Shown piece after piece: positions 1-64,000 of a DNA stretch of 64,000 nucleotides. A program made the position numbers and the translations under genes. Numbering within the stretch: position 1 is the first letter of the stretch; the number at the start of each line of letters is the position of its first letter. Below the pieces are notes generated by a model. That model saw nothing but the letters and a program-made list of their open reading frames with translations. It ran no database searches and was not told the DNA's origin. Source of the stretch: Pedobacter soli (GTDB lineage Bacteria; Bacteroidota; Bacteroidia; Sphingobacteriales; Sphingobacteriaceae); assembly GCF_900101435.1 (NCBI RefSeq), contig NZ_FMZH01000002.1, positions 620,001-684,000 on the forward strand, in the 5' to 3' direction.

Positions 1-1
1 T

Positions 2-973
2 GGAGATCAGGGGATGAGTATCATTTCGAGGATTTTTATGGAAACCGTAAAAGGTGAAGAGCAAGGCGCCGCCTTCCTGTTCCGTAAAGGTTTCCGTTCA
101 GGTGTGTTAAGATTAGAGTGGGGTACTGATGGTTCGTTATTTGTTGGAGAAACCAACCGTGGTTGGGGATCAGCAGGTGATGCCAATGAAGGTTTAGAAA
201 GATTGGTTTACAACAATAAAATACCTTTCGAAATGAAAGCTGTTAGGGCAATGCCTGATGGTTTCGAAGTTGAGTTTACCATGCCGGTAGACCGTAAATC
301 GGCCGAAGATTTAGCTTCTTACAACGCAGAGAGTTTTATTTATAAATACCACCCGGTTTATGGTTCGCCACCGGTAAATACCGAGAAATTAAAAATCTCA
401 GGTGTTAAAGTTTCTGCTGATGGATTGAAAGCAAGAATTATTGTTCAGAACCTGCGTCAATATTACATCCATACTTTAACTTTAGATGGTATCCGTTCGC
501 AGGATGGTTTCTATTCGCTGATTCACCCTGTAGCTTATTATACCTTAAATCAGATTCCTGATGGAAATAAGCTTAGCATGAGCGAAGTGAGTACTAAAAA
601 CTCTGAAGCTACCCCTGCAGCGCCTGCACCAGCTAAAAAAACAGCAGCACCTAAAACAGCTGCCGCAAAAACAGCCGAAACCAAAGCACCTGCAACAGCA
701 GCTACTACGGCTAAAGCACCAACCTTTAAAGAAGTAGAAGGTTTATTAACAAAAAACACTTGTCTGGCTTGCCACAACCAAACCAAAAGACAAATTGGTC
801 CGCCGTTTGCAGAAATTGCAAAACGTAAATATTCACCTGAGAAAATATTTCAGTTAATCCACAACCCTCAGCCACAAAACTGGCCGGGTTACTCAACTGA
901 GATGCCTCCAATGCCTCAGGTAACCAAAGCTGAAGCATATAAAATTGCCAGCTGGATCAATTCTTTAAAATAA
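2..973 (+). CDS. C-terminal part of a periplasmic cytochrome c dehydrogenase-like protein (partial)
   Basis: The reading frame is open from base 2 through the first ATG at 14, so the gene very probably begins before the window. The first ~60 residues look like the last blades of a beta-propeller (a GTDGSLFVGET stretch typical of NHL or PQQ sugar-dehydrogenase folds). A small beta-rich domain follows, then an Ala/Pro/Lys/Thr-rich linker at about residues 195-235 counted from base 14. The end is a class I cytochrome c domain with the haem motif CLACH at about 250-254 and a likely Met ligand in EMPPMP. Known families of this build oxidise sugars or alcohols in the periplasm and pass electrons to haem. 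The substrate cannot be read here. Confidence 0.8.
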   Translation, partial: GDQGMSIISRIFMETVKGEEQGAAFLFRKGFRSGVLRLEWGTDGSLFVGETNRGWGSAGDANEGLERLVYNNKIPFEMKAVRAMPDGFEVEFTMPVDRKSAEDLASYNAESFIYKYHPVYGSPPVNTEKLKISGVKVSADGLKARIIVQNLRQYYIHTLTLDGIRSQDGFYSLIHPVAYYTLNQIPDGNKLSMSEVSTKNSEATPAAPAPAKKTAAPKTAAAKTAETKAPATAATTAKAPTFKEVEGLLTKNTCLACHNQTKRQIGPPFAEIAKRKYSPEKIFQLIHNPQPQNWPGYSTEMPPMPQVTKAEAYKIASWINSLK

Positions 974-996
974 AATTAGCTTAAGTTAGTAAAAGG

Positions 997-1030
997 CGGT
1001 TGATGGAAACATCAGCCGTTTTTGTTTTTA
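997..1030 (+). terminator. Rho-independent terminator after the cytochrome gene
   Basis: Stem CGGTTGATG / CATCAGCCG (one G-U pair) with a 4-base loop, followed by a T-rich run. It lies 24 bases after the stop at 973. Confidence 0.8.
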
Positions 1031-1069
1031 TGGGGGTAGCCTTACTTCGCCAGAATCAAATAGAATGCT

Positions 1070-1185
1070 CGTCTTTGCGAGGAGGAACGACGAAGCAATC
1101 TTTTATGCAGGAGTTCTTTCCTTTAAAGATTACCTGCCTGCAGCAGACAGGCTTCGTTGGCTGAAAAAGCCTTCACGTAACGACG
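1070..1185. repeat. REP-like inverted element, family CGTCATTGCGA/GAAGCAATCT
   Basis: The left half starts CGTCTTTGCGAGG and contains GAAGCAATCTT. The right half carries GCTTCGTTGGCTGAAAAAGCC and ends near CGTAACGACG, the degenerate inverse of the left. A better preserved copy is at 38143-38246 and a half copy at 2296-2345. Together with 1186-1240, which holds another dispersed motif (CCTTCGACTACGCTCAGGAT), and the candidate RNA at 1241-1316, this accounts for most of the 485-base gap between 973 and 1459. Confidence 0.6.
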
Positions 1186-1240
1186 ATTTTTTTATGTAAG
1201 GGAGCTGAAAAGAGATCCTTCGACTACGCTCAGGATGACA

Positions 1241-1316
1241 GAAAAAAGAAATGGAGATTCCGCAATTGCAGAATCCCCATCATCTAAATTAACGCTCTCA
1301 TATACATAAACGCTGT
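1241..1316 (-). ncRNA. Candidate small RNA with terminator, copy A
   Basis: On the minus strand a block beginning AGCGTTTATGTATATGAGAG is followed by the hairpin GGGGATTCTGC-AATT-GCGGAATCTCC (11 bp including two G-U pairs) and a T-rich tract, the form of an intrinsic terminator. Copy B at 3128-3211 shares a 35-base block upstream of the hairpin with one mismatch. The base pair closing the stem changes from U-A here to C-G in copy B. No minus-strand gene lies upstream, so this copy is not an ordinary 3' UTR. I do not recognise the family and no promoter was identified. Confidence 0.5.
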
Positions 1317-1458
1317 AAATCGGATTTATTGTGTTGACTATAATTTTTTTGCATTGGTTTGTGTCAACACGAACCAAAATTTATATCAAACCTAACACGG
1401 AGAGAAACGAATTTTAATGTTTTCATAATCTGTAACATTTAACTCCTATTTTTACTGT

Positions 1459-2148
1459 ATGGAAAAGATCAACCAAAACCAGCAAGATGCCGAAAAGCAG
1501 GCTGCAGCCCTGGCTGCTGTAAAATATGTTAAAGATGGAGATGTGGTGGGCCTAGGAACGGGATCTACCACCACTTTTGCTATTAAAGCATTAGGGGAGC
1601 TGGTAAAGGATGGTTTAAAAATTACTGCTGCTGCCAGTTCTGTTGCAACAGAAAAACTGGCCAAATCTTTAGGGATAGAAATTCTTGATCTGGGCAGCTT
1701 AAGCAAAATCGATATCAGTATCGATGGTGCAGACGAATTTACCGAATCGCTCGATTTGATTAAAGGTGGAGGTGGGGCACTTTTCAGAGAGAAAATTATT
1801 GCTTCTTTAAGTAAAAACGCTATTGTAATTACCGATGCTTCGAAAAAGGTAAAAAAGCTGGGCGCCTTTACCGTGCCTGTTGAGGTTATTCCATTGGCCT
1901 ACCAATATGTTTTCGATCAGATTACCCTATTAGGTGGGCAAGGTAAACTCAGGGTAAAAGAAAATAAAACCTTTATTACCGATAACGGAAACCTGATTAT
2001 CGATGCTGATTTCGGCCTCATTGATGATCCTGCAAAACTGTCTTCCAGTCTCAACCAGATTAATGGTGTGCTGGCGCATGGTTTGTTTATCAACATCACC
2101 TCAAAAGTAATAATGAGCGAGGGGATGGAGATTATCGTATTTGAATAG
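1459..2148 (+). CDS. rpiA: Ribose-5-phosphate isomerase A
   Basis: Interconverts ribose 5-phosphate and ribulose 5-phosphate in the non-oxidative pentose phosphate pathway, in the cytoplasm. The 229 residues are the usual RpiA length. Family motifs are all present: the phosphate loop GLGTGSTT at 31-38, DGADE at 89-93 and KGGGGAL at 102-108, which contribute the catalytic Asp and Lys. The start at ATG 1459 leaves a ten-residue polar lead before the conserved core. It stands alone: a repeat-filled 485-base gap lies upstream and a further non-coding stretch downstream, so it is probably monocistronic. Identification is secure. Confidence 0.97.
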   Translation: MEKINQNQQDAEKQAAALAAVKYVKDGDVVGLGTGSTTTFAIKALGELVKDGLKITAAASSVATEKLAKSLGIEILDLGSLSKIDISIDGADEFTESLDLIKGGGGALFREKIIASLSKNAIVITDASKKVKKLGAFTVPVEVIPLAYQYVFDQITLLGGQGKLRVKENKTFITDNGNLIIDADFGLIDDPAKLSSSLNQINGVLAHGLFINITSKVIMSEGMEIIVFE

Positions 2149-2159
2149 GATGGTTCAGT

Positions 2160-2420
2160 AGTTCATTAGTCATTAGTTTATTGGTCAATAGTCAATAGTC
2201 CATAGCCTGGTGCGTTATTATTCCATGGTCACGAGTTGTAAATTGATTATTGGTTTTTGGTCATTGATTATTGGTACTTGATCATTATCCCTCATCGTCA
2301 TTGCGAACCGAAGGACAGGGAGGGGGGCGAGCGTGAAGCAATCTTATCCGAAGTTCATACATTATTGATCCATTGAAAATTGTTAACTGCTAATTGCTAA
2401 TTGAGAATTGATCATACTCC
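2160..2420. repeat. Low-complexity intergenic repeats and half REP element
   Basis: Between rpiA and the next gene there are runs of near-identical short words (tagttcattagtcattag, ggtcaatagtcaatagtcca), a half REP copy at 2296-2345 (CGTCATTGCGAACC ... GAAGCAATCTT) and further words (aactgctaattgctaattg) near 2390-2410. No coding frame is evident. Confidence 0.55.
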
Positions 2421-2423
2421 ATT

Positions 2424-2491
2424 CACCGGTAAAATCACCGGATTTTAAATTCTCCGAAAATTTTTACCGACACTTTTATTTCACTCACCGA
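2424..2491 (+). promoter_or_regulatory. Cluster of ACCG/TCCG direct repeats upstream of a promoter
   Basis: CACCGG occurs at 2424 and again at 2436, exactly 12 bases apart. Related ACCG or TCCG cores follow at about 2453, 2466 and 2487. The cluster ends about 50 bases before the -7 box at 2543. Repeated short sites at such spacing could bind a regulator such as a LytTR-type protein. This is inference only. Confidence 0.25.
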
Positions 2492-2542
2492 TAAAACCTG
2501 ATCACTGAGGGAAAGGCTATTCTCCGGCGTGCATATCCGTGC

Positions 2543-2550
2543 TACATTTG
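2543..2550 (+). promoter_or_regulatory. Bacteroidota -7 box TACATTTG
   Basis: Matches the TAnnTTTG consensus, 20 bases before the ATG at 2571. No clear -33 TTTG was found at the expected distance. Confidence 0.45.
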
Positions 2551-2570
2551 AAGTATAAAAACAAAAGGTC

Positions 2571-2960
2571 ATGGAAACTTTCATCAAAAAAAATCACGCT
2601 GATAAACAATTTGGTTTAGGCATTTTAATCTTAGTAATCGGTTCTGTTTGCTTACTTAGAAATTCGGGAATAGATATTCCACACTGGATCTTAAAATGGC
2701 ACACGATTATGTTGGGCGTTGGTTTATGGTTAGGTTATCGCAAAGATTTTAACGGTAGCGGCTGGTTGGCCTTAACCATCATTGGTGGTTTATTTACCCT
2801 TAAATCTATAACTGTTTTCGACTTCGATCTATCGAGAATCAGCACAGCTTTGGTATTGATTGGTTTAGGTTTATATGTCATCTTAAAACCTAAAAGGGTT
2901 CAAAACTTCGATCAGTATTTCGAAAAGAAACCAGTTGACTTTAGCAATAAAGCAGAATAA
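2571..2960 (+). CDS. Small LiaF/LiaI-like transmembrane protein
   Basis: A 129-residue integral membrane protein with about four hydrophobic segments (roughly residues 15-30, 44-56, 64-80, 90-108) and short polar loops. Its end, ILKPKR followed by a charged tail, resembles the LiaI/LiaF-like transmembrane module (DUF5668 type) found in envelope-stress proteins. The same type of module occurs in the proteins at 51215 and 51925 in this window. The extracytoplasmic LiaF domain is absent. It has its own -7 box and a strong terminator and is probably a single-gene unit. The family call is moderate; the function is unknown, with membrane-stress sensing only an inference. Confidence 0.75.
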   Translation: METFIKKNHADKQFGLGILILVIGSVCLLRNSGIDIPHWILKWHTIMLGVGLWLGYRKDFNGSGWLALTIIGGLFTLKSITVFDFDLSRISTALVLIGLGLYVILKPKRVQNFDQYFEKKPVDFSNKAE

Positions 2961-2988
2961 AAATTATAACTCTATCATATACTTTGGA

Positions 2989-3022
2989 AAGGGACATTTT
3001 TGAACAGGTGTCCCTTTTTTTG
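2989..3022 (+). terminator. Rho-independent terminator
   Basis: Stem AAGGGACA / TGTCCCTT with a 12-base loop and a following T run, 28 bases past the stop at 2960. Confidence 0.85.
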
Positions 3023-3127
3023 TGGAAATAGCAGAGGGCAAGGGGCTCTGAGTATGAGGTGCTTTGAATGATAAAGAATCATCAGCAGTAAAAGGCATGT
3101 AGAAAGCACTTTGCTCTCTGCTCTATG

Positions 3128-3211
3128 CCAAAAAAGAAACGGGGATTCCACCCTTAGGCAGTATCCCCGTCATCTAAATTAACGCTCTCACATACATAAA
3201 CGCTATTAATA
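3128..3211 (-). ncRNA. Candidate small RNA with terminator, copy B
   Basis: On the minus strand it reads AGCGTTTATGTATGTGAGAG, then a conserved run to TTAGATGA, then the hairpin CGGGGAT ... ATCCCCG and TTTCTTTTTT. The block before the hairpin matches copy A (1241-1316) with one difference in 35 bases, whereas the loop differs. The minus-strand AraC gene ends at 3286, about 75 bases upstream, so this copy could also end that transcript. Copy A has no such neighbour, which favours an independent RNA or a mobile terminator-like repeat. With the terminator before it, this fills the gap 2961-3285. Confidence 0.5.
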
Positions 3212-3285
3212 GAATATATTGTGTGCAGGTTAATTTATTTTTAACTTTTTTTAAAATTAATGGTTTTGCATTCAGTTTTTTCAAA

Positions 3286-4275
3286 TTAAACCTGTTGTAA
3301 TACCGGTGCTGCTTTATGGTATTTATTGCGGTATTCAATTGGGGTTAGGCCGGTAATTTTTTTAAAAACATCCCTGAATGATTTCGTATCGGTATAACCC
3401 ACATCGAACATCACTTCAGTGATATTTTTTCGGCTCGATTCGAAACTCCGTTTAGCTGCTTCAATTTTAACCCTTTGGATATATTCAATTACCGTATTTT
3501 TGGTTGCACTTTTAAACCTTCGTTCAAAACTCCTGCGGCCAAGAGCCAGCATATCCGCCAGTTGATCGACGGTAATTTTATCCTGATAGTTCCCGTCAAT
3601 AAATTCCTGTGCTTTTTTAATCTTGGCATCCTCATGCCCTTTCTGCCCCTGAAACATCATAAAAGCCAGCTGACTTTCCCTGTCAATATCAATAGCAAAA
3701 TATTTCGCCGCCAAAATAGCGGTATCGCGGTCGGTATATTTTTCTACCAGGTACAAAAGCAGGTTCCAGTAAGAGTTTGCCCCACCACTAGAATATAGCC
3801 CTTGTGCATCGGTAATAATGCTGCCATCTACCAGCTCAACATCCGGAAACATTTCTTTAAACTGGTTGGCAAACAACCAATGGGTAGAACATTTTCGGCC
3901 GTTTAACAAACCTGTAGCAGCCAGCAAGAATGCTCCCAAACATAACGAAGCTACTTCGGCACCTTTAGCGTGATGTTTGGTAATCCAGGGCAGCAAATCG
4001 CGGTTTGTATCCATGGCATAATCTACATTCCCACTAATGGCCGGCACAAAAATAAGATCGGTGTTTTCAACTTCGTGCAACAACTTATCTGCATGTACCG
4101 AAAAAAGGCTGTTATTTAAACGTACTTCTTTGGTCATGGCTACAAGTTCAACTTTAAACAATGGCAGCTTGCCCGATGCCTGTAAAAATTCGTTAACGGC
4201 AGTAAACAGATAGCGAGGGTCGGCAATGGCTTCGATTACAGCAGTTTCGGGAATTAGGATAGATACATGTTTCAT
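3286..4275 (-). CDS. GlxA-type AraC family transcriptional regulator
   Basis: Predicted cytoplasmic regulator of 329 residues. An N-terminal DJ-1/PfpI (class I glutamine amidotransferase-like) domain spans about 1-190, with a nucleophile-elbow cysteine at 112 (ASLCLGAF). A C-terminal AraC/XylS double helix-turn-helix spans about 225-320. The frame stays open to 4542, but that stretch overlaps the divergent gene at 4447 and lacks family similarity. The ATG at 4275 begins exactly at the domain (MKHVSILIP). A TATATTTG box on the minus strand at 4341-4348 fits this start. It is divergent from the GyrI-like/VOC/DoxX set and may regulate it. The ligand is unknown. Confidence 0.9.
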   Translation of the reverse strand: MKHVSILIPETAVIEAIADPRYLFTAVNEFLQASGKLPLFKVELVAMTKEVRLNNSLFSVHADKLLHEVENTDLIFVPAISGNVDYAMDTNRDLLPWITKHHAKGAEVASLCLGAFLLAATGLLNGRKCSTHWLFANQFKEMFPDVELVDGSIITDAQGLYSSGGANSYWNLLLYLVEKYTDRDTAILAAKYFAIDIDRESQLAFMMFQGQKGHEDAKIKKAQEFIDGNYQDKITVDQLADMLALGRRSFERRFKSATKNTVIEYIQRVKIEAAKRSFESSRKNITEVMFDVGYTDTKSFRDVFKKITGLTPIEYRNKYHKAAPVLQQV

Positions 4276-4340
4276 TAGTCTATGCTTATTTTTATTGGTT
4301 AGGTAAATCTCCAACGGGTTGGGAGCTGGTGTTATCAATA

Positions 4341-4348
4341 CAAATATA
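4341..4348 (-). promoter_or_regulatory. -7 box TATATTTG for the AraC gene
   Basis: Minus-strand TAnnTTTG match, 65 bases upstream of the ATG at 4275. A TTG lies about 21 bases further upstream as a possible -33 element. Confidence 0.4.
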
Positions 4349-4419
4349 ACGAGGTGTATTGTCGTAAACAACCCCTGCAATTGTCGTTTATGCAGGTTTA
4401 AGCTGTCGGTTTCTGCCCG

Positions 4420-4427
4420 TATGTTTG
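4420..4427 (+). promoter_or_regulatory. -7 box TATGTTTG for the 4447 operon
   Basis: Plus-strand TAnnTTTG match ending 19 bases before the ATG at 4447. With the minus-strand box at 4341-4348 it forms a compact divergent promoter region. Confidence 0.45.
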
Positions 4428-4446
4428 TATTGTTAACTGTTAAATT

Positions 4447-4848
4447 ATGGAAACTTACACAATAGAAGAAGATATTAAAGTGCTTTGCATTACCGCGGGT
4501 TCTTTTCCGGATGGTGTTTTGGCTGCACATCAAAAATTGCATGTGCTGTTTCCACCCAATAACAAGCGCAGGTACTTTGGTATTAGTCGGCCAGATGGAA
4601 ACCGCGGAATTGTATATAAAGCAGCTGTGGAAGAATTGGATGAAGAAAATTCAGAGCTAGAACATTTTACCATCAGGAAAGGGGACTATATCAGTGAGCT
4701 GATTCCTGATTTTATGCAGGATGTATCTCAGATAGGAAAGACTTTCGAAAAGCTGTTGAACGAGCCCAATATCGATCCCAATGGTTGTTGTTTGGAAATA
4801 TATTTAAATGAAACCGATGTACGCTGTATGGTGGGCATCTTAAAATAG
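4447..4848 (+). CDS. Small GyrI-like (effector-binding type) protein
   Basis: A 133-residue soluble protein with no signal peptide, helix-turn-helix or membrane segment. The start (EDIKVLCITAGSFPDGVLAAHQKLH) and the later CLEIYLNE segment suggest the GyrI-like/AraC effector-binding fold, which binds small ligands or shields targets. The similarity is weak and I am not certain of it. It opens a tight plus-strand set: the VOC gene starts 6 bases after its stop and a DoxX gene follows that one by 4 bases. It lies opposite the AraC regulator. A role in sensing or detoxifying a small molecule is inference from context. Confidence 0.65.
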   Translation: METYTIEEDIKVLCITAGSFPDGVLAAHQKLHVLFPPNNKRRYFGISRPDGNRGIVYKAAVEELDEENSELEHFTIRKGDYISELIPDFMQDVSQIGKTFEKLLNEPNIDPNGCCLEIYLNETDVRCMVGILK

Positions 4849-4854
4849 AAGCAC

Positions 4855-5265
4855 GTGGCACATATCAACTCCTACCTTACGTTTAACGGCAATTGCCGTG
4901 AAGCAATGATTTTTTATCAGGATTGCCTTGGTGGCGAACTAACCCTGCAAACCATTGGCGAATCGCCCATAGCTGCTAAACTACCCAATTATTTAGAGCA
5001 AAGCATTTTGCATGCAGTTTTGGCTAAAGATAACCTGGTAATTATGGCTACAGATATGGTAGAAGAAGTAGGTTTAATTAAAGGAAATGCCATTTCGATG
5101 ATGCTCAATTGCAACTCGGAAGAAGAAGCCCATCAGTTTTACAATAAACTGGCTCAGGGTGGCAAGGCTGTACATCCTTTGCAGGAAACATTTTGGGGGG
5201 CTATTTTTGGCGATTTGACTGATCGTTATGGAAACAACTGGCTAATTAATTACGATAATCAATAG
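4855..5265 (+). CDS. VOC family protein, PhnB-like glyoxalase fold
   Basis: A 136-residue protein of the vicinal-oxygen-chelate superfamily, closest in look to PhnB-type members. The N-terminal half runs SYLTFNGNCREAMIFYQDCLGGEL, shown here in part: the FNGN and FYQDCLGG segments are typical of this branch. A second beta-alpha-beta half ends FGDLTDRYGNNWLINY. PhnB-like proteins often lack the metal ligands of true glyoxalases, so catalysis is not assured. The start is a GTG 6 bases after the preceding stop; no ATG would keep the first strand. It is probably co-transcribed with the genes at 4447 and 5270. Confidence 0.88.
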   Translation: MAHINSYLTFNGNCREAMIFYQDCLGGELTLQTIGESPIAAKLPNYLEQSILHAVLAKDNLVIMATDMVEEVGLIKGNAISMMLNCNSEEEAHQFYNKLAQGGKAVHPLQETFWGAIFGDLTDRYGNNWLINYDNQ

Positions 5266-5269
5266 AAAA

Positions 5270-5647
5270 ATGAAAAAGTTAAGCACGTGGTACTGGATTG
5301 CCACTATTATTTTTGCCCTGATGATGCTCATGGATGGCTTTGGTGGGATAACACAGCAGGAAGCTGGTAAAGAGGTGTTAAAACATTTAGGGTACCCCAT
5401 GTATCTCCTCATTATAGTTGGCATTGCAAAGCTACTGGGTGCTTTAGCTATTTTACAACAAAAGTTTGTAGCCATTAAAGAATGGGCATTTGCAGGGTTT
5501 ACCATTAATTTTATTGGCGCTTTTGCCTCGCGCGCTTTCGTTGGCGATGGTGTGGCGCTTTTAATCCCACCTTTGGTAGCATTGGTTATCATGTTTATCC
5601 CCTATATTTTATGGAAGAAGATACAGGCAAATGTTAAAAATAGTTAA
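5270..5647 (+). CDS. DoxX-like family membrane protein
   Basis: A 125-residue inner-membrane protein with four hydrophobic segments (about 8-24, 45-62, 72-90, 97-114), the size and topology of the DoxX/DoxD-like family. The pattern GITQQEAGKEVLKHLGYP followed by a hydrophobic helix and GIAKLLGALA is typical of DoxX-like proteins of Bacteroidota. It starts 4 bases after the VOC stop, so the three genes from 4447 form one operon. Relatives have loosely defined roles in membrane redox or thiol stress. No terminator was seen after it; the next gene has its own -7 box. Confidence 0.85.
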   Translation: MKKLSTWYWIATIIFALMMLMDGFGGITQQEAGKEVLKHLGYPMYLLIIVGIAKLLGALAILQQKFVAIKEWAFAGFTINFIGAFASRAFVGDGVALLIPPLVALVIMFIPYILWKKIQANVKNS

Positions 5648-5694
5648 AACTAAATGGCTCGTTTGTTTACAGGCTTTTGCATACCAAATATTAT

Positions 5695-5702
5695 TAACTT
5701 TG
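5695..5702 (+). promoter_or_regulatory. -7 box TAACTTTG
   Basis: TAnnTTTG match 24 bases before the ATG at 5727. TTTG-like words lie upstream but not at an ideal -33 spacing. Confidence 0.4.
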
Positions 5703-5726
5703 GTGTAAAGCACTAAACAAACATAG

Positions 5727-7046
5727 ATGAAGAAAAGTATCCTATTCATAATTGCCTTACTGTTTACCACTACTGCATTTTCTCAAAATGTAATTCAGTT
5801 ATTTAACAGTGCCAACGATTTTTTTAAACTGTTACAGGAAGAAAAGTTTACCCAGGCACACGCCTTTTTTGATGATACACTAAAAACTAAACTGCCGGAA
5901 GAAAGTTTAAAGAAACTTTGGGGCGATATCGGGACTAAATTTGGTAAATCAGAATCTTTCGATGCCATTCAAAGTAAAACGCAGGGCGAATTTTTTTCAG
6001 TTACGGTTGAAGGTAAATTTGCCAATGGCGATCAGAACTTTATTCTTGGCTTCAATAAACAACAAAAGATAGTTGGAATATTTCTGGCACCATCGAAAAA
6101 AGTCGCCAGTTACCTAAAACCAAGTTATGTAGATACCAGCTTGTACAGTGAAAAATCGGTATATGTTGGTCCTGCCGGAAAGCAGCTGGCTGCAATTGTA
6201 ACCACACCCAAAAATGCCAAAAACTTTCCTATGGTGGTTTTTGTGCATGGTTCGGGACCTGGCGATATGGATGAAACTGTTGGCGCTAATAAACCGTTTA
6301 AAGATTTGGCTGGTGGCCTTGCTTCAAAAGGCATTGGTTCCATTCGTTATGTAAAACGGACTTTGGTTTACCCAAATGAATTTGCAAGCCCTTATACCGT
6401 AAAAGAAGAAGTGCTGGATGATGCTGGCGCAGCTATAGCAATGGCTAAAACCGTTGCTGGAGCTGATCCGAAAAGTGTTTATGTATTTGGACATAGCCTT
6501 GGCGGTATGCTGGCGCCTAAAATGGCAACACTTACACCCGATTTAGCTGGAATTATTCTGGCAGCGGCACCTGCCAGAAAGCTGACCGATATTATTGTTG
6601 ATCAGAATAATTATATGTTTAATCTGGCCAATGATACCACTGCTGCCTTTAAAAAGCAATTGGCCGATGCCATGGTTGAGATTGACAAAAGCAGGATTAC
6701 ACAATTGGGCACAACCATAAAACCTGATTCTGTAATTTTAGGTTTGCCGGCAAAATATTGGGCCGATTTAAATTCGTACAACCAGGTAGCAGTTGCAAAA
6801 AGCCTGAGCAAACCTAAAATTTATGTTTTACAAGGTGGAAATGATTTTCAGGTTGGTAAAACAGATTTCGATCTATGGAATGCGGCATTAGGGAAAAAGA
6901 AAAATGTTGTGCTGAAATTCTATCCCGATTTAAATCACTTGTTAAGTTCACAAACCGAAAAGGGCACCATGGCACAATATCAGGCGGCGGTCAGTGTATC
7001 AGAAACTTTGGTGAACGATATTGCCCAATGGATTAAAGCCAAATAG
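5727..7046 (+). CDS. Secreted alpha/beta hydrolase with N-terminal DUF3887-like domain
   Basis: A 439-residue exported hydrolase. Residues 1-19 are a signal peptide (hydrophobic core, cleavage near TAFSQ). Residues ~25-120 resemble the DUF3887/NTF2-like domain often found ahead of such hydrolases. The hydrolase domain follows, with VHGSGPGDMDE (oxyanion region) and the nucleophile motif GHSLGG at about residues 255-260. An Asp in GGNDFQV and a His in LNHLLS near the C-terminus complete a plausible Ser-Asp-His triad. Acyl-ester or peptide substrates are possible. It is flanked by its own -7 box and terminator. Confidence 0.88.
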   Translation: MKKSILFIIALLFTTTAFSQNVIQLFNSANDFFKLLQEEKFTQAHAFFDDTLKTKLPEESLKKLWGDIGTKFGKSESFDAIQSKTQGEFFSVTVEGKFANGDQNFILGFNKQQKIVGIFLAPSKKVASYLKPSYVDTSLYSEKSVYVGPAGKQLAAIVTTPKNAKNFPMVVFVHGSGPGDMDETVGANKPFKDLAGGLASKGIGSIRYVKRTLVYPNEFASPYTVKEEVLDDAGAAIAMAKTVAGADPKSVYVFGHSLGGMLAPKMATLTPDLAGIILAAAPARKLTDIIVDQNNYMFNLANDTTAAFKKQLADAMVEIDKSRITQLGTTIKPDSVILGLPAKYWADLNSYNQVAVAKSLSKPKIYVLQGGNDFQVGKTDFDLWNAALGKKKNVVLKFYPDLNHLLSSQTEKGTMAQYQAAVSVSETLVNDIAQWIKAK

Positions 7047-7069
7047 TTTATATCAAGCGAATTGAGTAT

Positions 7070-7101
7070 AAAGCCCTGGTTTTAAACCGGGGCTTTGTTG
7101 T
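7070..7101 (+). terminator. Rho-independent terminator
   Basis: Stem AAAGCCCTGG / CCGGGGCTTT around TTTTAAA, then TGTTGTTT, 24 bases past the stop at 7046. Confidence 0.8.
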
Positions 7102-7177
7102 TTAAGCCATCAACATAATCTCAAACAATTCGAAAAAACGGCGGTTTAAATATTAACATATCATCCTTAAACTGCTT

Positions 7178-8146
7178 ATGGCTAAGAATAAAATTACTTT
7201 TAAAGCAATCTGGTGTATTTTAAAAGCATCATTTACAGGTTTCACCGATCATAAGGTTACCAAGCTAAGTGGCTCCTTGGCTTACTACACTGTATTTTCG
7301 ATGGCACCGTTGTTAGTTGTAATCATTTCGCTCTGCGGCATATTTTTAGGTCGCGAAATTGCCGAAGGACAGGTTTATGCCCAGTTGGAAAGCTTTTTAG
7401 GTCGTGAGTCTGCAACGTCCTTACAGCAACTTATCAAAAATGCCTACCTGGATGGAAAAAGTACGATAGCTTTAATCATTGGTATATTTACGCTCTTGCT
7501 CGGGGCTACAACGGTTTTTGGCGATATTCAGGATTCGATTAATACCATTTGGGGACTGAAGCCCAAACCTAAAAGGGGATGGGTAAAAATGCTGCAGAAT
7601 CGTTTTTTATCGTTTTCCGTAATTATTAGCCTTGGTTTTGTATTGCTGGTATCTTTAGCCATTACTTCTTTACTGGATGCTTTTAGCAAAGGATTACAAG
7701 CCAGGTTTGAAGATGTATCGATAGTGGTTTTTTATATCTTAAACCAGGTGGTTACATTGGCCGTTATTTCATTGATATTTGGTGTCATATTTAAGGTTTT
7801 GCCCGATGCAATTATAAAATGGAAGGATGTTACCGCCGGTGCAGTTGTTACCGCCGTTTTATTTATGGTTGGCAAGTTTGCCATTTCATTATACATTGGG
7901 CAAAGCAATGTGGGCGGTACTTATGGTGCAACAGGCTCGCTGGTGGTTGTGCTTCTATGGACGTATTATTCTTCCATAATCCTGTATTTTGGTGCCGAGT
8001 TTACCAAAGCCTATGCAGTGGCTTTTGGCTCAGAAATTTACCCTTCACATTATGCGGTTACCACAAAGGAAATTGAAGTAGAAACCGGCAATAATTCCAT
8101 TCAGGATAATCACCCTGAAATAAAAGAAGAGGTAAAGAAATCTTAA
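7178..8146 (+). CDS. YihY/virulence factor BrkB family membrane protein
   Basis: A 322-residue integral membrane protein with about six hydrophobic helices. The family hallmark KLSGSLAYYTVFSMAPLLVV is at about residues 27-46, and the conserved GATGSLVVVLLWTYYSS region is at about 250-266. Old annotations as ribonuclease BN are not supported for this family; the function is unknown and transport has been proposed. A charged cytoplasmic tail follows residue 290. A paralogue with the same hallmark segments is at 29170-30195, next to tamL. It is convergent with yjbQ, with 7 bases between stops. Confidence 0.92.
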   Translation: MAKNKITFKAIWCILKASFTGFTDHKVTKLSGSLAYYTVFSMAPLLVVIISLCGIFLGREIAEGQVYAQLESFLGRESATSLQQLIKNAYLDGKSTIALIIGIFTLLLGATTVFGDIQDSINTIWGLKPKPKRGWVKMLQNRFLSFSVIISLGFVLLVSLAITSLLDAFSKGLQARFEDVSIVVFYILNQVVTLAVISLIFGVIFKVLPDAIIKWKDVTAGAVVTAVLFMVGKFAISLYIGQSNVGGTYGATGSLVVVLLWTYYSSIILYFGAEFTKAYAVAFGSEIYPSHYAVTTKEIEVETGNNSIQDNHPEIKEEVKKS

Positions 8147-8153
8147 GCTGTAG

Positions 8154-8576
8154 CTAAGCGCCCCAGGCGGTAATAATCAGGTTCCTTTGCCCGCCGTAGT
8201 TGCGGTGTTCGCAAAGGTAAATGCCCTGCCAGGTGCCCAGTGCAAGCTGGCCATTACGAATAGGGATCGTTACCGAACTGCCTAAAAGTGCTGCTTTTAA
8301 ATGTGCAGGCATATCATCCGATCCTTCATAGTCGTGTTCATAATCCGGATCATTTTCCTTTACTGTTTTATTGAAAAACAGTTCGAAATCGGCCCTGACG
8401 GTTGGATCGGCATTTTCGTTGATGGTTAACGATGCTGAAGTATGTTGAATAAAAACCTGGCACATTCCAACCGAAATTTCGGCAATCTGGGGTAGGGCAT
8501 ATTCAATCTCGTTTGTAATGATGTGAAAGCCTCTTCTTCTTTCTCTGAGTGTTAGGGCTTGCTGGTATATTTTCAT
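8154..8576 (-). CDS. YjbQ family protein (secondary thiamine-phosphate synthase type)
   Basis: A 140-residue soluble protein of the YjbQ/UPF0047 family, with HTSASLTINENAD (about 46-58), a run of acidic residues and GTWQGIYLCEHR near the C-terminus. The family forms a trimeric barrel with a His/Glu cluster. Some members complement a thiamine-phosphate synthase defect, hence the common name, but the physiological reaction is not settled. It is probably a single-gene unit: the next minus-strand gene ends 3' of it and a 179-base repeat-containing gap lies upstream. A TTTAGA-CTT-TCTAAA palindrome is 15 bases upstream of its start. Confidence 0.92.
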   Translation of the reverse strand: MKIYQQALTLRERRRGFHIITNEIEYALPQIAEISVGMCQVFIQHTSASLTINENADPTVRADFELFFNKTVKENDPDYEHDYEGSDDMPAHLKAALLGSSVTIPIRNGQLALGTWQGIYLCEHRNYGGQRNLIITAWGA

Positions 8577-8590
8577 TAATTCTAATTGAT

Positions 8591-8653
8591 TTTAGACTTT
8601 CTAAACACCTTAGAAAATATGGATATTTTCAAATTCGTCAGACAGCGTCTGAC
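8591..8653. repeat. Two short perfect inverted repeats upstream of yjbQ
   Basis: TTTAGA-CTT-TCTAAA at 8591-8605 and GTCAGAC-AGC-GTCTGAC at 8637-8653. The first sits where an operator of the yjbQ promoter could be. The second resembles the dispersed hairpin elements of this genome. Confidence 0.45.
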
Positions 8654-8680
8654 TGTTTTAATTTAGCCGGCAGTTGCGAT

Positions 8681-8757
8681 CCCTCGACTTCGCTCAGGAT
8701 TATAACTTAATAAAATGGTCGTCATCTCGACTGAAACGCAGTGGAATGGAGAGATCT
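8681..8757. repeat. Dispersed repeat words between yjbQ and the DUF2157 gene
   Basis: CCTCGACTTCGCTCAGGAT (also at 1216-1235 with one change) is followed by CGTCATCTCGACTGAAACGC and GAGAGATCT. Such words have the look of genome-wide repeat debris. The end of this stretch touches the stop codon of the DUF2157 gene. Confidence 0.4.
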
Positions 8758-9790
8758 ATTTCAAAAACTCCACATTCCATATCTTTTCGGCTTTTCGTCC
8801 GATAAGCCAGAAAGAGGCCGCCAGAACGGAAAAAAAGAGAGCTTTATGCCAGCTATCCCAAAAGTACTCAAAGTAGCGTGTATAAAGGTTAATGAACAAA
8901 AAAGTGATGCCAAACTCTCGGGCAATATCATCACGGTATTTTAAACCAAACAACGTACTGGCTACACAAATTGCTGCAGAAATTAATGCCCAGTAGAATA
9001 AACTCAATTGCCTCACTTTGTACCACTCATCTAGACTGGCGAAATTCCCAAATACCGACAGCGCCCATAGCGATACAAACAGATACACCATTCCTGCGAT
9101 ATAGGTTGCAAGGAAAAAATGCTGAGTTTTAGGGATGGCTTTCATAATGAACGATGCTGCAGTTAGAATTGCTCCGAAAACAACAAAACGCAATGGATAA
9201 TTCATACCCAGGAAATAGTAATTCCAGCGACTGAGGTAGCCCGTTTCAGTACCAAACCAGGCACCTAAAGAAATCAGGGCAAAAATCCAGATTAGCCTTG
9301 AATTAAATATATAACCAAGGGTTCCGTAAATGAAAACCGAAATCAGGATGAGAATTGAAAAATTACCAGAGCCATTATCCAGTACTTTGCCAAAATAGGC
9401 AATAGCATTTGCCGTTAGTAAAATGGCAGAGAAAACAATGGCTTCGTTGCTGAATTTCAGATGAGGCAGATTTTTTTTACGTCTGAATCCCAAAATATAG
9501 AGCCAGCCTGCTAAGCCACCCGATACTATTGCAATTACAATATTGGGCGTATTATAAACCCTTTTCAAGTAGTTTAAAATCGAATTGTCGATCAGTAATG
9601 AGCCCAGGGCAATAAATCCGCAGGCCAAAGCTACCCAGAATGCATATTGCGCCAGACGTAACCAGTCGAAGTTTTTAGCCTCATAACTTTTACGGAGCTT
9701 ATCGCCGGTTTCTTCGTTAATTAAGCCATCGCTTTGCCATTGCTCAATCATATCATCCAGAAATTCACTCTTTTCTCTGTCGACTTTCAT
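8756..9790 (-). CDS. DUF2157 domain multi-pass membrane protein
   Basis: A 344-residue protein. A cytoplasmic N-terminal ~45 residues with the pattern WQSDGLINEETGDKL is the DUF2157 signature. Nine or ten hydrophobic helices follow, between about residues 48 and 335. The C-terminus (GRKAEKIW) is short and basic. Members of this family are uncharacterised inner-membrane proteins. The gene precedes a repeat-bearing stretch toward yjbQ and follows kefB on the same strand by 107 bases, a gap that contains the mini-repeat also found inside ispG. Function unknown. Confidence 0.8.
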   Translation of the reverse strand: MKVDREKSEFLDDMIEQWQSDGLINEETGDKLRKSYEAKNFDWLRLAQYAFWVALACGFIALGSLLIDNSILNYLKRVYNTPNIVIAIVSGGLAGWLYILGFRRKKNLPHLKFSNEAIVFSAILLTANAIAYFGKVLDNGSGNFSILILISVFIYGTLGYIFNSRLIWIFALISLGAWFGTETGYLSRWNYYFLGMNYPLRFVVFGAILTAASFIMKAIPKTQHFFLATYIAGMVYLFVSLWALSVFGNFASLDEWYKVRQLSLFYWALISAAICVASTLFGLKYRDDIAREFGITFLFINLYTRYFEYFWDSWHKALFFSVLAASFWLIGRKAEKIWNVEFLK

Positions 9791-9834
9791 AGGTTAGGTT
9801 CTGTACGAAGATATGTTTTTTAATTCATTAGTCC

Positions 9835-9897
9835 GAAGTTTTTAGTTCCAGCTTTTGGCACTCTGACTTCCGACTTCTGACCAATGACCTCCGACCT
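9835..9897. repeat. Intergenic mini-repeat, source-type copy of the ispG insert
   Basis: Contains GACTTCCGACTTCTGAC at 9865-9881. The exact reverse complement of these 17 bases occurs inside the ispG coding sequence at 54925-54941. Neighbouring words (ccaatgacctccgacc) are of the same kind. Confidence 0.6.
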
Positions 9898-12111
9898 TTA
9901 AATAACCTCTTTAATCTTCTTATTGTTTCCTACAATCCAGATTACGTCTCCTGTATCGAAAACAAAATCAGATGAAGGATTTAAAATCCGGTTAGCGCCA
10001 CGTTCAATACCCACAATCAGGGCCTGTGCTTTTTCGCGGATTCCGGCATTTCTGATACTTAGGCCATATACCGGCGATTCGGCATGTACCACTACTCTTT
10101 GCAAGGTCATTTCCTTGTTCGGGAAATTGTTTTCCTCTGCATTTTCTGGTGGATCAACTTCTAAAATGGTTTTTACTGCAGCCAGTTGGTCGTCGGCGCC
10201 AATCAAAAGCAATTTATCGTTAGGGTAAAGCCTTTCATCCCGGCCAGGCGTTGGAATATTATTTCTCCCACGTTCAATCAATGCAATATTTACCCCGTAT
10301 TTTTCCCTTATCATTAAATCGGTAAGTGTTTTGCCTACAACTTCCGACTCAGGTGAGACAGTCAGTTCAGTTAAGTGTGTATCCCAGGGCAGGATAGCAG
10401 GTTTTTGGTTCTCGCGGGCATTTAGATTTAACATAAAACGCCTTTCCAACCTGTCGTAAAACGATTGTAGTTTCCTGGAGAAAATAACCATACCGAAAAT
10501 AATCAGACCCAATGCAATAACTGCTGCAATCCAGGTGTCGAAGAATTCGTACATTAAAAAACCTACAAAAAATATCCCCAGGGCAATCCTGAAAACCTCA
10601 ATGGCAATTAGTGGTCCGCGGGTATATTTTTTATTCAGCCAAAGGTGTGAATAAGCTGTTTTCTGAATCCTGCGAATAGATAATGCCCATAAAAATGGCG
10701 ACATCAGAATGAAGGAAACAATTACACTGATAATAATTGAAGTCAGGCTATTGGCAATGTTGCGTACAATAAAAGGCTGTACATAACGATAGGCCAGAAA
10801 AATAATGGCAATGATAATTACCGAATGGATGATGGTATTAAAAATGTACGATCTTAATAAAATTCTCCAGTCGCTTAAGGTTGTAATGCCCTCTGTACTC
10901 GAACTGTAGCGCTCAATTCCATCCTGCCATTTTTTGGGTAAAACACGTTTTAAAAACTCGTAAAAAGGCTCTGAAAGTTTAATCAGGTAGGGCGTGGTAA
11001 AGGTGGTAATGGCTGCTGCGGCTACGGCAATGGGGTAAAGAAAATCGCTGGTAACTTTTAAGGTTAAGCCCAATGAAGCAATGATGAACGAAAACTCACC
11101 AATCTGCGCCAAACTCATACCCGATTGCACCGAAGTTTTTAAAGGCTGACCAGAAAGTAGTGCTCCCAGAATGGTGAAAATGATTTTTCCAATAATAATC
11201 ACCAGTGTCGCAATTAAAATAGGTACCCAGTATTTAACCAGCATAGCCGGATCGATCAGCATCCCTACCGAAACAAAAAATACTGCGGCAAATAAATCTT
11301 TCACCGATTTGGTAAGGTGTTCGATTCGCTCGGCTTGCGTAGTTTCGGCCAGAATTGAGCCCATGATAAATGCGCCCAGCGCAGGTGAAAAGCCTACCTT
11401 GTCGGCCAGTAAAACCATAACCAGGCACAATGCTAATGATACTACCAACATGGTTTCATCGTTCATTAATTTCCTGGTGGCTTTTAAAAATGACGGGACT
11501 AAGAAAATGCCGCCTAAAAACCATAAAACTAAAAAGAAGGCCAGTTTTAGAATAGAGTAAAGCATTTCGGTTCCGGCCGATTGTTGGCTTACGGCGAGCG
11601 TAGAAAATAACACTAACAGTAAAATAGCTACCAAATCTTCTACAATGAGGACACCAAAAACCAATCCGGCAAATTTTTTATGTTTTAAGCCAAGCTCCTC
11701 AAAGGCTTTGATGGTAATCATGGTTGAGGAAATGGATAAAATTCCACCCAGGAACAAGCTGTCCATATCGGCCCAACCCATCGCTTTACCCACAAAATAA
11801 CCAACCAGAATGATGAATAGCACCTTTACAATAGCGGTTATGGATGCAGAACCGCCTACTTTGACTAATTTTTTAAAACTGAATTCTAATCCTAAACTGA
11901 AGAGCAGGAAAATTACACCAATTTCGCCCCAAATATTAATACTCTTGGTATCGGTAACAGAGGGGAAAAAGTTAAGGTGCGAGCCAACCAGGAGGCCAGC
12001 TAGTATGTAGCCCAAAACAAGGGGCTGTTTAATTTTTTTAAATATAAGTGTGGTTATTCCTGCGGCAGCAAGAATTAACCCTAAATCGGCAATTAAATCT
12101 GGTAAATGCAT
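9898..12111 (-). CDS. CPA2 family monovalent cation:proton antiporter with RCK_C domains
   Basis: A 737-residue inner-membrane antiporter. Residues ~1-385 form the Na+/H+-exchanger-like core of about 12 helices, with the family segments GYILAGLLVG, GVLIVEDLVA and GAFIMGSILAET. A second hydrophobic block (about 415-555) is followed by two cytosolic TrkA-C (RCK_C) domains, about 575-645 and 660-737. The Rossmann RCK_N domain of classic KefB/KefC is missing, so glutathione/NADH gating of the KefC kind is unlikely. K+ or Na+ efflux coupled to protons is inferred from the family. It appears to be transcribed alone. Confidence 0.9.
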   Translation of the reverse strand: MHLPDLIADLGLILAAAGITTLIFKKIKQPLVLGYILAGLLVGSHLNFFPSVTDTKSINIWGEIGVIFLLFSLGLEFSFKKLVKVGGSASITAIVKVLFIILVGYFVGKAMGWADMDSLFLGGILSISSTMITIKAFEELGLKHKKFAGLVFGVLIVEDLVAILLLVLFSTLAVSQQSAGTEMLYSILKLAFFLVLWFLGGIFLVPSFLKATRKLMNDETMLVVSLALCLVMVLLADKVGFSPALGAFIMGSILAETTQAERIEHLTKSVKDLFAAVFFVSVGMLIDPAMLVKYWVPILIATLVIIIGKIIFTILGALLSGQPLKTSVQSGMSLAQIGEFSFIIASLGLTLKVTSDFLYPIAVAAAAITTFTTPYLIKLSEPFYEFLKRVLPKKWQDGIERYSSSTEGITTLSDWRILLRSYIFNTIIHSVIIIAIIFLAYRYVQPFIVRNIANSLTSIIISVIVSFILMSPFLWALSIRRIQKTAYSHLWLNKKYTRGPLIAIEVFRIALGIFFVGFLMYEFFDTWIAAVIALGLIIFGMVIFSRKLQSFYDRLERRFMLNLNARENQKPAILPWDTHLTELTVSPESEVVGKTLTDLMIREKYGVNIALIERGRNNIPTPGRDERLYPNDKLLLIGADDQLAAVKTILEVDPPENAEENNFPNKEMTLQRVVVHAESPVYGLSIRNAGIREKAQALIVGIERGANRILNPSSDFVFDTGDVIWIVGNNKKIKEVI

Positions 12112-12209
12112 CTGTAAAAACGAGTAATGATATTAAATAATTTATGTTCGGGGCATGTCCCCGGCATTTTTAATCAGGCCACATCACTGTGGTTAAAAAA
12201 TGAAATTAC

Positions 12210-12563
12210 TTACCAAAAAACATGTTTTGGGTACAGCATTTTAAAAAGGCACCAATAATTATAATTTAATCTTTTAATTGCAGCTTTGGTATCGGCAACA
12301 TTATGTTTAAAGAAAAGAAATACCAAAAAACCAAGTAGTAAAAAAGCCGATGAGGATATTTTAAGCACAGGATTATTAACCAGATCTTTTTGCAGGCTAT
12401 CGTTATCGGGTTGAAAATCGCTTTTGAGTTGCTTACTTTTTTTACAGGTTACGAAAGTTGTTTTGTGGTTTTTGGGTAAGGCATCAGCTTGTTTTTTCTG
12501 CGATGCGCATACCGCGAAAGGAATAGAAATAGCGCAGAAGAAAATGATGTAAAAAAGCCTCAT
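12210..12563 (-). CDS. Hypothetical exported or membrane-anchored small protein
   Basis: A 117-residue product I do not recognise. It has a clear signal peptide (residues 1-20, ending near AVCAS), a Lys-rich polar middle with a Cys, and one transmembrane segment at about 71-86 followed by a short aromatic-rich tail. Codon use resembles that of its neighbours. It lies between kefB and ribF on the same strand, 58 bases downstream of the ribF stop, so it could be carried on the ribF transcript. It is real if the signal peptide plus single-helix pattern is not chance. Confidence 0.55.
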   Translation of the reverse strand: MRLFYIIFFCAISIPFAVCASQKKQADALPKNHKTTFVTCKKSKQLKSDFQPDNDSLQKDLVNNPVLKISSSAFLLLGFLVFLFFKHNVADTKAAIKRLNYNYWCLFKMLYPKHVFW

Positions 12564-12621
12564 TGCCGCTAATATAACGAAAATAAGGCTTTTTTGAAAG
12601 GAAAAACGTGATTTTGTGCTT

Positions 12622-13647
12622 TTAAGCCGTTGTTTCGAAAAAAGCTAAAGTAGCCTCTTTGTCTTTTTGTAACTGAACAGTTAAAGCTTCTAAACCAGTA
12701 AATTTTACATCGTGGCGAAGGAATTTTAAGAAGTTCATTTTAATATCCTGGCCGTAAATTTCCTGGTTAAAATCGAAGATGTTAACTTCAATATTCCTGG
12801 TCATACCGTTGATGGTAGGGCGTTGCCCGATGTAGGCCATTCCCTGGTAAGTTTGGAGTTTGGGGTTTGAAGTTTGGAGTTGATCAGTCGCCAAGCTCTC
12901 AACGCTCGGCGCCGAATTTATTTCAACCGTTACTGCGTAAATCCCATCGCCAGGAATAAGTTTATACGTTTCTTCAACAAAGATATTTGCTGTAGGGAAA
13001 CCAATGGTACGACCAATTTTATCGCCTTTAATTACCCTGCCGAAAATAGAAAAGGGATAGCCCAGGTAATCGCTGGCTAAACTTACATCGCCGGCCAAAA
13101 GCGCCTGCCTTATTTTGGTCGAGCTTACCGCTACATCGTGGATATCCTGTTCCATTATCTCTTCAACAGTAAAGCCATAGTGCAGGCCGGCAGCTTTTAA
13201 ATCATTTAAATTGCCCTGGCGATCTTTACCAAACCGATGATCGTAACCTATGATAATGTGTTTGGTGCCAATATTATCAACCAACGTATTTTTAATATAA
13301 TCTTCAGGCAACTGATTAGAAAAATCGCGCGTAAACGGAGTAATAATCAAATGATCGACGCCCAGGTTCTTAAGGATATCGGCTTTTTCGTTGATGGTAT
13401 TGATCATTTTTAAATCCTGGTTTTCAGGATCAATAATCATTCTGGGATGGGGAAAAAAAGTGAGGATCACACTTTCTCCCTGATCGGCTTTTGCCTTTTG
13501 CACCAGTTGGTTAATAATTTTCTGGTGACCAAAATGTACGCCATCAAAAGTACCGATGGTTACAATAGCATTATCTAATTTCGAAAATTCGGATAGGTTA
13601 TGGTATATTTTCAATGTAATTAAATTAAAATCATTGCCTGTTGGCAA
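12622..13647 (-). CDS. ribF: Bifunctional riboflavin kinase / FAD synthetase
   Basis: Makes FMN from riboflavin and FAD from FMN. The N-terminal nucleotidyltransferase domain has GTFDGVHFGH (32-41) and the ISSTKIR-like VSSTKIR. The C-terminal flavokinase domain has GRTIGFPTANI. Homologues usually begin at the sequence encoded from a TTG at 13614 (LKIYHNLSEF, position 12), so the true start may be 13614 rather than the ATG at 13647. A segment of about 22 residues (SAPSVESLATDQ and following) interrupts the flavokinase domain between VEIN and YQGMAYIGQRP. Its DNA, about 12849-12916, is made of the mini-repeat words otherwise seen between genes. Confidence 0.95.
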   Translation of the reverse strand: MPTGNDFNLITLKIYHNLSEFSKLDNAIVTIGTFDGVHFGHQKIINQLVQKAKADQGESVILTFFPHPRMIIDPENQDLKMINTINEKADILKNLGVDHLIITPFTRDFSNQLPEDYIKNTLVDNIGTKHIIIGYDHRFGKDRQGNLNDLKAAGLHYGFTVEEIMEQDIHDVAVSSTKIRQALLAGDVSLASDYLGYPFSIFGRVIKGDKIGRTIGFPTANIFVEETYKLIPGDGIYAVTVEINSAPSVESLATDQLQTSNPKLQTYQGMAYIGQRPTINGMTRNIEVNIFDFNQEIYGQDIKMNFLKFLRHDVKFTGLEALTVQLQKDKEATLAFFETTA

Positions 13648-13654
13648 AATAAAT

Positions 13655-13731
13655 AACCGCAGATTAAAAGGATTAACACAGATTTAAATATTCAAGTGTC
13701 TGTGTTTAACTGTGCAAATCCGTGGTAAAGT
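13655..13731. repeat. Dispersed CACAGATTT / AATCCGTGG repeat
   Basis: ACCGCAGATTAAAAGGATTAACACAGATTT is followed by its degenerate inverse TCTGTGTTTAACTGTGCAAATCCGTGGT. A relative is at 15360-15430 (ACCACAGATGCGCACAGATAAACACAGATG ... GTCTGTGGT). Both sit between minus-strand genes. Confidence 0.5.
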
Positions 13732-13732
13732 T

Positions 13733-14593
13733 CTAATGCAAGGCATGTCGTTTAACAACGCCTCCTTTTAAATCTGCAATCTGTTGCTGTATTACAAAAG
13801 CATCGGCATCTATTTGTCTGATGGCAGTTTGTAATTTGCTCATTTCTAGCTTGGTTACTACGGTAAAAATAATATCTATATCATTTTTTTCTCCATAACC
13901 ACCTTCGCCTTTATAAATGGTAACCCCACGTTTCATCTCGTTAATAATAAAGTTTTTGATATTCTCCTGATGTTCGGAGATGATGGTAACGCCGGTATAC
14001 TGTTCAATGCCGTTTACAATAAAATCGATGGTGCTCGATGCCGATAAGTAGGTTAAAATGGCATAAAGCGCGGTCTCGATGTTTAAAAAGTAGGCTGCAA
14101 AGGCAAAAATGATGATGTTTAAAATGAGAATGATATTGCCTACAGTTAAAATACTATTCTTACTGATATAAAGAGCTAGCACTTCAGTACCATCAATTAC
14201 ACAGCCGCCACGCATGGCCAAACCAATGCCTCCGCCCAGGAATAGTCCGCCGAAAAAAGCTATTAGCAATTTATCGTGGGTAATGGGTTGGAAGGGTAAA
14301 AAAATTAAGGCCAGCGAAAGTGCGCCAATGGCAATTGCAGTTTTTAGGGCAAAACCTTTACCAATTTGCCGGTAGCCGAGTATTACAAACGGGACGTTGA
14401 TCAGTGCAATAAGGTACGATAAATTCCAACCGGTTAAGGTGCTTAATAAAAGTGAAATACCGGTTACACCACCATCAATAAAATGGCTGGGCATTAAAAA
14501 GCTTTTGAGGCCAAAACATGCCGAAGTTACACCTGCAATGATTAAAAAGATTTCTTTTACAAATCTGGTGTTCCTGTTTTTAATGTGGTTCAT
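13733..14593 (-). CDS. YitT family membrane protein (DUF2179 C-terminal domain)
   Basis: A 286-residue protein with five or six N-terminal membrane helices (about residues 12-200) and a cytosolic C-terminal DUF2179 domain (about 205-280, containing RGVTIYKGEGGY and an IDADAFV segment). In this family the soluble domain is thought to bind a small ligand; the substrate is unknown. The start codon overlaps the truB stop by 4 bases (14590-14593), so the two are translationally coupled and part of the ftsX-to-ribF block. Annotations as putative transporters are by similarity only. Confidence 0.9.
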   Translation of the reverse strand: MNHIKNRNTRFVKEIFLIIAGVTSACFGLKSFLMPSHFIDGGVTGISLLLSTLTGWNLSYLIALINVPFVILGYRQIGKGFALKTAIAIGALSLALIFLPFQPITHDKLLIAFFGGLFLGGGIGLAMRGGCVIDGTEVLALYISKNSILTVGNIILILNIIIFAFAAYFLNIETALYAILTYLSASSTIDFIVNGIEQYTGVTIISEHQENIKNFIINEMKRGVTIYKGEGGYGEKNDIDIIFTVVTKLEMSKLQTAIRQIDADAFVIQQQIADLKGGVVKRHALH

Positions 14594-15321
14594 ACCTCCG
14601 CCTGGGTTTTAGCTTCTTCTTTCTTGTTACGAATATAATTAACAAGTTCTAATACCTCAAACGCATCTTTAAGCAAAAAGTTTCCGCTGCGGGTACGGGT
14701 AAGTTTAGAAAGATAGGCGCCGTTGTTAAGTTGCTTACCAAAATCGGATATTAACGAACGGATATAGGTTCCTTTGCTGCATACCACCCTAAAATCAACT
14801 TCGGGGAGTTCAATGCGCGTAATCTCAAACGCTGGAACGCTAACAAAGCGTTTACGCAGTTCTACTTCTTCACCCAGTCTGGCTTTAACGTATAAACGTT
14901 CGCCATTTACCTTTACTGCAGAGTGCGCTGGCGGGTATTGTTCAATATCCCCAATAAAGGGTTTGCAAGCAGCATAAATTTCTTCGTTGCTGATCTGGCT
15001 AACATCAAAAGTTTCGTCAACCTCCGTTTCCATATCGAAAGATGGAGTAGTGGCGCCCAGTATCATGGTGCCTGTATATTCTTTTTCTTCGGCCTGGAAG
15101 GTGTCAATCTGCTTGGTTAACTTACCGGTGCAGATAATGAGCAAACCTGTTGCCAGGGGATCTAAAGTGCCTGCATGGCCAACTTTTAGCTTGAGCGGTT
15201 TTAAAGAATTACGGATTTTACCAACCACATCAAATGAGGTCCATTTGTATGGTTTATTAATCAACAGCAATTCGCCTTCGGCAAAATTGAAATCTTTAAA
15301 TTTAGGATTTTCGGTACTCAC
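14590..15321 (-). CDS. truB: tRNA pseudouridine(55) synthase
   Basis: Converts U55 to pseudouridine in the T-loop of tRNAs. The catalytic motif GTLDPLATG is at 51-59, with the nucleophile Asp54. The N-terminal INKPYKWTSFDVV and the substrate-loop region RSLISDFGKQL are conserved. At 243 residues it lacks a long C-terminal PUA domain, as is common in Bacteroidota. A minus-strand -7 box TATCTTTG at 15336-15343 lies 14 bases upstream, so the truB-yitT unit probably has its own promoter as well as read-through from uppP. Confidence 0.96.
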   Translation of the reverse strand: MSTENPKFKDFNFAEGELLLINKPYKWTSFDVVGKIRNSLKPLKLKVGHAGTLDPLATGLLIICTGKLTKQIDTFQAEEKEYTGTMILGATTPSFDMETEVDETFDVSQISNEEIYAACKPFIGDIEQYPPAHSAVKVNGERLYVKARLGEEVELRKRFVSVPAFEITRIELPEVDFRVVCSKGTYIRSLISDFGKQLNNGAYLSKLTRTRSGNFLLKDAFEVLELVNYIRNKKEEAKTQAEV

Positions 15322-15335
15322 AAATCTTTTTTGCG

Positions 15336-15343
15336 CAAAGATA
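15336..15343 (-). promoter_or_regulatory. -7 box TATCTTTG for truB
   Basis: Reads AATCCTTATCTTTGC on the minus strand. The same 15 bases precede ispG at 53984-53998. Ends 14 bases before the truB ATG. Confidence 0.5.
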
Positions 15344-15359
15344 AGGATTCAATATTGTT

Positions 15360-15430
15360 TTTTACCACAGATGCGCACAGATAAACACAGATGCTTATTG
15401 CCTGTATTTATCTTTTTTGTCTGTGGTTAA
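15360..15430. repeat. Dispersed ACCACAGATG / TCTGTGGT repeat
   Basis: An inverted pair built from CACAGAT words, related to the element at 13655-13731, in the gap between truB and uppP. Confidence 0.5.
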
Positions 15431-15444
15431 GATATTTATGGCGA

Positions 15445-16239
15445 TTATATAATTTGTAAGTTATGGCCACTCAGTAATAAGATGATAATAACTAAGCCGG
15501 CAGCAATCCGGTACCAACCGAAAACTTTAAAGCCATTTTTGTTTAAATAACCAATAAAGCTTTTAATGGCTAAAAGGGCTACAATAAAGGCAACAACATT
15601 ACCAATAATTAAGAGGTTGGTTTGTTCGTGCGTAATGGTGTGACCTTCTTTATAAAAATCATAAAGTTTTTTAGCTGTAGCGGCAAACATGGTTGGAACG
15701 GCTAAAAAGAATGAAAATTCGGCGGCAACTTTTCTGCTTAATTTCTGGCTCATACCACCAACAATAGTGGCTCCCGAGCGCGAAACGCCAGGAATCATGG
15801 CAATACATTGGAAAAAACCAATTTTTAAAGCCGTCAAATAACTTACATTTTCTTCCTGGTCAACTGTAGCTTTGTTAAACCATTTATCAACAAATAACAA
15901 AATTATACCACCTACCAGCAAAGAAATGCCAACTGCCATCGGGCTTTCTAAAAGTTCATCGATCTTTTTGCTCAATAATAATCCAAAAACAGCAGCCGGG
16001 ATAAAAGCAACGAATAATTTGATGTAAAAATTGATTGATTTAAAGAATCTTTTAAAATACAATACCAAAACCGAAAGGATAGCCCCCAGCTGTATGGCAA
16101 TCGTAAATAATTTTACAAATGGATCTGATGCAATGCCCATAAAAGATGAGGCAACAATCATGTGTCCGGTACTTGAAACAGGTAAGAATTCAGTTATTCC
16201 TTCAATAATGGCAAGGACAATGGCTTGAAAAGAGTTCAT
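15445..16239 (-). CDS. uppP: Undecaprenyl-diphosphatase
   Basis: Recycles the lipid carrier of peptidoglycan and O-antigen synthesis by dephosphorylating undecaprenyl pyrophosphate at the periplasmic face. The 264 residues contain the BacA/UppP signatures [14 protein letters not shown] (13-26, with the paired catalytic Glu and the Ser/His) and [10 protein letters not shown] (about 150). About eight hydrophobic segments are seen. In the minus-strand order ftsX, DUF3098, vapB, vapC, uppP, truB, the toxin-antitoxin pair directly precedes it with 12 bases between the vapC stop and the uppP start. Confidence 0.96.
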
Positions 16240-16251
16240 ATGCTTAATGGG

Positions 16252-16638
16252 CTATTCCCACAGTAATTTTATTTTATAGTTTTTTAATTTTTTATCCCGG
16301 GAAATTAATATTAAATTTTCTGAGAGGGCCTGTGATACTATAATCCGGTCAAAAGGATCATTGTTTTGTAAGTCGAGGCTTAGTAACGTAGTAAGATGAG
16401 TTTCATTAATAGAAATGATTTCAATCTGATTGCGTTCTGCAAAGCGAAAAAGTTCCTCAAAGCCTATTTTTAAATCAAGCTTTCCGATTTGTTTTTTTAT
16501 GGCAATTTCCCATAGGGAAGCAATACTTAAAAAGCAAGATTCATTAATATCCGATAACTTCTTTTTAATCGAGGCCGGTAATTGATTATCTCCGGCAACA
16601 AACCATAAAAAAGTATGGGTATCTAATAAATAAGCCAT
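16252..16638 (-). CDS. PIN domain ribonuclease toxin (VapC-type)
   Basis: A 128-residue PIN-fold protein. The acidic metal-binding residues expected of the fold are visible: Asp6 in LLDTHTFLW, a Glu in SLWEIAIKK near residue 43, and Asp97 and Asp100 in NNDPFDRIIVSQA. This DTHTFLWF subclass pairs with DUF2281 antitoxins. VapC toxins of type II systems cleave specific RNAs. The ATG overlaps the last base of the antitoxin gene at 16638, as expected for a coupled pair. It lies inside an otherwise conserved cell-envelope gene order. Confidence 0.9.
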   Translation of the reverse strand: MAYLLDTHTFLWFVAGDNQLPASIKKKLSDINESCFLSIASLWEIAIKKQIGKLDLKIGFEELFRFAERNQIEIISINETHLTTLLSLDLQNNDPFDRIIVSQALSENLILISRDKKLKNYKIKLLWE

Positions 16639-16841
16639 TACCTATATGCTGAAAACATTTCGAGGGGCTCATCAAAATCGTCAGATAATTTGATCTTGCC
16701 TTTTGCAAAACCAAACTCGCGTGATTTTAATTTCGGGGTGTTTTGGTGTTTTGTTTTTAAGAAGGCCACAAAATCTGCAACTTCCTGCCTAAGATTTAGG
16801 GGAAGTGAATTAATTTCGAGTTGCAGATTTGTTGTAGTCAT
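16638..16841 (-). CDS. DUF2281 antitoxin (VapB-type)
   Basis: A 67-residue protein. The N-terminal helical part (SLPLNLRQEVADFVAFLKTKH) matches the DUF2281 pattern, and the C-terminal part (FGFAKGKIKLSDDFDEPLEMF) is the usual toxin-binding tail. It is immediately upstream of the PIN toxin, with a one-base overlap. It resembles the orphan protein at 48635-48868, which carries the same LP..EV.DF..FLK.KH and AKG.I....DF.EPL pattern. It probably neutralises the toxin and represses the pair's promoter. Confidence 0.85.
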   Translation of the reverse strand: MTTTNLQLEINSLPLNLRQEVADFVAFLKTKHQNTPKLKSREFGFAKGKIKLSDDFDEPLEMFSAYR

Positions 16842-16880
16842 ACTTTAAAGTTAACAAAAACAGGGTAATTGCCGAAGCAA

Positions 16881-17108
16881 TTATTTTTTTAAAATGGCGT
16901 AAATCCCGAAAGCGAAACCAAAAAGCACAACAACAGGTGCAAGGAGGGTTCTTCTGAAATCGTAGATATCGCCGGTGGTACCCATCATTAAAATGAAACC
17001 AACCACTACAATAGCAATGCTGATTAACAATAACTGATAGTTTTTTTTGGTAAAAACCAATTCGCTTTTAACGTCCTTAACAACCGGACTTGTTTTTTTT
17101 TCTGCCAT
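16881..17108 (-). CDS. DUF3098 small membrane protein
   Basis: A 75-residue protein with two hydrophobic segments (about 28-44 and 55-71) separated by a short loop carrying GTTGDIYDFRRT, the pattern of DUF3098. It follows ftsX with a one-base overlap (shared base 17108), and in Bacteroidota the pair is commonly found together ahead of uppP and truB. A role accessory to FtsX or envelope division is inference from that linkage only. Confidence 0.88.
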   Translation of the reverse strand: MAEKKTSPVVKDVKSELVFTKKNYQLLLISIAIVVVGFILMMGTTGDIYDFRRTLLAPVVVLFGFAFGIYAILKK

Positions 17109-17995
17109 TATCTATAAAGATGATAAGATTTTAAACGTAAATATCTGCTTACTGCAAACCAGGTACTAATACCGGTTATAAAAATGCCCACAATTAACAG
17201 GCCTATAAATACGAAGCCAAATTCGGTATAATTATTTAAAATTATAATTTCAGGTACTTCCTTACGGGCATATATTAAAGTGGCCAGCAGGATAATAATG
17301 GCAATAAAGGCCGCAATTAAACCGTGCAGGGCAGCATACAGTAAGAAAGGACGTCGGATAAAATTTTTCGTTGCACCAACCAGCTGCATACTTTTAATTA
17401 AAAAGCGTTGCGAGTAAATGGCTAATCGTATAGTGTTGTTTATCAGTGCTATAGATATAATTAGCAATAAGATGGCAAATGCTAAAATTATTAAGCCAAT
17501 GGTACTGATATTTTTATTTACCATATCAATTAACGAACTCTGATAAACCACTTCTTTAACCACCGGATTTTTCGAAATACTGGCTTTTAAAGCATCGATG
17601 CTTTTGTTGTTCGCATATTCTGCTTTTAAATACACATCGAAAGTAGAGGTTAAGGGGTTGTAACCTAAAAAGTTAACAAAATCTTCACCTAAATCCTGTG
17701 TTAAATTTCTCGCTGCAAGCTCTTTATTTACATATTGTGTTTGCTTAACAGCCGGGTTAGTGTTTAACTCTTTCTGAAAGGCCAGTACATCAGCTTCTTT
17801 AGCGCCTTCATCCACAATAATATTTAAAACAATGTTCTCTTTAACGTAGTTAGACAGGTTTTTGGCGTGTACAAGTACCAACCCAAGCAGCCCCAGCATT
17901 AATAAAACCAAAGCAATACTGATGATAGTAGAGATATATACGGTTTTGGTTTTCTTAGATGCATCACTTACTTCGAATTCTTCCATGTATTTCAT
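17108..17995 (-). CDS. ftsX: Cell division ABC permease FtsX
   Basis: Integral membrane subunit of the FtsEX complex, which couples division to peptidoglycan hydrolase activation. The 295 residues show one N-terminal helix (about 20-43), an extracytoplasmic domain of ~120 residues, and three C-terminal helices (about 170-190, 220-245, 262-285). The segments SMQLVGATKNFIRRPFL and ARKEVPEI fit the FtsX permease domain. ftsE is not adjacent. It heads the minus-strand block ftsX-DUF3098-(vapBC)-uppP-truB-yitT-ribF. Confidence 0.93.
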   Translation of the reverse strand: MKYMEEFEVSDASKKTKTVYISTIISIALVLLMLGLLGLVLVHAKNLSNYVKENIVLNIIVDEGAKEADVLAFQKELNTNPAVKQTQYVNKELAARNLTQDLGEDFVNFLGYNPLTSTFDVYLKAEYANNKSIDALKASISKNPVVKEVVYQSSLIDMVNKNISTIGLIILAFAILLLIISIALINNTIRLAIYSQRFLIKSMQLVGATKNFIRRPFLLYAALHGLIAAFIAIIILLATLIYARKEVPEIIILNNYTEFGFVFIGLLIVGIFITGISTWFAVSRYLRLKSYHLYR

Positions 17996-18188
17996 TTTTG
18001 TTTCTGCGAAAATATAAATTATACCTGATAAACACCAATTTAAAAGGCCCTTAAATGAACATTAACGCATAGGTTAAAGTTTTAGTTCAAAGCATAAATT
18101 CTTTAATTAATTCATTCTTTTGTAAAAATGCGGTACGAAATTTGTTGAAACGCCGTTAATCATAAGAACTTAAGACTAAATCTAAACT

Positions 18189-18614
18189 ATGAAAAGACAA
18201 ATAGCGTTATTAAGCCTGCTATTAATTGTTACCAGTACAATTATTTCTTGTAAAAAAGACACTACCTCATTAAAAGCCCAAATGATGGGCAGATGGCAGT
18301 TGAACAGGATTGTTACTACCGGTTATACAGCCGATGCGACCTTAAAAGATCCTACCAAAATTAATGGCGATGTAACTTATGGCAAAACCAGCGATTATGT
18401 TGATTACAAATCGAACAACGATGATCAGGTAGAAATAAGCCTTTCAGGAAACAGAACTATCGGTACTTATCAGATTATTTATTCCGATCAGTTTACCATG
18501 GAGCTGAATGATGGAAATAATTTCTGTATGGTTAACAGCTTGACAGGGAGTCAATTTCAGTTTACCGCAACCATTAACAACAGGATAAAAAAGGTTTACT
18601 ACTTATCGAGATAA
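18189..18614 (+). CDS. Small lipoprotein, lipocalin-like
   Basis: A 141-residue lipoprotein. Residues 1-20 are a type II signal peptide with a Cys in IISCKKD. The mature part begins with a LMGRWQLNRI-type segment (here MGRWQLNRIVT) and is predicted beta-rich, the arrangement of the small lipocalin-like/DUF4923-type lipoproteins of Bacteroidota. A single plus-strand gene with a strong terminator after it. The ligand is not known. The family call is moderate and the lipoprotein call firm. Confidence 0.78.
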   Translation: MKRQIALLSLLLIVTSTIISCKKDTTSLKAQMMGRWQLNRIVTTGYTADATLKDPTKINGDVTYGKTSDYVDYKSNNDDQVEISLSGNRTIGTYQIIYSDQFTMELNDGNNFCMVNSLTGSQFQFTATINNRIKKVYYLSR

Positions 18615-18641
18615 TATTCTGATCTCCTTATTATTTAAATG

Positions 18642-18674
18642 CGCCATTGGTTTCTAATCAATGGCGTTTTTTTT
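18642..18674 (+). terminator. Rho-independent terminator
   Basis: Perfect 8-bp stem CGCCATTG / CAATGGCG with a 9-base loop, then eight T residues, 27 bases past the lipoprotein stop. Confidence 0.9.
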
Positions 18675-18684
18675 ACTTGCTTAG

Positions 18685-18984
18685 CTACCAGTAAATCAAT
18701 TTTGATGGGGTAAATTCACACACAATTATTTCGGTATCTAACTCGATGAAAACAATAACATACTTTTTTCTATAAGTTAAACACTTGTACCCCATTAAAA
18801 TTCTCTGCGGTTCCCTACATGTGCGGTATCTTTTTCGGTTATCGCCCAATTTTTCAATAAAGTTGTAGACATCATCTGCGAATTTTTCTGCAGTTGCCGG
18901 AAGACCTTCCGATTCAAGATACCAGGCAATTCCTGCAATACTTTCTGCAACTGACTGCTTGATAGTTATTTTTCTGTAGCCCAT
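18685..18984 (-). CDS. RelE/ParE family toxin
   Basis: A 99-residue protein of the RelE/ParE superfamily. An N-terminal strand-helix pair (ITIKQSVAESIAGIAWYLESEG) is followed by EKFADDVYNFIEKLGDN and a C-terminal sheet with RILMGYKCLTYRKKYVIVF. This matches ParE-like toxins more than ribosome-bound RelE. It overlaps the end of an upstream 56-residue antitoxin by 19 bases. Its stop lies next to the terminator of the convergent lipoprotein gene. Target inferred only from family: gyrase or mRNA. Confidence 0.85.
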   Translation of the reverse strand: MGYRKITIKQSVAESIAGIAWYLESEGLPATAEKFADDVYNFIEKLGDNRKRYRTCREPQRILMGYKCLTYRKKYVIVFIELDTEIIVCEFTPSKLIYW

Positions 18985-19136
18985 TTCCCAATCAATTTTT
19001 TACTATGGGCTCTCGCCTCATCAATAGAAAATGTTTTTTCGGGATGGTTTTTTAATGCGGCTATTTTTTGTAGCGCCTGGTAATTTTCTTCAGGGATGAG
19101 TACGTATTTCTTGTTTTCTATAGTAAGATGTGTCAT
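18966..19136 (-). CDS. Short antitoxin upstream of the RelE/ParE toxin
   Basis: A 56-residue frame from ATG 19136 to TAA 18966-18968. It begins MTHLTIENKKYVLIPEENY and ends AHSKKLIGKWATEK. The start is strand-like (a LTIENKKYVLIP segment as in Phd/DUF-type antitoxins) and the rest is helical and charged, as usual for toxin-binding tails. The 19-base overlap with the toxin start at 18984 implies translational coupling. I cannot name its antitoxin family with certainty. Confidence 0.75.
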   Translation of the reverse strand: MTHLTIENKKYVLIPEENYQALQKIAALKNHPEKTFSIDEARAHSKKLIGKWATEK

Positions 19137-19339
19137 AACTACTCATTTTGATACTCAAATATACTGAATAAAAATTAAAGCGCTTACTTCTGTTTGTTTT
19201 AGCTGTTTTAAATTAATAACATTCATACTGTAACTCCTTATCATTCTGCATTCCAATAGTCAAAATAATATCGCTGATCTGCTTTTTTAAGCCCCTTTAT
19301 TTGCGTAATTTCGCGCATTAAAAAAAATTAAAACCTGCA

Positions 19340-22168
19340 ATGGATTACCAATTCAAAGAAATAGAACAAAAGTGGCAGAAATTTTGGGCAGACAATCAAA
19401 CGTTTAAAGCCGAAAGCAATTCTGAAAAGCCAAAGTATTATGTGTTAGATATGTTTCCGTACCCATCGGGTGCAGGCTTGCATGTTGGCCATCCACTGGG
19501 TTACATTGCATCTGATATTTTTTCGAGATACAAACGCCTTAAGGGCTTCAATGTATTGCATCCAATGGGTTACGACTCGTTCGGTTTACCTGCTGAGCAA
19601 TATGCCATACAAACCGGTCAGCACCCGGCCATTACCACCGAAGCCAATATTGCAACCTATCGTCGTCAATTAGATCAGATTGGTTTCTCTTTCGATTGGA
19701 GCAGGGAAGTGCGTACCAGTGAGCCATCTTACTACAAATGGACACAGTGGATTTTTATGCAGTTGTTTAACTCGTGGTATAATATCGAAAACGACAGGGC
19801 CGAAGATATTACCACTTTGATCGAAAAGTTTAATGCTTCGGGATCAGCTGATGTGAAAGCTGTTTGCGATGACGACGTTAAATCTTTCCTGCCAAGTGAC
19901 TGGGCTACTTTTACAGAAGAGGAAAAACAAGAAGAATTATTAAAATACCGCCTGACTTATTTAAGGGAAAGTACCGTAAACTGGTGCGCTGCCCTGGGTA
20001 CCGTTTTAGCAAATGACGAAGTAAAAGATGGTTTTTCTGAACGTGGCGGTTTTCCGGTTGAGCAAAAGAAAATGATGCAATGGAGTATGCGCATTACAGC
20101 TTATTCTGATCGTCTTTTGCAATGTTTGGATACCATCGATTGGCCGGAGCCGATCAAAGAAATGCAGCGCAACTGGATTGGGAAGAGTGTAGGGGCATCG
20201 GTTAAGTTTGCTGTTGACAATTCGCAGTTGGCAGTTGGAGAAACTGAAAACTCAAAACTGAAAACTGAAAAATATATAGAAGTTTTTACCACCCGTGTAG
20301 ACACCATTTTTGGCGTTTCTTATCTGGTACTGGCACCAGAGCACGAATGGGTAGCCGAATTAACTACACCTGAACAAAAACAGGCTGTTGAAGCTTATAT
20401 TGCTTTAACCAAAAAGAAATCGGAGTTAGACCGCATGGCCGATACCAAAACGGTTTCGGGTGCTTTTACCGGTACTTACGTAATTAATCCGGTAAGCGGT
20501 GAGCGTATCCAACTGTGGATTGCGGATTATGTGCTGGCTGGTTACGGAACAGGTGCGGTAATGGGTGTACCAAGTGGCGATCAGCGCGACTGGTTATTTG
20601 CTACGCACTTTAACTTGCCAATTGTTCAGATTTTAGATGCACAAAAAGATATCGACGTTCAGGCCGATCCAACCAAAGAAGGGAAATATATCAACTCGGG
20701 TTTCATTAATGGAATGGAATATAAAGAGGCTGTTGCATTTTTAAATAACTGGCTGGAAGAAAAAGGCTTTGGAAAAGCGAAAGTAAACTTCCGTCAGCGC
20801 GATGCGATTTTTGGTCGCCAGCGTTATTGGGGAGAGCCAATTCCGGTTTACTTTAAAGATGGTTTGCCTTACCTGGTGCAGGAAGAAGAATTGCCTTTGT
20901 TGTTGCCCGAAATTGATAAATATTTGCCAACCGAAACCGGAGAGCCACCTTTGGCCAGGGCCGAAGATTGGGTGCCTGCAGCAGGTCAGCATTACGAATT
21001 GAGCACCATGCCAGGCTGGGCCGGTAGTAGCTGGTACTGGTACCGCTATATGGATGCCAATAACAATGATGAATTTGCATCAAAAGAAGCGGTTGACTAT
21101 TGGAAGGCAGTTGATTTGTATATCGGTGGTTCTGAGCATGCTACAGGGCACTTGTTGTACAGCCGTTTCTGGAATAAATTTTTGAAGGATTTGGGTTATA
21201 CCAAAGAAGAAGAACCTTTCAAAAAGCTGATTAATCAGGGCATGATTCAAGGTAGAAGTAATTTTGTTTACCGCGTTAATGATGAGAACGGTAAACCAAC
21301 TAATACCTATGTTTCTGCTGGTTTAAGAAAAGAATATAAAACATCGGCATTGCATGTTGATGTAAATATTGTAGAAAACGATACACTGGATTTAAATAAA
21401 TTCAAGGCCTGGAGAGAAGAATATGCCAATGCCGAATTTATTCTGGAAGGTGGAAAATACATTTGCGGTGTTGAGGTAGAAAAAATGTCGAAATCGAAAT
21501 TCAACGTGGTTAACCCCGATGATTTGATTGAGCGTTACGGTGCCGATACCTTGCGCATGTACGAAATGTTTTTGGGTCCGTTAGAGCAAAGCAAACCCTG
21601 GAACACCAACGGTATTGAGGGCGTATTTAAGTTCTTACGTAAATTCTGGCGTTTGTTCCACAATGAAGAGTGGGTATTCCATGTAAACGATGCGGTACCA
21701 ACTAAAGCCGAGCATAAAGCCTTGCACAAAATCATTAAAAAAGTGCAGGATGATATCGAACGTTTCTCGTTCAATACTTCTGTATCAAGCTTTATGATTG
21801 CTGTAAATGAGTTAACCGATCTGAAATGTAAAAACCGTCAGATTTTAGAAGATATGGTAATTATCCTTTCGCCTTATGCACCGCACATTTGCGAAGAGCT
21901 TTGGGTATTATTGGGTAACGATGCCGGAACGCTTTCTTATGCAGCTTTCCCAACTTTTAAACCTGAATATCTGGTGGAAGATGAGTTCGCTTATCCGGTT
22001 TCTATCAATGGTAAAATGAAAATGAACCTGAATTTGAGCTTAACTTTAGCTCAGCCGGAAGTAGAAAGCATTTTATTGGCCGATGAACATTTCCAGAAGT
22101 TTTTAGATGGAAAAGCACCTAAGAAAATCATTTTCGTAAAAGGAAAGATTATTAATGTGGTAGTTTAA
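19340..22168 (+). CDS. leuS: Leucyl-tRNA synthetase
   Basis: Charges tRNA-Leu. The 942 residues carry the class I motifs HVGH (in SGAGLHVGHPLGY, about 44-56) and KMSKS at about 714-718, a complete CP1 editing domain (region after MQRNWIGKSVGA) and a C-terminal anticodon-binding region. A segment of about 16 residues (NSQLAVGETENSKLKTEK) sits at the edge of the editing domain, just before YIEVFTTRVDTIFG. Its DNA at about 20220-20270 consists of GCAGTTGGCAGTTGG and AACTGAAAACT words typical of intergenic mini-repeats. Transcribed alone, with a terminator after the stop. Confidence 0.97.
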   Translation: MDYQFKEIEQKWQKFWADNQTFKAESNSEKPKYYVLDMFPYPSGAGLHVGHPLGYIASDIFSRYKRLKGFNVLHPMGYDSFGLPAEQYAIQTGQHPAITTEANIATYRRQLDQIGFSFDWSREVRTSEPSYYKWTQWIFMQLFNSWYNIENDRAEDITTLIEKFNASGSADVKAVCDDDVKSFLPSDWATFTEEEKQEELLKYRLTYLRESTVNWCAALGTVLANDEVKDGFSERGGFPVEQKKMMQWSMRITAYSDRLLQCLDTIDWPEPIKEMQRNWIGKSVGASVKFAVDNSQLAVGETENSKLKTEKYIEVFTTRVDTIFGVSYLVLAPEHEWVAELTTPEQKQAVEAYIALTKKKSELDRMADTKTVSGAFTGTYVINPVSGERIQLWIADYVLAGYGTGAVMGVPSGDQRDWLFATHFNLPIVQILDAQKDIDVQADPTKEGKYINSGFINGMEYKEAVAFLNNWLEEKGFGKAKVNFRQRDAIFGRQRYWGEPIPVYFKDGLPYLVQEEELPLLLPEIDKYLPTETGEPPLARAEDWVPAAGQHYELSTMPGWAGSSWYWYRYMDANNNDEFASKEAVDYWKAVDLYIGGSEHATGHLLYSRFWNKFLKDLGYTKEEEPFKKLINQGMIQGRSNFVYRVNDENGKPTNTYVSAGLRKEYKTSALHVDVNIVENDTLDLNKFKAWREEYANAEFILEGGKYICGVEVEKMSKSKFNVVNPDDLIERYGADTLRMYEMFLGPLEQSKPWNTNGIEGVFKFLRKFWRLFHNEEWVFHVNDAVPTKAEHKALHKIIKKVQDDIERFSFNTSVSSFMIAVNELTDLKCKNRQILEDMVIILSPYAPHICEELWVLLGNDAGTLSYAAFPTFKPEYLVEDEFAYPVSINGKMKMNLNLSLTLAQPEVESILLADEHFQKFLDGKAPKKIIFVKGKIINVVV

Positions 22169-22172
22169 TAAG

Positions 22173-22306
22173 CTAAAAGCATAAAGACTAAAGCGCAAAG
22201 CTTGAATAAACTTTAATAAAGAAACCCCGGATTGAGTAATCAATTCGGGGTTTTTTATATGTAACCGAGCTTTAGTCTTTATGCTTTGGTCTTTCAGCTC
22301 AAGTTA
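22173..22306. repeat. Long inverted repeat, AGCATAAAGACTAAAGC family, enclosing a terminator
   Basis: GCATAAAGACTAAAGC at 22179-22194 and its exact inverse at 22269-22284 flank the leuS terminator. Related copies occur at 62573-62606 and 63723-63810. Confidence 0.65.
22223..22256. terminator. Bidirectional-type terminator after leuS
   Basis: AACCCCGGATTGA / TCAATTCGGGGTT stem with a T run on the plus strand and an A run on the other side, between convergent leuS and the DEAD-box helicase gene. Confidence 0.85.
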
Positions 22307-23599
22307 GTCTCTCTTCCTTCTGTTCCCGCCGAATCTCCTGTTGTTGCTGGCGTTACGCGGTTTGCCGCTCATGTTGCCATCGCCGCCTTTTTTACCGCCT
22401 CCACCTTTCGATTGTGCCTGAGGTTTGCGTTTAACCTGGTTTTTAGCCAGCATTTTTTCCCAGGTTAGCGGGTAAGGATGGTCATCAACAACCGGAAGGG
22501 TAATTTTAATCAGTTTCTGGATATCCAGTAAGTACTCGTTTTCTTCTGCATCGCAAAACGATATAGCGATTCCGTTTGCTCCTGCACGACCTGTACGGCC
22601 GATTCTATGCACATAAGATTCGGGAATATTTGGTAGCTCGAAGTTGAAAACATGCGATAACTGATCAATATCAATCCCGCGTGCAGCAATATCAGTAGCT
22701 ACCAAAACACGGATTTTCCGGTCTTTAAAATCGGTTAGTGCCCTTTGTCTGGCATTTTGCGATTTATTACCGTGGATGGCAGCCGCTTTAATACCTGCAT
22801 GACCTAAATCTTTAACAATCCGGTCTGCACCATGTTTGGTACGGGTAAATACCAGGGCAGTTTGAATATCTTTATCTTCTAAAAGGTGAATCAGTAATTT
22901 CTTTTTATCAGGTTTATCTACAAAATAAACCGACTGAACGATGGTTTCAGCAGTAGAAGAAATAGGGGTAACCTCAACTTTCGTAGGGTTAGATAAAATC
23001 GTATTGGCCAGTTTCTGAATTTCATCAGGCATAGTAGCCGAGAAAAACAAAGTCTGGCGGATTGCAGGCAATTTAGCCACCACTCTTTTCACATCGTGGA
23101 TAAAGCCCATATCCAGCATGCGGTCGGCCTCATCTAAAACGAATAGCTCGATCGTATTCAGGTTAATAAAACCCTGGTTCATTAAATCTAACAAACGACC
23201 CGGGGTCGCTACTAAAATATCAACACCTTTTTTCAGTGCTTCTACCTGCGAGTGCTGGTTTACACCGCCAAAAATTACCAGCCGGCGTAAATTTAGGTTG
23301 CTTCCATAAGCTTTAAAACTATCTTCAATTTGGATAGCAAGCTCACGGGTTGGCGTTAAAACCAAAGCTTTAATGTTTTTGTTCACCTTGGTATTCAGGT
23401 GTTTTTCGTGTAGTAATTGAAGCATCGGGATGGCAAAGGCAGCGGTTTTTCCGGTACCGGTTTGTGCACAACCCAATAAATCTTTACCTTTTAATATGGT
23501 AGGGATAGATTGCTCCTGTATAGGCGTAGGTTGGGTGTAACCCTCAGTCTCAAGCGCCTTTAAAATCGGCTCAATGAGGTTTAATTCTTTAAATAACAT
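22304..23599 (-). CDS. DEAD-box ATP-dependent RNA helicase (RhlE-like)
   Basis: A 431-residue RNA helicase with the Q motif PTPIQEQSI, motif I AQTGTGKT (45-52), motif II DEAD (156-159), motif III SAT, and motif [12 protein letters not shown]. The C-terminal tail (about 370-431) is basic and Gly/Asn/Arg rich, an RNA-binding extension common in RhlE-type proteins. It probably acts in ribosome assembly, mRNA turnover or cold adaptation. A minus-strand TATCTTTG box lies 105 bases upstream at 23704-23711. Confidence 0.95.
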
Positions 23600-23703
23600 G
23601 TATGTTTTTATGTAATATTTTGTGTTGAAGAAGCTAGAACAATCATTTGTTGAAGGACTAACTTGCGGATTGCTTTAAATGATAAAGAAATTCTGCTTCG
23701 CCG

Positions 23704-23711
23704 CAAAGATA
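23704..23711 (-). promoter_or_regulatory. -7 box TATCTTTG for the helicase gene
   Basis: TAnnTTTG match on the minus strand, leaving a 5' leader of about 100 bases. Such long leaders are common for cold-regulated helicases, but no structure was assigned. Confidence 0.35.
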
Positions 23712-23780
23712 GGTAAAATATGTGATATGGTAGAGATTGTGGCGAATACTAACGCTAAAGCCGAACTCCAAACGCTAAAC

Positions 23781-25115
23781 TTATTTCTCCTCTTTAAACC
23801 TGCTAAAAAAGAGCAATGCAATTAAACAGAGACCGAAACCTACTATTCCGTTGAGGCGTAGCCCAAAATCATTGCCCGGATCTTTGCCGTAAATAGTAAG
23901 CATGGCAAAAATAGCAATCCCAAGTGTTTGCCCCAGCTTTACAAAAAGGTATTTTACAGCGAAGAACATCCCCTCATGGTTTTCGCCGGTTTCTAAAGTA
24001 TCTCTTTGGGCAATATCGGCTAATATCGCGGTAGGTAAAATACCCAGTGCAGCCAATGGAAACGAAGCCGATAAAACGAGCATATAAATTTGGGTATGCG
24101 GACCGAAAGGCAATTTGCCCAGGAAAAAAATAGTTACGAAAATGAGGCACAGTACTCCAAATGCGAGCAGTACAAAAGGTTTCTTACCAATTTTAGCCGA
24201 ACCAAAGTTTACCAGTGGATAGAACAGCAACGAAGCAAACACCATTGATGCCATAAATTTTCCCCCCTCTGATTCGTGCAAACCTAACAATACCGTGCAG
24301 AAGTATAGCAAACCACTCGAAATAATGCTCAAAGCAGTGTAAAAGGCAAAATCAGAAATCAGGTAATATTTAAAGTTGCTGTTTCTAAAGGTGTTTTTCA
24401 TGGCTGCCCAAAGTGGTACATGGCTAGGTTTAGCTACCGAAAAATCTTTCTCATTGATAAAAAAAACGGGTAGCAACATTACTAGTCCGGAGAGTGCACA
24501 CAAACCCCATATAGCCATCTGCACAGCTTCACTACGGTTGGCAACCTGAAAATGATCCTGTACCAGATCGGCAAAATTATTGGTGCAGGCCGATAAAATA
24601 ATTCCGATAACAAAACCAACCTGCTGGTAGCTCGAAAGTTTTACTTTTTGCCGTGGTGTGTTGGTTACTTCGGCCAGTAAAGCATTATATGGAATGATGT
24701 AGGTAGTAACCGATACAAAGAACAGGCAAAGGGTAATGGTTAACCACCAGGCATTGTGCAGGCTTTCTGTTTTTTGAATCGGGTAAAAAACCAGTCCACA
24801 GAAAAGCATCGCTGGTATAATGGCCCATTTCATGAAAGGCATGCGCCGACCTTTTTTATTGGTACTGGCATCGCTTTTAGCGGCAATAAACGGGTCGTAA
24901 AGGGCATCTACCAAGCGGCCCGATGCAGCAATAATAGAAAGAATGTTAAAGGCACCGAACAAAACCAGCTGCGGCACAAGCGGGGGAAGACCAGCATTAC
25001 TTGGCGGCAGGTAGAAAAAGGGAAGCATAACGATGATAATGTTCGTCATCGTGCTCCAGCCAATCATACCGGCAGCGTAAGCAATTTCTTGTTTCGGCGA
25101 GAGTGTTTTGTTCAT
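23781..25115 (-). CDS. MFS transporter, GPH (glycoside-pentoside-hexuronide:cation) type
   Basis: A 444-residue inner-membrane carrier with 12 predicted helices. The early segment RLVDALYDPFIAAKSD and the following RMPFMKW correspond to the loop of the MelB/GPH family that bears conserved Asp residues. The half-way loop and a second-half repeat are present. Family members symport sugars with H+ or Na+; the substrate is not evident from neighbours. The gene is between the helicase and an APC permease, all minus strand, without tight spacing. Confidence 0.88.
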   Translation of the reverse strand: MNKTLSPKQEIAYAAGMIGWSTMTNIIIVMLPFFYLPPSNAGLPPLVPQLVLFGAFNILSIIAASGRLVDALYDPFIAAKSDASTNKKGRRMPFMKWAIIPAMLFCGLVFYPIQKTESLHNAWWLTITLCLFFVSVTTYIIPYNALLAEVTNTPRQKVKLSSYQQVGFVIGIILSACTNNFADLVQDHFQVANRSEAVQMAIWGLCALSGLVMLLPVFFINEKDFSVAKPSHVPLWAAMKNTFRNSNFKYYLISDFAFYTALSIISSGLLYFCTVLLGLHESEGGKFMASMVFASLLFYPLVNFGSAKIGKKPFVLLAFGVLCLIFVTIFFLGKLPFGPHTQIYMLVLSASFPLAALGILPTAILADIAQRDTLETGENHEGMFFAVKYLFVKLGQTLGIAIFAMLTIYGKDPGNDFGLRLNGIVGFGLCLIALLFFSRFKEEK

Positions 25116-25310
25116 TAATTATTTTAAATTCCTTTATGTGTTTTGTAAATCAGGTTTATTATTTCTGTCTGCCTTACGATATTAAACCCGACAGCAGTGG
25201 AAATCCTTTTTTGCCCCGAACGTAGTGAAAGGGCCAAAAAGATTGTAACGAATGGCGGGACTATTGTAACCGAATAGCACTGTAACTGCTTTTCAAATAA
25301 ATATATAGTT

Positions 25311-26645
25311 TTATTTTTTAAATAACCTTCCGATAAAATAGATTCCCAGAAAGCCAATAAAAATGTATAAACCATTTAGTGCAGCATTGGGATCATCGGC
25401 ATAAATGCTTAGTGCCACAAAAGTATAAGCTGCAATAAATATAATAGGCAATATAGGATATAAAGGAACAGTATAGATGGTTTTTTTATCAAGATATGAA
25501 GTTCTTTTGCGCAGGATAAAAATAGTGGCTGCAGAACTCGCCATACTGATGCTTTCTAAAAAAATGGTGTAGTTTAAAATCTTATCAAAGGTTTTGGCGT
25601 AAAAGATAATCACCACTGCAACAACCGTAAAAACGGTTAAGCTTAAGGTAATTACCTCTGTTTTTTTATTCATGCTGCTAAAAACTTTGGGTAGCGCACC
25701 TTCTTCGCCCATGGCAAACATGGCCCTGGGGTTGCTCAACAGGTTTACATTAACATAACCCATTACCGAGAAAAAAATAATCACCGAAAGGGCATTAAAA
25801 CCAGCTGGTCCGAATATTTTGGCGGCCAATATGGCTGCAATACTTTCTGCCGATTTTAGCTCTTCGAAACCAATAACCTTAACATATACGTAATTAATAG
25901 CCAGATACAGGATGACAATAATGGTTAAACCGATAATAATTGCTCTCGGAATCACCTTTTTGGCCTCTTTAACTTCGCCACCAAAATTGATGGTTTGCGC
26001 ATAACCTGCGTAAGAGAATGAAACGGCAATTAAACAAAGTCCGAGGGCTTTGCCATAATCGGCCCAATTGGGTAATGTGCCGCTTGCAGTTTTAAAAACA
26101 GGCATAGCAGTTTGGGTACTTCCGCCGAAAAATACGGCACAGATGAGGGTTAAAATCATCCCGATTTTAATAACCGTTAATACATTTTGGGTTTTCGAAC
26201 TGGCTTTTAAACCCAGCAGATTAATGAAATAAAACACCAGAATGGTAGTAATAGCAATGGCCACCCGGTAGGTTTCGTTTTGCATGGCCGGTGGCAAAAT
26301 AATCTTGCTCAGGTATTCTGCCCCAATAATAGATATGGCCGCCACCGATGCCGCACTCGAAATAATAACAATGCAATTAATGGCAAAGGCGATGGATGGA
26401 TGATAGGCTGCCGAGAATATTTTGTAATAACCACCGGTTACCGGAAAACGCGAGCCGATTTCGGCATAGGTTAACGCCCCACAAAAGGCCACAAAACCAC
26501 CTATAAACCAGGCAAGATAAAACAACTCGGGAATTTGCGCCTTAGCGGCCACGTTTACTGGGGTACGGAAAACCCCCATACCAATAACGAGACTTACCAC
26601 AATCATGGATAAATCGAATAGCGAAAGCTGCTTTTTCTGTTGCAT
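25311..26645 (-). CDS. APC superfamily amino acid permease
   Basis: A 444-residue permease with about 12 helices. The first helix region LSLFDLSMIVVSLVIGMGVFR and FCGALTYAEIGSRFPVTGGYY match the APC/LAT consensus, including the G-[M/T]-G motif of the substrate site. The frame continues upstream to 26927, but that extension is repeat-derived sequence with no homology. The ATG at 26645 begins right at the family start (MQQKKQLSLFD). Substrate not evident. Confidence 0.92.
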   Translation of the reverse strand: MQQKKQLSLFDLSMIVVSLVIGMGVFRTPVNVAAKAQIPELFYLAWFIGGFVAFCGALTYAEIGSRFPVTGGYYKIFSAAYHPSIAFAINCIVIISSAASVAAISIIGAEYLSKIILPPAMQNETYRVAIAITTILVFYFINLLGLKASSKTQNVLTVIKIGMILTLICAVFFGGSTQTAMPVFKTASGTLPNWADYGKALGLCLIAVSFSYAGYAQTINFGGEVKEAKKVIPRAIIIGLTIIVILYLAINYVYVKVIGFEELKSAESIAAILAAKIFGPAGFNALSVIIFFSVMGYVNVNLLSNPRAMFAMGEEGALPKVFSSMNKKTEVITLSLTVFTVVAVVIIFYAKTFDKILNYTIFLESISMASSAATIFILRKRTSYLDKKTIYTVPLYPILPIIFIAAYTFVALSIYADDPNAALNGLYIFIGFLGIYFIGRLFKK

Positions 26646-27144
26646 GAATAAGTTGTTAATATGGGATGAAGATAGGGAATTATGTAATAGGTAAGATGGG
26701 AGAGGTATATTAGTTGATGGACCATAGTTGATAGGTGGAGAGATTAATAGTTGATGGTTAATAGTTAATGGCTGGCTAATAATACAAGACCTTTTAATAA
26801 TCATTTTGTAACACATTTTTTTCGCAAATAGGCTATTAGTGATTAAACTATTGACCCTTGTAGTATTTTGGCTCACGTGTTCGCCAGGTTTAGCAAATAG
26901 GCTACTAACTATCAAACTATTGACCATCGACTAAAGCATTTGCTCCATTGTTTGTATGTTGAAACTTTCTTTTGCTTGCCTCACAGAATAAATCTATTAT
27001 TGTATAATATTTTTGAAAACTGTTAAAACAGCATCAGATTTATCCCTACAACAATTATCAATTTGATTAAAAAGTAACTGAGCCACCGGGCCTGGATACA
27101 TGATAGCCTGAAACGGGTTTCAATTGATAAACAGATAACACATT
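26646..27144. repeat. Gap with a direct repeat upstream of the APC permease and parE
   Basis: Two 33-base copies of GCAAATAGGCTA ... AAACTATTGACC lie at 26824-26856 and 26893-26925, identical at 28 positions. Further low-complexity words (gttgatggttaatagttaatgg) run from 26700 to 26770. A possible -7 box TATTTTTG for parE is at 27008-27015. No gene is seen. Confidence 0.5.
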
Positions 27145-29016
27145 ATGGCAGAAGTAATTTATAACGACGACAGTATCCGCTCATTGGATTGGAAAGAGCA
27201 CATCAGGTTGCGCCCCGGTATGTATATCGGAAAACTTGGTGACGGCTCTGCACAGGATGATGGTATTTATGTTTTGTTAAAGGAAATTGTAGATAACTCT
27301 ATTGATGAGTTTGTGATGGGAACCGGAAAAACCATCGAAATTACACTTTCGGAGCAAAAGGTAAACGTACGCGATTACGGCCGTGGTATTCCCTTAGGTA
27401 AAGTAATCGATTGTGTAAGTAAAATCAATACCGGGGGTAAATACGATAGCAATGCCTTCCAAAAATCAGTAGGTTTAAATGGGGTGGGTACCAAAGCAGT
27501 AAATGCCTTGTCGACCAGTTTTACCGTTCAATCGTACCGCGATGGAAAAACCAAGAAAGTTGAATTTTCTAAAGGCGAAATTGTTACCGAAAATCCGGTT
27601 ATCGATACGACACAGCGCAACGGTACAGCCATTACTTTTTATCCTGATGAAAGTATTTTCAGAAACTACCACTACATCCCTGATTTTGTGGAGAGCATGG
27701 TTTGGAACTACGTTTTCTTAAACACAGGCTTAACCGTAAATTTCAATAACCAGAAATATTTTTCAGAAAGAGGTCTTTACGATTTGCTTTCTAAATTTAA
27801 TAAACCCGAAGAAATCAGGTACCCGATCATCCATATGGTTGGACCGGATATCGAAATTGCAATGACCCATGGCCAGCAATATGGCGAAGATTACCACTCG
27901 TTTGTTAACGGCCAGCATACTACACAGGGTGGAACGCATCAGGCGGCTTTCAGGGCGGCAGTGGTGAAAACCGTTCGCGAGTTTTTTAAGAAAGAGTTTG
28001 ATGCTTCGGATGTGCGTTCGTCGATTATTGCAGCTATTTCTATCCGTGTGCAGGAGCCGGTATTCGAATCGCAGACCAAAACCAAACTGGGTTCTCAGAA
28101 CATGGGGCCTGAAGGGCCTTCGGTAGCTACTTTTATTAACGACTTTGTTAAAAAGGAACTGGATGATTATCTGCACAAAAATCCTGATGTTGCCGATGCC
28201 TTGTTAAAAAGGATTATGCAGTCGGAGCGTGAGCGTAAAGATATTGCGGGTATTAAAAAACTGGCTAACGACAGGGCTAAAAAGGCTTCGTTACACAATA
28301 AAAAACTGCGCGATTGCAAGGTTCACTTCAATAGCACACACGAAAAGCGTTACGAAACGACCTTGTTTATTACTGAGGGTGATTCGGCTTCGGGTTCGAT
28401 TACTAAATCGCGTGATGTAGATACCCAGGCAGTATTTAGTTTAAAGGGTAAGCCGCTAAACTGTTACGAGCTGACCAAAAAAGTGGTGTATGAAAACGAG
28501 GAATTTAACCTTTTGCAACATGCTTTAAATATTGAAGACGGTTTAGACGGCTTGCACTACAACAACATTGTTATCGCTACAGATGCCGATGTGGATGGTA
28601 TGCACATCCGTTTGCTGATGATGACTTTCTTTCTGCAGTTTTTCCCTGATCTGGTAAAGGCAGGTCATGTTTATATTTTGCAAACTCCACTTTTCAGGGT
28701 GCGTAATAAGAAGGAAACGATTTATTGCTACAGCGACGAAGAACGTAAAAATGCGATAGAGAAATTGGGCAATAAACCGGAAATTACCCGATTTAAAGGG
28801 CTGGGAGAGATTTCGCCGGATGAGTTTGGCTTGTTTATCGGAAAGGATATTCGTCTTGATCCGGTTATCTTAAAAGATCAGACCATTAAAAGCCTTTTAG
28901 AATATTACATGGGTAAAAATACGCCAGACAGGCAGCAGCATATTATCCGGAACCTGCGTATAGAGAAAGATGAGGTGGCAGAAGAGCCGAAGGTAATTAC
29001 AGAAGAAGTAGCATAA
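27145..29016 (+). CDS. parE: DNA topoisomerase IV subunit B
   Basis: ATPase subunit of type II topoisomerase. The GHKL ATPase domain holds [15 protein letters not shown] and [14 protein letters not shown]. The transducer domain follows, then the TOPRIM domain with EGDSASGS (Glu at about 411) and DADVDG (480-485). The 623 residues lack the GyrB-specific insert, favouring ParE over GyrB. The partner subunit parC is on the same strand at 40781, 11.8 kb downstream, separated by the tam operon. A strong terminator follows the stop. Confidence 0.93.
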
Positions 29017-29023
29017 TATAAGG

Positions 29024-29050
29024 AGTCGGGTTTTAAAAGCCCGACTTTTT
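29024..29050 (+). terminator. Rho-independent terminator of parE
   Basis: Stem AGTCGGG / CCCGACT with a 9-base loop and five T, 7 bases past the stop. Confidence 0.9.
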
Positions 29051-29070
29051 AGTTATGGGCGTTCCTTACT

Positions 29071-29138
29071 GGTTGGTGTCCCACCAACCAGACTTGTTAT
29101 TTATATGTTCTCCGTTTCGGTCGGTGTGACACCAACCG
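29071..29138. repeat. Two related hairpins of the GGTTGGTG/CACCAACC family
   Basis: GGTTGGTG-TCC-CACCAACC at 29071-29089 and CGGTCGGTG-TGA-CACCAACCG at 29118-29138. Since the arms match each other, alternative pairing between hairpins is possible. A further member is at 40000-40020. Confidence 0.6.
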
Positions 29139-29169
29139 ATGGGGTAGCTTAGCCATTATACTATCACTT

Positions 29170-30195
29170 TTACTCTTTCGGCAGGTTAACCGTATCTTCA
29201 GGATGTTGAGGTGGCAAAACATCTACTTTCTTTTCTACAATGGTAATTTTGGTAAATACCGCATACTTACTTGGTGAAATACCACCATCAAACTTTTCGG
29301 CATAAGCCTGTGTAAATTCTGCGCCAAAATAGAGAATAATAGAAGTGTAGTAAATCCACAGCAGAATAATGATAATAGAACCTGCCGCACCAAAGGCTGA
29401 AACGGTACTTCCTTTTTCGATGTAAATACCAATCAAATATTTGCCTAGACTAAACAATACCGCAGTAAATAATGCGCCAATAATGGCCGATTTCCATTTG
29501 ATGTTTACATCGGGTAGCACCTTAAAAATAATGGTAAATACAGCTGTTACCGCCAAAAGTGTTAGCGCATTGTTTAAAATGTAAATGATCAGGGCCATGG
29601 TATCGTTGGCAACCGGAATCACATCTTCTACCTTACTTTCCGAGATCAGCGAAACCAGTTTATCGCCAAGCCCGACTACAATACTGTTAATTACGAGTGA
29701 AACCAGGAGCAGGAAACCCATGGATACAATGAGCGAGAAGGAAAGTAACCGGTTGGTGAGCATTTTGATCCAGCCCTTTTTGGGCATGGCCTTAACTTTC
29801 CAGATCAAGTTAATACTGTCTTGTATTTCGATGAAAATGGCTGTGGCACCAATAATTAAAGTACCTATACCAATAATTAAACCGATGGTAGACTGACCTG
29901 TTTTATTCGCATGATCAACAAAGCCCTGGATCTGGGTAGCTGCCGGCTTACCAACCAGTTCGGTAACTTCTACAAAAAACTTGTCTCTGGTTTGCATTTT
30001 GTCGCCAAAAAACAAAGTGGCAGCCGAGAGTACAATAATAATGAGTGGTGTAAGCGAAAAGATGGTGTAATATGCCAATGAAGCACTCAATTTCATTACC
30101 CGATCTTCCATAAAGCCTTTACCTGCAGCTATAAAGAGGTGATAAATGGCAACGAAAAAATATTTGATCTTATGTAATACTCTTACTCTTTTCAT
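29170..30195 (-). CDS. YihY/BrkB family membrane protein, second copy
   Basis: A 341-residue paralogue of the protein at 7178, with the hallmark KLSASLAYYTIFSLTPLIII (about 36-55) and GAAGSIIIILLWIYYTS (about 268-284) and about six helices. It ends in a Pro- and acid-rich tail (PPQHPEDTVNLPKE). The gene starts 7 bases after the tamL stop on the same strand, so it is almost certainly the last cistron of a tamB-tamL-yihY operon. The family function is unknown; this context suggests an envelope-related role. Confidence 0.92.
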   Translation of the reverse strand: MKRVRVLHKIKYFFVAIYHLFIAAGKGFMEDRVMKLSASLAYYTIFSLTPLIIIVLSAATLFFGDKMQTRDKFFVEVTELVGKPAATQIQGFVDHANKTGQSTIGLIIGIGTLIIGATAIFIEIQDSINLIWKVKAMPKKGWIKMLTNRLLSFSLIVSMGFLLLVSLVINSIVVGLGDKLVSLISESKVEDVIPVANDTMALIIYILNNALTLLAVTAVFTIIFKVLPDVNIKWKSAIIGALFTAVLFSLGKYLIGIYIEKGSTVSAFGAAGSIIIILLWIYYTSIILYFGAEFTQAYAEKFDGGISPSKYAVFTKITIVEKKVDVLPPQHPEDTVNLPKE

Positions 30196-30202
30196 CTAAA
30201 AA

Positions 30203-32515
30203 CTAGAACGGATATCCTATCCCAATATTAAAAATTAAATTTTGTCTGCGCCAGTCTTTATTTCCAAAATCGATGTCGTTAAATACCCAACGTTGTCCTT
30301 CTGGTAAATAAGGTTTACGTACCGGGAAGGCTACATCGAGCCGAACCACGAAAATACTGGCATCAACCCTTAAGCCAGCTCCTGTACCCACAGCAAGTTC
30401 GTTAAATGCATTCTTTAGTTTAAAGCCAGAACCAAGTCTGGCGGTTTCAGGTTTGCCGGGTTCCCCCAGGTCTTCTTTCCTAAGCCAGATATTACCTGCA
30501 TCTACAAATAACGCGCCATAGAAGATACTCACAATTTTAAAGCGCAGCTCAGAATTAAGCATGAGCTTAATATCACCACCCTGATCAGCAAAAATGGCAT
30601 CATCCGGAACTTTATAAGTACCAGGCCCTAAAGTACGGGCAGGGAAGGCCCTGACATCGTTACTTCCACCGGCAAAAAACTGCCTTACAAAGGGCAATGA
30701 GGTGCTGTTGCCATAAGCAAAACCATAACCCAAATTTAACCTGTTGGCCCAGATCAGATTTTTGGTTATTTTGTAATAATCCCTTAAATCGGCTTCCGCT
30801 CTGATAAACTGCGTTAGCGGGATATTAAAAATGGTTCTTTTTCCTTCGTTATTTTTTGACGTAAATAATCCCCAAACATTTCCACCGGTTTCTAAAGCGC
30901 CATAGAAATAAGTGTTATTTCTTCGGCTATCTTCCATCTGGTTGGTGTAGGTGAAATTGTAATTGCTACCGATAATAAATTGATTTTCTAAAGTAGACCG
31001 TAGTAAAGGATTTTGTTCAAAAAGCGTTTTTTTGGTAAGTGAATCCGGAAAACCTGTAGAAACATAACTAATGGATATTGGATTAAAATTATGCTCCTTG
31101 TACTGATTTTCTTTGAAATTATATCCGTATTCTCCTTTTACTGCATGCAAAGTATATTCAGAACCCCTGTTTAGCATCTGGTACGAAAGCGAAGTAATGG
31201 TTTTCGGAATAAAGGCATTGGTGCTGTTCGGTTTGTAAAAGGGAACAATTAACCGTGGAAAAGTTAGCTTTCCTTCGGCCGTAAACGACAATGAATTTTT
31301 ACCCAGTGCAGTTCCCTTGGTTTGGGTTTCAAAGCCACCACTCACACTTATATCAAGCTGCTCGGCATTTCTGAACAGGTTACGGGTGGTTTGGGTAACC
31401 TTAACTTCAGATCCCACAAAATTATTCGATTTACTGGTTCCGGTAACGGAGAAGGTAAGCGAGTTTTTCTTTAAGGGGGTTAAATAAATATTCAGATCAA
31501 GCTGATTATTCCTGAAACTATCTACAGGTAAAAACTCAGCCCTCACATCCTGAAATGCACCTACATTTACCATCCGGTTTAACGATTGGTTATGGTCTTT
31601 ACGGTTGTAAGGTTCTCCTTTTTGAAAGAATACCAGCCGATCGAAAAGTTTAGGTTTAAAAGTGTTGCGGTTATCGTAGATATTAAAATCGTTGTAAACC
31701 TGTGGTTTTAATCTTCTTAGCGCACTATCTCTCCTCAAGGTATAATTGGGGTAGATGTTGATGTTTTTGATGGTATAAGGTTTTAGTGCAGCATCTGGCG
31801 CAATGTCTTTTACTTTTACCCTGATGTTAACCAGGTTTTTGCCTATGGTACTGTCAACCTGTATAATTAAATAATCGGGACTGAAATAGAAATAACCGAT
31901 TTCTTTCAGGTCGTTGTCAATCCTGATGCGCTCGTTTTTATAAGTATCAATATCGTAAAAGTCGCCAACCTTTAACAGGGTTTTATCTTTGTTGGCATTG
32001 ATGTTTTTGGTCAGGATGCCTGTATCGGGCGGGAAAGTTACTTTGTTAATTTTATAGCGCTGCCCGGTAACCGCCGTGTAAATGGCTTTACCTTTTTTCT
32101 CTTTCACAACTGTATCGCCGGTAACGTTGGCTTGCAGGTAGCCTTCGCTAATGAGGTAGCTGGTTAATACGTCGTTGTTGTATTTCAGTTTTACATCGTT
32201 CAGCAGAACAGGTGCTTCTCCTTTTCGGCGCAGCCAGTTCCTGAAACCTTTTGGCTTTTTAGGTTCGCCAGCAAGATTGTAAAGGCCAAGTTTAAATTTG
32301 ATGCCTAAAATAGAGCTGTTCGGACGCGGCCTTGTTTTAGCTTCAAGATCGTTTTTAATCTGCTTTTCGTTGTCAATTTTACCCGAAGAATCGGGATTGA
32401 TCTTTACTTCGGCACCCGTGTACAAAATCTGTCCTGGTTTTAAAGATTTGGTACTGCTGCAAGCCCAAACTAAACAGGCCAATACAAATAAAAGCGGTCT
32501 AGTTAGTTTTTTCAT
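30203..32515 (-). CDS. tamL: TamL: lipid-anchored BamA/TamA-type outer-membrane assembly protein
   Basis: About 770 residues. From the ATG at 32515 the protein starts MKKLTRPLLFVLACLVWACSS, a type II signal peptide with the lipidated Cys at 19. The upstream ATG at 32533 would only add six residues. POTRA-like repeats fill roughly residues 30-330. A C-terminal BamA-type 16-strand barrel follows, with the lid-loop-like FVRQFFAGGSNDVRAFPART and the final aromatic strand NLIFNIGIGYPF. In Bacteroidota the TamA role is taken by this lipoprotein form, paired with TamB. The start overlaps the tamB end by 17 bases. Confidence 0.92.
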   Translation of the reverse strand: MKKLTRPLLFVLACLVWACSSTKSLKPGQILYTGAEVKINPDSSGKIDNEKQIKNDLEAKTRPRPNSSILGIKFKLGLYNLAGEPKKPKGFRNWLRRKGEAPVLLNDVKLKYNNDVLTSYLISEGYLQANVTGDTVVKEKKGKAIYTAVTGQRYKINKVTFPPDTGILTKNINANKDKTLLKVGDFYDIDTYKNERIRIDNDLKEIGYFYFSPDYLIIQVDSTIGKNLVNIRVKVKDIAPDAALKPYTIKNINIYPNYTLRRDSALRRLKPQVYNDFNIYDNRNTFKPKLFDRLVFFQKGEPYNRKDHNQSLNRMVNVGAFQDVRAEFLPVDSFRNNQLDLNIYLTPLKKNSLTFSVTGTSKSNNFVGSEVKVTQTTRNLFRNAEQLDISVSGGFETQTKGTALGKNSLSFTAEGKLTFPRLIVPFYKPNSTNAFIPKTITSLSYQMLNRGSEYTLHAVKGEYGYNFKENQYKEHNFNPISISYVSTGFPDSLTKKTLFEQNPLLRSTLENQFIIGSNYNFTYTNQMEDSRRNNTYFYGALETGGNVWGLFTSKNNEGKRTIFNIPLTQFIRAEADLRDYYKITKNLIWANRLNLGYGFAYGNSTSLPFVRQFFAGGSNDVRAFPARTLGPGTYKVPDDAIFADQGGDIKLMLNSELRFKIVSIFYGALFVDAGNIWLRKEDLGEPGKPETARLGSGFKLKNAFNELAVGTGAGLRVDASIFVVRLDVAFPVRKPYLPEGQRWVFNDIDFGNKDWRRQNLIFNIGIGYPF

Positions 32516-35500
32516 CCTGTGCTTTCTGTTCAATGTTTCTTATTCTTCTGATTCGTTTCTTCTGGAAAATCTCTCTAAATTTATTGTAATCTACCACCAG
32601 GGTAAATCCTAGTCCGGTTTCGATAATCTGACCTTGTACAATAACATCGTTCTGGTTGCGGCGATAAGCCCTCAAGCGGTAGCGGCCGTCGGCAGAAAGT
32701 GCATATTCTACATTCACGTTTCCGGCTATATTGGTCGATTTTTCACCCGGAGCCTGTGGTCCTTCCAATGCAAACGAGCTACCCACGGTAACGGTTAAGC
32801 GATCGTTCAGCAGCTTTTTAGATAAACCAACTTCTAAGTCGGTTTTTTGCTGCATTGAACCTGTAGAGTAATCCTCTGATGAGTTAACCCCGAAGTTGAG
32901 GTCAACCCCCTGGATTAAATCTGAAGTTAAATTATTGAGTTGCTCGGTTAAGAGCTTGCTCACACTCGAGCGCGCAAGGGTAGAAACCCCACCGCCACCA
33001 CCGGCCAAACTCTGGAAAGGATTGTTGGCAATAAACCGGTTTAAAGCCAGTAAGGCAAATACCTGTTTGTTCAGCTCGCTTTCATCGCGGTTTACATTAA
33101 TCAGCTTGGTGTACACCTGACCGCTCAAAGCACCACGTTCGTTTTCGGGTAAATCGAGTTTAAACGAAATGGTAGGTTTTAGCAATTCGCCTTTCATCAT
33201 TAAATAAACCTGAAAAGGCAATTTGGTTCTGGCTTCGTAAAGGTCTGGCTGATTAAGCAAATCGATAGGAGCGGCATTTACTTCGTACAGGGCTGTAATG
33301 TTGGCGGTAGCCGAAGTTGGTTCGCCTGTCCAGATAATGGTACTGCCCTTAACCAGTTTAAATTCTTTTTTAACTACGGCCAGGGTAAGGTTGTACGAAC
33401 CATCTACAATTTCGTACCGGCCTGTCATGCTGATTTTACCACTAGGGTCCATTGTAACGTTTAAATCGGCATCGCCTTTAACGTTCAGATTATCGCCACT
33501 GGCAGGGTCTACCACCACATTGAGTTCTGCTTCAGGATCGATTTTTACCGAGGCCACTAAATTTAAGCCTTTAATGGGTGCCTTACTGATGCTATCTACC
33601 TTCAGTGGTTTTTTGCCGTTAAACGGTGGGGCATCTTCGTCAATAAATTGAACAATACCTTCCTGGTCGATGATAGAAGGATCGTTTGCAGGCAGGGCAA
33701 AGAAAAATTTGGTTCCCTTGTTTACCCTAATGTTCATGTTTACATCGGGCTGGTTCAGGTCGCCACGCACTTTAATGTCGCTGGTTAAGAAAACCGTTCC
33801 ATAAATCATGTCGTTATCGGCTGCGGTCGAATTCAGTGCCCTGAAATTATCGGTTTTAATATCCAGGCCGAAACGGTAGTTTTTAAAATCGCTGGTGTAA
33901 ACCTTTCCGTTAATGGTAGCTTTCTGATTTAAAGAATCAATCAATGTGAAGTTGTTAAAGCTGATCCCTTCATTGGTAAAGGAAATCTTTTCATTCGGCA
34001 TCCGGAAATAAGAGTTTACATAGGCCACATTAAAGCCGGCATTGTTGAAGGTTAAATCGCCCAGTACTTTTGGTGCTGTTAATGCCCCTTTAACCGTTAG
34101 TGCACCGGTTAAGGTACCTGTACCCCTTTTAAGCTGACCTGCCGATAAACTCTCGATGTTTTTCATTTCAATCTTATCAATATTTACGGTCAGATCCAGT
34201 GCGCTTTGAGGAGCCGTGTAATAAAAACCATTGGCCCGTAATTCGTGTACCCCTGTTAAGGCTACATTTACTTCAAACGCATTTTCGGTATTGTTGTTTA
34301 CGGCTAAACGCAAAGTGCCCAGCTCATCTTTTTGGTAACGCAATTGGTCTATGGTCAGGTTGGCTTCAAATTTTGGGGTTGAAGCCAGGTCTTTCACATT
34401 GGCTGTACCGTTTAAACGGCCACCCACCAAAGTGGTATCAGTTTCGGCAAATTTAGTGAGCGTTTCCAGCTGAAAATCTTTAAACTCAACAGCCAAAGGT
34501 GCATTCGGCTCAGTAGGGTTGCTGTTGATTGCCAGTGATTGACCGCTGTTGCTGATTTGAAACTGGTTAACCAAAATGCCTGATGCACCAAACTGGATGT
34601 AATTATCTTGCGAAACCACCCATTTCTGATAATCGAGCAGGAGTTTCTGCGGATCGAGGGTGAATTTAAAATCCTTGTTAATCGATTGGAAATTACCGCC
34701 AATTACATATTTGTTTTTACGCTGCCTATCGCGTAAGAAAACATTTACGCCCAAATTATTGTTGGCTGCATTACCACTCACTTCCGTATTAAAAAGTGCA
34801 ATAGACGGGCTTTGTAAACTTTTTACCGTTAAACTGTAATCAAGCTTATTGTTGTCGTTATTGATGTTTAAAACTGTGGTGTCTACCTTAAAATCGCCAT
34901 AAACTACCTGCGGGAAATTACCCTTAATCTGCAGGCTGTCTTTTTGGGTGTCAATTAGGCCATAAAACTGCGATTGCTTAAACACAGTTAATTCGGGCAC
35001 AAAACTCTTTAGCAGTTTAGAATCGTACACCCGCACAAAAAACCTTAAACGCTGGTCGGGAACTTTGGTGACTGTACCGAAAGCATAATATTTATTGATT
35101 TCGTTAATAATGGCACCACTAACCTTGGTAAGCTGGTATTTGCCATCAATTTTGGCCGACAGGATTTCGGATTTCAGCGTCAGCTCATTTTCGGTAGCTG
35201 TAGTTTTGGCGCGCACCGAAATGGTATCGACATTAATCCGTTGTTTATCTTTAACAACCTGTAGCCCGGTAACATCAACCGAACCATTTAAATAATCGGC
35301 ATCGGCAGTAGCCAGATCTACTTTAACCATACCGGCTGCACTTAAAACAGTCGGACTAAAGTTTAAAGCCTGCAGGTTAACCTGTATTAAATTCAGATCG
35401 GCTTTTACACTCGGGTACTTCCCGGCCAGGTTAACTTTTGCATCGAGGGCGAAGTTGGCATTGCTATCGGGCATGCTGCTTTTTACCACAACGTTCTGGT

Positions 35501-37535
35501 TTGCGTAAGTACCCGCCACATTCAGGTTACGGTAAGTGTATTTATTGTAGTAGGCATTGAGTACCCTGGCATTAAATTTTGCATTGATTTTTTTTGGGTC
35601 AAGACCAGTACCTGCTACCCGGGCTTTTGCCGAAACACGACCCAGTTTTGGCTGCATTTTTAACAGGCGACCAACATTAAAATTGTTCAGGCTAATATCG
35701 GCCTGGTAATTTTCTTTCCCTTTAGGGCCTTTCATCCCGGCCACAACATTGGCACCTCCCATATCCGTCAGGATGTTCATGTTGGTGTTAAAATCGGTCA
35801 TCGATCCTTTAAAATTACCTTTTGCATCAATCACATTGGGCAATTCGATGGTAGGGGGGAGCGACTTTTTAGGAACAGCCACCAGAATGTCGCTTTTGGT
35901 AACGTGCAGTTTTTTAATGTTTAAATCGAGAAAGGTTTTCTTAATATCAGGCAAGCCTTTTGCTTTCCCGCTGATATCAATCTGGGTATTTTTTAAGCCG
36001 CTGATTTGTAAATGTGGAATATTCAGATTGTTTAAATAGCCATTAACATCGGCATTGAGCTTTATTTTCTCATTGCGGTAATTGGCTGGAATCGCATCGC
36101 TGAAATAGCCGGCATCTTTTAAACCAATGGTAGTATTTTTAAAGGCCAGGTTAAGTTTTACCCTTTCTGGATGTTTGGTCAGGTCATCCATCGAAGTAAA
36201 ATTAAGCTCGGTAGCATTATTAATGGTGGTATTGGGGGTTTTGAGAATAAAATTACTCAGCTTAATCTGTTTGTCGTTGTACACCGCATCGCCTTTAAGC
36301 TCATTTAATACAAAACCACTTTTTTCCTTTAACGAACCATTTTTAACATTGGCTTTTATGCCGGCTGCGCTATAAGTTACATTGCTGGCACCCAAATTTA
36401 ATCCGGCAATTTTAAGGTGGTTAAAATCCATGCCCTTTGGTGCAGGTTTAGCGCCAAGGTTATCGAACTGTACATCGTTATCGGCCAGACTAATGTTTTT
36501 AATGATGAGCCCAAGGGTCGATTTTTCGGGTAAAACTGTATCCTTTACTTTTTTTAAATCGTTGCTGGGTGCCGGTTTAAAGGCAAACAGGATGTTCGAT
36601 TGATTTAAATGTGCATCATCAACCGCGTACTGGCTATTGGTTAAATCAACTTTGAGGTTAACCAGGCCAAGATCGTTTACATCGGCAACAGCCTTAGTAG
36701 TCGAAATCTGATCGTCGTAATTGACTTTTACCTTGCTGAAAATAAAATTCTGCACTTCTATTAAAGGCAGCTTACCCTGTTCTTTCTCTGTACTATCTAC
36801 ACTATTGGTAATGTGCTGCACCAATTGGGTTAATGGTTTTTGTTGCAGATAGCGTAAAGAAGTATTGTTTAAGCTCAGTTCTTTAATTACATAGTGCTGG
36901 TTAGCCAGGTCGAAATCTTTGATTTTGGTTTTAAAAGCGCCCAGGTAAAGTTTCACATCATTGCCGGCCACATCATCGCGGTAGGTTAGACCTATATCTT
37001 CAAATGAAACCTTATCCACCGAGAATTTTAGGGTTGAAGTGGTATCTTTTTTGACTTTTTCCTCCGGTTTTTTCTGGTCGCTGGCGAAAGCATCAACCAA
37101 AAATGAAAAATTGAATGTAGTATCCGGATTGATTCGTTTTACATTGGCCCGCACACTTTTTAGCTCAATATTATTTACTTCAACAGTATTTTTTAACAGT
37201 TTAAACAAACTGATATCGACTGCCAGTTTTTCGGCATATAAGAGGGTATCGCCTTTACGGTCTTCGAGATAGAACTTATTTAGTACAACATCTTTAGGAA
37301 GTGCAATTTTAATGCTTTCGAGACTAACTTCAGTTTTGGTTTTGGTTTTAAGGTAATTGATGGCCTTATCCTTAACAAAGTTTTGAACAGCTGGAATATT
37401 TAAAGACAGTGCTAAACCCACCACCAATATAATAATGGAGGCAATGAACCATAGTAAAATTTTGAGACTTTTGCGGACGTATTTGTTCAAAACGGTGTGT
37501 GTTTGGTGTTTGTTAATAGCCAAAAGCATGGCCAT
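32499..37535 (-). CDS. tamB: Translocation and assembly module protein TamB
   Basis: A 1678-residue AsmA/TamB-type protein. One N-terminal transmembrane helix (about 25-45) anchors it in the inner membrane. A very long beta-rich periplasmic part follows, with repeated short strands and Asn/Asp-Leu patterns. The C-terminal ~350 residues are the conserved TamB (DUF490) domain, including TGRYEIVDGSYNLTL and the terminal VDYNKFREIFQKKR region. TamB proteins bridge the periplasm and move lipids or outer-membrane proteins with TamA/TamL. It heads the operon and overlaps tamL. There is a 103-base gap to the divergent cdd. Confidence 0.94.
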   Translation of the reverse strand: MAMLLAINKHQTHTVLNKYVRKSLKILLWFIASIIILVVGLALSLNIPAVQNFVKDKAINYLKTKTKTEVSLESIKIALPKDVVLNKFYLEDRKGDTLLYAEKLAVDISLFKLLKNTVEVNNIELKSVRANVKRINPDTTFNFSFLVDAFASDQKKPEEKVKKDTTSTLKFSVDKVSFEDIGLTYRDDVAGNDVKLYLGAFKTKIKDFDLANQHYVIKELSLNNTSLRYLQQKPLTQLVQHITNSVDSTEKEQGKLPLIEVQNFIFSKVKVNYDDQISTTKAVADVNDLGLVNLKVDLTNSQYAVDDAHLNQSNILFAFKPAPSNDLKKVKDTVLPEKSTLGLIIKNISLADNDVQFDNLGAKPAPKGMDFNHLKIAGLNLGASNVTYSAAGIKANVKNGSLKEKSGFVLNELKGDAVYNDKQIKLSNFILKTPNTTINNATELNFTSMDDLTKHPERVKLNLAFKNTTIGLKDAGYFSDAIPANYRNEKIKLNADVNGYLNNLNIPHLQISGLKNTQIDISGKAKGLPDIKKTFLDLNIKKLHVTKSDILVAVPKKSLPPTIELPNVIDAKGNFKGSMTDFNTNMNILTDMGGANVVAGMKGPKGKENYQADISLNNFNVGRLLKMQPKLGRVSAKARVAGTGLDPKKINAKFNARVLNAYYNKYTYRNLNVAGTYANQNVVVKSSMPDSNANFALDAKVNLAGKYPSVKADLNLIQVNLQALNFSPTVLSAAGMVKVDLATADADYLNGSVDVTGLQVVKDKQRINVDTISVRAKTTATENELTLKSEILSAKIDGKYQLTKVSGAIINEINKYYAFGTVTKVPDQRLRFFVRVYDSKLLKSFVPELTVFKQSQFYGLIDTQKDSLQIKGNFPQVVYGDFKVDTTVLNINNDNNKLDYSLTVKSLQSPSIALFNTEVSGNAANNNLGVNVFLRDRQRKNKYVIGGNFQSINKDFKFTLDPQKLLLDYQKWVVSQDNYIQFGASGILVNQFQISNSGQSLAINSNPTEPNAPLAVEFKDFQLETLTKFAETDTTLVGGRLNGTANVKDLASTPKFEANLTIDQLRYQKDELGTLRLAVNNNTENAFEVNVALTGVHELRANGFYYTAPQSALDLTVNIDKIEMKNIESLSAGQLKRGTGTLTGALTVKGALTAPKVLGDLTFNNAGFNVAYVNSYFRMPNEKISFTNEGISFNNFTLIDSLNQKATINGKVYTSDFKNYRFGLDIKTDNFRALNSTAADNDMIYGTVFLTSDIKVRGDLNQPDVNMNIRVNKGTKFFFALPANDPSIIDQEGIVQFIDEDAPPFNGKKPLKVDSISKAPIKGLNLVASVKIDPEAELNVVVDPASGDNLNVKGDADLNVTMDPSGKISMTGRYEIVDGSYNLTLAVVKKEFKLVKGSTIIWTGEPTSATANITALYEVNAAPIDLLNQPDLYEARTKLPFQVYLMMKGELLKPTISFKLDLPENERGALSGQVYTKLINVNRDESELNKQVFALLALNRFIANNPFQSLAGGGGGVSTLARSSVSKLLTEQLNNLTSDLIQGVDLNFGVNSSEDYSTGSMQQKTDLEVGLSKKLLNDRLTVTVGSSFALEGPQAPGEKSTNIAGNVNVEYALSADGRYRLRAYRRNQNDVIVQGQIIETGLGFTLVVDYNKFREIFQKKRIRRIRNIEQKAQDEKTN

Positions 37536-37638
37536 TTAAATTAATTTAAACGGCGTTTTACTAATTAATACAAAAAATAACTTAAATTGTTCGCCCGCTA
37601 TAAAAATTTAACATGGGCGGTGCAATAAACAGTTTAAA

Positions 37639-38127
37639 ATGAATTCAATAAATCTAAATATATCTTTTGAACAATACAGCGGTATTGATGAATTAATAGA
37701 AAAAGATCAGCTATTATGTAAACAGGCTGAGGGGGCTTTAGCCACTTCTTATTCGCCTTACTCTAAGTTCAGGGTAGGCACAGCAATCCGCCTGGCATCG
37801 GGTGAAATCATTTTAGGTAGCAACCAGGAAAACCTGGCTTATCCATCAGGGCTCTGCGCCGAGCGGGTAGCACTTTTTGCTATCGGTGCTAAATATCCTG
37901 ATGCTGTGATCGAAAGTATGGCCATTACGGCACAAACCGATCATTTTGAAATTTTAAAACCCGTTACTTCCTGCGGTGGCTGTTTACAGGTTATGATCGA
38001 GTTTGAACGTAAACAGGGGAGCCCTATTGAGGTAATTTTTTATTGTTTAAACGGAGAAATATTGAAGGTGCCGAACGTAAAGAGTTTATTGCCCTTTGCT
38101 TTTGCAGAGGATCGGTTGGAGAGATAA
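37639..38127 (+). CDS. cdd: Cytidine deaminase
   Basis: Zinc enzyme that deaminates cytidine and deoxycytidine for pyrimidine salvage. The 162 residues include SPYSKFRVGTAI, the catalytic SGLCAERVALF (zinc Cys plus proton-shuttling Glu) and the second zinc pair in TSCGGCLQVM. The usual PCG is SCG here, which leaves both cysteines. The start at ATG 37639 adds a ~30-residue N-terminal lead of the kind seen in Bacteroidota homologues. It is divergent from tamB; the REP element after its stop separates it from the PNGase gene. Confidence 0.95.
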   Translation: MNSINLNISFEQYSGIDELIEKDQLLCKQAEGALATSYSPYSKFRVGTAIRLASGEIILGSNQENLAYPSGLCAERVALFAIGAKYPDAVIESMAITAQTDHFEILKPVTSCGGCLQVMIEFERKQGSPIEVIFYCLNGEILKVPNVKSLLPFAFAEDRLER

Positions 38128-38142
38128 GGGAATGCCAGTGAT

Positions 38143-38246
38143 CGTCATTGCGAAGCCAATTTTTCATTGGATGAAGCAATCTGCATAACAAGAACTATAA
38201 GCGAAATAGATTGCTTCGTCGGCTGAAAAGCCTTCTCGCAATGACG
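38143..38246. repeat. Complete REP-like inverted element, CGTCATTGCGA family
   Basis: CGTCATTGCGAAG ... GAAGCAATCT is followed by the inverse AGATTGCTTCGTC ... CTTCTCGCAATGACG, total about 104 bases. Copies: 1070-1185 and half copy 2296-2345. The frame of the next gene can be extended into it, but that is not coding. Confidence 0.75.
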
Positions 38247-38279
38247 GATACTTTATTTATATTTGGTTTTTTAACCACA

Positions 38280-39965
38280 ATGAAACACTTATACCTCCTC
38301 ATTTTTTCGGCTTTCATTTCTTTTAACCTGCAGGCCCAGGGCGTACTCAAAAGTAACGCAACTTATAAAATTACTTATTTCCGCTCTGCCGATGGCAAGC
38401 CAAAGGAAGACCGGAATGCCACGGTGGTCATTGCTACTGCTGGTCAGAATTTAATCAGTAACGCCGGCATTCTCGATAATAAGGCCAAATATCCTTACGA
38501 GCAAAGCCTGGTAACCAAACCAACACTGCTATTATACCAGGTAGCCAATTTAAGTGCGGGCAATCAGATTGCAACGGTTGATAGCGCTGCTATTGCGAAG
38601 CAGGTTTTTGAATACAGTACAGATACAAAAGTAATATTGGGTTATACCTGTAAAAAAGCAACCACGGTTGTCAACTCCAACCGGATCGATTTATGGTATA
38701 CTACTGATGCCGGCATAAAAGCCGCACCCACTGCTTTAGGCCAAAACCTGGGTTTGGTGTTAGAGCAGGTGCGCAATGGCAGCAGTTATGTCACTGCTAC
38801 TAAAATAGAAGCAGTAAAAAATGTAAATACTATTGATTTAGCCAAAATAAGCACAAACCTGAGCGATGGTTTAACCTATAAAGATTTGTTGTGGAAAGGC
38901 AGGTTTACCACCTTAAGTGTGTTTAATAACGAAACCATCAATTTTGTTGATAAACCACAATCAACCGATTCTATTTTCCGCTTTGCAGGTGGAACAGTGA
39001 TTGCGCGTAAGGTTAAATTTCCTGCTTACACAGGCAGCCCAAATGTTTTTGTCGATTTAACGGAGCAATCAAACGGCGATGCTTACGACAGAACAGGTTC
39101 TGTTTTTGTAATTCCGACAGATAAAACCATCAGCCTGATGGATGCCCTGAAAAAATCGGTAAAAGAACTGCCTGTTTATGATAACGGCAATGGAAAGCAA
39201 TACCAGGGGGTTGTAGCTACAGCCAATTATAACCCGGTAATTGAACTGATGCGCTTTTTTACCCCTTTTGGTGTGGGAAAATACAACACTTTAAAGCTTA
39301 AGGATAAAAACTGGGCAGAGAAAGTATACTACCGTCAGGATATTTCGGAGCTTTTTCCTCTGGTGAACGGAAAAGAAGCCTGGGTAGCGGTTTTTATTGG
39401 TAATTACGATAAAGGCGGACATAAAGTTTCGATGAACATCACGTTGCATAATGGTGGTCGTGGCGAAGGCAAAAAAGAGATTATTATGCCGCTGTTCAAT
39501 TCTACTAACGTAATGGAAATGGCCGGACAGGAATACGCCACCATGTTTAGCAGTGAAAAAGGACTGGAGGTTTCCTTTACCCTCGATAAAGATCTTAAAG
39601 ATGCCAGGTTACGTTACATTACCACTGGTCATGGTGGTTGGGGAAATGGTGATGAATTTGTGCCCAGAAAAAATACAATATGGTTAGACAATAAAGAAAC
39701 CTTTGCTTTTACGCCATGGCGACAAGATTGCGGTTCGTACCGTTTATCGAACCCTGCCTCTGGTAATTTTGAAACCGGACTTTCATCATCCGACCTGAGC
39801 CGTTCTAACTGGTGCCCCGGAACGGTTACCAACCCGAACTGGATTAGCCTCGGCGATTTAAAAGCAGGGCAGCATACCATTAAGGTTACCATCCCGATGG
39901 GTAAACCCGAAGGTTCGAGCTCAAGCGCCTGGAATGTATCGGGGCTGTTGTTGGGTACGGAATAA
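38280..39965 (+). CDS. Secreted peptide-N-glycosidase F-type enzyme with extra N-terminal domain
   Basis: A 561-residue exported protein. Residues 1-19 are a signal peptide (cleavage near LQAQG). Residues ~20-200 form an extra beta domain with LGYTCKKATTVV and DLWYTTDAG, resembling GLPGLI-type domains. The C-terminal half is the PNGase F double jelly roll, with GHGGWGNGDEF, PWRQDCGSYR, GLSSSDLSRSNWCPG and SSSAWNVSGLLLG. PNGase F cleaves N-glycans from glycoproteins as a glycosylamine. The ATG at 38280 is chosen because the longer frame from 38211 begins inside the REP element and would bury the signal peptide. Confidence 0.92.
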   Translation: MKHLYLLIFSAFISFNLQAQGVLKSNATYKITYFRSADGKPKEDRNATVVIATAGQNLISNAGILDNKAKYPYEQSLVTKPTLLLYQVANLSAGNQIATVDSAAIAKQVFEYSTDTKVILGYTCKKATTVVNSNRIDLWYTTDAGIKAAPTALGQNLGLVLEQVRNGSSYVTATKIEAVKNVNTIDLAKISTNLSDGLTYKDLLWKGRFTTLSVFNNETINFVDKPQSTDSIFRFAGGTVIARKVKFPAYTGSPNVFVDLTEQSNGDAYDRTGSVFVIPTDKTISLMDALKKSVKELPVYDNGNGKQYQGVVATANYNPVIELMRFFTPFGVGKYNTLKLKDKNWAEKVYYRQDISELFPLVNGKEAWVAVFIGNYDKGGHKVSMNITLHNGGRGEGKKEIIMPLFNSTNVMEMAGQEYATMFSSEKGLEVSFTLDKDLKDARLRYITTGHGGWGNGDEFVPRKNTIWLDNKETFAFTPWRQDCGSYRLSNPASGNFETGLSSSDLSRSNWCPGTVTNPNWISLGDLKAGQHTIKVTIPMGKPEGSSSSAWNVSGLLLGTE

Positions 39966-39999
39966 TATCAGTTACTGTGCGTAGGTATGTTTCTTTAGT

Positions 40000-40020
40000 C
40001 GGCTGGTGCGACACCAGCCG
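40000..40020. repeat. Perfect hairpin CGGCTGGTG-CGA-CACCAGCCG
   Basis: A 9-bp perfect stem, 35 bases after the PNGase stop and 20 bases before the 21-bp array. Related in pattern to the hairpins at 29071-29138. No T run, so not a standard terminator. Confidence 0.65.
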
Positions 40021-40039
40021 ATAGGATCATGCACATGCG

Positions 40040-40423
40040 TTAATTATAAATGAACATACGTTAATTATAAATGCGGGTACGTTAATTATAAAAGCTGGTG
40101 CATTAATTATAAATGCGGGAACATTAATTATAAAATCTAGTGCCTTAATTATAAATGCGGGTACGTTAATTATAAAAGCTGGTGCATTAATTATAAATGC
40201 GGGAACATTAATTATAAAATCTAGTGCCTTAATTATAAATGCGGGTACGTTAATTATAAAAGCTGGTGCATTAATTATAAATGCGGGAACATTAATTATA
40301 AAATCTACTGCCTTAATTATAAAAGCGGGTGCGTTAATTATAAATGCACCTACGTTAATTATAAAGGCACCCGCGTTAATTATAATTGTACAAGTATTAA
40401 TTATAAATGCACCTGCATTAATG
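40040..40423. repeat. Tandem array of 21-bp units (TTAATTATAAA core), 18 full copies
   Basis: TTAATTATAA recurs every 21 bases from 40040 to 40397, and a truncated unit begins at 40418. Each core is followed by a variable 10-base GC-richer part. Units from 40082 to about 40312 repeat as groups of four, an 84-bp higher-order repeat seen almost three times. Later units carry tails that are near reverse complements of earlier tails (GCGGGTGCG against GCACCCGCG). Spacing is exact, with no insertion or deletion. It fills the 815-base gap between the PNGase gene and parC together with an unassigned stretch 40424-40780. Confidence 0.95.
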
Positions 40424-40780
40424 TTTTACCATATAAGACATTTAAGCTGTAATGGCGTTATATTCCTGATGGTTAACGTGACCGGGTTTTTGCGCATGTC
40501 AGGTTGCCAGGAATTTCCCGGCATTTTGCAACCCTTAATAGTACCTCAGGACTATTTTTTTCTAAACCGGATTGAAGGGGAGATACTTTTTTGGGCCGGG
40601 GCTGGGGGTTAGGGCAAAAAAGATCGGATCGGAAAGCCGGAGGAAACACTTCATAAAACGTACGGAACCCTGCTTTTCAAATGAATAAAAACAAATTTTC
40701 CACCTCAAAATGTGAATAACCTCTCTTCTCTCTGTGCCATCATTTTTATTATATTTACGGCTGCCAATTTTTGTATATAA

Positions 40781-43603
40781 ATGAGTGAAGAACTAGACCC
40801 AAACATCAACGAAGAACACAAACATACCATAACACCAATAAACGGTTTATACGAAAACTGGTTTCTCGATTATGCGTCTTATGTAATTCTAGACAGGGCG
40901 GTTCCACACATTAACGATGGATTAAAGCCTGTTCAACGCCGTATCATGCACTCGTTAAAAGAGATGGATGACGGACGCTTTAACAAGGCTGCCAACGTAA
41001 TTGGTAACACCATGAAATACCACCCGCATGGCGATGCTTCTATCGGCGATGCGATGGTACAAATCGGGCAAAAAGACTTGTTAATTGATATGCAGGGTAA
41101 CTGGGGAGATCCGGTTACAGGCGACAGTGCTGCTGCACCCCGTTATATCGAAGCCCGTTTATCGAAATTTGCCAACGAGGTGGTTTTCAATCCAGATACT
41201 ACCGAATGGCAGTTAAGTTACGACGGACGTAACAATGAGCCCATTACCTTACCGGTTAAATTTCCGCTTTTGCTGGCTCAGGGGGCCGAAGGTATCGCTG
41301 TAGGTTTGGCCACCAAAGTAATGCCGCACAATTTTATCGAATTGCTTGATGCCTCGATAGAAGCACTTAAAGGGGTACGCCCTAACATTATGCCCGATTT
41401 TTTTACGGGCGGTATGGCCGATTTTTCGAATTATAACGAAGGTCAGCGGGGTGGTAAAATCCGTGTAAGGGCAAAAATTACCGAAAAGGATAAGAAAACT
41501 TTGGTCATCAGCGAGGTGCCTTTCAGTACTACCACTGGTTCCGTTATCGATAGTATTTTATCGGCCAACGATAAAGGCAAGATCAAAATCAAGAAAATTG
41601 AAGATAACACAGCGGCCAACGTAGAAATTGTAGTGCACCTGGCACCCGGTATTTCGCCGGATGTGACCATCGATGCACTTTATGCTTTTACGGCCTGCGA
41701 AGTTTCCATATCGCCCAATACTTGTATCATCCAGGGAGATAAGCCACACTTTTTAAGTGTGAACGATATCCTGATCGAAAATACCAAACACACCAAGGGC
41801 TTACTTAAAAAAGAGCTCGAAATCCGCCTGCACGAACTGCAGGAGAAAATTTTCTTCAGCTCCCTGTTAAAGATATTTATTCAGGAGGGAATGTATAAAA
41901 ACCCTGAGTACGAAAATTCGAGCAATTTTGAAACGGTGGTTGAGGTGTTGCACATGTTGTTTGATCCTTTTAAACCATCGCTTTATCGCGAAATCCTGCC
42001 AGAAGATTTTAAGAAACTGATCGATAAGCCAATGAGTAGCATCACCCGTTTTGATGTGAAAAAGGCCGATGAGCAAATGAAGAATCTGGAAGATGAAATT
42101 AAAGTGGTTAAAAACCATTTAAAACACCTTACCGATTATGCCATTGCCTGGTTTCAGAAACTGAAAGACAAGTACGGAAAAGGGCGCGAGCGTAAAACTG
42201 AAATCCGCTTGTTTGATCGCGTTGAAGCTTCGAAAGTTGCTTTGGCCAACGTAAAATTATATGTAAACCGTACTGATGGTTTTGTGGGTTCGGGTTTACG
42301 TAAGGATGAATTTGTAGCCGATTGCTCGGATATTGATGAAATTATTGTTTTCCGCGAAGATGGTAAATGCATTATTACCAAAGTGGCCGACAAGACCTTT
42401 GTGGGTAAAGGCATTATCCACGTTCAGGTATTCAAGAAAAATGACGAGCGTACCGTTTATAACATGGTTTATAAAGATGGCGCCAGCGGAACATCATATA
42501 TTAAAAGATTTTCGGTTGTGGGGGTAACCCGCGATAAGGAATACGATTTAACCAAAGGATCAAAAGGTTCGAAAGTGTTGTATTTTACAGCTAACCCGAA
42601 CGGAGAGGCCGAAGTGATCAATGTGGCCTTAAAACCGCATTCTAAATTACGTAAGCTACAGTTTGATCTTGATTTTGCCGAAGTGGCCATTAAAGGTCGT
42701 GGCTCGCAGGGTAATATTGTATCGAAATATCCGGTTAAAAAGATCATTCTAAAAAGCAAAGGGGTTTCTACCTTATCAGGACTTAAAATCTGGTACGATG
42801 ATTTGTTAAAACGCCTGAATGTTGATGGTCGCGGTAAATACCTTGGCGAATTTGATGGCGACGATCGTATTTTACAGGTTCATAAAGATGGTTACTATGA
42901 GTTGAGTTCTTTCGATTTAACCAACCACTTTGACGATAATTTGTTGCTGATCCAGAAGTTTGATCCCGAAAGGACTTTTGCTGCGGTTCATTTTGAAGGT
43001 AAGGCGCAGAATTACTTCATTAAACGTTTTGCATTCGAATTGCAGGCTAATGGCAAGAAAACAATCTTCATCAGCGAGGAGCCAAAATCGAAATTATTGC
43101 ACTTAACCGCTAACCCGGCTGCTAAAATTATTGTCGATGTGTTAAAAGGTAAAACACAGGTTCCGGAAACCCTTGATTTGGTACTGGCCGAGTTGATCGA
43201 TGTTAAAGGTTTAAAGGCTAACGGTAACCGTTTATCGCCACACGATGTGCAAAAGGTTGTTTTAGAAGAACCGGAGATTGAGGAGGAAGAAGTAGAAGAA
43301 ACACCGGTTGAAGATGATAACGAAGGTAATGTAGCGGGAGAAACAGGTGAAGAAACGAGCGAACCTGCAGAAGCAACAGAAAAGGCCATAGATGAGCCTG
43401 TTGCGGAGAAGGTAAAACCAAAATTCGAACGTACTGAAGCCCCTGCGCCTAAAACAGAAAAACCTGCGACAGAACAAGCCAAAAAGGAAGCACCAAAAGC
43501 TGAAGAAAAAACTGAAGATAAACCTGTAAAAAAGGTAGACTTCGAAATTACCAACCCTGATGATATCGATATTGATGACAAAGGGCAAATTGGTTTGTTT
43601 TAA
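40781..43603 (+). CDS. parC: DNA topoisomerase IV subunit A
   Basis: DNA cleavage and religation subunit, 940 residues. The breakage-reunion domain has MKYHPHGDASIGDAMV and the catalytic Tyr at about 122 in AAPRYIEARL. A coiled-coil neck follows at about 420-480, then a C-terminal beta-pinwheel region with degenerate repeats to about residue 825. The last ~110 residues are Glu/Pro/Lys-rich and end DDKGQIGLF, a possible sliding-clamp-binding peptide. No canonical GyrA box (QRRGGKG) was seen, supporting ParC. Its partner parE is at 27145. Confidence 0.93.
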   Translation: MSEELDPNINEEHKHTITPINGLYENWFLDYASYVILDRAVPHINDGLKPVQRRIMHSLKEMDDGRFNKAANVIGNTMKYHPHGDASIGDAMVQIGQKDLLIDMQGNWGDPVTGDSAAAPRYIEARLSKFANEVVFNPDTTEWQLSYDGRNNEPITLPVKFPLLLAQGAEGIAVGLATKVMPHNFIELLDASIEALKGVRPNIMPDFFTGGMADFSNYNEGQRGGKIRVRAKITEKDKKTLVISEVPFSTTTGSVIDSILSANDKGKIKIKKIEDNTAANVEIVVHLAPGISPDVTIDALYAFTACEVSISPNTCIIQGDKPHFLSVNDILIENTKHTKGLLKKELEIRLHELQEKIFFSSLLKIFIQEGMYKNPEYENSSNFETVVEVLHMLFDPFKPSLYREILPEDFKKLIDKPMSSITRFDVKKADEQMKNLEDEIKVVKNHLKHLTDYAIAWFQKLKDKYGKGRERKTEIRLFDRVEASKVALANVKLYVNRTDGFVGSGLRKDEFVADCSDIDEIIVFREDGKCIITKVADKTFVGKGIIHVQVFKKNDERTVYNMVYKDGASGTSYIKRFSVVGVTRDKEYDLTKGSKGSKVLYFTANPNGEAEVINVALKPHSKLRKLQFDLDFAEVAIKGRGSQGNIVSKYPVKKIILKSKGVSTLSGLKIWYDDLLKRLNVDGRGKYLGEFDGDDRILQVHKDGYYELSSFDLTNHFDDNLLLIQKFDPERTFAAVHFEGKAQNYFIKRFAFELQANGKKTIFISEEPKSKLLHLTANPAAKIIVDVLKGKTQVPETLDLVLAELIDVKGLKANGNRLSPHDVQKVVLEEPEIEEEEVEETPVEDDNEGNVAGETGEETSEPAEATEKAIDEPVAEKVKPKFERTEAPAPKTEKPATEQAKKEAPKAEEKTEDKPVKKVDFEITNPDDIDIDDKGQIGLF

Positions 43604-43645
43604 TAAAGATTAGATATAATTGGCGGAGCCCTTCGCCCCGCCGCT

Positions 43646-43730
43646 CGTCATTCCCACGCAAGTGGGAATCTTAATGCTATTGCTTTAGGATTCCCATCCT
43701 ATAGTTATCGTGGCAAGTTGGGAATGACGA
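43646..43730. repeat. Dispersed inverted element, CGTCATTCCCACG family
   Basis: CGTCATTCCCACGCAAGTGGG at the left is mirrored by CAAGTTGGGAATGACG at the right with GGATTCCCATC between. A second palindromic family, distinct from CGTCATTGCGA, between parC and the riboswitch. Confidence 0.55.
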
Positions 43731-43812
43731 TCTCCTTATAATGTTTAACTCAAATAAACCCACTCCAACGTCACAAAGTCGAATGAAAAGCAAAACCTTC
43801 CATTTTTAAACC

Positions 43813-43820
43813 TATATTTG
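43813..43820 (+). promoter_or_regulatory. -7 box TATATTTG for the riboswitch transcript
   Basis: TAnnTTTG match ending 8 bases before the riboswitch, so transcription would start at the aptamer itself. Confidence 0.55.
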
Positions 43821-43828
43821 CCTTGCTC

Positions 43829-44004
43829 AAAGGGGTGCTTACTGGTTTAAAATTCTTTTATAATCAGTTTGCTGAGATTACACCCATTGGTTTAGAAATT
43901 CCAATCACCAAAATCAAATGTTCAGACCTTTGGTTATTGTTAAATTGATTATTGGAATTTTAAAACCATGTACCTGATGCGGATAATACCGACGTAGGAA
44001 GGAG
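43829..44004 (+). promoter_or_regulatory. TPP riboswitch (THI element)
   Basis: Conserved parts in order: AGGGGTGC (P1/P2 5' side), GCTGAGATTACACCC (pyrimidine-sensing region) and ACCTGATGCGGATAATACC followed by GACGTAGGAAGG (pyrophosphate-sensing arm and closing stem). The variable P3 arm is long, with a perfect 10-bp stem AAATTCCAAT / ATTGGAATTT. It lies 53 bases before the pnuT start. Whether it acts by translation or termination cannot be decided; no T-run terminator is obvious between 44004 and 44057, which favours translational control. Confidence 0.95.
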
Positions 44005-44056
44005 GTTAGCTTTACCATGCTGTTTCGCCCCGAAAACAGTTTTCAATTATTTTTAA

Positions 44057-44683
44057 ATGAATTTTCAGGATTGGTTTAAGCTTTTTCAGGAGCAGATTGC
44101 ACATACATCTTTTATAGAGTGGTTAGCTGTGGGTTTTGGTGTAGCCGAAGTTTTGCTGGCCAAAAAGAACAGCATTTGGTTGTACCCAACTGGTATTATC
44201 TCTATCCTCTTATCTATGTTTCTGTTGTTAAACGTAAAACTATACGCAGAGACGCTGTTGAGCATTTATTACCTGGTAATGAGCGTATATGGCTGGATCA
44301 TCTGGAAGAAAAGAAAACAGGATGCCGAAAATCAGGTATCATGGTCAAGTAACAATGAATTAACCATTGCTGTGCTCATTTCTGCTATTGGTTTTGTGGG
44401 ATTATTTCTGGTATTAAGGCATTTTACCGATTCGGATGTGCCTCTTTTCGATGCCTTTGTATCAGCTACTGCCTGGGCGGGTATGTGGTTACTGGCCAAA
44501 CGTAAAATAGAAAACTGGATTTTTCTCAATATTTCCAACATTGTAGCTATTCCCTTATTGTTCCATAAAAAGCTGCCATTAATGGCTTGTTTAACCACAT
44601 TTCTATTTACAGTAGCTATTTTCGGCTTTTTCGATTGGAAGAAAATTATCGATAAAAGCAGGCTCAAATTGGCCCAATCTTAA
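44057..44683 (+). CDS. pnuT: PnuC-family transporter, predicted thiamine transporter PnuT
   Basis: A 208-residue inner-membrane protein with seven predicted helices and the PnuC-type features EWLAVGFGVAEVLLAKKNSIW and YPTGIISILL near the N-terminus and the WxxW-like NWIFLNISNIVAIPL region. PnuC itself carries nicotinamide riboside. The TPP riboswitch directly upstream indicates that this member carries thiamine, as established for PnuT proteins in Bacteroidota thiamine regulons. The following gene starts 13 bases after its stop and should be co-regulated. Confidence 0.92.
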   Translation: MNFQDWFKLFQEQIAHTSFIEWLAVGFGVAEVLLAKKNSIWLYPTGIISILLSMFLLLNVKLYAETLLSIYYLVMSVYGWIIWKKRKQDAENQVSWSSNNELTIAVLISAIGFVGLFLVLRHFTDSDVPLFDAFVSATAWAGMWLLAKRKIENWIFLNISNIVAIPLLFHKKLPLMACLTTFLFTVAIFGFFDWKKIIDKSRLKLAQS

Positions 44684-44695
44684 ACTGTCAGCATC

Positions 44696-45784
44696 ATGGA
44701 AGATACCTTAAACCTTAACTGGCAGGAAAAAATGGCCGAATATGCCGCCCTTTCAGAAGAAATGGGCAAGCTGCATCCCGAAATATTAGCACTTGCCTAC
44801 CAGGAAAACTGGTTTAAACTTTTTGTACCGGAAGTTTATGGTGGTGCCAATAAAAAGTTGCCCGAAATCCTGCGTTTAGAAGAACAACTGGCAGAAGCTG
44901 ATGGCAGTCTCGGCTGGACCGTTACCTTATGTGCCGGTGCAGGTTGGTTTGCTGGCTTTCTTAATCCTGAACTGGCAGCCGAAATTTTTGCCGACAGGGA
45001 GGTTTGTTTTGCCGGGAGTGGAGCGGTAGGCGGCGAGGCGGTTAAAACCGAAACAGGTTATCGTATAAACGGGCAATGGAATTATGCCAGTGGTGCATTA
45101 CATGCCACCATATTTACGGCCAATTGCACCCTCAAAACCGAAAACGGCGATGATATCCTGGATGAAAACGGAGAACCCGTAATCAAATCATTTATACTCA
45201 AAAAGGCCGAAGTTAATATTTTACCCGGCTGGTCTTACTTTGGTTTAATAGCCACCGGTAGTCATGCTTTTGAAGTAAAAAACCTTGTAGTACCGGAAAA
45301 CAGGACCTTTACCATCAATAAAGATATCCTGGTAGCAGATTCGGGTTTTGATTACCCCTTTTTACAGCTGGCCGAAACTACCTTAACGGTAAACAGCCTG
45401 GGTATGACCAACCATTTTATTAAATTGGTAGAACAATCATTCCATTCGCGCTCCAGTATGCGAAGGTTTAGCAATCCACAAATACAGTTCTTTACAACCG
45501 AGTTAAACCGGTGCAAAAAAGAGGTGCAAACGCTGCGTGAGCAATTCTATACTACATTTGATGAATCCTGGATTGAGTTAATGGATAATGGTCAAATAAG
45601 CGATGCTAAGCTAAGCAAAGTCAGTGCAATCTGTCGTAAATTGGCTCATGCCTGTTGGCGTAATGCAGGTATTTTGTTTCCGTATTGTGGTTTAGAGGCG
45701 GCCAAAAAAGGATCGGAGATTAATCGGGTATGGAGGGATATTCACACGGCCAGCCAACACGGGTTGCTTACTTTTGAGGTTTAA
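44696..45784 (+). CDS. Acyl-CoA dehydrogenase-fold flavoprotein (possible group D monooxygenase)
   Basis: A 362-residue protein. An N-terminal helical domain contains FVPEVYGGANKKLPEIL, a central beta domain holds GQWNYASGALHATIF, and the C-terminal four-helix domain ends in RVWRDIHTASQHGLLTF. The catalytic Glu base of true acyl-CoA dehydrogenases is not evident, and the RD.HTASQH ending resembles flavin-dependent monooxygenases such as HsaA/DszC types. It lies 12 bases after pnuT, so it should be controlled by the TPP riboswitch. A role in modifying or salvaging a thiamine compound is inference. It meets msrA stop to stop with no gap. Confidence 0.8.
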   Translation: MEDTLNLNWQEKMAEYAALSEEMGKLHPEILALAYQENWFKLFVPEVYGGANKKLPEILRLEEQLAEADGSLGWTVTLCAGAGWFAGFLNPELAAEIFADREVCFAGSGAVGGEAVKTETGYRINGQWNYASGALHATIFTANCTLKTENGDDILDENGEPVIKSFILKKAEVNILPGWSYFGLIATGSHAFEVKNLVVPENRTFTINKDILVADSGFDYPFLQLAETTLTVNSLGMTNHFIKLVEQSFHSRSSMRRFSNPQIQFFTTELNRCKKEVQTLREQFYTTFDESWIELMDNGQISDAKLSKVSAICRKLAHACWRNAGILFPYCGLEAAKKGSEINRVWRDIHTASQHGLLTFEV

Positions 45785-46327
45785 TTATTCGAGCAGTTCA
45801 GGTTTAATTTTGTTCCTGAAATCAGTCGCAAACTTATTTAACTTAGGTTGTATTACAAAAGAGCAGTAAGGTTTTCCCTGGTTATCGTTAAAGTAATTCT
45901 GGTGATAATCTTCAGCCTCATAAAATTCAGCTGCGGGTACCACCTCGGTAATTATGGGTTTATCAAAAATGTTTTGCAGGCTTAAAGCTGCTATAATTTG
46001 CTCTACCTGTGTTTTTTGCTCAGCATTTTCGTAAAATATCACCGAACGGTATTGCGAACCCACATCGTTGCCTTGCCTGTTTGGTGTAGTGGGATTGTGG
46101 GTTTTAAAAAAAATAAATAAAAGCTCGTTAAAGGAAATAACGTTTTCATCAAAAATGATCTGAACTACCTCTGCATGTCCGGTATCGCCATTGCAGATTT
46201 CCATATATGTCGGATGCTTTAAATCGCCCCCCATATAGCCAGATGTAACCTTGCTTACTCCACTCAGGGCCTGAAATACGGCTTCAGTGCACCAAAAGCA
46301 GCCTCCACCAAATGTTGCTGTTTGCAT
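45785..46327 (-). CDS. msrA: Peptide-methionine (S)-S-oxide reductase
   Basis: Reduces the S epimer of methionine sulfoxide in proteins and free. The motif GGGCFWC gives the nucleophile Cys10 and Cys13. SGYMGGDLKHPTY and the typical GHAEVVQI, NPTTPNRQGNDVGSQYRS and YYHQNYF-like (EDYHQNYF) segments are present. No MsrB domain is fused. The 180 residues are normal length, no signal peptide is seen, so it is cytoplasmic. Its stop abuts the stop of the convergent flavoprotein gene. Confidence 0.96.
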   Translation of the reverse strand: MQTATFGGGCFWCTEAVFQALSGVSKVTSGYMGGDLKHPTYMEICNGDTGHAEVVQIIFDENVISFNELLFIFFKTHNPTTPNRQGNDVGSQYRSVIFYENAEQKTQVEQIIAALSLQNIFDKPIITEVVPAAEFYEAEDYHQNYFNDNQGKPYCSFVIQPKLNKFATDFRNKIKPELLE

Positions 46328-46512
46328 ATCCTAACCTGTTGTAAAATCTAGTCGACTAATTAATTGAATCAAAAAAACGATATTTTTTGATATTAATTAC
46401 AGTTGACTACCGAATATTCCTGAAAGTTTTAACCATGTGTTGTCATATGTCAACAAACCTGATAAAAAACGCTGCAAATAATGGATTATTTCATCAAAAA
46501 AGCTGTTTAAGC

Positions 46513-46545
46513 AAAAGGCCCGTAATTTTACGGGCCTTTTGTAAT
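46513..46545. terminator. Bidirectional Rho-independent terminator
   Basis: Perfect 10-bp stem AAAAGGCCCG / CGGGCCTTTT with an 8-base loop. It lies 8 bases past the stop of the minus-strand lipoprotein gene ending at 46553 and has T-rich flanks on either strand. Confidence 0.85.
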
Positions 46546-46552
46546 ATTTTAC

Positions 46553-47602
46553 TTATTGATACTGGATGTAAATCGGTTTTGGTGTAAGTTTTAATAACTC
46601 TTCGGGAGTCATTAACTTGTTTGGTGCTTTTTTCAGGTCGTTTTTGTAAAACAGTTTGAAACCTGTAAACTGTACCGGCTCGCTTTGAATAAAGTGTCGG
46701 TAAGTACCTTTCTTTAACTCCGGTTCACCCCATCCATCCATATGCATTACAATCTGCACCTCAGGGCGCAATTTGATGTTTTGCGAGTTGGTTACCATTT
46801 TCTTGGTAAAACGGTGAACGGTAAATACTTTTGGCGGTAAATTGTGTTTTTTAACAATATCAGCAAGGTAACCTGATACATAGTTGATATCTGCTGCATC
46901 ATAAGTTCCGATTTTCTTACCCGGTAATGAACCATCTTTCATCGAAAACTCAGGATCGATACCTAAATGCACATAAGGCAGTTCAAGGTATTTTTCGATG
47001 TGTGGTAATTCGGCTTTGATGTTACTCAATGCCACCTGTAAATCTAAAAATACAATGGTATTGGGTTGCATTTTAGCAATTTTCAATACAGAATCAATCT
47101 GTTTGTTACCCATTCTATTAATGTACTTGCCATCTTTACCTGGTGTGCCACTGGCCACTGCAGCAATGTAGTGCAAGCCTGGTTGTACTGGTGTAGATGG
47201 GTCTGCTTTTTCCCAATGTTTAACCTCGGCATTTAAGCGCGACCACATTTCTTTTGGTGCATATTCGCCTAAGGCGCCCATTTTTTTAGAGTGAAGATTA
47301 CCGTAATAAACCACAATGCGTTTAAAAGGCAAAATAGCACCCGCTAAAGGATAAGGTTGCTTTTTTACCGGCCATTTACCTGTAGTATCGCCATTAGCCA
47401 GTTTTTTAGCTAAAGAATCGTATAATTTCGGATCAACAGGCTTCATTACATTTTCTGTCGAATCTGTTTTTTTCTTCGTCGAATCGGAAGAAAATATTTT
47501 GCCGATACTGCTGCTGGTTTTGCCATCAGAATTACAGTTGGCAAATAAGCTTATTGCGGCGAAACCAAGTATTAGTGTGCCCGCTAATTGTGGGAATTTC
47601 AT
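46553..47602 (-). CDS. Lipoprotein of unknown function with barrel-like periplasmic domain
   Basis: A 349-residue protein with an N-terminal signal peptide and a probable lipidated Cys in FANCNSDG (a loose lipobox). A Ser/Lys/Thr-rich spacer of ~35 residues is followed by a compact domain. Segments such as RIVVYYGNLHSKKMG, NTIVFLDLQV, YVHLGIDPEF and VFTVHRF alternate strand and helix in the manner of a TIM barrel, similar to hydrolase-like domains. I do not recognise a named family or catalytic pair. Transcribed alone with a strong terminator. Confidence 0.75.
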   Translation of the reverse strand: MKFPQLAGTLILGFAAISLFANCNSDGKTSSSIGKIFSSDSTKKKTDSTENVMKPVDPKLYDSLAKKLANGDTTGKWPVKKQPYPLAGAILPFKRIVVYYGNLHSKKMGALGEYAPKEMWSRLNAEVKHWEKADPSTPVQPGLHYIAAVASGTPGKDGKYINRMGNKQIDSVLKIAKMQPNTIVFLDLQVALSNIKAELPHIEKYLELPYVHLGIDPEFSMKDGSLPGKKIGTYDAADINYVSGYLADIVKKHNLPPKVFTVHRFTKKMVTNSQNIKLRPEVQIVMHMDGWGEPELKKGTYRHFIQSEPVQFTGFKLFYKNDLKKAPNKLMTPEELLKLTPKPIYIQYQ

Positions 47603-47699
47603 AGATTATTAAAGTAGTTAAAGTTTAGACAGTTTTCCGAATCTGTTTGGGATGAAAGTAAGATGGAAATCTGGTAGTTTAAAATAAAGTAATTAACAT

Positions 47700-48581
47700 T
47701 TACACATTGCAGAATTTGCCAAAAACACCCAGGGGTAATTTTACACCTGCTGTGGCCTGTAAATAAAGCTCGCCGGTTTCGAGGTTCTTCACCTTTGGAA
47801 ACGAAGTGCGGATCAGGTTTTCTACAATTACAGATGAGAAACCTAAAGAATAGGTATTCAGGATCAGGAAATGTTCCTTTTCGTCTAAAAGTTGTACCAC
47901 ATCCTGCATCATTTCCTGTATATGGTCTTCCAGTTTCCACTTTTCGCCGTTAGGGCCGTGGCCATAAGCAGGTGGATCGAGGATAATACCATTATACTTT
48001 TTGCCTCTTTTAAGTTCTTTTTTTACAAATTTCAGGGCATCTTCTACCATCCAGCGGGTATCTTTCAAACCAGAAAGCTCCTGGTTTTCATTAGCCCAGG
48101 TAACCACTTGTTTAATCGAATCAACGTGTGTGGTTTCTGCACCGGCCGCATTGGCAATTAACGAGGCAGCACCTGTATAGGCGAAAAGGTTTAATACTTT
48201 AGGCTGTGGTGTTTTAAACTTTTTAATAGATGAGGAAATAAAATCCCAGTTTACAGCCTGTTCAGGGAAAACCCCAACGTGTTTAAAAGAAGTTAAGCCT
48301 AAACGGAGTTTAATGGCCACTTCGTTGTTTTTATATTCTACATGCCAGCGATCGGGGATGGAATGGTTTTTCTTTACCCATTCTCCTGAGGTAGCCGAGC
48401 GGCCTTTAAAGGTAATGTTAGCGGTTTTGCGCCATTCTTGTTCTGACAAGGTTTTTTTCCAAACGGCCTGCGGTTCAGGACGGATTAAAATCACATTGCC
48501 AAAACGTTCTAATTTTTCAAAATCCCCGCAATCAATCAGTTCGTAATCTTTCCAGTGGGTGGGGGCTAGTAATTGTATCAT
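47700..48581 (-). CDS. Class I SAM-dependent methyltransferase (RlmI/RsmD-like, rRNA type)
   Basis: A 293-residue enzyme. The N-terminal ~100 residues are a small beta domain (EWRKTANITFKGRSATSG). The methyltransferase domain has motif I VLNLFAYTGAASL, an acidic residue after a strand (THVDSIKQVV), and motif IV ILDPPAYGHG, which resembles DPPxF/Y motifs of RNA/protein N- or C-methylating enzymes. It lacks the PUA domain of full-length RlmI. The RNA target is not certain. A 53-base gap separates it from the DUF2281 gene on the same strand. Confidence 0.9.
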   Translation of the reverse strand: MIQLLAPTHWKDYELIDCGDFEKLERFGNVILIRPEPQAVWKKTLSEQEWRKTANITFKGRSATSGEWVKKNHSIPDRWHVEYKNNEVAIKLRLGLTSFKHVGVFPEQAVNWDFISSSIKKFKTPQPKVLNLFAYTGAASLIANAAGAETTHVDSIKQVVTWANENQELSGLKDTRWMVEDALKFVKKELKRGKKYNGIILDPPAYGHGPNGEKWKLEDHIQEMMQDVVQLLDEKEHFLILNTYSLGFSSVIVENLIRTSFPKVKNLETGELYLQATAGVKLPLGVFGKFCNV

Positions 48582-48634
48582 TTAATTTATAGTATGCCGT
48601 CATTGCTTTGTACCTCGCCATGACGATTTGGTTT

Positions 48635-48868
48635 TTAAGAGAAATTTAAAGGCTCATTAAAGTCTTCAGCTATGTAAAGTATTGTACCCTTTGCTGCACC
48701 ATATAAAACTTTTGGCTCTTCAACTATTTTATCCTCATCAGCTTTAGAAAAGCTTTTGGCATGTTTGGCTTTTAAAAAATCAATAAAATCTTCTACCTCA
48801 TTTACCATGCTATCTGGTAAGGTTTCCAATTTATGAATGATATTTTTCGTGGCCGCAGTCATGCCCAA
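48635..48868 (-). CDS. Orphan DUF2281 antitoxin-like protein
   Basis: A 77-residue protein, or 75 from the ATG at 48862 (the upstream codon at 48868 is TTG). It has KLETLPDSMVNEVEDFIDFLK followed by a KH pair and the tail YGAAKGTILYIAEDFNEPL, the same pattern as the VapB-type protein at 16638. No PIN or other toxin gene is adjacent; neighbours are a methyltransferase and mlaF. A TATCTTTG box at 48866-48873 directly abuts the start region. It may be a solitary antitoxin or the remains of a pair. Confidence 0.75.
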   Translation of the reverse strand: MGMTAATKNIIHKLETLPDSMVNEVEDFIDFLKAKHAKSFSKADEDKIVEEPKVLYGAAKGTILYIAEDFNEPLNFS

Positions 48869-48881
48869 AGATACAAAATTT

Positions 48882-49634
48882 TTAAAACTTATCTTTTGCT
48901 GCTTTCATAAAGCGGCTGGCAAACACAAAGTCATTCAGCTCTTTAATGTCGGTATGTGCAATTTCTTTGTTGCTGCCTTCCCAGAATTTTTTTCCTTCGT
49001 GCAAAAACAAAATGTAATCGCCAATGCCCATTACCGAATTCATATCATGCGTTACCACAATAGTAGTTGTTTTATATTCTTCTGTTAATTCCTTGATTAG
49101 CTCATCAATTACAATAGAGGTTTTTGGATCTAAACCTGAATTGGGCTCATCACAAAACAAATATTTAGGATTCATGGAAATGGCACGGGCAATACCCACA
49201 CGTTTTTTCATTCCTCCCGATAGCTCAGCTGGGAACAATTTGTTTTTACCGGCCAGGTTAACCCTTTCCAGGCAAAAATTTACACGTTCTATTTTCTCTT
49301 TACGGCTCTGATCGGTAAACATATTCAGCGGGAACATAATGTTCTCTTCAACAGTCATACTATCGAAAAGGGCCGATCCCTGAAACAACATCCCGATTTC
49401 TTTACGCACATCAATCCTCTGCTCGTAGGTCATGGGGGTAAAATCACGTCCATCGTACAATACCGATCCCGAATCGGGTTGGTGCAGACCTACCATACAT
49501 TTCAGTAAGGTGGTTTTTCCTGAGCCGGAACCTCCGATGATCAGGTTGGTTACGCCTTCTTCAAACTTGCCGGAAATGCCTTTTAATACTTCATTTCCCG
49601 AGAACGATTTATAAATATCTTTAATTTCGATCAT
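48882..49634 (-). CDS. mlaF: ABC transporter ATP-binding protein, MlaF type
   Basis: A 250-residue ATPase. It has Walker A GGSGSGKT (34-41), the Q-loop MLFQGSALFDSMTV, the signature LSGGMKKRVGIARA, Walker B YLFCDEPNSGLDP and the H-loop VVTHD. The Gly-Ser-Ala-Leu-Phe motif after the Q-loop is typical of MlaF/Ttg2A lipid transport ATPases. The frame can be extended to 49667, but the ATG at 49634 fits the family (MIEIKDIYKSF) and overlaps the mlaE stop by one base. Part of retrograde phospholipid transport to keep outer-membrane asymmetry. Confidence 0.94.
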   Translation of the reverse strand: MIEIKDIYKSFSGNEVLKGISGKFEEGVTNLIIGGSGSGKTTLLKCMVGLHQPDSGSVLYDGRDFTPMTYEQRIDVRKEIGMLFQGSALFDSMTVEENIMFPLNMFTDQSRKEKIERVNFCLERVNLAGKNKLFPAELSGGMKKRVGIARAISMNPKYLFCDEPNSGLDPKTSIVIDELIKELTEEYKTTTIVVTHDMNSVMGIGDYILFLHEGKKFWEGSNKEIAHTDIKELNDFVFASRFMKAAKDKF

Positions 49635-50368
49635 TACAATAACAATTGGGTCACGATATAATCGCAAGCTAAAATAGAAATACAGCTAATTACAACGGCT
49701 CTTGTACTGGCCTGCGAAACTTCTAAAGCACCACCACGCACGTAAAAACCCTCGTAAGCAGGTACCGAAGTAATAATAAAACCAAACACAAATGCTTTAA
49801 CCAGCGCCACAGTAATGGTGTAAGGGTTAAAATCGGTAGTAATACCCTGAATATATTCTGCAGGTGTTACCGCTCCTGAAACTGAACCGCCAATGTAGCC
49901 ACCAGTGATGCTTAAAAACATTGAAATGATAACCAGCATAGGTACCATGGTTATTCCTGAAATTATTTTTGGCAAGATGAGGTAACCTGGTGCGTTGATA
50001 CCCATAATTTCTAAGGCATCAATCTGTTCGGTTACACGCATCGAGCCAATTTCTGATGAAATAGCCGAACCGATTTTACCGGCCAGAACAATAGCACTAA
50101 TGGTTGGACTTAACTCTAAGATACTCGAATCGCGGTTTACCGAACCAATAATGGTTTTAGGAATAAAATCACTAACCAGCTGGAAAGCGATCTGCAAAGT
50201 CATAACTGCACCAATAAAGGTAGAGATGATGGCAATAAGCCCCAGTGAACCTACGCCAACATAATCCATCTGTTTGGCGATCTCTTTAAGGTATATTTTC
50301 AGCTTTTCCGGCTTTCTGAATACAGACTTTAATAGCAGGATGTATCTGCCGAAATTGGTAAAATTCAT
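49634..50368 (-). CDS. mlaE: MlaE family lipid transport permease
   Basis: A 244-residue permease of the MlaE/DUF140 family with five or six hydrophobic segments. Family-specific stretches include GVGSLGLIAIISTFIGAVM and GSAISSEIGSMRVTEQIDALE, the amphipathic cytosolic helix that contacts MlaF, and ALVKAFVFGFIITSVPAYEG. The stop overlaps the mlaF start by one base, so the two are translationally coupled. The MCE protein (MlaD) that normally completes this transporter is not in the window, and the gene beyond mlaF is unrelated. Confidence 0.94.
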   Translation of the reverse strand: MNFTNFGRYILLLKSVFRKPEKLKIYLKEIAKQMDYVGVGSLGLIAIISTFIGAVMTLQIAFQLVSDFIPKTIIGSVNRDSSILELSPTISAIVLAGKIGSAISSEIGSMRVTEQIDALEIMGINAPGYLILPKIISGITMVPMLVIISMFLSITGGYIGGSVSGAVTPAEYIQGITTDFNPYTITVALVKAFVFGFIITSVPAYEGFYVRGGALEVSQASTRAVVISCISILACDYIVTQLLL

Positions 50369-50516
50369 TCCGTAGGTGTTGCTTAATTTAAATGATCATT
50401 ATTATACTACTACAAAGAAACGATAAAAAAGTTGTCGCTCTTTGCTAATTGTAAAAATATTCGTGCTTTTAAATATAAATATGGTTTTTTGTCAACAAAA
50501 ATTAAACCACAAAAAC

Positions 50517-51206
50517 ATGAAAGCTGTAATAACCGGTGCAACTAAAGGAATTGGCAGGGCAATAGCCATTAAATTATGGGAAAATGGTTACGATTTAGTG
50601 CTTGCAGCACGAAGCGTAAACGAACTCGAAGCCCTCCGCAATGAATTATTTATTACCGGGCGAAGCATAGCCATTTATTCGGTCGATTTTTCGGTTAAAA
50701 CGAGTGTATATCAATTTTTAAACCAGGTTGATGAAGAAGCAGGCTTTATCGATGTATTGGTAAACAATGTGGGCACTTTTTTGCCTGGCAGTATGCTGGA
50801 TGAGGCTGATGAAACCTTTGAAAAGCAGCAAAACCTGAACGTAAATGCAGGCTACTATACCAGTAAATTTTTTGGTAAAAAGATGCGTACGGAAGGCCGT
50901 GGCCATATATTTAACATTTGCTCGGTGGCCAGCAAAGCACCTGTAAAAAATGGTGGCAGCTATAGTGTAACAAAAGCAGCGATGTTAAGTCTTAATCATG
51001 TATTGCGGCAAGAGTTAGCCCCTCACAACGTTAAAGTTACTGCGTTTTTGCCCGGCTCTACAAAAACGGCATCATGGGAAGGAACAAGCATCCCTGACGA
51101 AAAATTTGTACAGCCAGAAGATATTGCAGAAACATTATTTACCATTTTAAACTTAAGTAAAGGGGTAAACGTAGATGAGGTTTTAATTACACCGCTCGAT
51201 TTTTAA
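50517..51206 (+). CDS. Short-chain dehydrogenase/reductase
   Basis: A 229-residue SDR with the nucleotide-binding motif TGATKGIG at 6-13, NNVG at about 82-85 and the active-site Tyr/Lys in YSVTKAA preceded by a Ser about 14 residues earlier (ICSVASKAP). The frame can be extended to 50442, but the ATG at 50517 begins right at the first strand (MKAVITGATKG), a common start. Reduces a carbonyl with NAD(P)H; substrate unknown. Followed by a PspC gene after 8 bases. Confidence 0.92.
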   Translation: MKAVITGATKGIGRAIAIKLWENGYDLVLAARSVNELEALRNELFITGRSIAIYSVDFSVKTSVYQFLNQVDEEAGFIDVLVNNVGTFLPGSMLDEADETFEKQQNLNVNAGYYTSKFFGKKMRTEGRGHIFNICSVASKAPVKNGGSYSVTKAAMLSLNHVLRQELAPHNVKVTAFLPGSTKTASWEGTSIPDEKFVQPEDIAETLFTILNLSKGVNVDEVLITPLDF

Positions 51207-51214
51207 ACACAAAA

Positions 51215-51919
51215 ATGAACAACGTTATGGAAAAGAAGCTTTTTAGAAACGACCACGATAAGATGATTGCCGGTGTAGCTTCGGGACTTGCAGATTACAT
51301 GCAGGTGGAGGTTACCATAATCAGATTATTGTTTGCACTATCGGCTATATTTATGGCTGGAGGTGGCTTAATTGCCTATATAGTGATGTGGATTATTGTT
51401 CCGGTAAATCCTGATCCGGCAGCAAGATTCTCAAAATTTAATGATTTTTTTAACAAACAAAACCCTGGTGCACCTTTTGGTGCCGGCGACCAGTTTACTG
51501 GTCCTGTGGGTTCTGGTAACACCAACTGGACACAGCCGGTTGATAATACACAGAAAACGCCGTTCGAAACCCGTGCCGATTTTAGCGGCTTTAACAAATC
51601 GAACGATACCGGCCGCACCATTGGCGGATTGATTTTACTGGTAATAGGCTGCTTTTTTCTGATGCGCGAACTGGATTTTATACCCTATTGGTTCAGCTTT
51701 CGCAACCTGTTTAAATTCATGTGGCCATTAGTATTCATTGGATTGGGTATTGCTGTTATTGCCAAATCAAAAAGAAAAAACGATTGGGCAGCTTTTCAAA
51801 CCCAACAAGAAGCAGAGCAGCAAAAGAAGGCCGATTTCGCTGAAACCATTGTGGAGCCAACGCCCGAAAGCCCTGTTAACAAAGACGATAATTCAACAAC
51901 CACGAACCCTCAAGCATAA
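51215..51919 (+). CDS. PspC domain membrane protein
   Basis: A 234-residue protein. The N-terminal PspC domain (about 5-62) has KLFRNDHDKMIAGVASGLADY and a transmembrane helix at about 30-52. A polar linker follows. Then come two hydrophobic helices (about 138-152 and 166-186) of a LiaI/LiaF-like module and a charged tail. PspC proteins sense membrane stress. The gene lies between the SDR (8 bases) and the LiaF-like gene (5 bases), so the three are an operon. M5 is an alternative start 12 bases in. Confidence 0.88.
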   Translation: MNNVMEKKLFRNDHDKMIAGVASGLADYMQVEVTIIRLLFALSAIFMAGGGLIAYIVMWIIVPVNPDPAARFSKFNDFFNKQNPGAPFGAGDQFTGPVGSGNTNWTQPVDNTQKTPFETRADFSGFNKSNDTGRTIGGLILLVIGCFFLMRELDFIPYWFSFRNLFKFMWPLVFIGLGIAVIAKSKRKNDWAAFQTQQEAEQQKKADFAETIVEPTPESPVNKDDNSTTTNPQA

Positions 51920-51924
51920 ATAAA

Positions 51925-52911
51925 ATGAAACTAGATAGATTAATGTGGGGTATTTTACTGCTTTTTATTGGCGGTGTACTGCTACTCGAAAACTTTAATA
52001 TTATTGATTTTTACTGGCGCAGTGTCTGGAGCTTTTGGCCAATATTTCTCATCATTGCAGGTGTAAATATCCTCTTCAATAAAAATAATTCTCAAACCGG
52101 AAGCATCATTTCGATTGCGGTTTTAGTAGTTGCTTTATCGTTCCTGTTTTATAAAGGACAGCAAGTGCCCGAAAGGGGCAACTGGTGGGGACATCACTTT
52201 AAAAAAGATGTTGACATTAACCTAAATGATAATGACTACAACGATGATAACGATAATGACGACATTAAGGATACCGCTTTTAACCAGTTAAAACTGAGCG
52301 AACCTTTTGTTGAGGCTGATAATGCTAAAAAAACAGTATTAAATATTTCTGGTGGCGGAATTTCATTTAATTTGGATGGCGAAACGCCCGAGCTGATCAA
52401 TGCAGATATTACCAAAAAACATGGTAACTTTTCGCTAAAAAAAGTACTGACTGATAGTGCTACAGTGCTTACCTTCAAAATGGACGATAAAAAAGGTAAA
52501 TGGAATTTTGGCGATGGTGGTAACGATGTGAACTTTAAATTAAACAAAGCCGCTAACTGGGATGTGATCATGAAACTGGGCGCAGGTGAAGCTAATTTTG
52601 ATTTCAAAGATTATAAAGTACGTACTTTCCGTTTTGATGGCGGTGCTGCAGCCCTCGACATTACTTTTGGCGATTTGTTGCCAATTACCGACGTGGTAGT
52701 AAAATCGGGTGTTGCCGATGTGAAAATTAAAGTACCAACCAATTCAGGTTGCAGAATTAAAACCAAAACCGGTTTATCGGCCAAAGATTTTGATGGATTT
52801 ATAAAACTGAGCGATGGCGTTTACGAAACTGCTAACTATAAAGCCTCGACTAAAAAAATCTTTATCAATTTAGATGGCGGATTGAGTAACTTTGAGGTGA
52901 GCAGATACTAG
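51925..52911 (+). CDS. LiaF-like protein with N-terminal membrane module and C-terminal beta domain
   Basis: A 328-residue protein. Residues ~1-78 contain three short hydrophobic segments of the LiaI/LiaF-like type. An acidic loop rich in Asn and Asp follows (NLNDNDYNDDND, about 92-108). Residues ~120-328 form a repetitive beta domain (NISGGGISFNLDG, KLGAGEANFDF, INLDGGLSNFEV) with GxxxNFDF-like turns, as in toastrack-type adhesin domains (DUF4097 or LiaF C-terminal). It is the last gene of the SDR-pspC unit. Probably a membrane-stress sensor or damper; inference from family. Confidence 0.85.
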   Translation: MKLDRLMWGILLLFIGGVLLLENFNIIDFYWRSVWSFWPIFLIIAGVNILFNKNNSQTGSIISIAVLVVALSFLFYKGQQVPERGNWWGHHFKKDVDINLNDNDYNDDNDNDDIKDTAFNQLKLSEPFVEADNAKKTVLNISGGGISFNLDGETPELINADITKKHGNFSLKKVLTDSATVLTFKMDDKKGKWNFGDGGNDVNFKLNKAANWDVIMKLGAGEANFDFKDYKVRTFRFDGGAAALDITFGDLLPITDVVVKSGVADVKIKVPTNSGCRIKTKTGLSAKDFDGFIKLSDGVYETANYKASTKKIFINLDGGLSNFEVSRY

Positions 52912-53041
52912 GGAGGCGGAAGGTTGAGGGAATGAAGGTAGAAGGTGTAGGGTTTAAGGCATAAGGTCGAACTTCGTTAGCAGAAATCTTTTAAAAAAAC
53001 CTGACCTTACAATTCTAAAAACCCAACAATCCTGATTTTAA

Positions 53042-53656
53042 ATGAGTACTGATCAAGAATATATAGTTGTAGTTAACGGTAAGCCTCAGGGGCCTTATAG
53101 CTTAACCGAACTTAAAGATTTAGACATTAAACCAAATACATTTATCCGCAAACCGGGGATGGATGACTATAAAGAAGCTCACGCGATTCCCGAATTGCGT
53201 GAGCTTTTGGGTTTCAGCTACCAGCTAACCGCCCCGCAGTATTTTGCAGCCTTTGATCAGCGTTTATTGGCTTCGGTAATCGATCATTTTATTATTTTCG
53301 GCTTTTACACCGTCATTATTTTAACCAGTTATATTTTTATCGAGGGGAAAGACCAGCGAATTATGGCTTTTTTAATTCCCTTTCCGGTTATATTTGTAGT
53401 TAAGCTCATTTATGGCAGCATTGCTGAGGCAACCCAAAGCCAGGCTACCATTGGTAAAAAACTGCTGAACATTAAAGTAACCCGTATGGATGGGAGCCGG
53501 GTTTCTTTTGGTATTTCTTTGGTTCGAAATTTTTCTAAAATTTTATCGGTAATTCCGGTGTTTTTTGGCTACCTCTATAGCTTCTTAAACAAGAAAAACC
53601 AGTGCTGGCACGATATTGCCGCCAACACTTTGGTAATAAAAGACAGGTTGATTTAG
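53042..53656 (+). CDS. RDD family membrane protein with N-terminal GYF_2 domain
   Basis: A 204-residue protein. Residues ~5-58 are a GYF_2-type domain (YIVVVNGKPQGPYSLTELKD ... ITPTFIRKPG-like IKPNTFIRKPG). The RDD domain (about 70-204) has three hydrophobic helices with the Arg-Asp feature near QRLLASVIDHF and a C-terminal CWHDIAANTLV typical of RDD proteins. The function is unknown, with ion exchange suggested for some members. It is 130 bases after the LiaF-like gene, a gap of low-complexity sequence. Confidence 0.9.
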   Translation: MSTDQEYIVVVNGKPQGPYSLTELKDLDIKPNTFIRKPGMDDYKEAHAIPELRELLGFSYQLTAPQYFAAFDQRLLASVIDHFIIFGFYTVIILTSYIFIEGKDQRIMAFLIPFPVIFVVKLIYGSIAEATQSQATIGKKLLNIKVTRMDGSRVSFGISLVRNFSKILSVIPVFFGYLYSFLNKKNQCWHDIAANTLVIKDRLI

Positions 53657-53664
53657 ATTAGAAA

Positions 53665-53880
53665 AGCTGGTGCAGTAGTCCTGTTGTCGTTAGTCGGGCT
53701 GTTCGCTATATCTTTGGCTGGCCTTCCACAACACTCAGGCCTACAGCCAAAGTATGCCGCTTCCATCCCGTTTACATAACCTGGGCCGGTACAATGTGGC
53801 CAAATCCACCCATCGCTAAAAATAAACCCGATCAAAGCGAGATGCCGGTTTTTCCACCGGCAGAAGCGGGAGCGGGGCTG
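53665..53880. repeat. Structured dispersed element with two hairpins
   Basis: The 216-base stretch between the RDD gene and ispG has CTTTGGCTG at 53712-53720 and its exact inverse CAGCCAAAG at 53744-53752, with an inner GGCC/GGCC pairing. Further on GCCGGT / ACCGGC at 53844-53861 forms a second hairpin. A minus-strand frame of 60 codons runs through it, but I treat it as non-coding. Sequence like this recurs between genes of related bacteria in my memory, which I cannot verify here. Confidence 0.5.
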
Positions 53881-53989
53881 TATTTGCCAAATGATACTGC
53901 GCTTTCATTTCCAAAAAAAAATAATTTTGTCTTTATAATCCGGTTGATTTAATTACAACTTTCCAACAGTAAAACATATACACAATCCT

Positions 53990-53997
53990 TATCTTTG
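53990..53997 (+). promoter_or_regulatory. -7 box TATCTTTG for ispG
   Basis: Part of AATCCTTATCTTTGC, also found before truB. It ends 7 bases before the ATG at 54005, so the transcript would have an almost absent leader. Confidence 0.5.
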
Positions 53998-54004
53998 CAT
54001 CCAA

Positions 54005-55984
54005 ATGGAAAAAATATTGGCAAAACACGATTTGGCAGGAGGATATTGCAATAGTTTGGCAACTTATTCGAGGTATTTAACCCGCGAGGTAAATATCGGC
54101 GATATCGCTTTAGGCGGTCACAATCCCATTCGTATCCAATCGATGACGACTACTGATACCATGGACACGCTGGCCACGGTTGAGCAAACAATCCGCATGG
54201 TAGAGTCGGGTTGCGAGTATGTTCGTATTACTGCCCCAAGCATTAAAGAAGCCGAGAACCTGGCTAATATTAAGAAAGAGCTACGTTACAGGGGTTATAA
54301 TGTGCCTTTAATTGCCGATATCCATTTTACACCCAATGCTGCCGAAATGGCCGCGCGGATTGTAGAAAAAGTGCGCGTAAACCCAGGTAATTACGCCGAT
54401 AAAAAGAAATTCGAAAACATAGAGTATACACAAGACGCTTACAATGCCGAGCTGAGCCGGATTTACAAGAAGTTTATCCCGCTGGTTAAAATCTGTAAAG
54501 AATACGGTACGGCGATGCGCATTGGCACCAATCATGGCTCGCTTTCCGACAGGATTATGAGCCATTACGGAGATACACCGCGTGGAATGGTAGAATCGGC
54601 GATGGAGTTTATCCGCATGTGCGAAGACCAGAATTATTATAACCTGGTTATTTCTATGAAAGCCAGTAATACGCAGGTAATGGTGCAGGCTTATCGTTTG
54701 CTGGTCGAAACCATGGCTAAAGAGGGCATGAATTATCCTTTGCACCTGGGTGTAACCGAAGCGGGCGATGGCGAAGATGGCCGCATTAAATCGGCTGTTG
54801 GAATTGGTACTTTGCTTGAAGATGGTTTAGGCGATACCATTCGCGTTTCTTTAACCGAAGATCCCGAATTTGAAGCTCCCGTAGCCAAAGCTTTAGCAGA
54901 TCGGTATACTTTGAGGAGTCAGAAGTCAGAAGTCGGAAGTCCGGAGTCGACCAGTCTACGCCCTACGCTTAGCGCTCAGCGCCAAACTTATTCCCCTTAC
55001 GAGTACAACCGCCGCGTTACTACCCCCGTACAACACATTGGCGGACACCATCATCCGGTAGTGATGATTGATGTTTCGAAAGAAAATTTAAAAGATCCTT
55101 ATTTTTTAAGTGCTGTGGGTTACAACTACAGTGCGGGTTTAGATAAATACAATTTGGCCGATCAGGCCTGCGATTTAGCTTATTTGGGCGATAATTTGCC
55201 TTCTTTTTCTTTTCCGGGCAACTTAAAACAGGTGTACAATTACCCAACCTGGTTAAAACTGCAAGACAAAAATAACTGTCATCCCTTATTTTCACTTGAA
55301 GAATTTGGCCAGGCAGAGATTAAGGACGAACTGTTAAACTTTATTGAGGTGGATGCCGGAACTTTCCAACCTTCCAACCTTCAAACATTGAAACCTAATG
55401 TTGTTTTGATTTTAAAGACATCAGCTGCACACGGCATGGCCGAACAGCGTACATTTTTTACAGCCCTGCAAGCACAAAATATTCAGGTCCCTGTAATCAT
55501 TAAACGAAGCTATCAGGATGCAGATGCCGATAATTTAATGCTTTATGCTGCAACCGATTTAGGTGCTTTGCTTACCGATGGTTTCGGTGATGGGGTTTGG
55601 ATTGATGCGCAAGGACAAAATCTTTCGCTGATTAATTCAACCAGTTTTGGTATTTTACAGGCTACGCGTACACGTATCAGTAAAACTGAATATATTTCGT
55701 GCCCAAGCTGCGGCCGTACACTTTTCGATCTGCAGGAAACCACACAACTCATCCGTTCGCGTACCGACCATTTGAAAGGTATTAAAATTGGTATTATGGG
55801 CTGCATTGTAAACGGACCTGGCGAAATGGCCGATGCCGATTATGGTTATGTAGGCACCGGACCCGATAAAATTACCTTATACCGCGGTAAAGAAGTGGTA
55901 AAGAAAAATGTAACTACGGCTTATGCCTTAGATGAATTGATCGATATCATTAAAGGTGACGGCAACTGGGTGGAGAAAAACTAA
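54005..55984 (+). CDS. ispG: (E)-4-hydroxy-3-methylbut-2-enyl-diphosphate synthase, large-insert form
   Basis: Sixth step of the non-mevalonate isoprenoid pathway, a 4Fe-4S enzyme. The 659 residues are the long form with a central inserted domain, as in Bacteroidota and plants. The N-terminal TIM barrel has IGDIALGGHNPIRIQSMTTTDT and IADIHFTPNAA. The C-terminal cluster domain has CPSC (Cys566, Cys569) and GCIVNGPGE (Cys600). Two stretches look like intergenic mini-repeats read in frame: LRSQKSEVGSPESTSLRP at DNA 54912-54990 and FQPSNLQTL at 55360-55392. The start at ATG 54005 follows a -7 box directly. Confidence 0.95.
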   Translation: MEKILAKHDLAGGYCNSLATYSRYLTREVNIGDIALGGHNPIRIQSMTTTDTMDTLATVEQTIRMVESGCEYVRITAPSIKEAENLANIKKELRYRGYNVPLIADIHFTPNAAEMAARIVEKVRVNPGNYADKKKFENIEYTQDAYNAELSRIYKKFIPLVKICKEYGTAMRIGTNHGSLSDRIMSHYGDTPRGMVESAMEFIRMCEDQNYYNLVISMKASNTQVMVQAYRLLVETMAKEGMNYPLHLGVTEAGDGEDGRIKSAVGIGTLLEDGLGDTIRVSLTEDPEFEAPVAKALADRYTLRSQKSEVGSPESTSLRPTLSAQRQTYSPYEYNRRVTTPVQHIGGHHHPVVMIDVSKENLKDPYFLSAVGYNYSAGLDKYNLADQACDLAYLGDNLPSFSFPGNLKQVYNYPTWLKLQDKNNCHPLFSLEEFGQAEIKDELLNFIEVDAGTFQPSNLQTLKPNVVLILKTSAAHGMAEQRTFFTALQAQNIQVPVIIKRSYQDADADNLMLYAATDLGALLTDGFGDGVWIDAQGQNLSLINSTSFGILQATRTRISKTEYISCPSCGRTLFDLQETTQLIRSRTDHLKGIKIGIMGCIVNGPGEMADADYGYVGTGPDKITLYRGKEVVKKNVTTAYALDELIDIIKGDGNWVEKN

Positions 55985-55986
55985 GC

Positions 55987-56023
55987 CGTGGTCTGTGTCC
56001 TCACAGACCATAATCAGACCACG
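55987..56023 (+). repeat. Mutually exclusive hairpins between ispG and mscS
   Basis: TGGTCTGTG (55989-55997) can pair with CACAGACCA (56002-56010), or CGTGGTCTG (55987-55995) can pair with CAGACCACG (56015-56023). The two foldings share bases. Neither is followed by a T run. Confidence 0.5.
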
Positions 56024-56066
56024 AGCACCATTTAATTTTCTGCCCAATAAATACTAAATTGCCTTG

Positions 56067-57341
56067 ATGAATATTCCCGAGTTTCATTCCCTTTTTAACG
56101 AACTTCGAAACTGGCTCAGCGGCAAAGGCCTTTCAGGCAATGAGCTGGTGTATGCCTATTTTTTCATAGGCATTATCGGGGTAGTACTGTTTTTATTCAT
56201 CACCATTTTCTTAACCCGGCAAATTTTTATTGGCGTGGTTAAAAGCGCAAAAACCAAATCCGACTGGCAAAAAGCCTTGTTCGAATTTAGGGTATTCAGG
56301 GCTTTTGCTTTGATTTTTGGCGCTTACATCATTTACAATGCCGTTCCTCACGTATTTATTTATTTTAAGAACTGGCTTTTTTATGCACTCATTTTTGCTA
56401 AAATCTACATGGTTTTGGCCGTCATGTTTGCGGTAAATGCTTTTCTCAATGCGGTGGTTTCTATTATGGAATCATCGAAAAAGTATGCCGATAAACCTAT
56501 CAGGAGTTATAAGCAGGTAGCTAAAATTGTTTTTTACATCGTAGGTTTCGTACTTATCCTGTCCATTCTGTTAAACGAATCGCCATTGTATATTTTTGGT
56601 GGTTTTGGTGCCGTTACTGCAGTTTTTATCCTTGTTTTCCGCGATCCGATTTTAGGTTTCGTAGCCTCTGTGCAAATGAGTGCTATTGATCTGGTTCGGG
56701 TGGGCGATTGGATTACCGTTGAAAAATATGGTGCCGACGGCGAGGTAACCGAAATTAATTTAACTACCATTAAGGTGCGCAACTGGGATAAAACGGTAAC
56801 CATTGTACCGAGTTATGCCATTGTAAGCGAATCGTTTAAAAACTGGCGGGCCATGGAAGAAAGCGAGGGGCGAAGAATTAAAAGGCACATTAACATTAAA
56901 ATTTCGAGTATTAAATTTTGCGACGAAGAACTGATCGGGCGCCTGCAGAGTATCGATTTTTTAAAAGATTATTTAAAAGAAACCCAGCAACACATCGCTA
57001 CTTTTAATGCCGAACATACAGTAAATCCGAATAACCTGGTAAACGGTCGCCACATGACTAACATTGGTACTTTTAGGGTTTATGCCGAAAAATACCTGCA
57101 AAGCAATCCATACATCAATACCGATTTAACCTTTATGGTGAGGCAGTTACAGGCTACAGAAAATGGTCTTCCCATCGAAATCTATGTGTTTTCGAAAGAG
57201 AAAGGCCTCAAGAAATTTGAGGAAGTTGCAGCCGATATCTTCGATCATTTGCTGGCTGCAGTACCTTATTTCGACCTCGAAATTTTCCAAAGCCCTAGTG
57301 GTAGCGACATGCGGAATTTGGTGAGAAGAGGGGATGATTAA
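56067..57341 (+). CDS. Mechanosensitive channel, MscS family (YbdG/YnaI-like)
   Basis: A 424-residue channel. About five membrane helices (roughly 30-50, 75-95, 105-130, 155-170, 175-195) are followed by the MscS beta domain with GDWITVEKYGADGEVTEINLTTIKVRNWDKT, where GA-type spacing and TIKVRNWD are family marks, and the C-terminal cytosolic part. The arrangement and HLAAVPYF-like ending match the YbdG branch. The first ATG is at 56067, just after a TTG in the same frame at 56064. Likely releases ions during osmotic downshift. It is 82 bases after ispG. Confidence 0.92.
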   Translation: MNIPEFHSLFNELRNWLSGKGLSGNELVYAYFFIGIIGVVLFLFITIFLTRQIFIGVVKSAKTKSDWQKALFEFRVFRAFALIFGAYIIYNAVPHVFIYFKNWLFYALIFAKIYMVLAVMFAVNAFLNAVVSIMESSKKYADKPIRSYKQVAKIVFYIVGFVLILSILLNESPLYIFGGFGAVTAVFILVFRDPILGFVASVQMSAIDLVRVGDWITVEKYGADGEVTEINLTTIKVRNWDKTVTIVPSYAIVSESFKNWRAMEESEGRRIKRHINIKISSIKFCDEELIGRLQSIDFLKDYLKETQQHIATFNAEHTVNPNNLVNGRHMTNIGTFRVYAEKYLQSNPYINTDLTFMVRQLQATENGLPIEIYVFSKEKGLKKFEEVAADIFDHLLAAVPYFDLEIFQSPSGSDMRNLVRRGDD

Positions 57342-57355
57342 TATTGGCTGATACA

Positions 57356-57880
57356 CTAAAAATAACTCCTGCCGAAGTAATTTCGTAAGAAAATCAATGA
57401 AATAATAATTAAAAAGACCAAAATTCCCTGCAGGGTGGTGTTTTGTGCTAATTTTTTGTTGAAGTAAAGTATTGTCGCAATCACAATGCCAATGATTGTA
57501 GTAATCAGGCCGAATAATTCTTCATTAATTAGACGGGATCTGCAGATAATGATCTTATTAGGTTTCTTTAGACCATAATACAGGATAAAACCTGTTATTT
57601 TTGATCTGTAGATTAACAATGAGTCATTATGGTTTGTCTCATTAAAAAGCAGGGCCGGGATTTTGTATGTCTTAGTTGGAGTTTGAGCATTGAAAATATA
57701 TGTCCTTCCGTTGCTCGAACGACCACCCCATAAATCATTAATAAATTCTGACTTTGATTTTACCGGCGAAAAATTACTATCCAGAAAAATAATCAGGCAT
57801 GAAAATAAAGTTAAGGCAATTGTGGCCTGCTTTAATATCTTTTTGTTTGAATCTGAAAGGTTAATTCGATCTTGAGCCAT
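57356..57880 (-). CDS. Hypothetical membrane protein
   Basis: A 174-residue protein I do not recognise. Three hydrophobic segments are seen: residues ~18-34, 122-140 and 151-166. The intervening region (about 40-118) is a soluble, extracytoplasmic or cytoplasmic domain with no obvious motif, containing YRSKITGFILYYGLKKP. No signal peptide cleavage site is evident after the first helix. It lies 28 bases downstream of the hydrolase start side on the same strand and could be co-transcribed with it. Convergent with mscS. Confidence 0.6.
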   Translation of the reverse strand: MAQDRINLSDSNKKILKQATIALTLFSCLIIFLDSNFSPVKSKSEFINDLWGGRSSNGRTYIFNAQTPTKTYKIPALLFNETNHNDSLLIYRSKITGFILYYGLKKPNKIIICRSRLINEELFGLITTIIGIVIATILYFNKKLAQNTTLQGILVFLIIISLIFLRNYFGRSYF

Positions 57881-57907
57881 AAAATATAATGGCTCAAGAT
57901 AAGTAAT

Positions 57908-58735
57908 TTACGCTTCCTCCAAAAACATCAAAACCTTCTCGCAAACTTTAAACAAAAGCGGCGGTAAGGTTTCGTTGGTGTAAGGTTGCGATGCGCCATA
58001 AACATGGTTGGCACCTTCAATTTTTACCAGTCTGCTGGCCGGGTTGGCATCTGCAAGTTGCTGTGCAGTTTCAAACGGAACATTTACATCATCATCGCCC
58101 TGCACAATTAACCAGGGAATGTTAACCCTTTTGGCAGCTTCTAAAATATTTAGCGTAGCTTCGTTTTCCTCAAAATCTTTTAACAGGCTAACATTTAGCG
58201 GCATTTGCTCTTTGGTTCGTGCGTTGGTTACAAATATCTTTCCGTTCTTTTTCCATTCGGCTTCCTGCTCTTTTTTCCAAAGGCTGCTAAAATCAGCAAT
58301 GGCACTCCAGGTAATCAGTTTGCCAATCCTTAAATCGTTGGCCGCTTCAATAATCGATAAGCCTCCACCGCGACTATGGCCAATTAAATTTACCTTGGTG
58401 TCGGCCCCGTAAGCTTTTTCTATGTAATCGAGCACTGCATTTACATCAAACAGCTCTTTTGATACGGTATTGCTTGCAAAAGTTTCGAGATCGGTTACAT
58501 CCTTTGGATGATCGGTTGGTACGCCACTATGCGATAAATTAAATTTAATATACCGGTAACCATTGCTGGCAAAATACCTGGCCACCAGGTTATGCGCCCC
58601 CCAATCTTTAAAGCCTTTAAAGCCATGTACAAAAAGGATAATGGGCGTGTTCGGATTTTTTTCGTCGAAAGTAATGTCGCCAATAATTAGTTTTCCATCG
58701 GCTCCGCTAAGGCTAAAATCGTTTTGTGTAATCAT
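57908..58735 (-). CDS. Alpha/beta hydrolase
   Basis: A 275-residue cytoplasmic alpha/beta hydrolase, no signal peptide. The nucleophile elbow GHSRGGG (about 119-125) gives the Ser. An Asp in VQGDDDVNVPFE and a His in GANHVYG near the C-terminus give the rest of the triad, as in dienelactone-hydrolase or serine-aminopeptidase-like members. The start LFVHGFKGFKDWG carries the oxyanion glycine. Substrate unknown. It is convergent with mscS, with the 174-residue hypothetical gene between. Confidence 0.9.
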   Translation of the reverse strand: MITQNDFSLSGADGKLIIGDITFDEKNPNTPIILFVHGFKGFKDWGAHNLVARYFASNGYRYIKFNLSHSGVPTDHPKDVTDLETFASNTVSKELFDVNAVLDYIEKAYGADTKVNLIGHSRGGGLSIIEAANDLRIGKLITWSAIADFSSLWKKEQEAEWKKNGKIFVTNARTKEQMPLNVSLLKDFEENEATLNILEAAKRVNIPWLIVQGDDDVNVPFETAQQLADANPASRLVKIEGANHVYGASQPYTNETLPPLLFKVCEKVLMFLEEA

Positions 58736-59018
58736 AGTTTAAGGTATTGATATAAAATATAAACCTGCTAATTAAGATTTTGTTGTCAGTTTTTGAAAGT
58801 ACCGGGTTTCGCAAAATATTTTCATTTTCTGCATCACAATAAATCCGGTGTTAACAAAGTTAAAGATTAAATTACTTGGCGAGGCAACCATTTAGTTCAA
58901 AATCCGTAATATCAATAAGTGGATCAAATGGGTTGGAAACCAGTTAGAACGGAATTGAAAGTTTAAAATCTGGCCTTGTTTTTAAAGGCTTTAAAAGGAT
59001 TGTCAGCGCTGTATAGCT
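58736..59018. other. AT-rich non-coding stretch before hemA
   Basis: No coding frame with plausible codon use, and no terminator or repeat family member seen. The elements near its right end (59019-59090) probably control hemA. Confidence 0.4.
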
Positions 59019-59037
59019 ATTTAGAGCCGTTCTAAAT
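59019..59037 (+). promoter_or_regulatory. Candidate operator ATTTAGA-GCCGT-TCTAAAT upstream of hemA
   Basis: A perfect 7-bp palindrome with a 5-base spacer, 46 bases upstream of the hemA -7 box and 83 bases from the start codon. The half-site resembles operators of DtxR-type metal regulators (TTTAGR). Regulator identity is inference; a similar half-site pair with a 3-base spacer lies near yjbQ. Confidence 0.35.
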
Positions 59038-59082
59038 TAATGTAAATTACAGATTAATGACGCTGACATGCACCAACCATGT

Positions 59083-59090
59083 TACTTTTG
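59083..59090 (+). promoter_or_regulatory. -7 box TACTTTTG for hemA
   Basis: TAnnTTTG match, 29 bases before the TTG start of hemA at 59120. Confidence 0.5.
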
Positions 59091-59119
59091 TATCCCGATA
59101 ATAGTTAATAACGGAGCAA

Positions 59120-60346
59120 TTGGAATATTTAAAAGTAATAGCTTTTACGCATCACCACATCGACCTGAAATCTTTAGGGAAGTTAGTTATATGTGATCAG
59201 AGTCTGGATAGCAGGTTGAAGAATATTCAATCAGAGCTTCCGGTAAGCGAAATTTTTTATATCGGTACTTGCAACCGTGTAGAGTTTGTTTTTCTTACTA
59301 AAGAAAAAACCGACAAAGAATTTGTAACCAGGTTTCTTACTGTTTTAGACATGGGTTTACCGCCTGAGTTTATGGAGCGTTTCCTGGATAATGTAACTGT
59401 TTACGAAAACGAAGAAGCCTTTAACCATTTATTAAGAACCTCTTGCTCTTTAGAGAGTTTGGTGGTTGGCGAAAAGGAAATCCTGGCGCAAATCCGCAGG
59501 GCTTACGAAAGCTGTCGCGATGCTGGTTTTACCGGCGATTACATGCGTATGATTATGGATCGCGTGGTTAAGACAGCCAAAGAAGTTTATACCCATACCA
59601 ATATTTCAAAAAATCCGGTTTCTGTGGTATCATTGGCTTACCGCAAGTTAAAAGAGTTAAACATGTGTGGTAACTCGCGTGTTTTAATTATTGGCGCCGG
59701 CGAAACCAATCAGAATATTGCCAAATACCTGAACAAACATAAATACTCTAATTTTTCTGTTTTCAACCGTACTTTGGCTAAAGCCGAGTCGTTGGCCGAA
59801 GAGTTAAACGGTAAAGCTTATCCGCTTACTGCGCTCGAAGATTTTAAAGAAGGATTTGATGTAATTATTACCTGTACAGGTGCTACTGAGGCCATTATCG
59901 ACGAAAAACTGTATGCTAAATTGCTTAACGGCGATACCAGCAAAAAAGTAATTGTCGATTTAGCTATCCCTAACGATGTTGCCCCGGCGGTAATCCACAA
60001 CAATCCGGTTCATTATATCGAGGTCGAATCTTTAAAAGAAGTGGCCCGTAAAAATATCCAGGAGCGTTATAACGAACTTGTTCACGCCGAAGATATTATC
60101 AGCAACAACATCACCGAGTTTTTCTCAGTTTTAAAACAACGCCGCATCGAAATTGCCATGCAAGAGGTGCCCAGAAAGATTAAAGAAATCAAAAACACCG
60201 CTATCAATGGTATTTTTGCCGAAGAAATTAGTCAGATGGATGAAGCATCGCGCGAGGTTTTAGAACGTGTAATGAACTACATGGAGAAAAAATACATCAG
60301 TGTACCAATGGTTATGGCCAAAGAGATTCTGGTTAATCAATCTTAG
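59120..60346 (+). CDS. hemA: Glutamyl-tRNA reductase
   Basis: First committed step of C5-pathway tetrapyrrole synthesis: reduces glutamyl-tRNA to glutamate-1-semialdehyde with NADPH. The 408 residues carry the catalytic Cys51 in GTCNRVEF, SLVVGEKEILAQIRRAY, the nucleotide-binding region VLIIGAGETNQNIAKYL, and the dimerisation helix at the C-terminus. The start is a TTG at 59120, because no ATG precedes the conserved MEYLKVIAFTHHH. It is followed 646 bases on by hemCD, across a repeat region. Confidence 0.95.
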   Translation: MEYLKVIAFTHHHIDLKSLGKLVICDQSLDSRLKNIQSELPVSEIFYIGTCNRVEFVFLTKEKTDKEFVTRFLTVLDMGLPPEFMERFLDNVTVYENEEAFNHLLRTSCSLESLVVGEKEILAQIRRAYESCRDAGFTGDYMRMIMDRVVKTAKEVYTHTNISKNPVSVVSLAYRKLKELNMCGNSRVLIIGAGETNQNIAKYLNKHKYSNFSVFNRTLAKAESLAEELNGKAYPLTALEDFKEGFDVIITCTGATEAIIDEKLYAKLLNGDTSKKVIVDLAIPNDVAPAVIHNNPVHYIEVESLKEVARKNIQERYNELVHAEDIISNNITEFFSVLKQRRIEIAMQEVPRKIKEIKNTAINGIFAEEISQMDEASREVLERVMNYMEKKYISVPMVMAKEILVNQS

Positions 60347-60424
60347 ATTAACCGCAAAGCGCGCTAAGTAAATGCGCGAAGAACGCAAAGCTATTTGTTT
60401 TTATTGTTACTATTTTCCCTTTGC

Positions 60425-60864
60425 TGTCATTCTGAACACAGTGAAGAATCTCATTGTAAATAAGTTTTTCAAAACGATTGTTTGAATATAATCCGTTAAC
60501 GTTTTGCAAGCGAAGTTGGAAGCATGATCCAATGCATCCTGCTATTCGGCATAGGAGGTTTTCGTAGGAAAAAGCACGAAAAACTTTGCACCACCTTTCA
60601 TGTTAACACAGATCAAGGCAGAATCAAGTGCGAGCGATGGAGAGGAGTGATGGCTAGCGCATAGATACTGCCGCTATTTAGGTTTTCGTAGGTTTTTACA
60701 AGAAAAGATCCAGGCCTTGATCTTTTGTTACTTTTGGATCAAGCCAAAAGTAAGAGCCCATCGGCGGCGGCGAGCCGAGGCAAGACTGCGGCGTGAGGGA
60801 AAAAACACTTTATTAATAGTTTATACAAATCACTCGCAGATTCTTCGCTATACCCAGAATGACA
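60425..60864. repeat. Composite repeat element between hemA and hemCD
   Basis: Ends carry inverted words: TGTCATTCTGAACACAG with GAAGAATCT at 60425-60452 and AGATTCTTCG with CAGAATGACA at 60838-60864. Inside are a direct repeat GGTTTTCGTAGG at about 60568 and 60681, and two adjacent perfect hairpins: AAAAGATC / GATCTTTT at 60703-60726 and TTACTTTTGG / CCAAAAGTAA at 60728-60753. No coding sequence is seen in the 646-base gap. Confidence 0.6.
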
Positions 60865-60964
60865 AAGCTTATCACCTAATGTCATAGAAATCCCCTTAAT
60901 TACGCCCTCTGTAACCTCACTGTCTCATTTTTAAACAAATCATGGTATAAACCACTATTTAATT

Positions 60965-60972
60965 TAAATTTG
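60965..60972 (+). promoter_or_regulatory. -7 box TAAATTTG for hemCD
   Basis: TAnnTTTG match 20 bases before the GTG at 60993, after the repeat element, so hemCD has its own promoter separate from hemA. Confidence 0.45.
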
Positions 60973-60992
60973 CAGCTCATTTAATCTTAATA

Positions 60993-62573
60993 GTGAAGAA
61001 ATTAACCATCGGAACACGCGGTAGCGACCTGGCTTTATGGCAGGCTAATCATATTCAAAATGAATTGGCAGCTATTGGAATAGAAGCAGAGATAAAAATC
61101 ATTAAAACGCAGGGCGATAAAATCCTGAATTTAAGATTGGACAAATTAGAAGGCAAAGGTTTTTTTACCAAAGAACTGGAAGAAGAGCTTTTGGCCGGAA
61201 CAATTGATCTGGCTGTACACTGCCTTAAAGATTTGCCTACAACACACCCTGAAGGATTAACCATTGCAGCTTTGCCTCCACGCGAAGAAGCGAGCGAGTA
61301 CCTGTTAATTTTAAAAGATTGTGTAGATGTTTCGCAGAAACTATCGCTTAAAAAAGGGGCTATGGTAGGTACTTCGTCTAACCGCCGTAAAGCCCAGCTT
61401 TTGGGTTTACGTCCGGATTTGGAAGTAGAAGATCTGCGCGGAAACGTGCCTACCCGCATTGGTAAACTGCGCGATGAGGATTATGATGCGATTTTGATTG
61501 CTAAAGCCGGTGTAAAACGTTTAGGTTTAGATGTAAGCGATTTACATATCGAAGAACTCGAAACTACCGAATTTATACCTGCACCTGCACAAGGTGCCCT
61601 GGCTATTCAGATCAGGGAAAATGACACCGAACTTTTCGATGCATTACAAAAACTGCACGATCCGGCAACTGCCGAAGAAGTAGGTGTTGAACGTAAAGTG
61701 CTAAACCTTTTTGAAGGGGGCTGTCACATGCCTTTGGGCTGTTACTGTAAAAAGGAAAACGGCCAGTTTGAAGTGTGGACTGCAAAGGCCGAAACTGCCG
61801 ATCATTTTCCTGAGCGTTTGTTTTTACGTGCCGAAACAACAGAAGGCCTGGCCGAAAAAATTGTGGCCAAGTTCAATACCGAAAGAAAAAAACCGGCAAA
61901 GGTTTTTATTTCCCGCGAAATTGGCGAACACAGTTATTTCCGCAGGGCATTAGAAAATAATGATATTGAAATTGAAGGACGTTCATTAATCCGTACGTTC
62001 CCGATTGTTACCGTTTTGGATCAGTTTATTCTGCGTCATGTCGACTGGATTTTCTTCAGCAGCCGCAACAGTGTCGAATACTTTTTCAACCTGAAACCAG
62101 TGCTACCAAAGAAAACCAAGTTCGGTGTAGTGGGCAGAGGCTCGGAAGATGCTTTACGTAAGTTTAACCATTTTGCCGATTTTGTTGGTGCAAGTGGCGA
62201 TATTACCGAAGTGGCAGAAGATTTTGCACAATTGGTTGGCGGACAGCAGATTTTATTCCCACGTGCCCAGGATTCACTACAGTCAATCCAGAAGTCGTTA
62301 CCGGCAGATGCTAAAATTATCGACTTACCGATTTATGAAACAGTAATTGAAGATGATATTGACCAGAGCTATGCTGATGTGCTGATTTTTACCAGCCCAT
62401 CGAACGTGGATGCTTATTTCGCCGATAATTTATTGGAGCCTGGTCAGCAGGTAATTGCAATTGGCAATTCAACAGGAAAGAAATTTGATGAAATGGGCGT
62501 AAAATATACCTTGCCGTACTCGCCAGATGAAATCGGATTGGCTGAGGCAGTATTTGGGATAGAAATGAGATAA
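60993..62573 (+). CDS. hemCD: Fused hydroxymethylbilane synthase / uroporphyrinogen-III synthase
   Basis: A 526-residue two-domain enzyme. Residues 1-300 are HemC: TIGTRGSDLALWQA, the catalytic-loop Asp in HCLKDLP, GNVPTRIGKLRD and FEGGCHMPLGC, where Cys244 carries the dipyrromethane cofactor. Residues ~308-526 are HemD (KVFISREIGEHSYFRR ... IFTSPSNVDAYF), which closes hydroxymethylbilane to uroporphyrinogen III. The fusion passes the unstable intermediate directly. The start is a GTG at 60993, the only start matching MKKLTIGTRGS. Confidence 0.94.
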   Translation: MKKLTIGTRGSDLALWQANHIQNELAAIGIEAEIKIIKTQGDKILNLRLDKLEGKGFFTKELEEELLAGTIDLAVHCLKDLPTTHPEGLTIAALPPREEASEYLLILKDCVDVSQKLSLKKGAMVGTSSNRRKAQLLGLRPDLEVEDLRGNVPTRIGKLRDEDYDAILIAKAGVKRLGLDVSDLHIEELETTEFIPAPAQGALAIQIRENDTELFDALQKLHDPATAEEVGVERKVLNLFEGGCHMPLGCYCKKENGQFEVWTAKAETADHFPERLFLRAETTEGLAEKIVAKFNTERKKPAKVFISREIGEHSYFRRALENNDIEIEGRSLIRTFPIVTVLDQFILRHVDWIFFSSRNSVEYFFNLKPVLPKKTKFGVVGRGSEDALRKFNHFADFVGASGDITEVAEDFAQLVGGQQILFPRAQDSLQSIQKSLPADAKIIDLPIYETVIEDDIDQSYADVLIFTSPSNVDAYFADNLLEPGQQVIAIGNSTGKKFDEMGVKYTLPYSPDEIGLAEAVFGIEMR

Positions 62574-62690
62574 GCTTAAAGCCAAAAGACCAAAGCATAA
62601 AGAAGATCCGGGCGCTGTCTTTCTGAATCTTCATGCTGAACTTCCACCCGGCGAGTCCGGACAGGTGTTTCAGCATCTCAACAGTGAATG
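62573..62690. repeat. Dispersed repeat words after hemCD
   Basis: GCTTAAAGCCAAAAGACCAAAGCATAAAG at the left belongs to the family around leuS (22173-22306). The right part pairs GAACTTCCACCCGGCG loosely with CGAGTCCGG, a dispersed GTCTTTCTGAATC type word. Confidence 0.4.
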
Positions 62691-62752
62691 CTTCTCATAC
62701 AACAACAGAACAAAAGTAAAGAGTTAACGCTCGATACTAAATACAATAAAAT

Positions 62753-63721
62753 ATGTTACATCGTCCGCGTAGATTAAGAAAAAATCCATTAGTGAGAGAG
62801 ATGGTGGCCGAAACCCGGTTATCAAAAGATATGTTTGTGTACCCTTATTTTGTGGTACCTGGTAAAAATGTTACCCATGCTATTGATGCCATGCCAGGTG
62901 TTAACCATTATTCGGTTGATACGCTGGTACAAGATGTAGAAGCCGGATTAAAAAAAGGCCTCAACAAAATTATGTTGTTTGGGGTTGGCGACGAAAAGTC
63001 GGCTGATGCCAAATCGGCTTATCACGATCATTCATTAGTGCCAACCGCAGTTCGTGAGCTTAAAAAACAGTTTGGCGAAGATTTATATGTTGTAACCGAT
63101 GTTTGTGTGTGTTCGTACACTACGCACGGGCATTGCGGAATTATGGAGAACGATTACGTTCAAAATGATAAAACCGTGGATGTTATTGCAAAAATGGCAT
63201 TGACACATGCAGAGGCAGGTGCTGATATGTTTGCACCATCTGATATGATGGACGGAAGGATTGCTGCCATGCGCAATCTTTTAGATGAAAACGGCTTTGT
63301 AAACGCGGCCATTATGAGCCACGCTACAAAATTTGCTTCTGCTTACTATGGTCCTTTCAGAGAGGCTGCCGATTGTGCACCGAGCAAAGGCGACAGAAAA
63401 GCTTACCAAATGGATTTCAGAAACCCGTTGGAAGCTTTACGCGAAGCGCAATTAGATGAGCAGGAAGGTGCCGATGTTTTAATGGTAAAACCAGGCCTGG
63501 CTTATCTGGACATCATTCAGCGCTTAAAACAAGATACCAATTTACCCATTGCAGTTTACAATGTTTCGGGCGAATACTCGATGGTTAAAGCAGCAGCCGA
63601 GCGCGGTTGGATTGACGAACAAAAAGTGGTTATGGAAACCATGCACGCCTTCGCAAGAGCCGGAGCAAGTATTATTACTACTTACCACATTAAAGATATT
63701 TTAAATAACGATTGGATGTAA
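62753..63721 (+). CDS. hemB: Delta-aminolevulinic acid dehydratase (porphobilinogen synthase)
   Basis: Condenses two 5-aminolevulinate molecules into porphobilinogen. The 322 residues include the metal-binding DVCVCSYTTHGHCG (the Cys-rich zinc type), the Schiff-base lysines in SHATKFASAYYGPFREAA and DVLMVKPGLAYLD, and RPRRLRKNPLVREMV at the N-terminus. Full length. It follows hemCD by 179 bases and is followed by the start of hemL. The uroporphyrinogen decarboxylase gene hemE, often in this cluster, is absent here. Confidence 0.96.
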   Translation: MLHRPRRLRKNPLVREMVAETRLSKDMFVYPYFVVPGKNVTHAIDAMPGVNHYSVDTLVQDVEAGLKKGLNKIMLFGVGDEKSADAKSAYHDHSLVPTAVRELKKQFGEDLYVVTDVCVCSYTTHGHCGIMENDYVQNDKTVDVIAKMALTHAEAGADMFAPSDMMDGRIAAMRNLLDENGFVNAAIMSHATKFASAYYGPFREAADCAPSKGDRKAYQMDFRNPLEALREAQLDEQEGADVLMVKPGLAYLDIIQRLKQDTNLPIAVYNVSGEYSMVKAAAERGWIDEQKVVMETMHAFARAGASIITTYHIKDILNNDWM

Positions 63722-63722
63722 T

Positions 63723-63810
63723 TAAGCAGAAAGCTTAAAGCTGAAAGACCAAAGGCCGGATTAGGTAATTGATCTTTCTTTAAGCTTTAGTCTTTCTGCT
63801 TTTAGCTTAA
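63723..63810. repeat. Inverted repeat between hemB and hemL
   Basis: AAGCAGAAAGCTTAAAGCTGAAAGACCAAAGG is mirrored by CTTTAAGCTTTAGTCTTTCTGCTTTTAGCTT, the same word family as 22173-22306. It may act as a transcript-end structure. Confidence 0.6.
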
Positions 63811-63814
63811 TAAA

Positions 63815-64000
63815 ATGTTAGATTCATTAAAAAAAATGTTTTCAGGTAACGAAGCCGATATTCCGGTAAATACGGGCAGCAAACCTGATATTTCGAGGGC
63901 AAAATCTGCCGAATTGTACGAAAAATCAAAAACGTATTTCCCGGGTGGGGTAAACTCGCCTGTAAGGGCTTTTAAATCTGTTTATGGTACACCGCTTTTC
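63815..64000 (+). CDS. hemL: Glutamate-1-semialdehyde 2,1-aminomutase, N-terminus (cut by window end)
   Basis: The first 62 residues are visible; the gene runs off the window. The sequence [15 protein letters not shown] at about residues 42-56 is the conserved HemL N-terminal signature of this PLP enzyme, which converts glutamate-1-semialdehyde to 5-aminolevulinate. A lead of about 25 residues ([18 protein letters not shown]) precedes the usual [12 protein letters not shown] helix and may include extra sequence. It follows hemB by 93 bases through an inverted repeat and completes the order hemA, hemCD, hemB, hemL. Confidence 0.92.

What the first reader, a model, noticed from the sequence alone, without database searches (positions are those of the whole stretch)
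1241..3211. Two copies of an unrecognised minus-strand RNA-like element with compensating stem changes
At 1241-1316 and 3128-3211 a 35-base block (34 of 35 identical) is followed by a hairpin and a T run on the minus strand. The loop and stem differ between copies, but pairing is kept: the closing pair is U-A in copy A and C-G in copy B, and copy A uses two G-U pairs. A conserved sequence with a covarying terminator suggests a small RNA or a mobile terminator-like repeat. Only copy B could be a 3' UTR.
Basis: seen in the sequence. Interest (0 to 1): 0.72.

Follow-up and report, generated by a model that had tools for sequence, protein, structure and literature searches.

The report
Multicopy small RNA family of Pedobacter
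The two repeats are two of nine copies of an uncatalogued small RNA of about 60 nucleotides that Pedobacter bacteria carry in many copies and that unrelated bacterial viruses also carry, always with the same 18-letter start followed by a hairpin.

Summary
In detail: both minus-strand copies share the 35-bp block (34/35) followed by a covarying intrinsic terminator. But the block is not one RNA. Its first 15 bp are promoter and its last 20 are an RNA 5' end, so each copy looks like a self-standing gene of about 58-60 nt (1299-1242 and 3189-3130), not a 3' UTR. No Rfam family matches. A covariance model finds 9 copies in this genome (next hit five orders of magnitude weaker), 3-19 in all 62 genomes sampled from the genus, and one each in several sister genera. 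The 18-nt start GAGAGCGUUAAUUUAGAU is almost invariant; what follows varies but keeps its stem (all 11 modelled pairs covary). Two unrelated promoter types (ECF-sigma-like and TAnnTTTG) both end at this start. The exact 18-mer, nearly always with a hairpin after it, also occurs in 31 viral contigs (two control 18-mers: 0 and 0), including microviruses, tailed phages and a 183-kb phage. Best reading: a trans-acting sRNA family with one fixed 5' effector module, carried by host and phage. Its partner is unknown: target searches gave only weak, unreplicated signals. Closest analogue in design: FopS sRNAs of Bacteroides.

The parts
1242..1299 (-). Copy A: predicted sRNA, 58 nt, 5' end at 1299, last U at 1242
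   Evidence: model R1 hit E 2.4e-12; fold -22.3 kcal/mol, z -4.7; boundaries from the position of the promoter boxes and the terminator
1282..1299 (-). Copy A: invariant 18-nt 5' module GAGAGCGTTAATTTAGAT
1252..1279 (-). Copy A: terminator hairpin, then T run 1251-1242
   Evidence: covariation
1300..1331 (-). Copy A: ECF-like promoter, CAATAAAT (1331-1324) and CGTTTATGTATAT (1312-1300)
   Evidence: motif profile of 51 thinned copies; pattern hit
3130..3189 (-). Copy B: predicted sRNA, 60 nt, 5' end at 3189, last U at 3130
   Evidence: model R1 hit E 3.0e-11; fold -23.4 kcal/mol, z -3.4
3172..3189 (-). Copy B: invariant 18-nt 5' module GAGAGCGTTAATTTAGAT
3140..3169 (-). Copy B: terminator hairpin, then T run 3139-3130
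3190..3221 (-). Copy B: ECF-like promoter, CAATATAT (3221-3214) and CGTTTATGTATGT (3202-3190)
1459..2148 (+). rpiA (ribose 5-phosphate isomerase A), divergent neighbour of copy A; context only
   Evidence: Pfam PF06026, 1.7e-59; neighbour of the element in 30 loci
2571..2960 (+). LiaF-like membrane protein, convergent neighbour of copy B; context only
   Evidence: Pfam PF22570; neighbour in 24 loci
3286..4275 (-). DJ-1/PfpI + AraC-type regulator, upstream of copy B on the same strand; context only
   Evidence: Pfam; neighbour in 19 loci

Best explanation
A family of paralogous, intergenic, trans-acting small RNAs of about 55-60 nt. Transcription starts at the G of GAGAGCG, from ECF-sigma-like promoters in most copies and TAnnTTTG promoters in some, and stops at an intrinsic terminator close behind the 18-nt core. 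The invariant single-stranded 5' module is the effector; the hairpin only has to fold, so its sequence drifts. Most likely mode of action: the 5' module (chiefly GAGCGUUAAU) pairs with mRNAs near their translation start, so that the stress read by the sigma factor turns down a set of messages, as with sigma-E-driven RybB/MicA or Bacteroides FopS. Phages carry copies to act on the same circuit. Shown by sequence: the family, its covariation, promoter motifs placed at a fixed distance, the phage copies. Inferred: transcription, which sigma factor, trans action, base pairing (about 50% given that it is an sRNA; sRNA family itself about 90%), benefit to the phage.
For: No match in Rfam but 9 copies here with a clear score gap, E<1e-6 then 0.11, and 3-19 copies in all 62 genomes of the genus. 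Core exact in 8 of 9 own copies and in 12 of 14 single-copy loci of sister genera, the other two one base off. All 11 stem pairs change on both sides; covariation score 0.618 against 0.215 shuffled and at most 0.201 slid. Two unrelated promoter boxes sit at the same distance from the core; in phage contig L424 the core starts at the 3' end of a tRNA. Intergenic in 91 distinct neighbour settings, next gene on the same strand in only 28, so not a leader in bacteria. 31 viral contigs against 0 and 0 for control 18-mers; hairpin after the core in 28/31 against 3/21 near-variants. Weak hint of pairing: TTAACGCT near gene starts 11 times against a mean of 1.9 for permuted 8-mers.
Against: No transcript data. 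No target shown: duplex energies at gene starts equal those of shuffled cores, SusC/TonB genes not enriched, complement-plus-ATG sites near control level, and the TTAACGCT signal is largely signal-peptide codons (Fisher p 0.017, uncorrected) and not repeated in an unbiased set. Sigma factor not identified. Some phage copies lack a clear T run or lie behind another hairpin rather than a promoter.
Confidence: 0.55

Rival explanations
1. Same sRNA family, but the 18-nt module is a binding site for one conserved host protein (RNA chaperone, RNase or RNA polymerase). The RNA works as a decoy or co-factor, and phages make their own.
For: Near-absolute invariance of all 18 nt across genera and unrelated phages, and no target enrichment, fit a protein partner at least as well as many mRNA partners. 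The long form shows a second UGAGAGC in a hairpin loop.
Against: No protein is known; the module lacks the repeated sites typical of decoys such as CsrB (own knowledge).
Confidence: 0.3
2. A leader or transcription-level RNA element: the core at the start of a transcript modifies RNA polymerase or termination for the gene behind it.
For: In three microvirus-like contigs the element lies directly before the next ATG behind a TATATTTG box.
Against: In bacteria the next gene is on the same strand in only 28 of 91 settings, and a strong terminator with a long T run follows the core.
Confidence: 0.07
3. A DNA-level element such as a phage attachment or recombination site, or a mobile repeat, and not an RNA.
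For: The exact 18-mer is shared by host and phage and local tandem duplications exist.
Against: Covarying hairpin after the core; two promoter types set to the core; carriers range from 5-kb microviruses to a 183-kb phage with tmRNA, unlikely to share one recombinase; syntenic loci across the genus.
Confidence: 0.04
4. Only a recurrent intrinsic terminator with a conserved neighbour, no functional RNA.
For: Most copies end in a strong terminator.
Against: The terminator is the variable part; the conserved part lies 5' of it and carries its own promoter; copies also lie between divergent promoters, e.g. copy A beside rpiA.
Confidence: 0.04

Closest known systems
FopS / GibS sRNAs of Bacteroides (PMC11697453, PMC7366714)
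   Same: Multicopy sRNA family of Bacteroidota: conserved single-stranded 5' stretch, then an intrinsic terminator; 12-15 copies per genome; also reported in a Caudovirales phage.
   Different: No Rfam hit here, so no sequence relation seen; FopS use sigma-ABfr promoters, most copies here ECF-like ones; shorter RNA; genus Pedobacter and sister genera instead of Bacteroidaceae; targets of FopS known (SusC-type), here none found.
RybB / MicA, sigma-E-dependent sRNAs of enterobacteria (own knowledge)
   Same: Short sRNA driven by an ECF-type promoter, effector at the very 5' end, terminator behind.
   Different: Unrelated sequence, many paralogues, no target shown, Hfq dependence unknown.
Flavo-1 RNA, RF01705
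   Same: Repeated Bacteroidota RNA motif; three copies elsewhere in this window.
   Different: Other sequence and structure; no match at copies A or B even at E up to 10.
Rfp18 sRNA of Flavobacterium (PMC9723704)
   Same: Conserved structured trans sRNA in Bacteroidota.
   Different: About one per genome, pairing region in its third stem-loop; not this family as far as the text shows.

Membership tests
Any Rfam 15 family (including Flavo-1) | Covariance-model score at or above gathering cut-off | tested here: not met
   no family at the copies or at other own-genome and sister-genus copies
FopS sRNA family | 5' single-stranded conserved stretch followed by an intrinsic terminator, multicopy | tested here: met
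FopS sRNA family | R1 seed sequence / sequence homology | tested here: inconclusive
   R1 letters are not in the paper's text; the paper says FopS was deposited in Rfam, and no Rfam hit was seen, but its presence in the copy used could not be checked
FopS sRNA family | Pairs with susC-type mRNAs and binds RbpB | tested here: inconclusive
   no enrichment of complementarity in 38 SusC/TonB-type genes; protein binding not testable
Sigma-E-type (ECF) dependent sRNA | ECF-type promoter set to the 5' end | tested here: met
   motif only; the sigma factor itself was not identified
Sigma-E-type (ECF) dependent sRNA | Represses envelope mRNAs by 5'-end pairing | tested here: inconclusive
Trans-acting bacterial sRNA (general kind) | Stable short transcript | not testable with these tools
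   needs RNA-seq or Northern blot
Trans-acting bacterial sRNA (general kind) | Own promoter and terminator, intergenic, conserved with covariation | tested here: met
Mobile repeat / terminator-only element | Conservation centred on the hairpin; scattered non-syntenic copies | tested here: not met

The most novel reading that the evidence does not exclude
One fixed 18-nt RNA module is a shared regulatory signal of Sphingobacteriaceae and of very different phages (tailed, 183-kb and single-stranded-DNA microviruses), and its invariance reflects a conserved host machine (RNA chaperone, RNA polymerase or ribosome) rather than mRNA seeds: a new type of host-phage regulatory RNA.
Probability: 0.25. 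Interest if true: 0.85.

Novelty: new variant of a known kind. Interest (0 to 1): 0.66.

Why it matters
RNA regulation in Bacteroidota outside Bacteroides is little explored, and neither Rfam nor the papers I could search describe this element. A multicopy, apparently stress-sigma-driven sRNA whose 5' end is frozen across genera and is also carried by very different phages is a clear handle: an 18-nt bait could reveal the partner, and 5-kb microviruses give a minimal setting in which to ask why a virus keeps it.

Tried and rejected
(1) Rfam family: none. (2) mRNA targets by duplex energy at 1843 gene starts, in SusC/TonB genes, and by complement-plus-ATG pattern over 99 genomes: no excess (for I compared the listed non-sRNA sites, about 59, with about 54 control matches, counted by hand from a truncated list). 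A 15-nt perfect match directly before the ATG of a 451-aa protein without Pfam match (G000:C13:139160), kept in two orthologues, is recorded, but such sites occur at about chance level. (3) TTAACGCT enrichment near starts: partly explained by signal-peptide codons. One apparent replication is discarded because it included loci fetched by that very pattern; the clean repeat failed. (4) phoH as co-regulated gene: rejected, in other genomes the conserved motif lies far from phoH. (5) Neighbour genes as a clue: too diverse. (6) rRNA pairing: no rRNA operon in the DNA held. (7) Plasmid and annotated phage records: no match by BLAST, which cannot see an 18-nt core.

Full report
What is there. On the minus strand the window carries two copies of one element, copy A (1299-1242) and copy B (3189-3130). 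The 20-mer core GAGAGCGTTAATTTAGATGA occurs nowhere else in the window, and shuffled windows give none even with three mismatches. No Rfam family matches; the only family that reaches its cut-off in the window is Flavo-1, elsewhere.

A real family. In 395 genomes of the phylum the exact 18-mer GAGAGCGTTAATTTAGAT was found in only four: three of the window's genus (5-8 copies each) and one of a sister genus. A covariance model built from 32 diverse copies finds nine copies in this genome at E<1e-6, the next hit being at 0.11. It finds 3-19 copies in each of the 62 genomes of the genus that were sampled, and one in each of 15 genomes of other genera of the family, one of these weak (E 0.0036, partial).

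Boundaries. Four facts point to GAGAGCG as the 5' end. (i) In most copies the conserved upstream sequence is a two-box promoter, AATAAAT near -32 and CGTYTATAT from -13, with a pyrimidine at -1. (ii) Other copies have the Bacteroidota housekeeping box TAnnTTTG instead, again ending about 5 nt before the core. Counted without choosing classes, over 108 copies thinned for similarity, CGTNTA starts at -13 or -12 in 41 and TANNTTTG at -13 or -12 in 12; both are rare elsewhere. (iii) The single-copy loci of sister genera have boxes of classical ECF shape, such as TGTAACCTT...CGTAAAA, at the same distance. (iv) In phage contig L424 the core begins right at the 3' end of a tRNA-Met gene, so tRNA end processing could make the same 5' end. 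The 3' end is an intrinsic terminator; a T run follows in 147 of 153 distinct copies. The RNA should thus be about 55-60 nt. 'ECF' is a reading of the motif; no sigma factor was identified.

Structure. In a model-fitted alignment of 82 distinct copies, 85% of cells pair against 61% in shuffles, all 11 pairs change on both sides, and sliding the partners destroys the signal (that alignment leans towards its model). The plain MAFFT alignment points the same way. The hairpin is selected to fold, not for its sequence. The 18-nt start is frozen: exact in 8 of the 9 own copies, and in 12 of 14 sister-genus loci found by the model, the other two being one base off. A minority 'long form' in this and other genomes has an extra 5' hairpin with UGAGAGC in its loop and a further stem leading into the core; its first stem also covaries.

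Context. Copies are intergenic in 91 distinct neighbour settings; the next gene lies on the same strand in only 28, so the element is not a leader in bacteria. The two window loci are old: the place beside rpiA recurs in 30 loci and the place beside the LiaF-like gene in 24. Tandem duplications of the element are frequent.

Phages. The exact 18-mer occurs in 31 IMG/VR contigs, against 0 and 0 for two control 18-mers of the same base composition. A strong hairpin follows directly in 28 of 31, against 3 of 21 near-variants of the core. Proteins on these contigs match portal, tape-measure and head-morphogenesis families and, in L420, the Microviridae capsid. In three contigs of about 5 kb the element lies behind a TATATTTG box just before the next ATG. 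One carrier is a 183-kb phage with tRNA genes and a tmRNA; in all, eight of the 31 fetched stretches have tRNA genes. Several phage hairpins are near-identical, so the 31 are not all independent.

What it does. The anatomy is that of a trans-acting sRNA with a 5'-terminal effector. Designs of this type are known from sigma-E sRNAs of enterobacteria (own knowledge) and from FopS of Bacteroides, which has the same build, 12-15 copies per genome and a phage occurrence (PMC11697453). I therefore favour mRNA pairing, but my searches do not show it. Duplex energies at gene starts do not exceed those of shuffled cores, SusC/TonB-type genes are not enriched, and complement-plus-ATG sites are near control level over the genus. 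A local enrichment of TTAACGCT near starts is largely signal-peptide codons, leaves p about 0.02 after a codon control, and is not repeated in an unbiased gene set. A protein partner is the main rival.

Verdict. The sRNA idea is right in kind but wrong in extent and size; the mobile-repeat idea is not supported. It is a new sRNA family of a known general kind; what is unusual is the frozen 18-nt module and its carriage by very different phages.

Noticed in passing
L408-L438 (31 viral contigs): Phage copies of the core; five share a near-identical AGCGGTTGAGTTTGGAT hairpin, several lie behind a second G+C-rich hairpin instead of a promoter, and eight stretches have tRNA genes nearby.
   Followed up: partly
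G000:C9:124625-124677 and C9:340645-340695 (L009, L008): Long form of the RNA with an extra covarying 5' hairpin whose loop shows UGAGAGC again; also in L383, L391, L397 and phage contig L435.
   Followed up: partly
G000:C14:549317-549352 (L169): Odd locus with two nearby copies of AAGAGCGTTAATTT, one inside an inverted repeat CCATATCTAA/TTAGATATGG, no terminator; could be a decayed copy or a sponge.
   Followed up: no
G000:C13:139160-139177: 15-nt perfect complement of the core directly before the ATG of a 451-aa protein without Pfam match; kept in two orthologues, one with a change that still allows G-U pairing.
   Followed up: partly
G000:C14:144126-144154: A CAATAAATAAATGTCTAATTAACGTTTAT-like site is kept in nearly all of ten genomes compared, away from phoH; here it lies before a reverse-strand gene that looks like a sugar kinase, so perhaps a sugar operator.
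   Followed up: partly
window 25180-25266, 40560-40647, 53688-53777: Three Flavo-1 RNA motifs (RF01705).
   Followed up: no
window 43922-44017 (+): Sub-threshold TPP riboswitch match (37.9 bits, cut-off 54.3) that keeps the CUGAU...GCGGAUAAUACCG core.
   Followed up: no
window 1354-1377: Perfect 10-bp inverted repeat TTGGTTTGTG/CACGAACCAA-like between copy A and rpiA, an operator- or terminator-like site.
   Followed up: no
window 1072-1100 and 2298-2345; 1213-1240: Dispersed-repeat-like sequences (CATTGCGA...GAAGCAATC; GATCCTTCGACTACGCTCAGGATGACA), the latter abutting the terminator of copy A.
   Followed up: no
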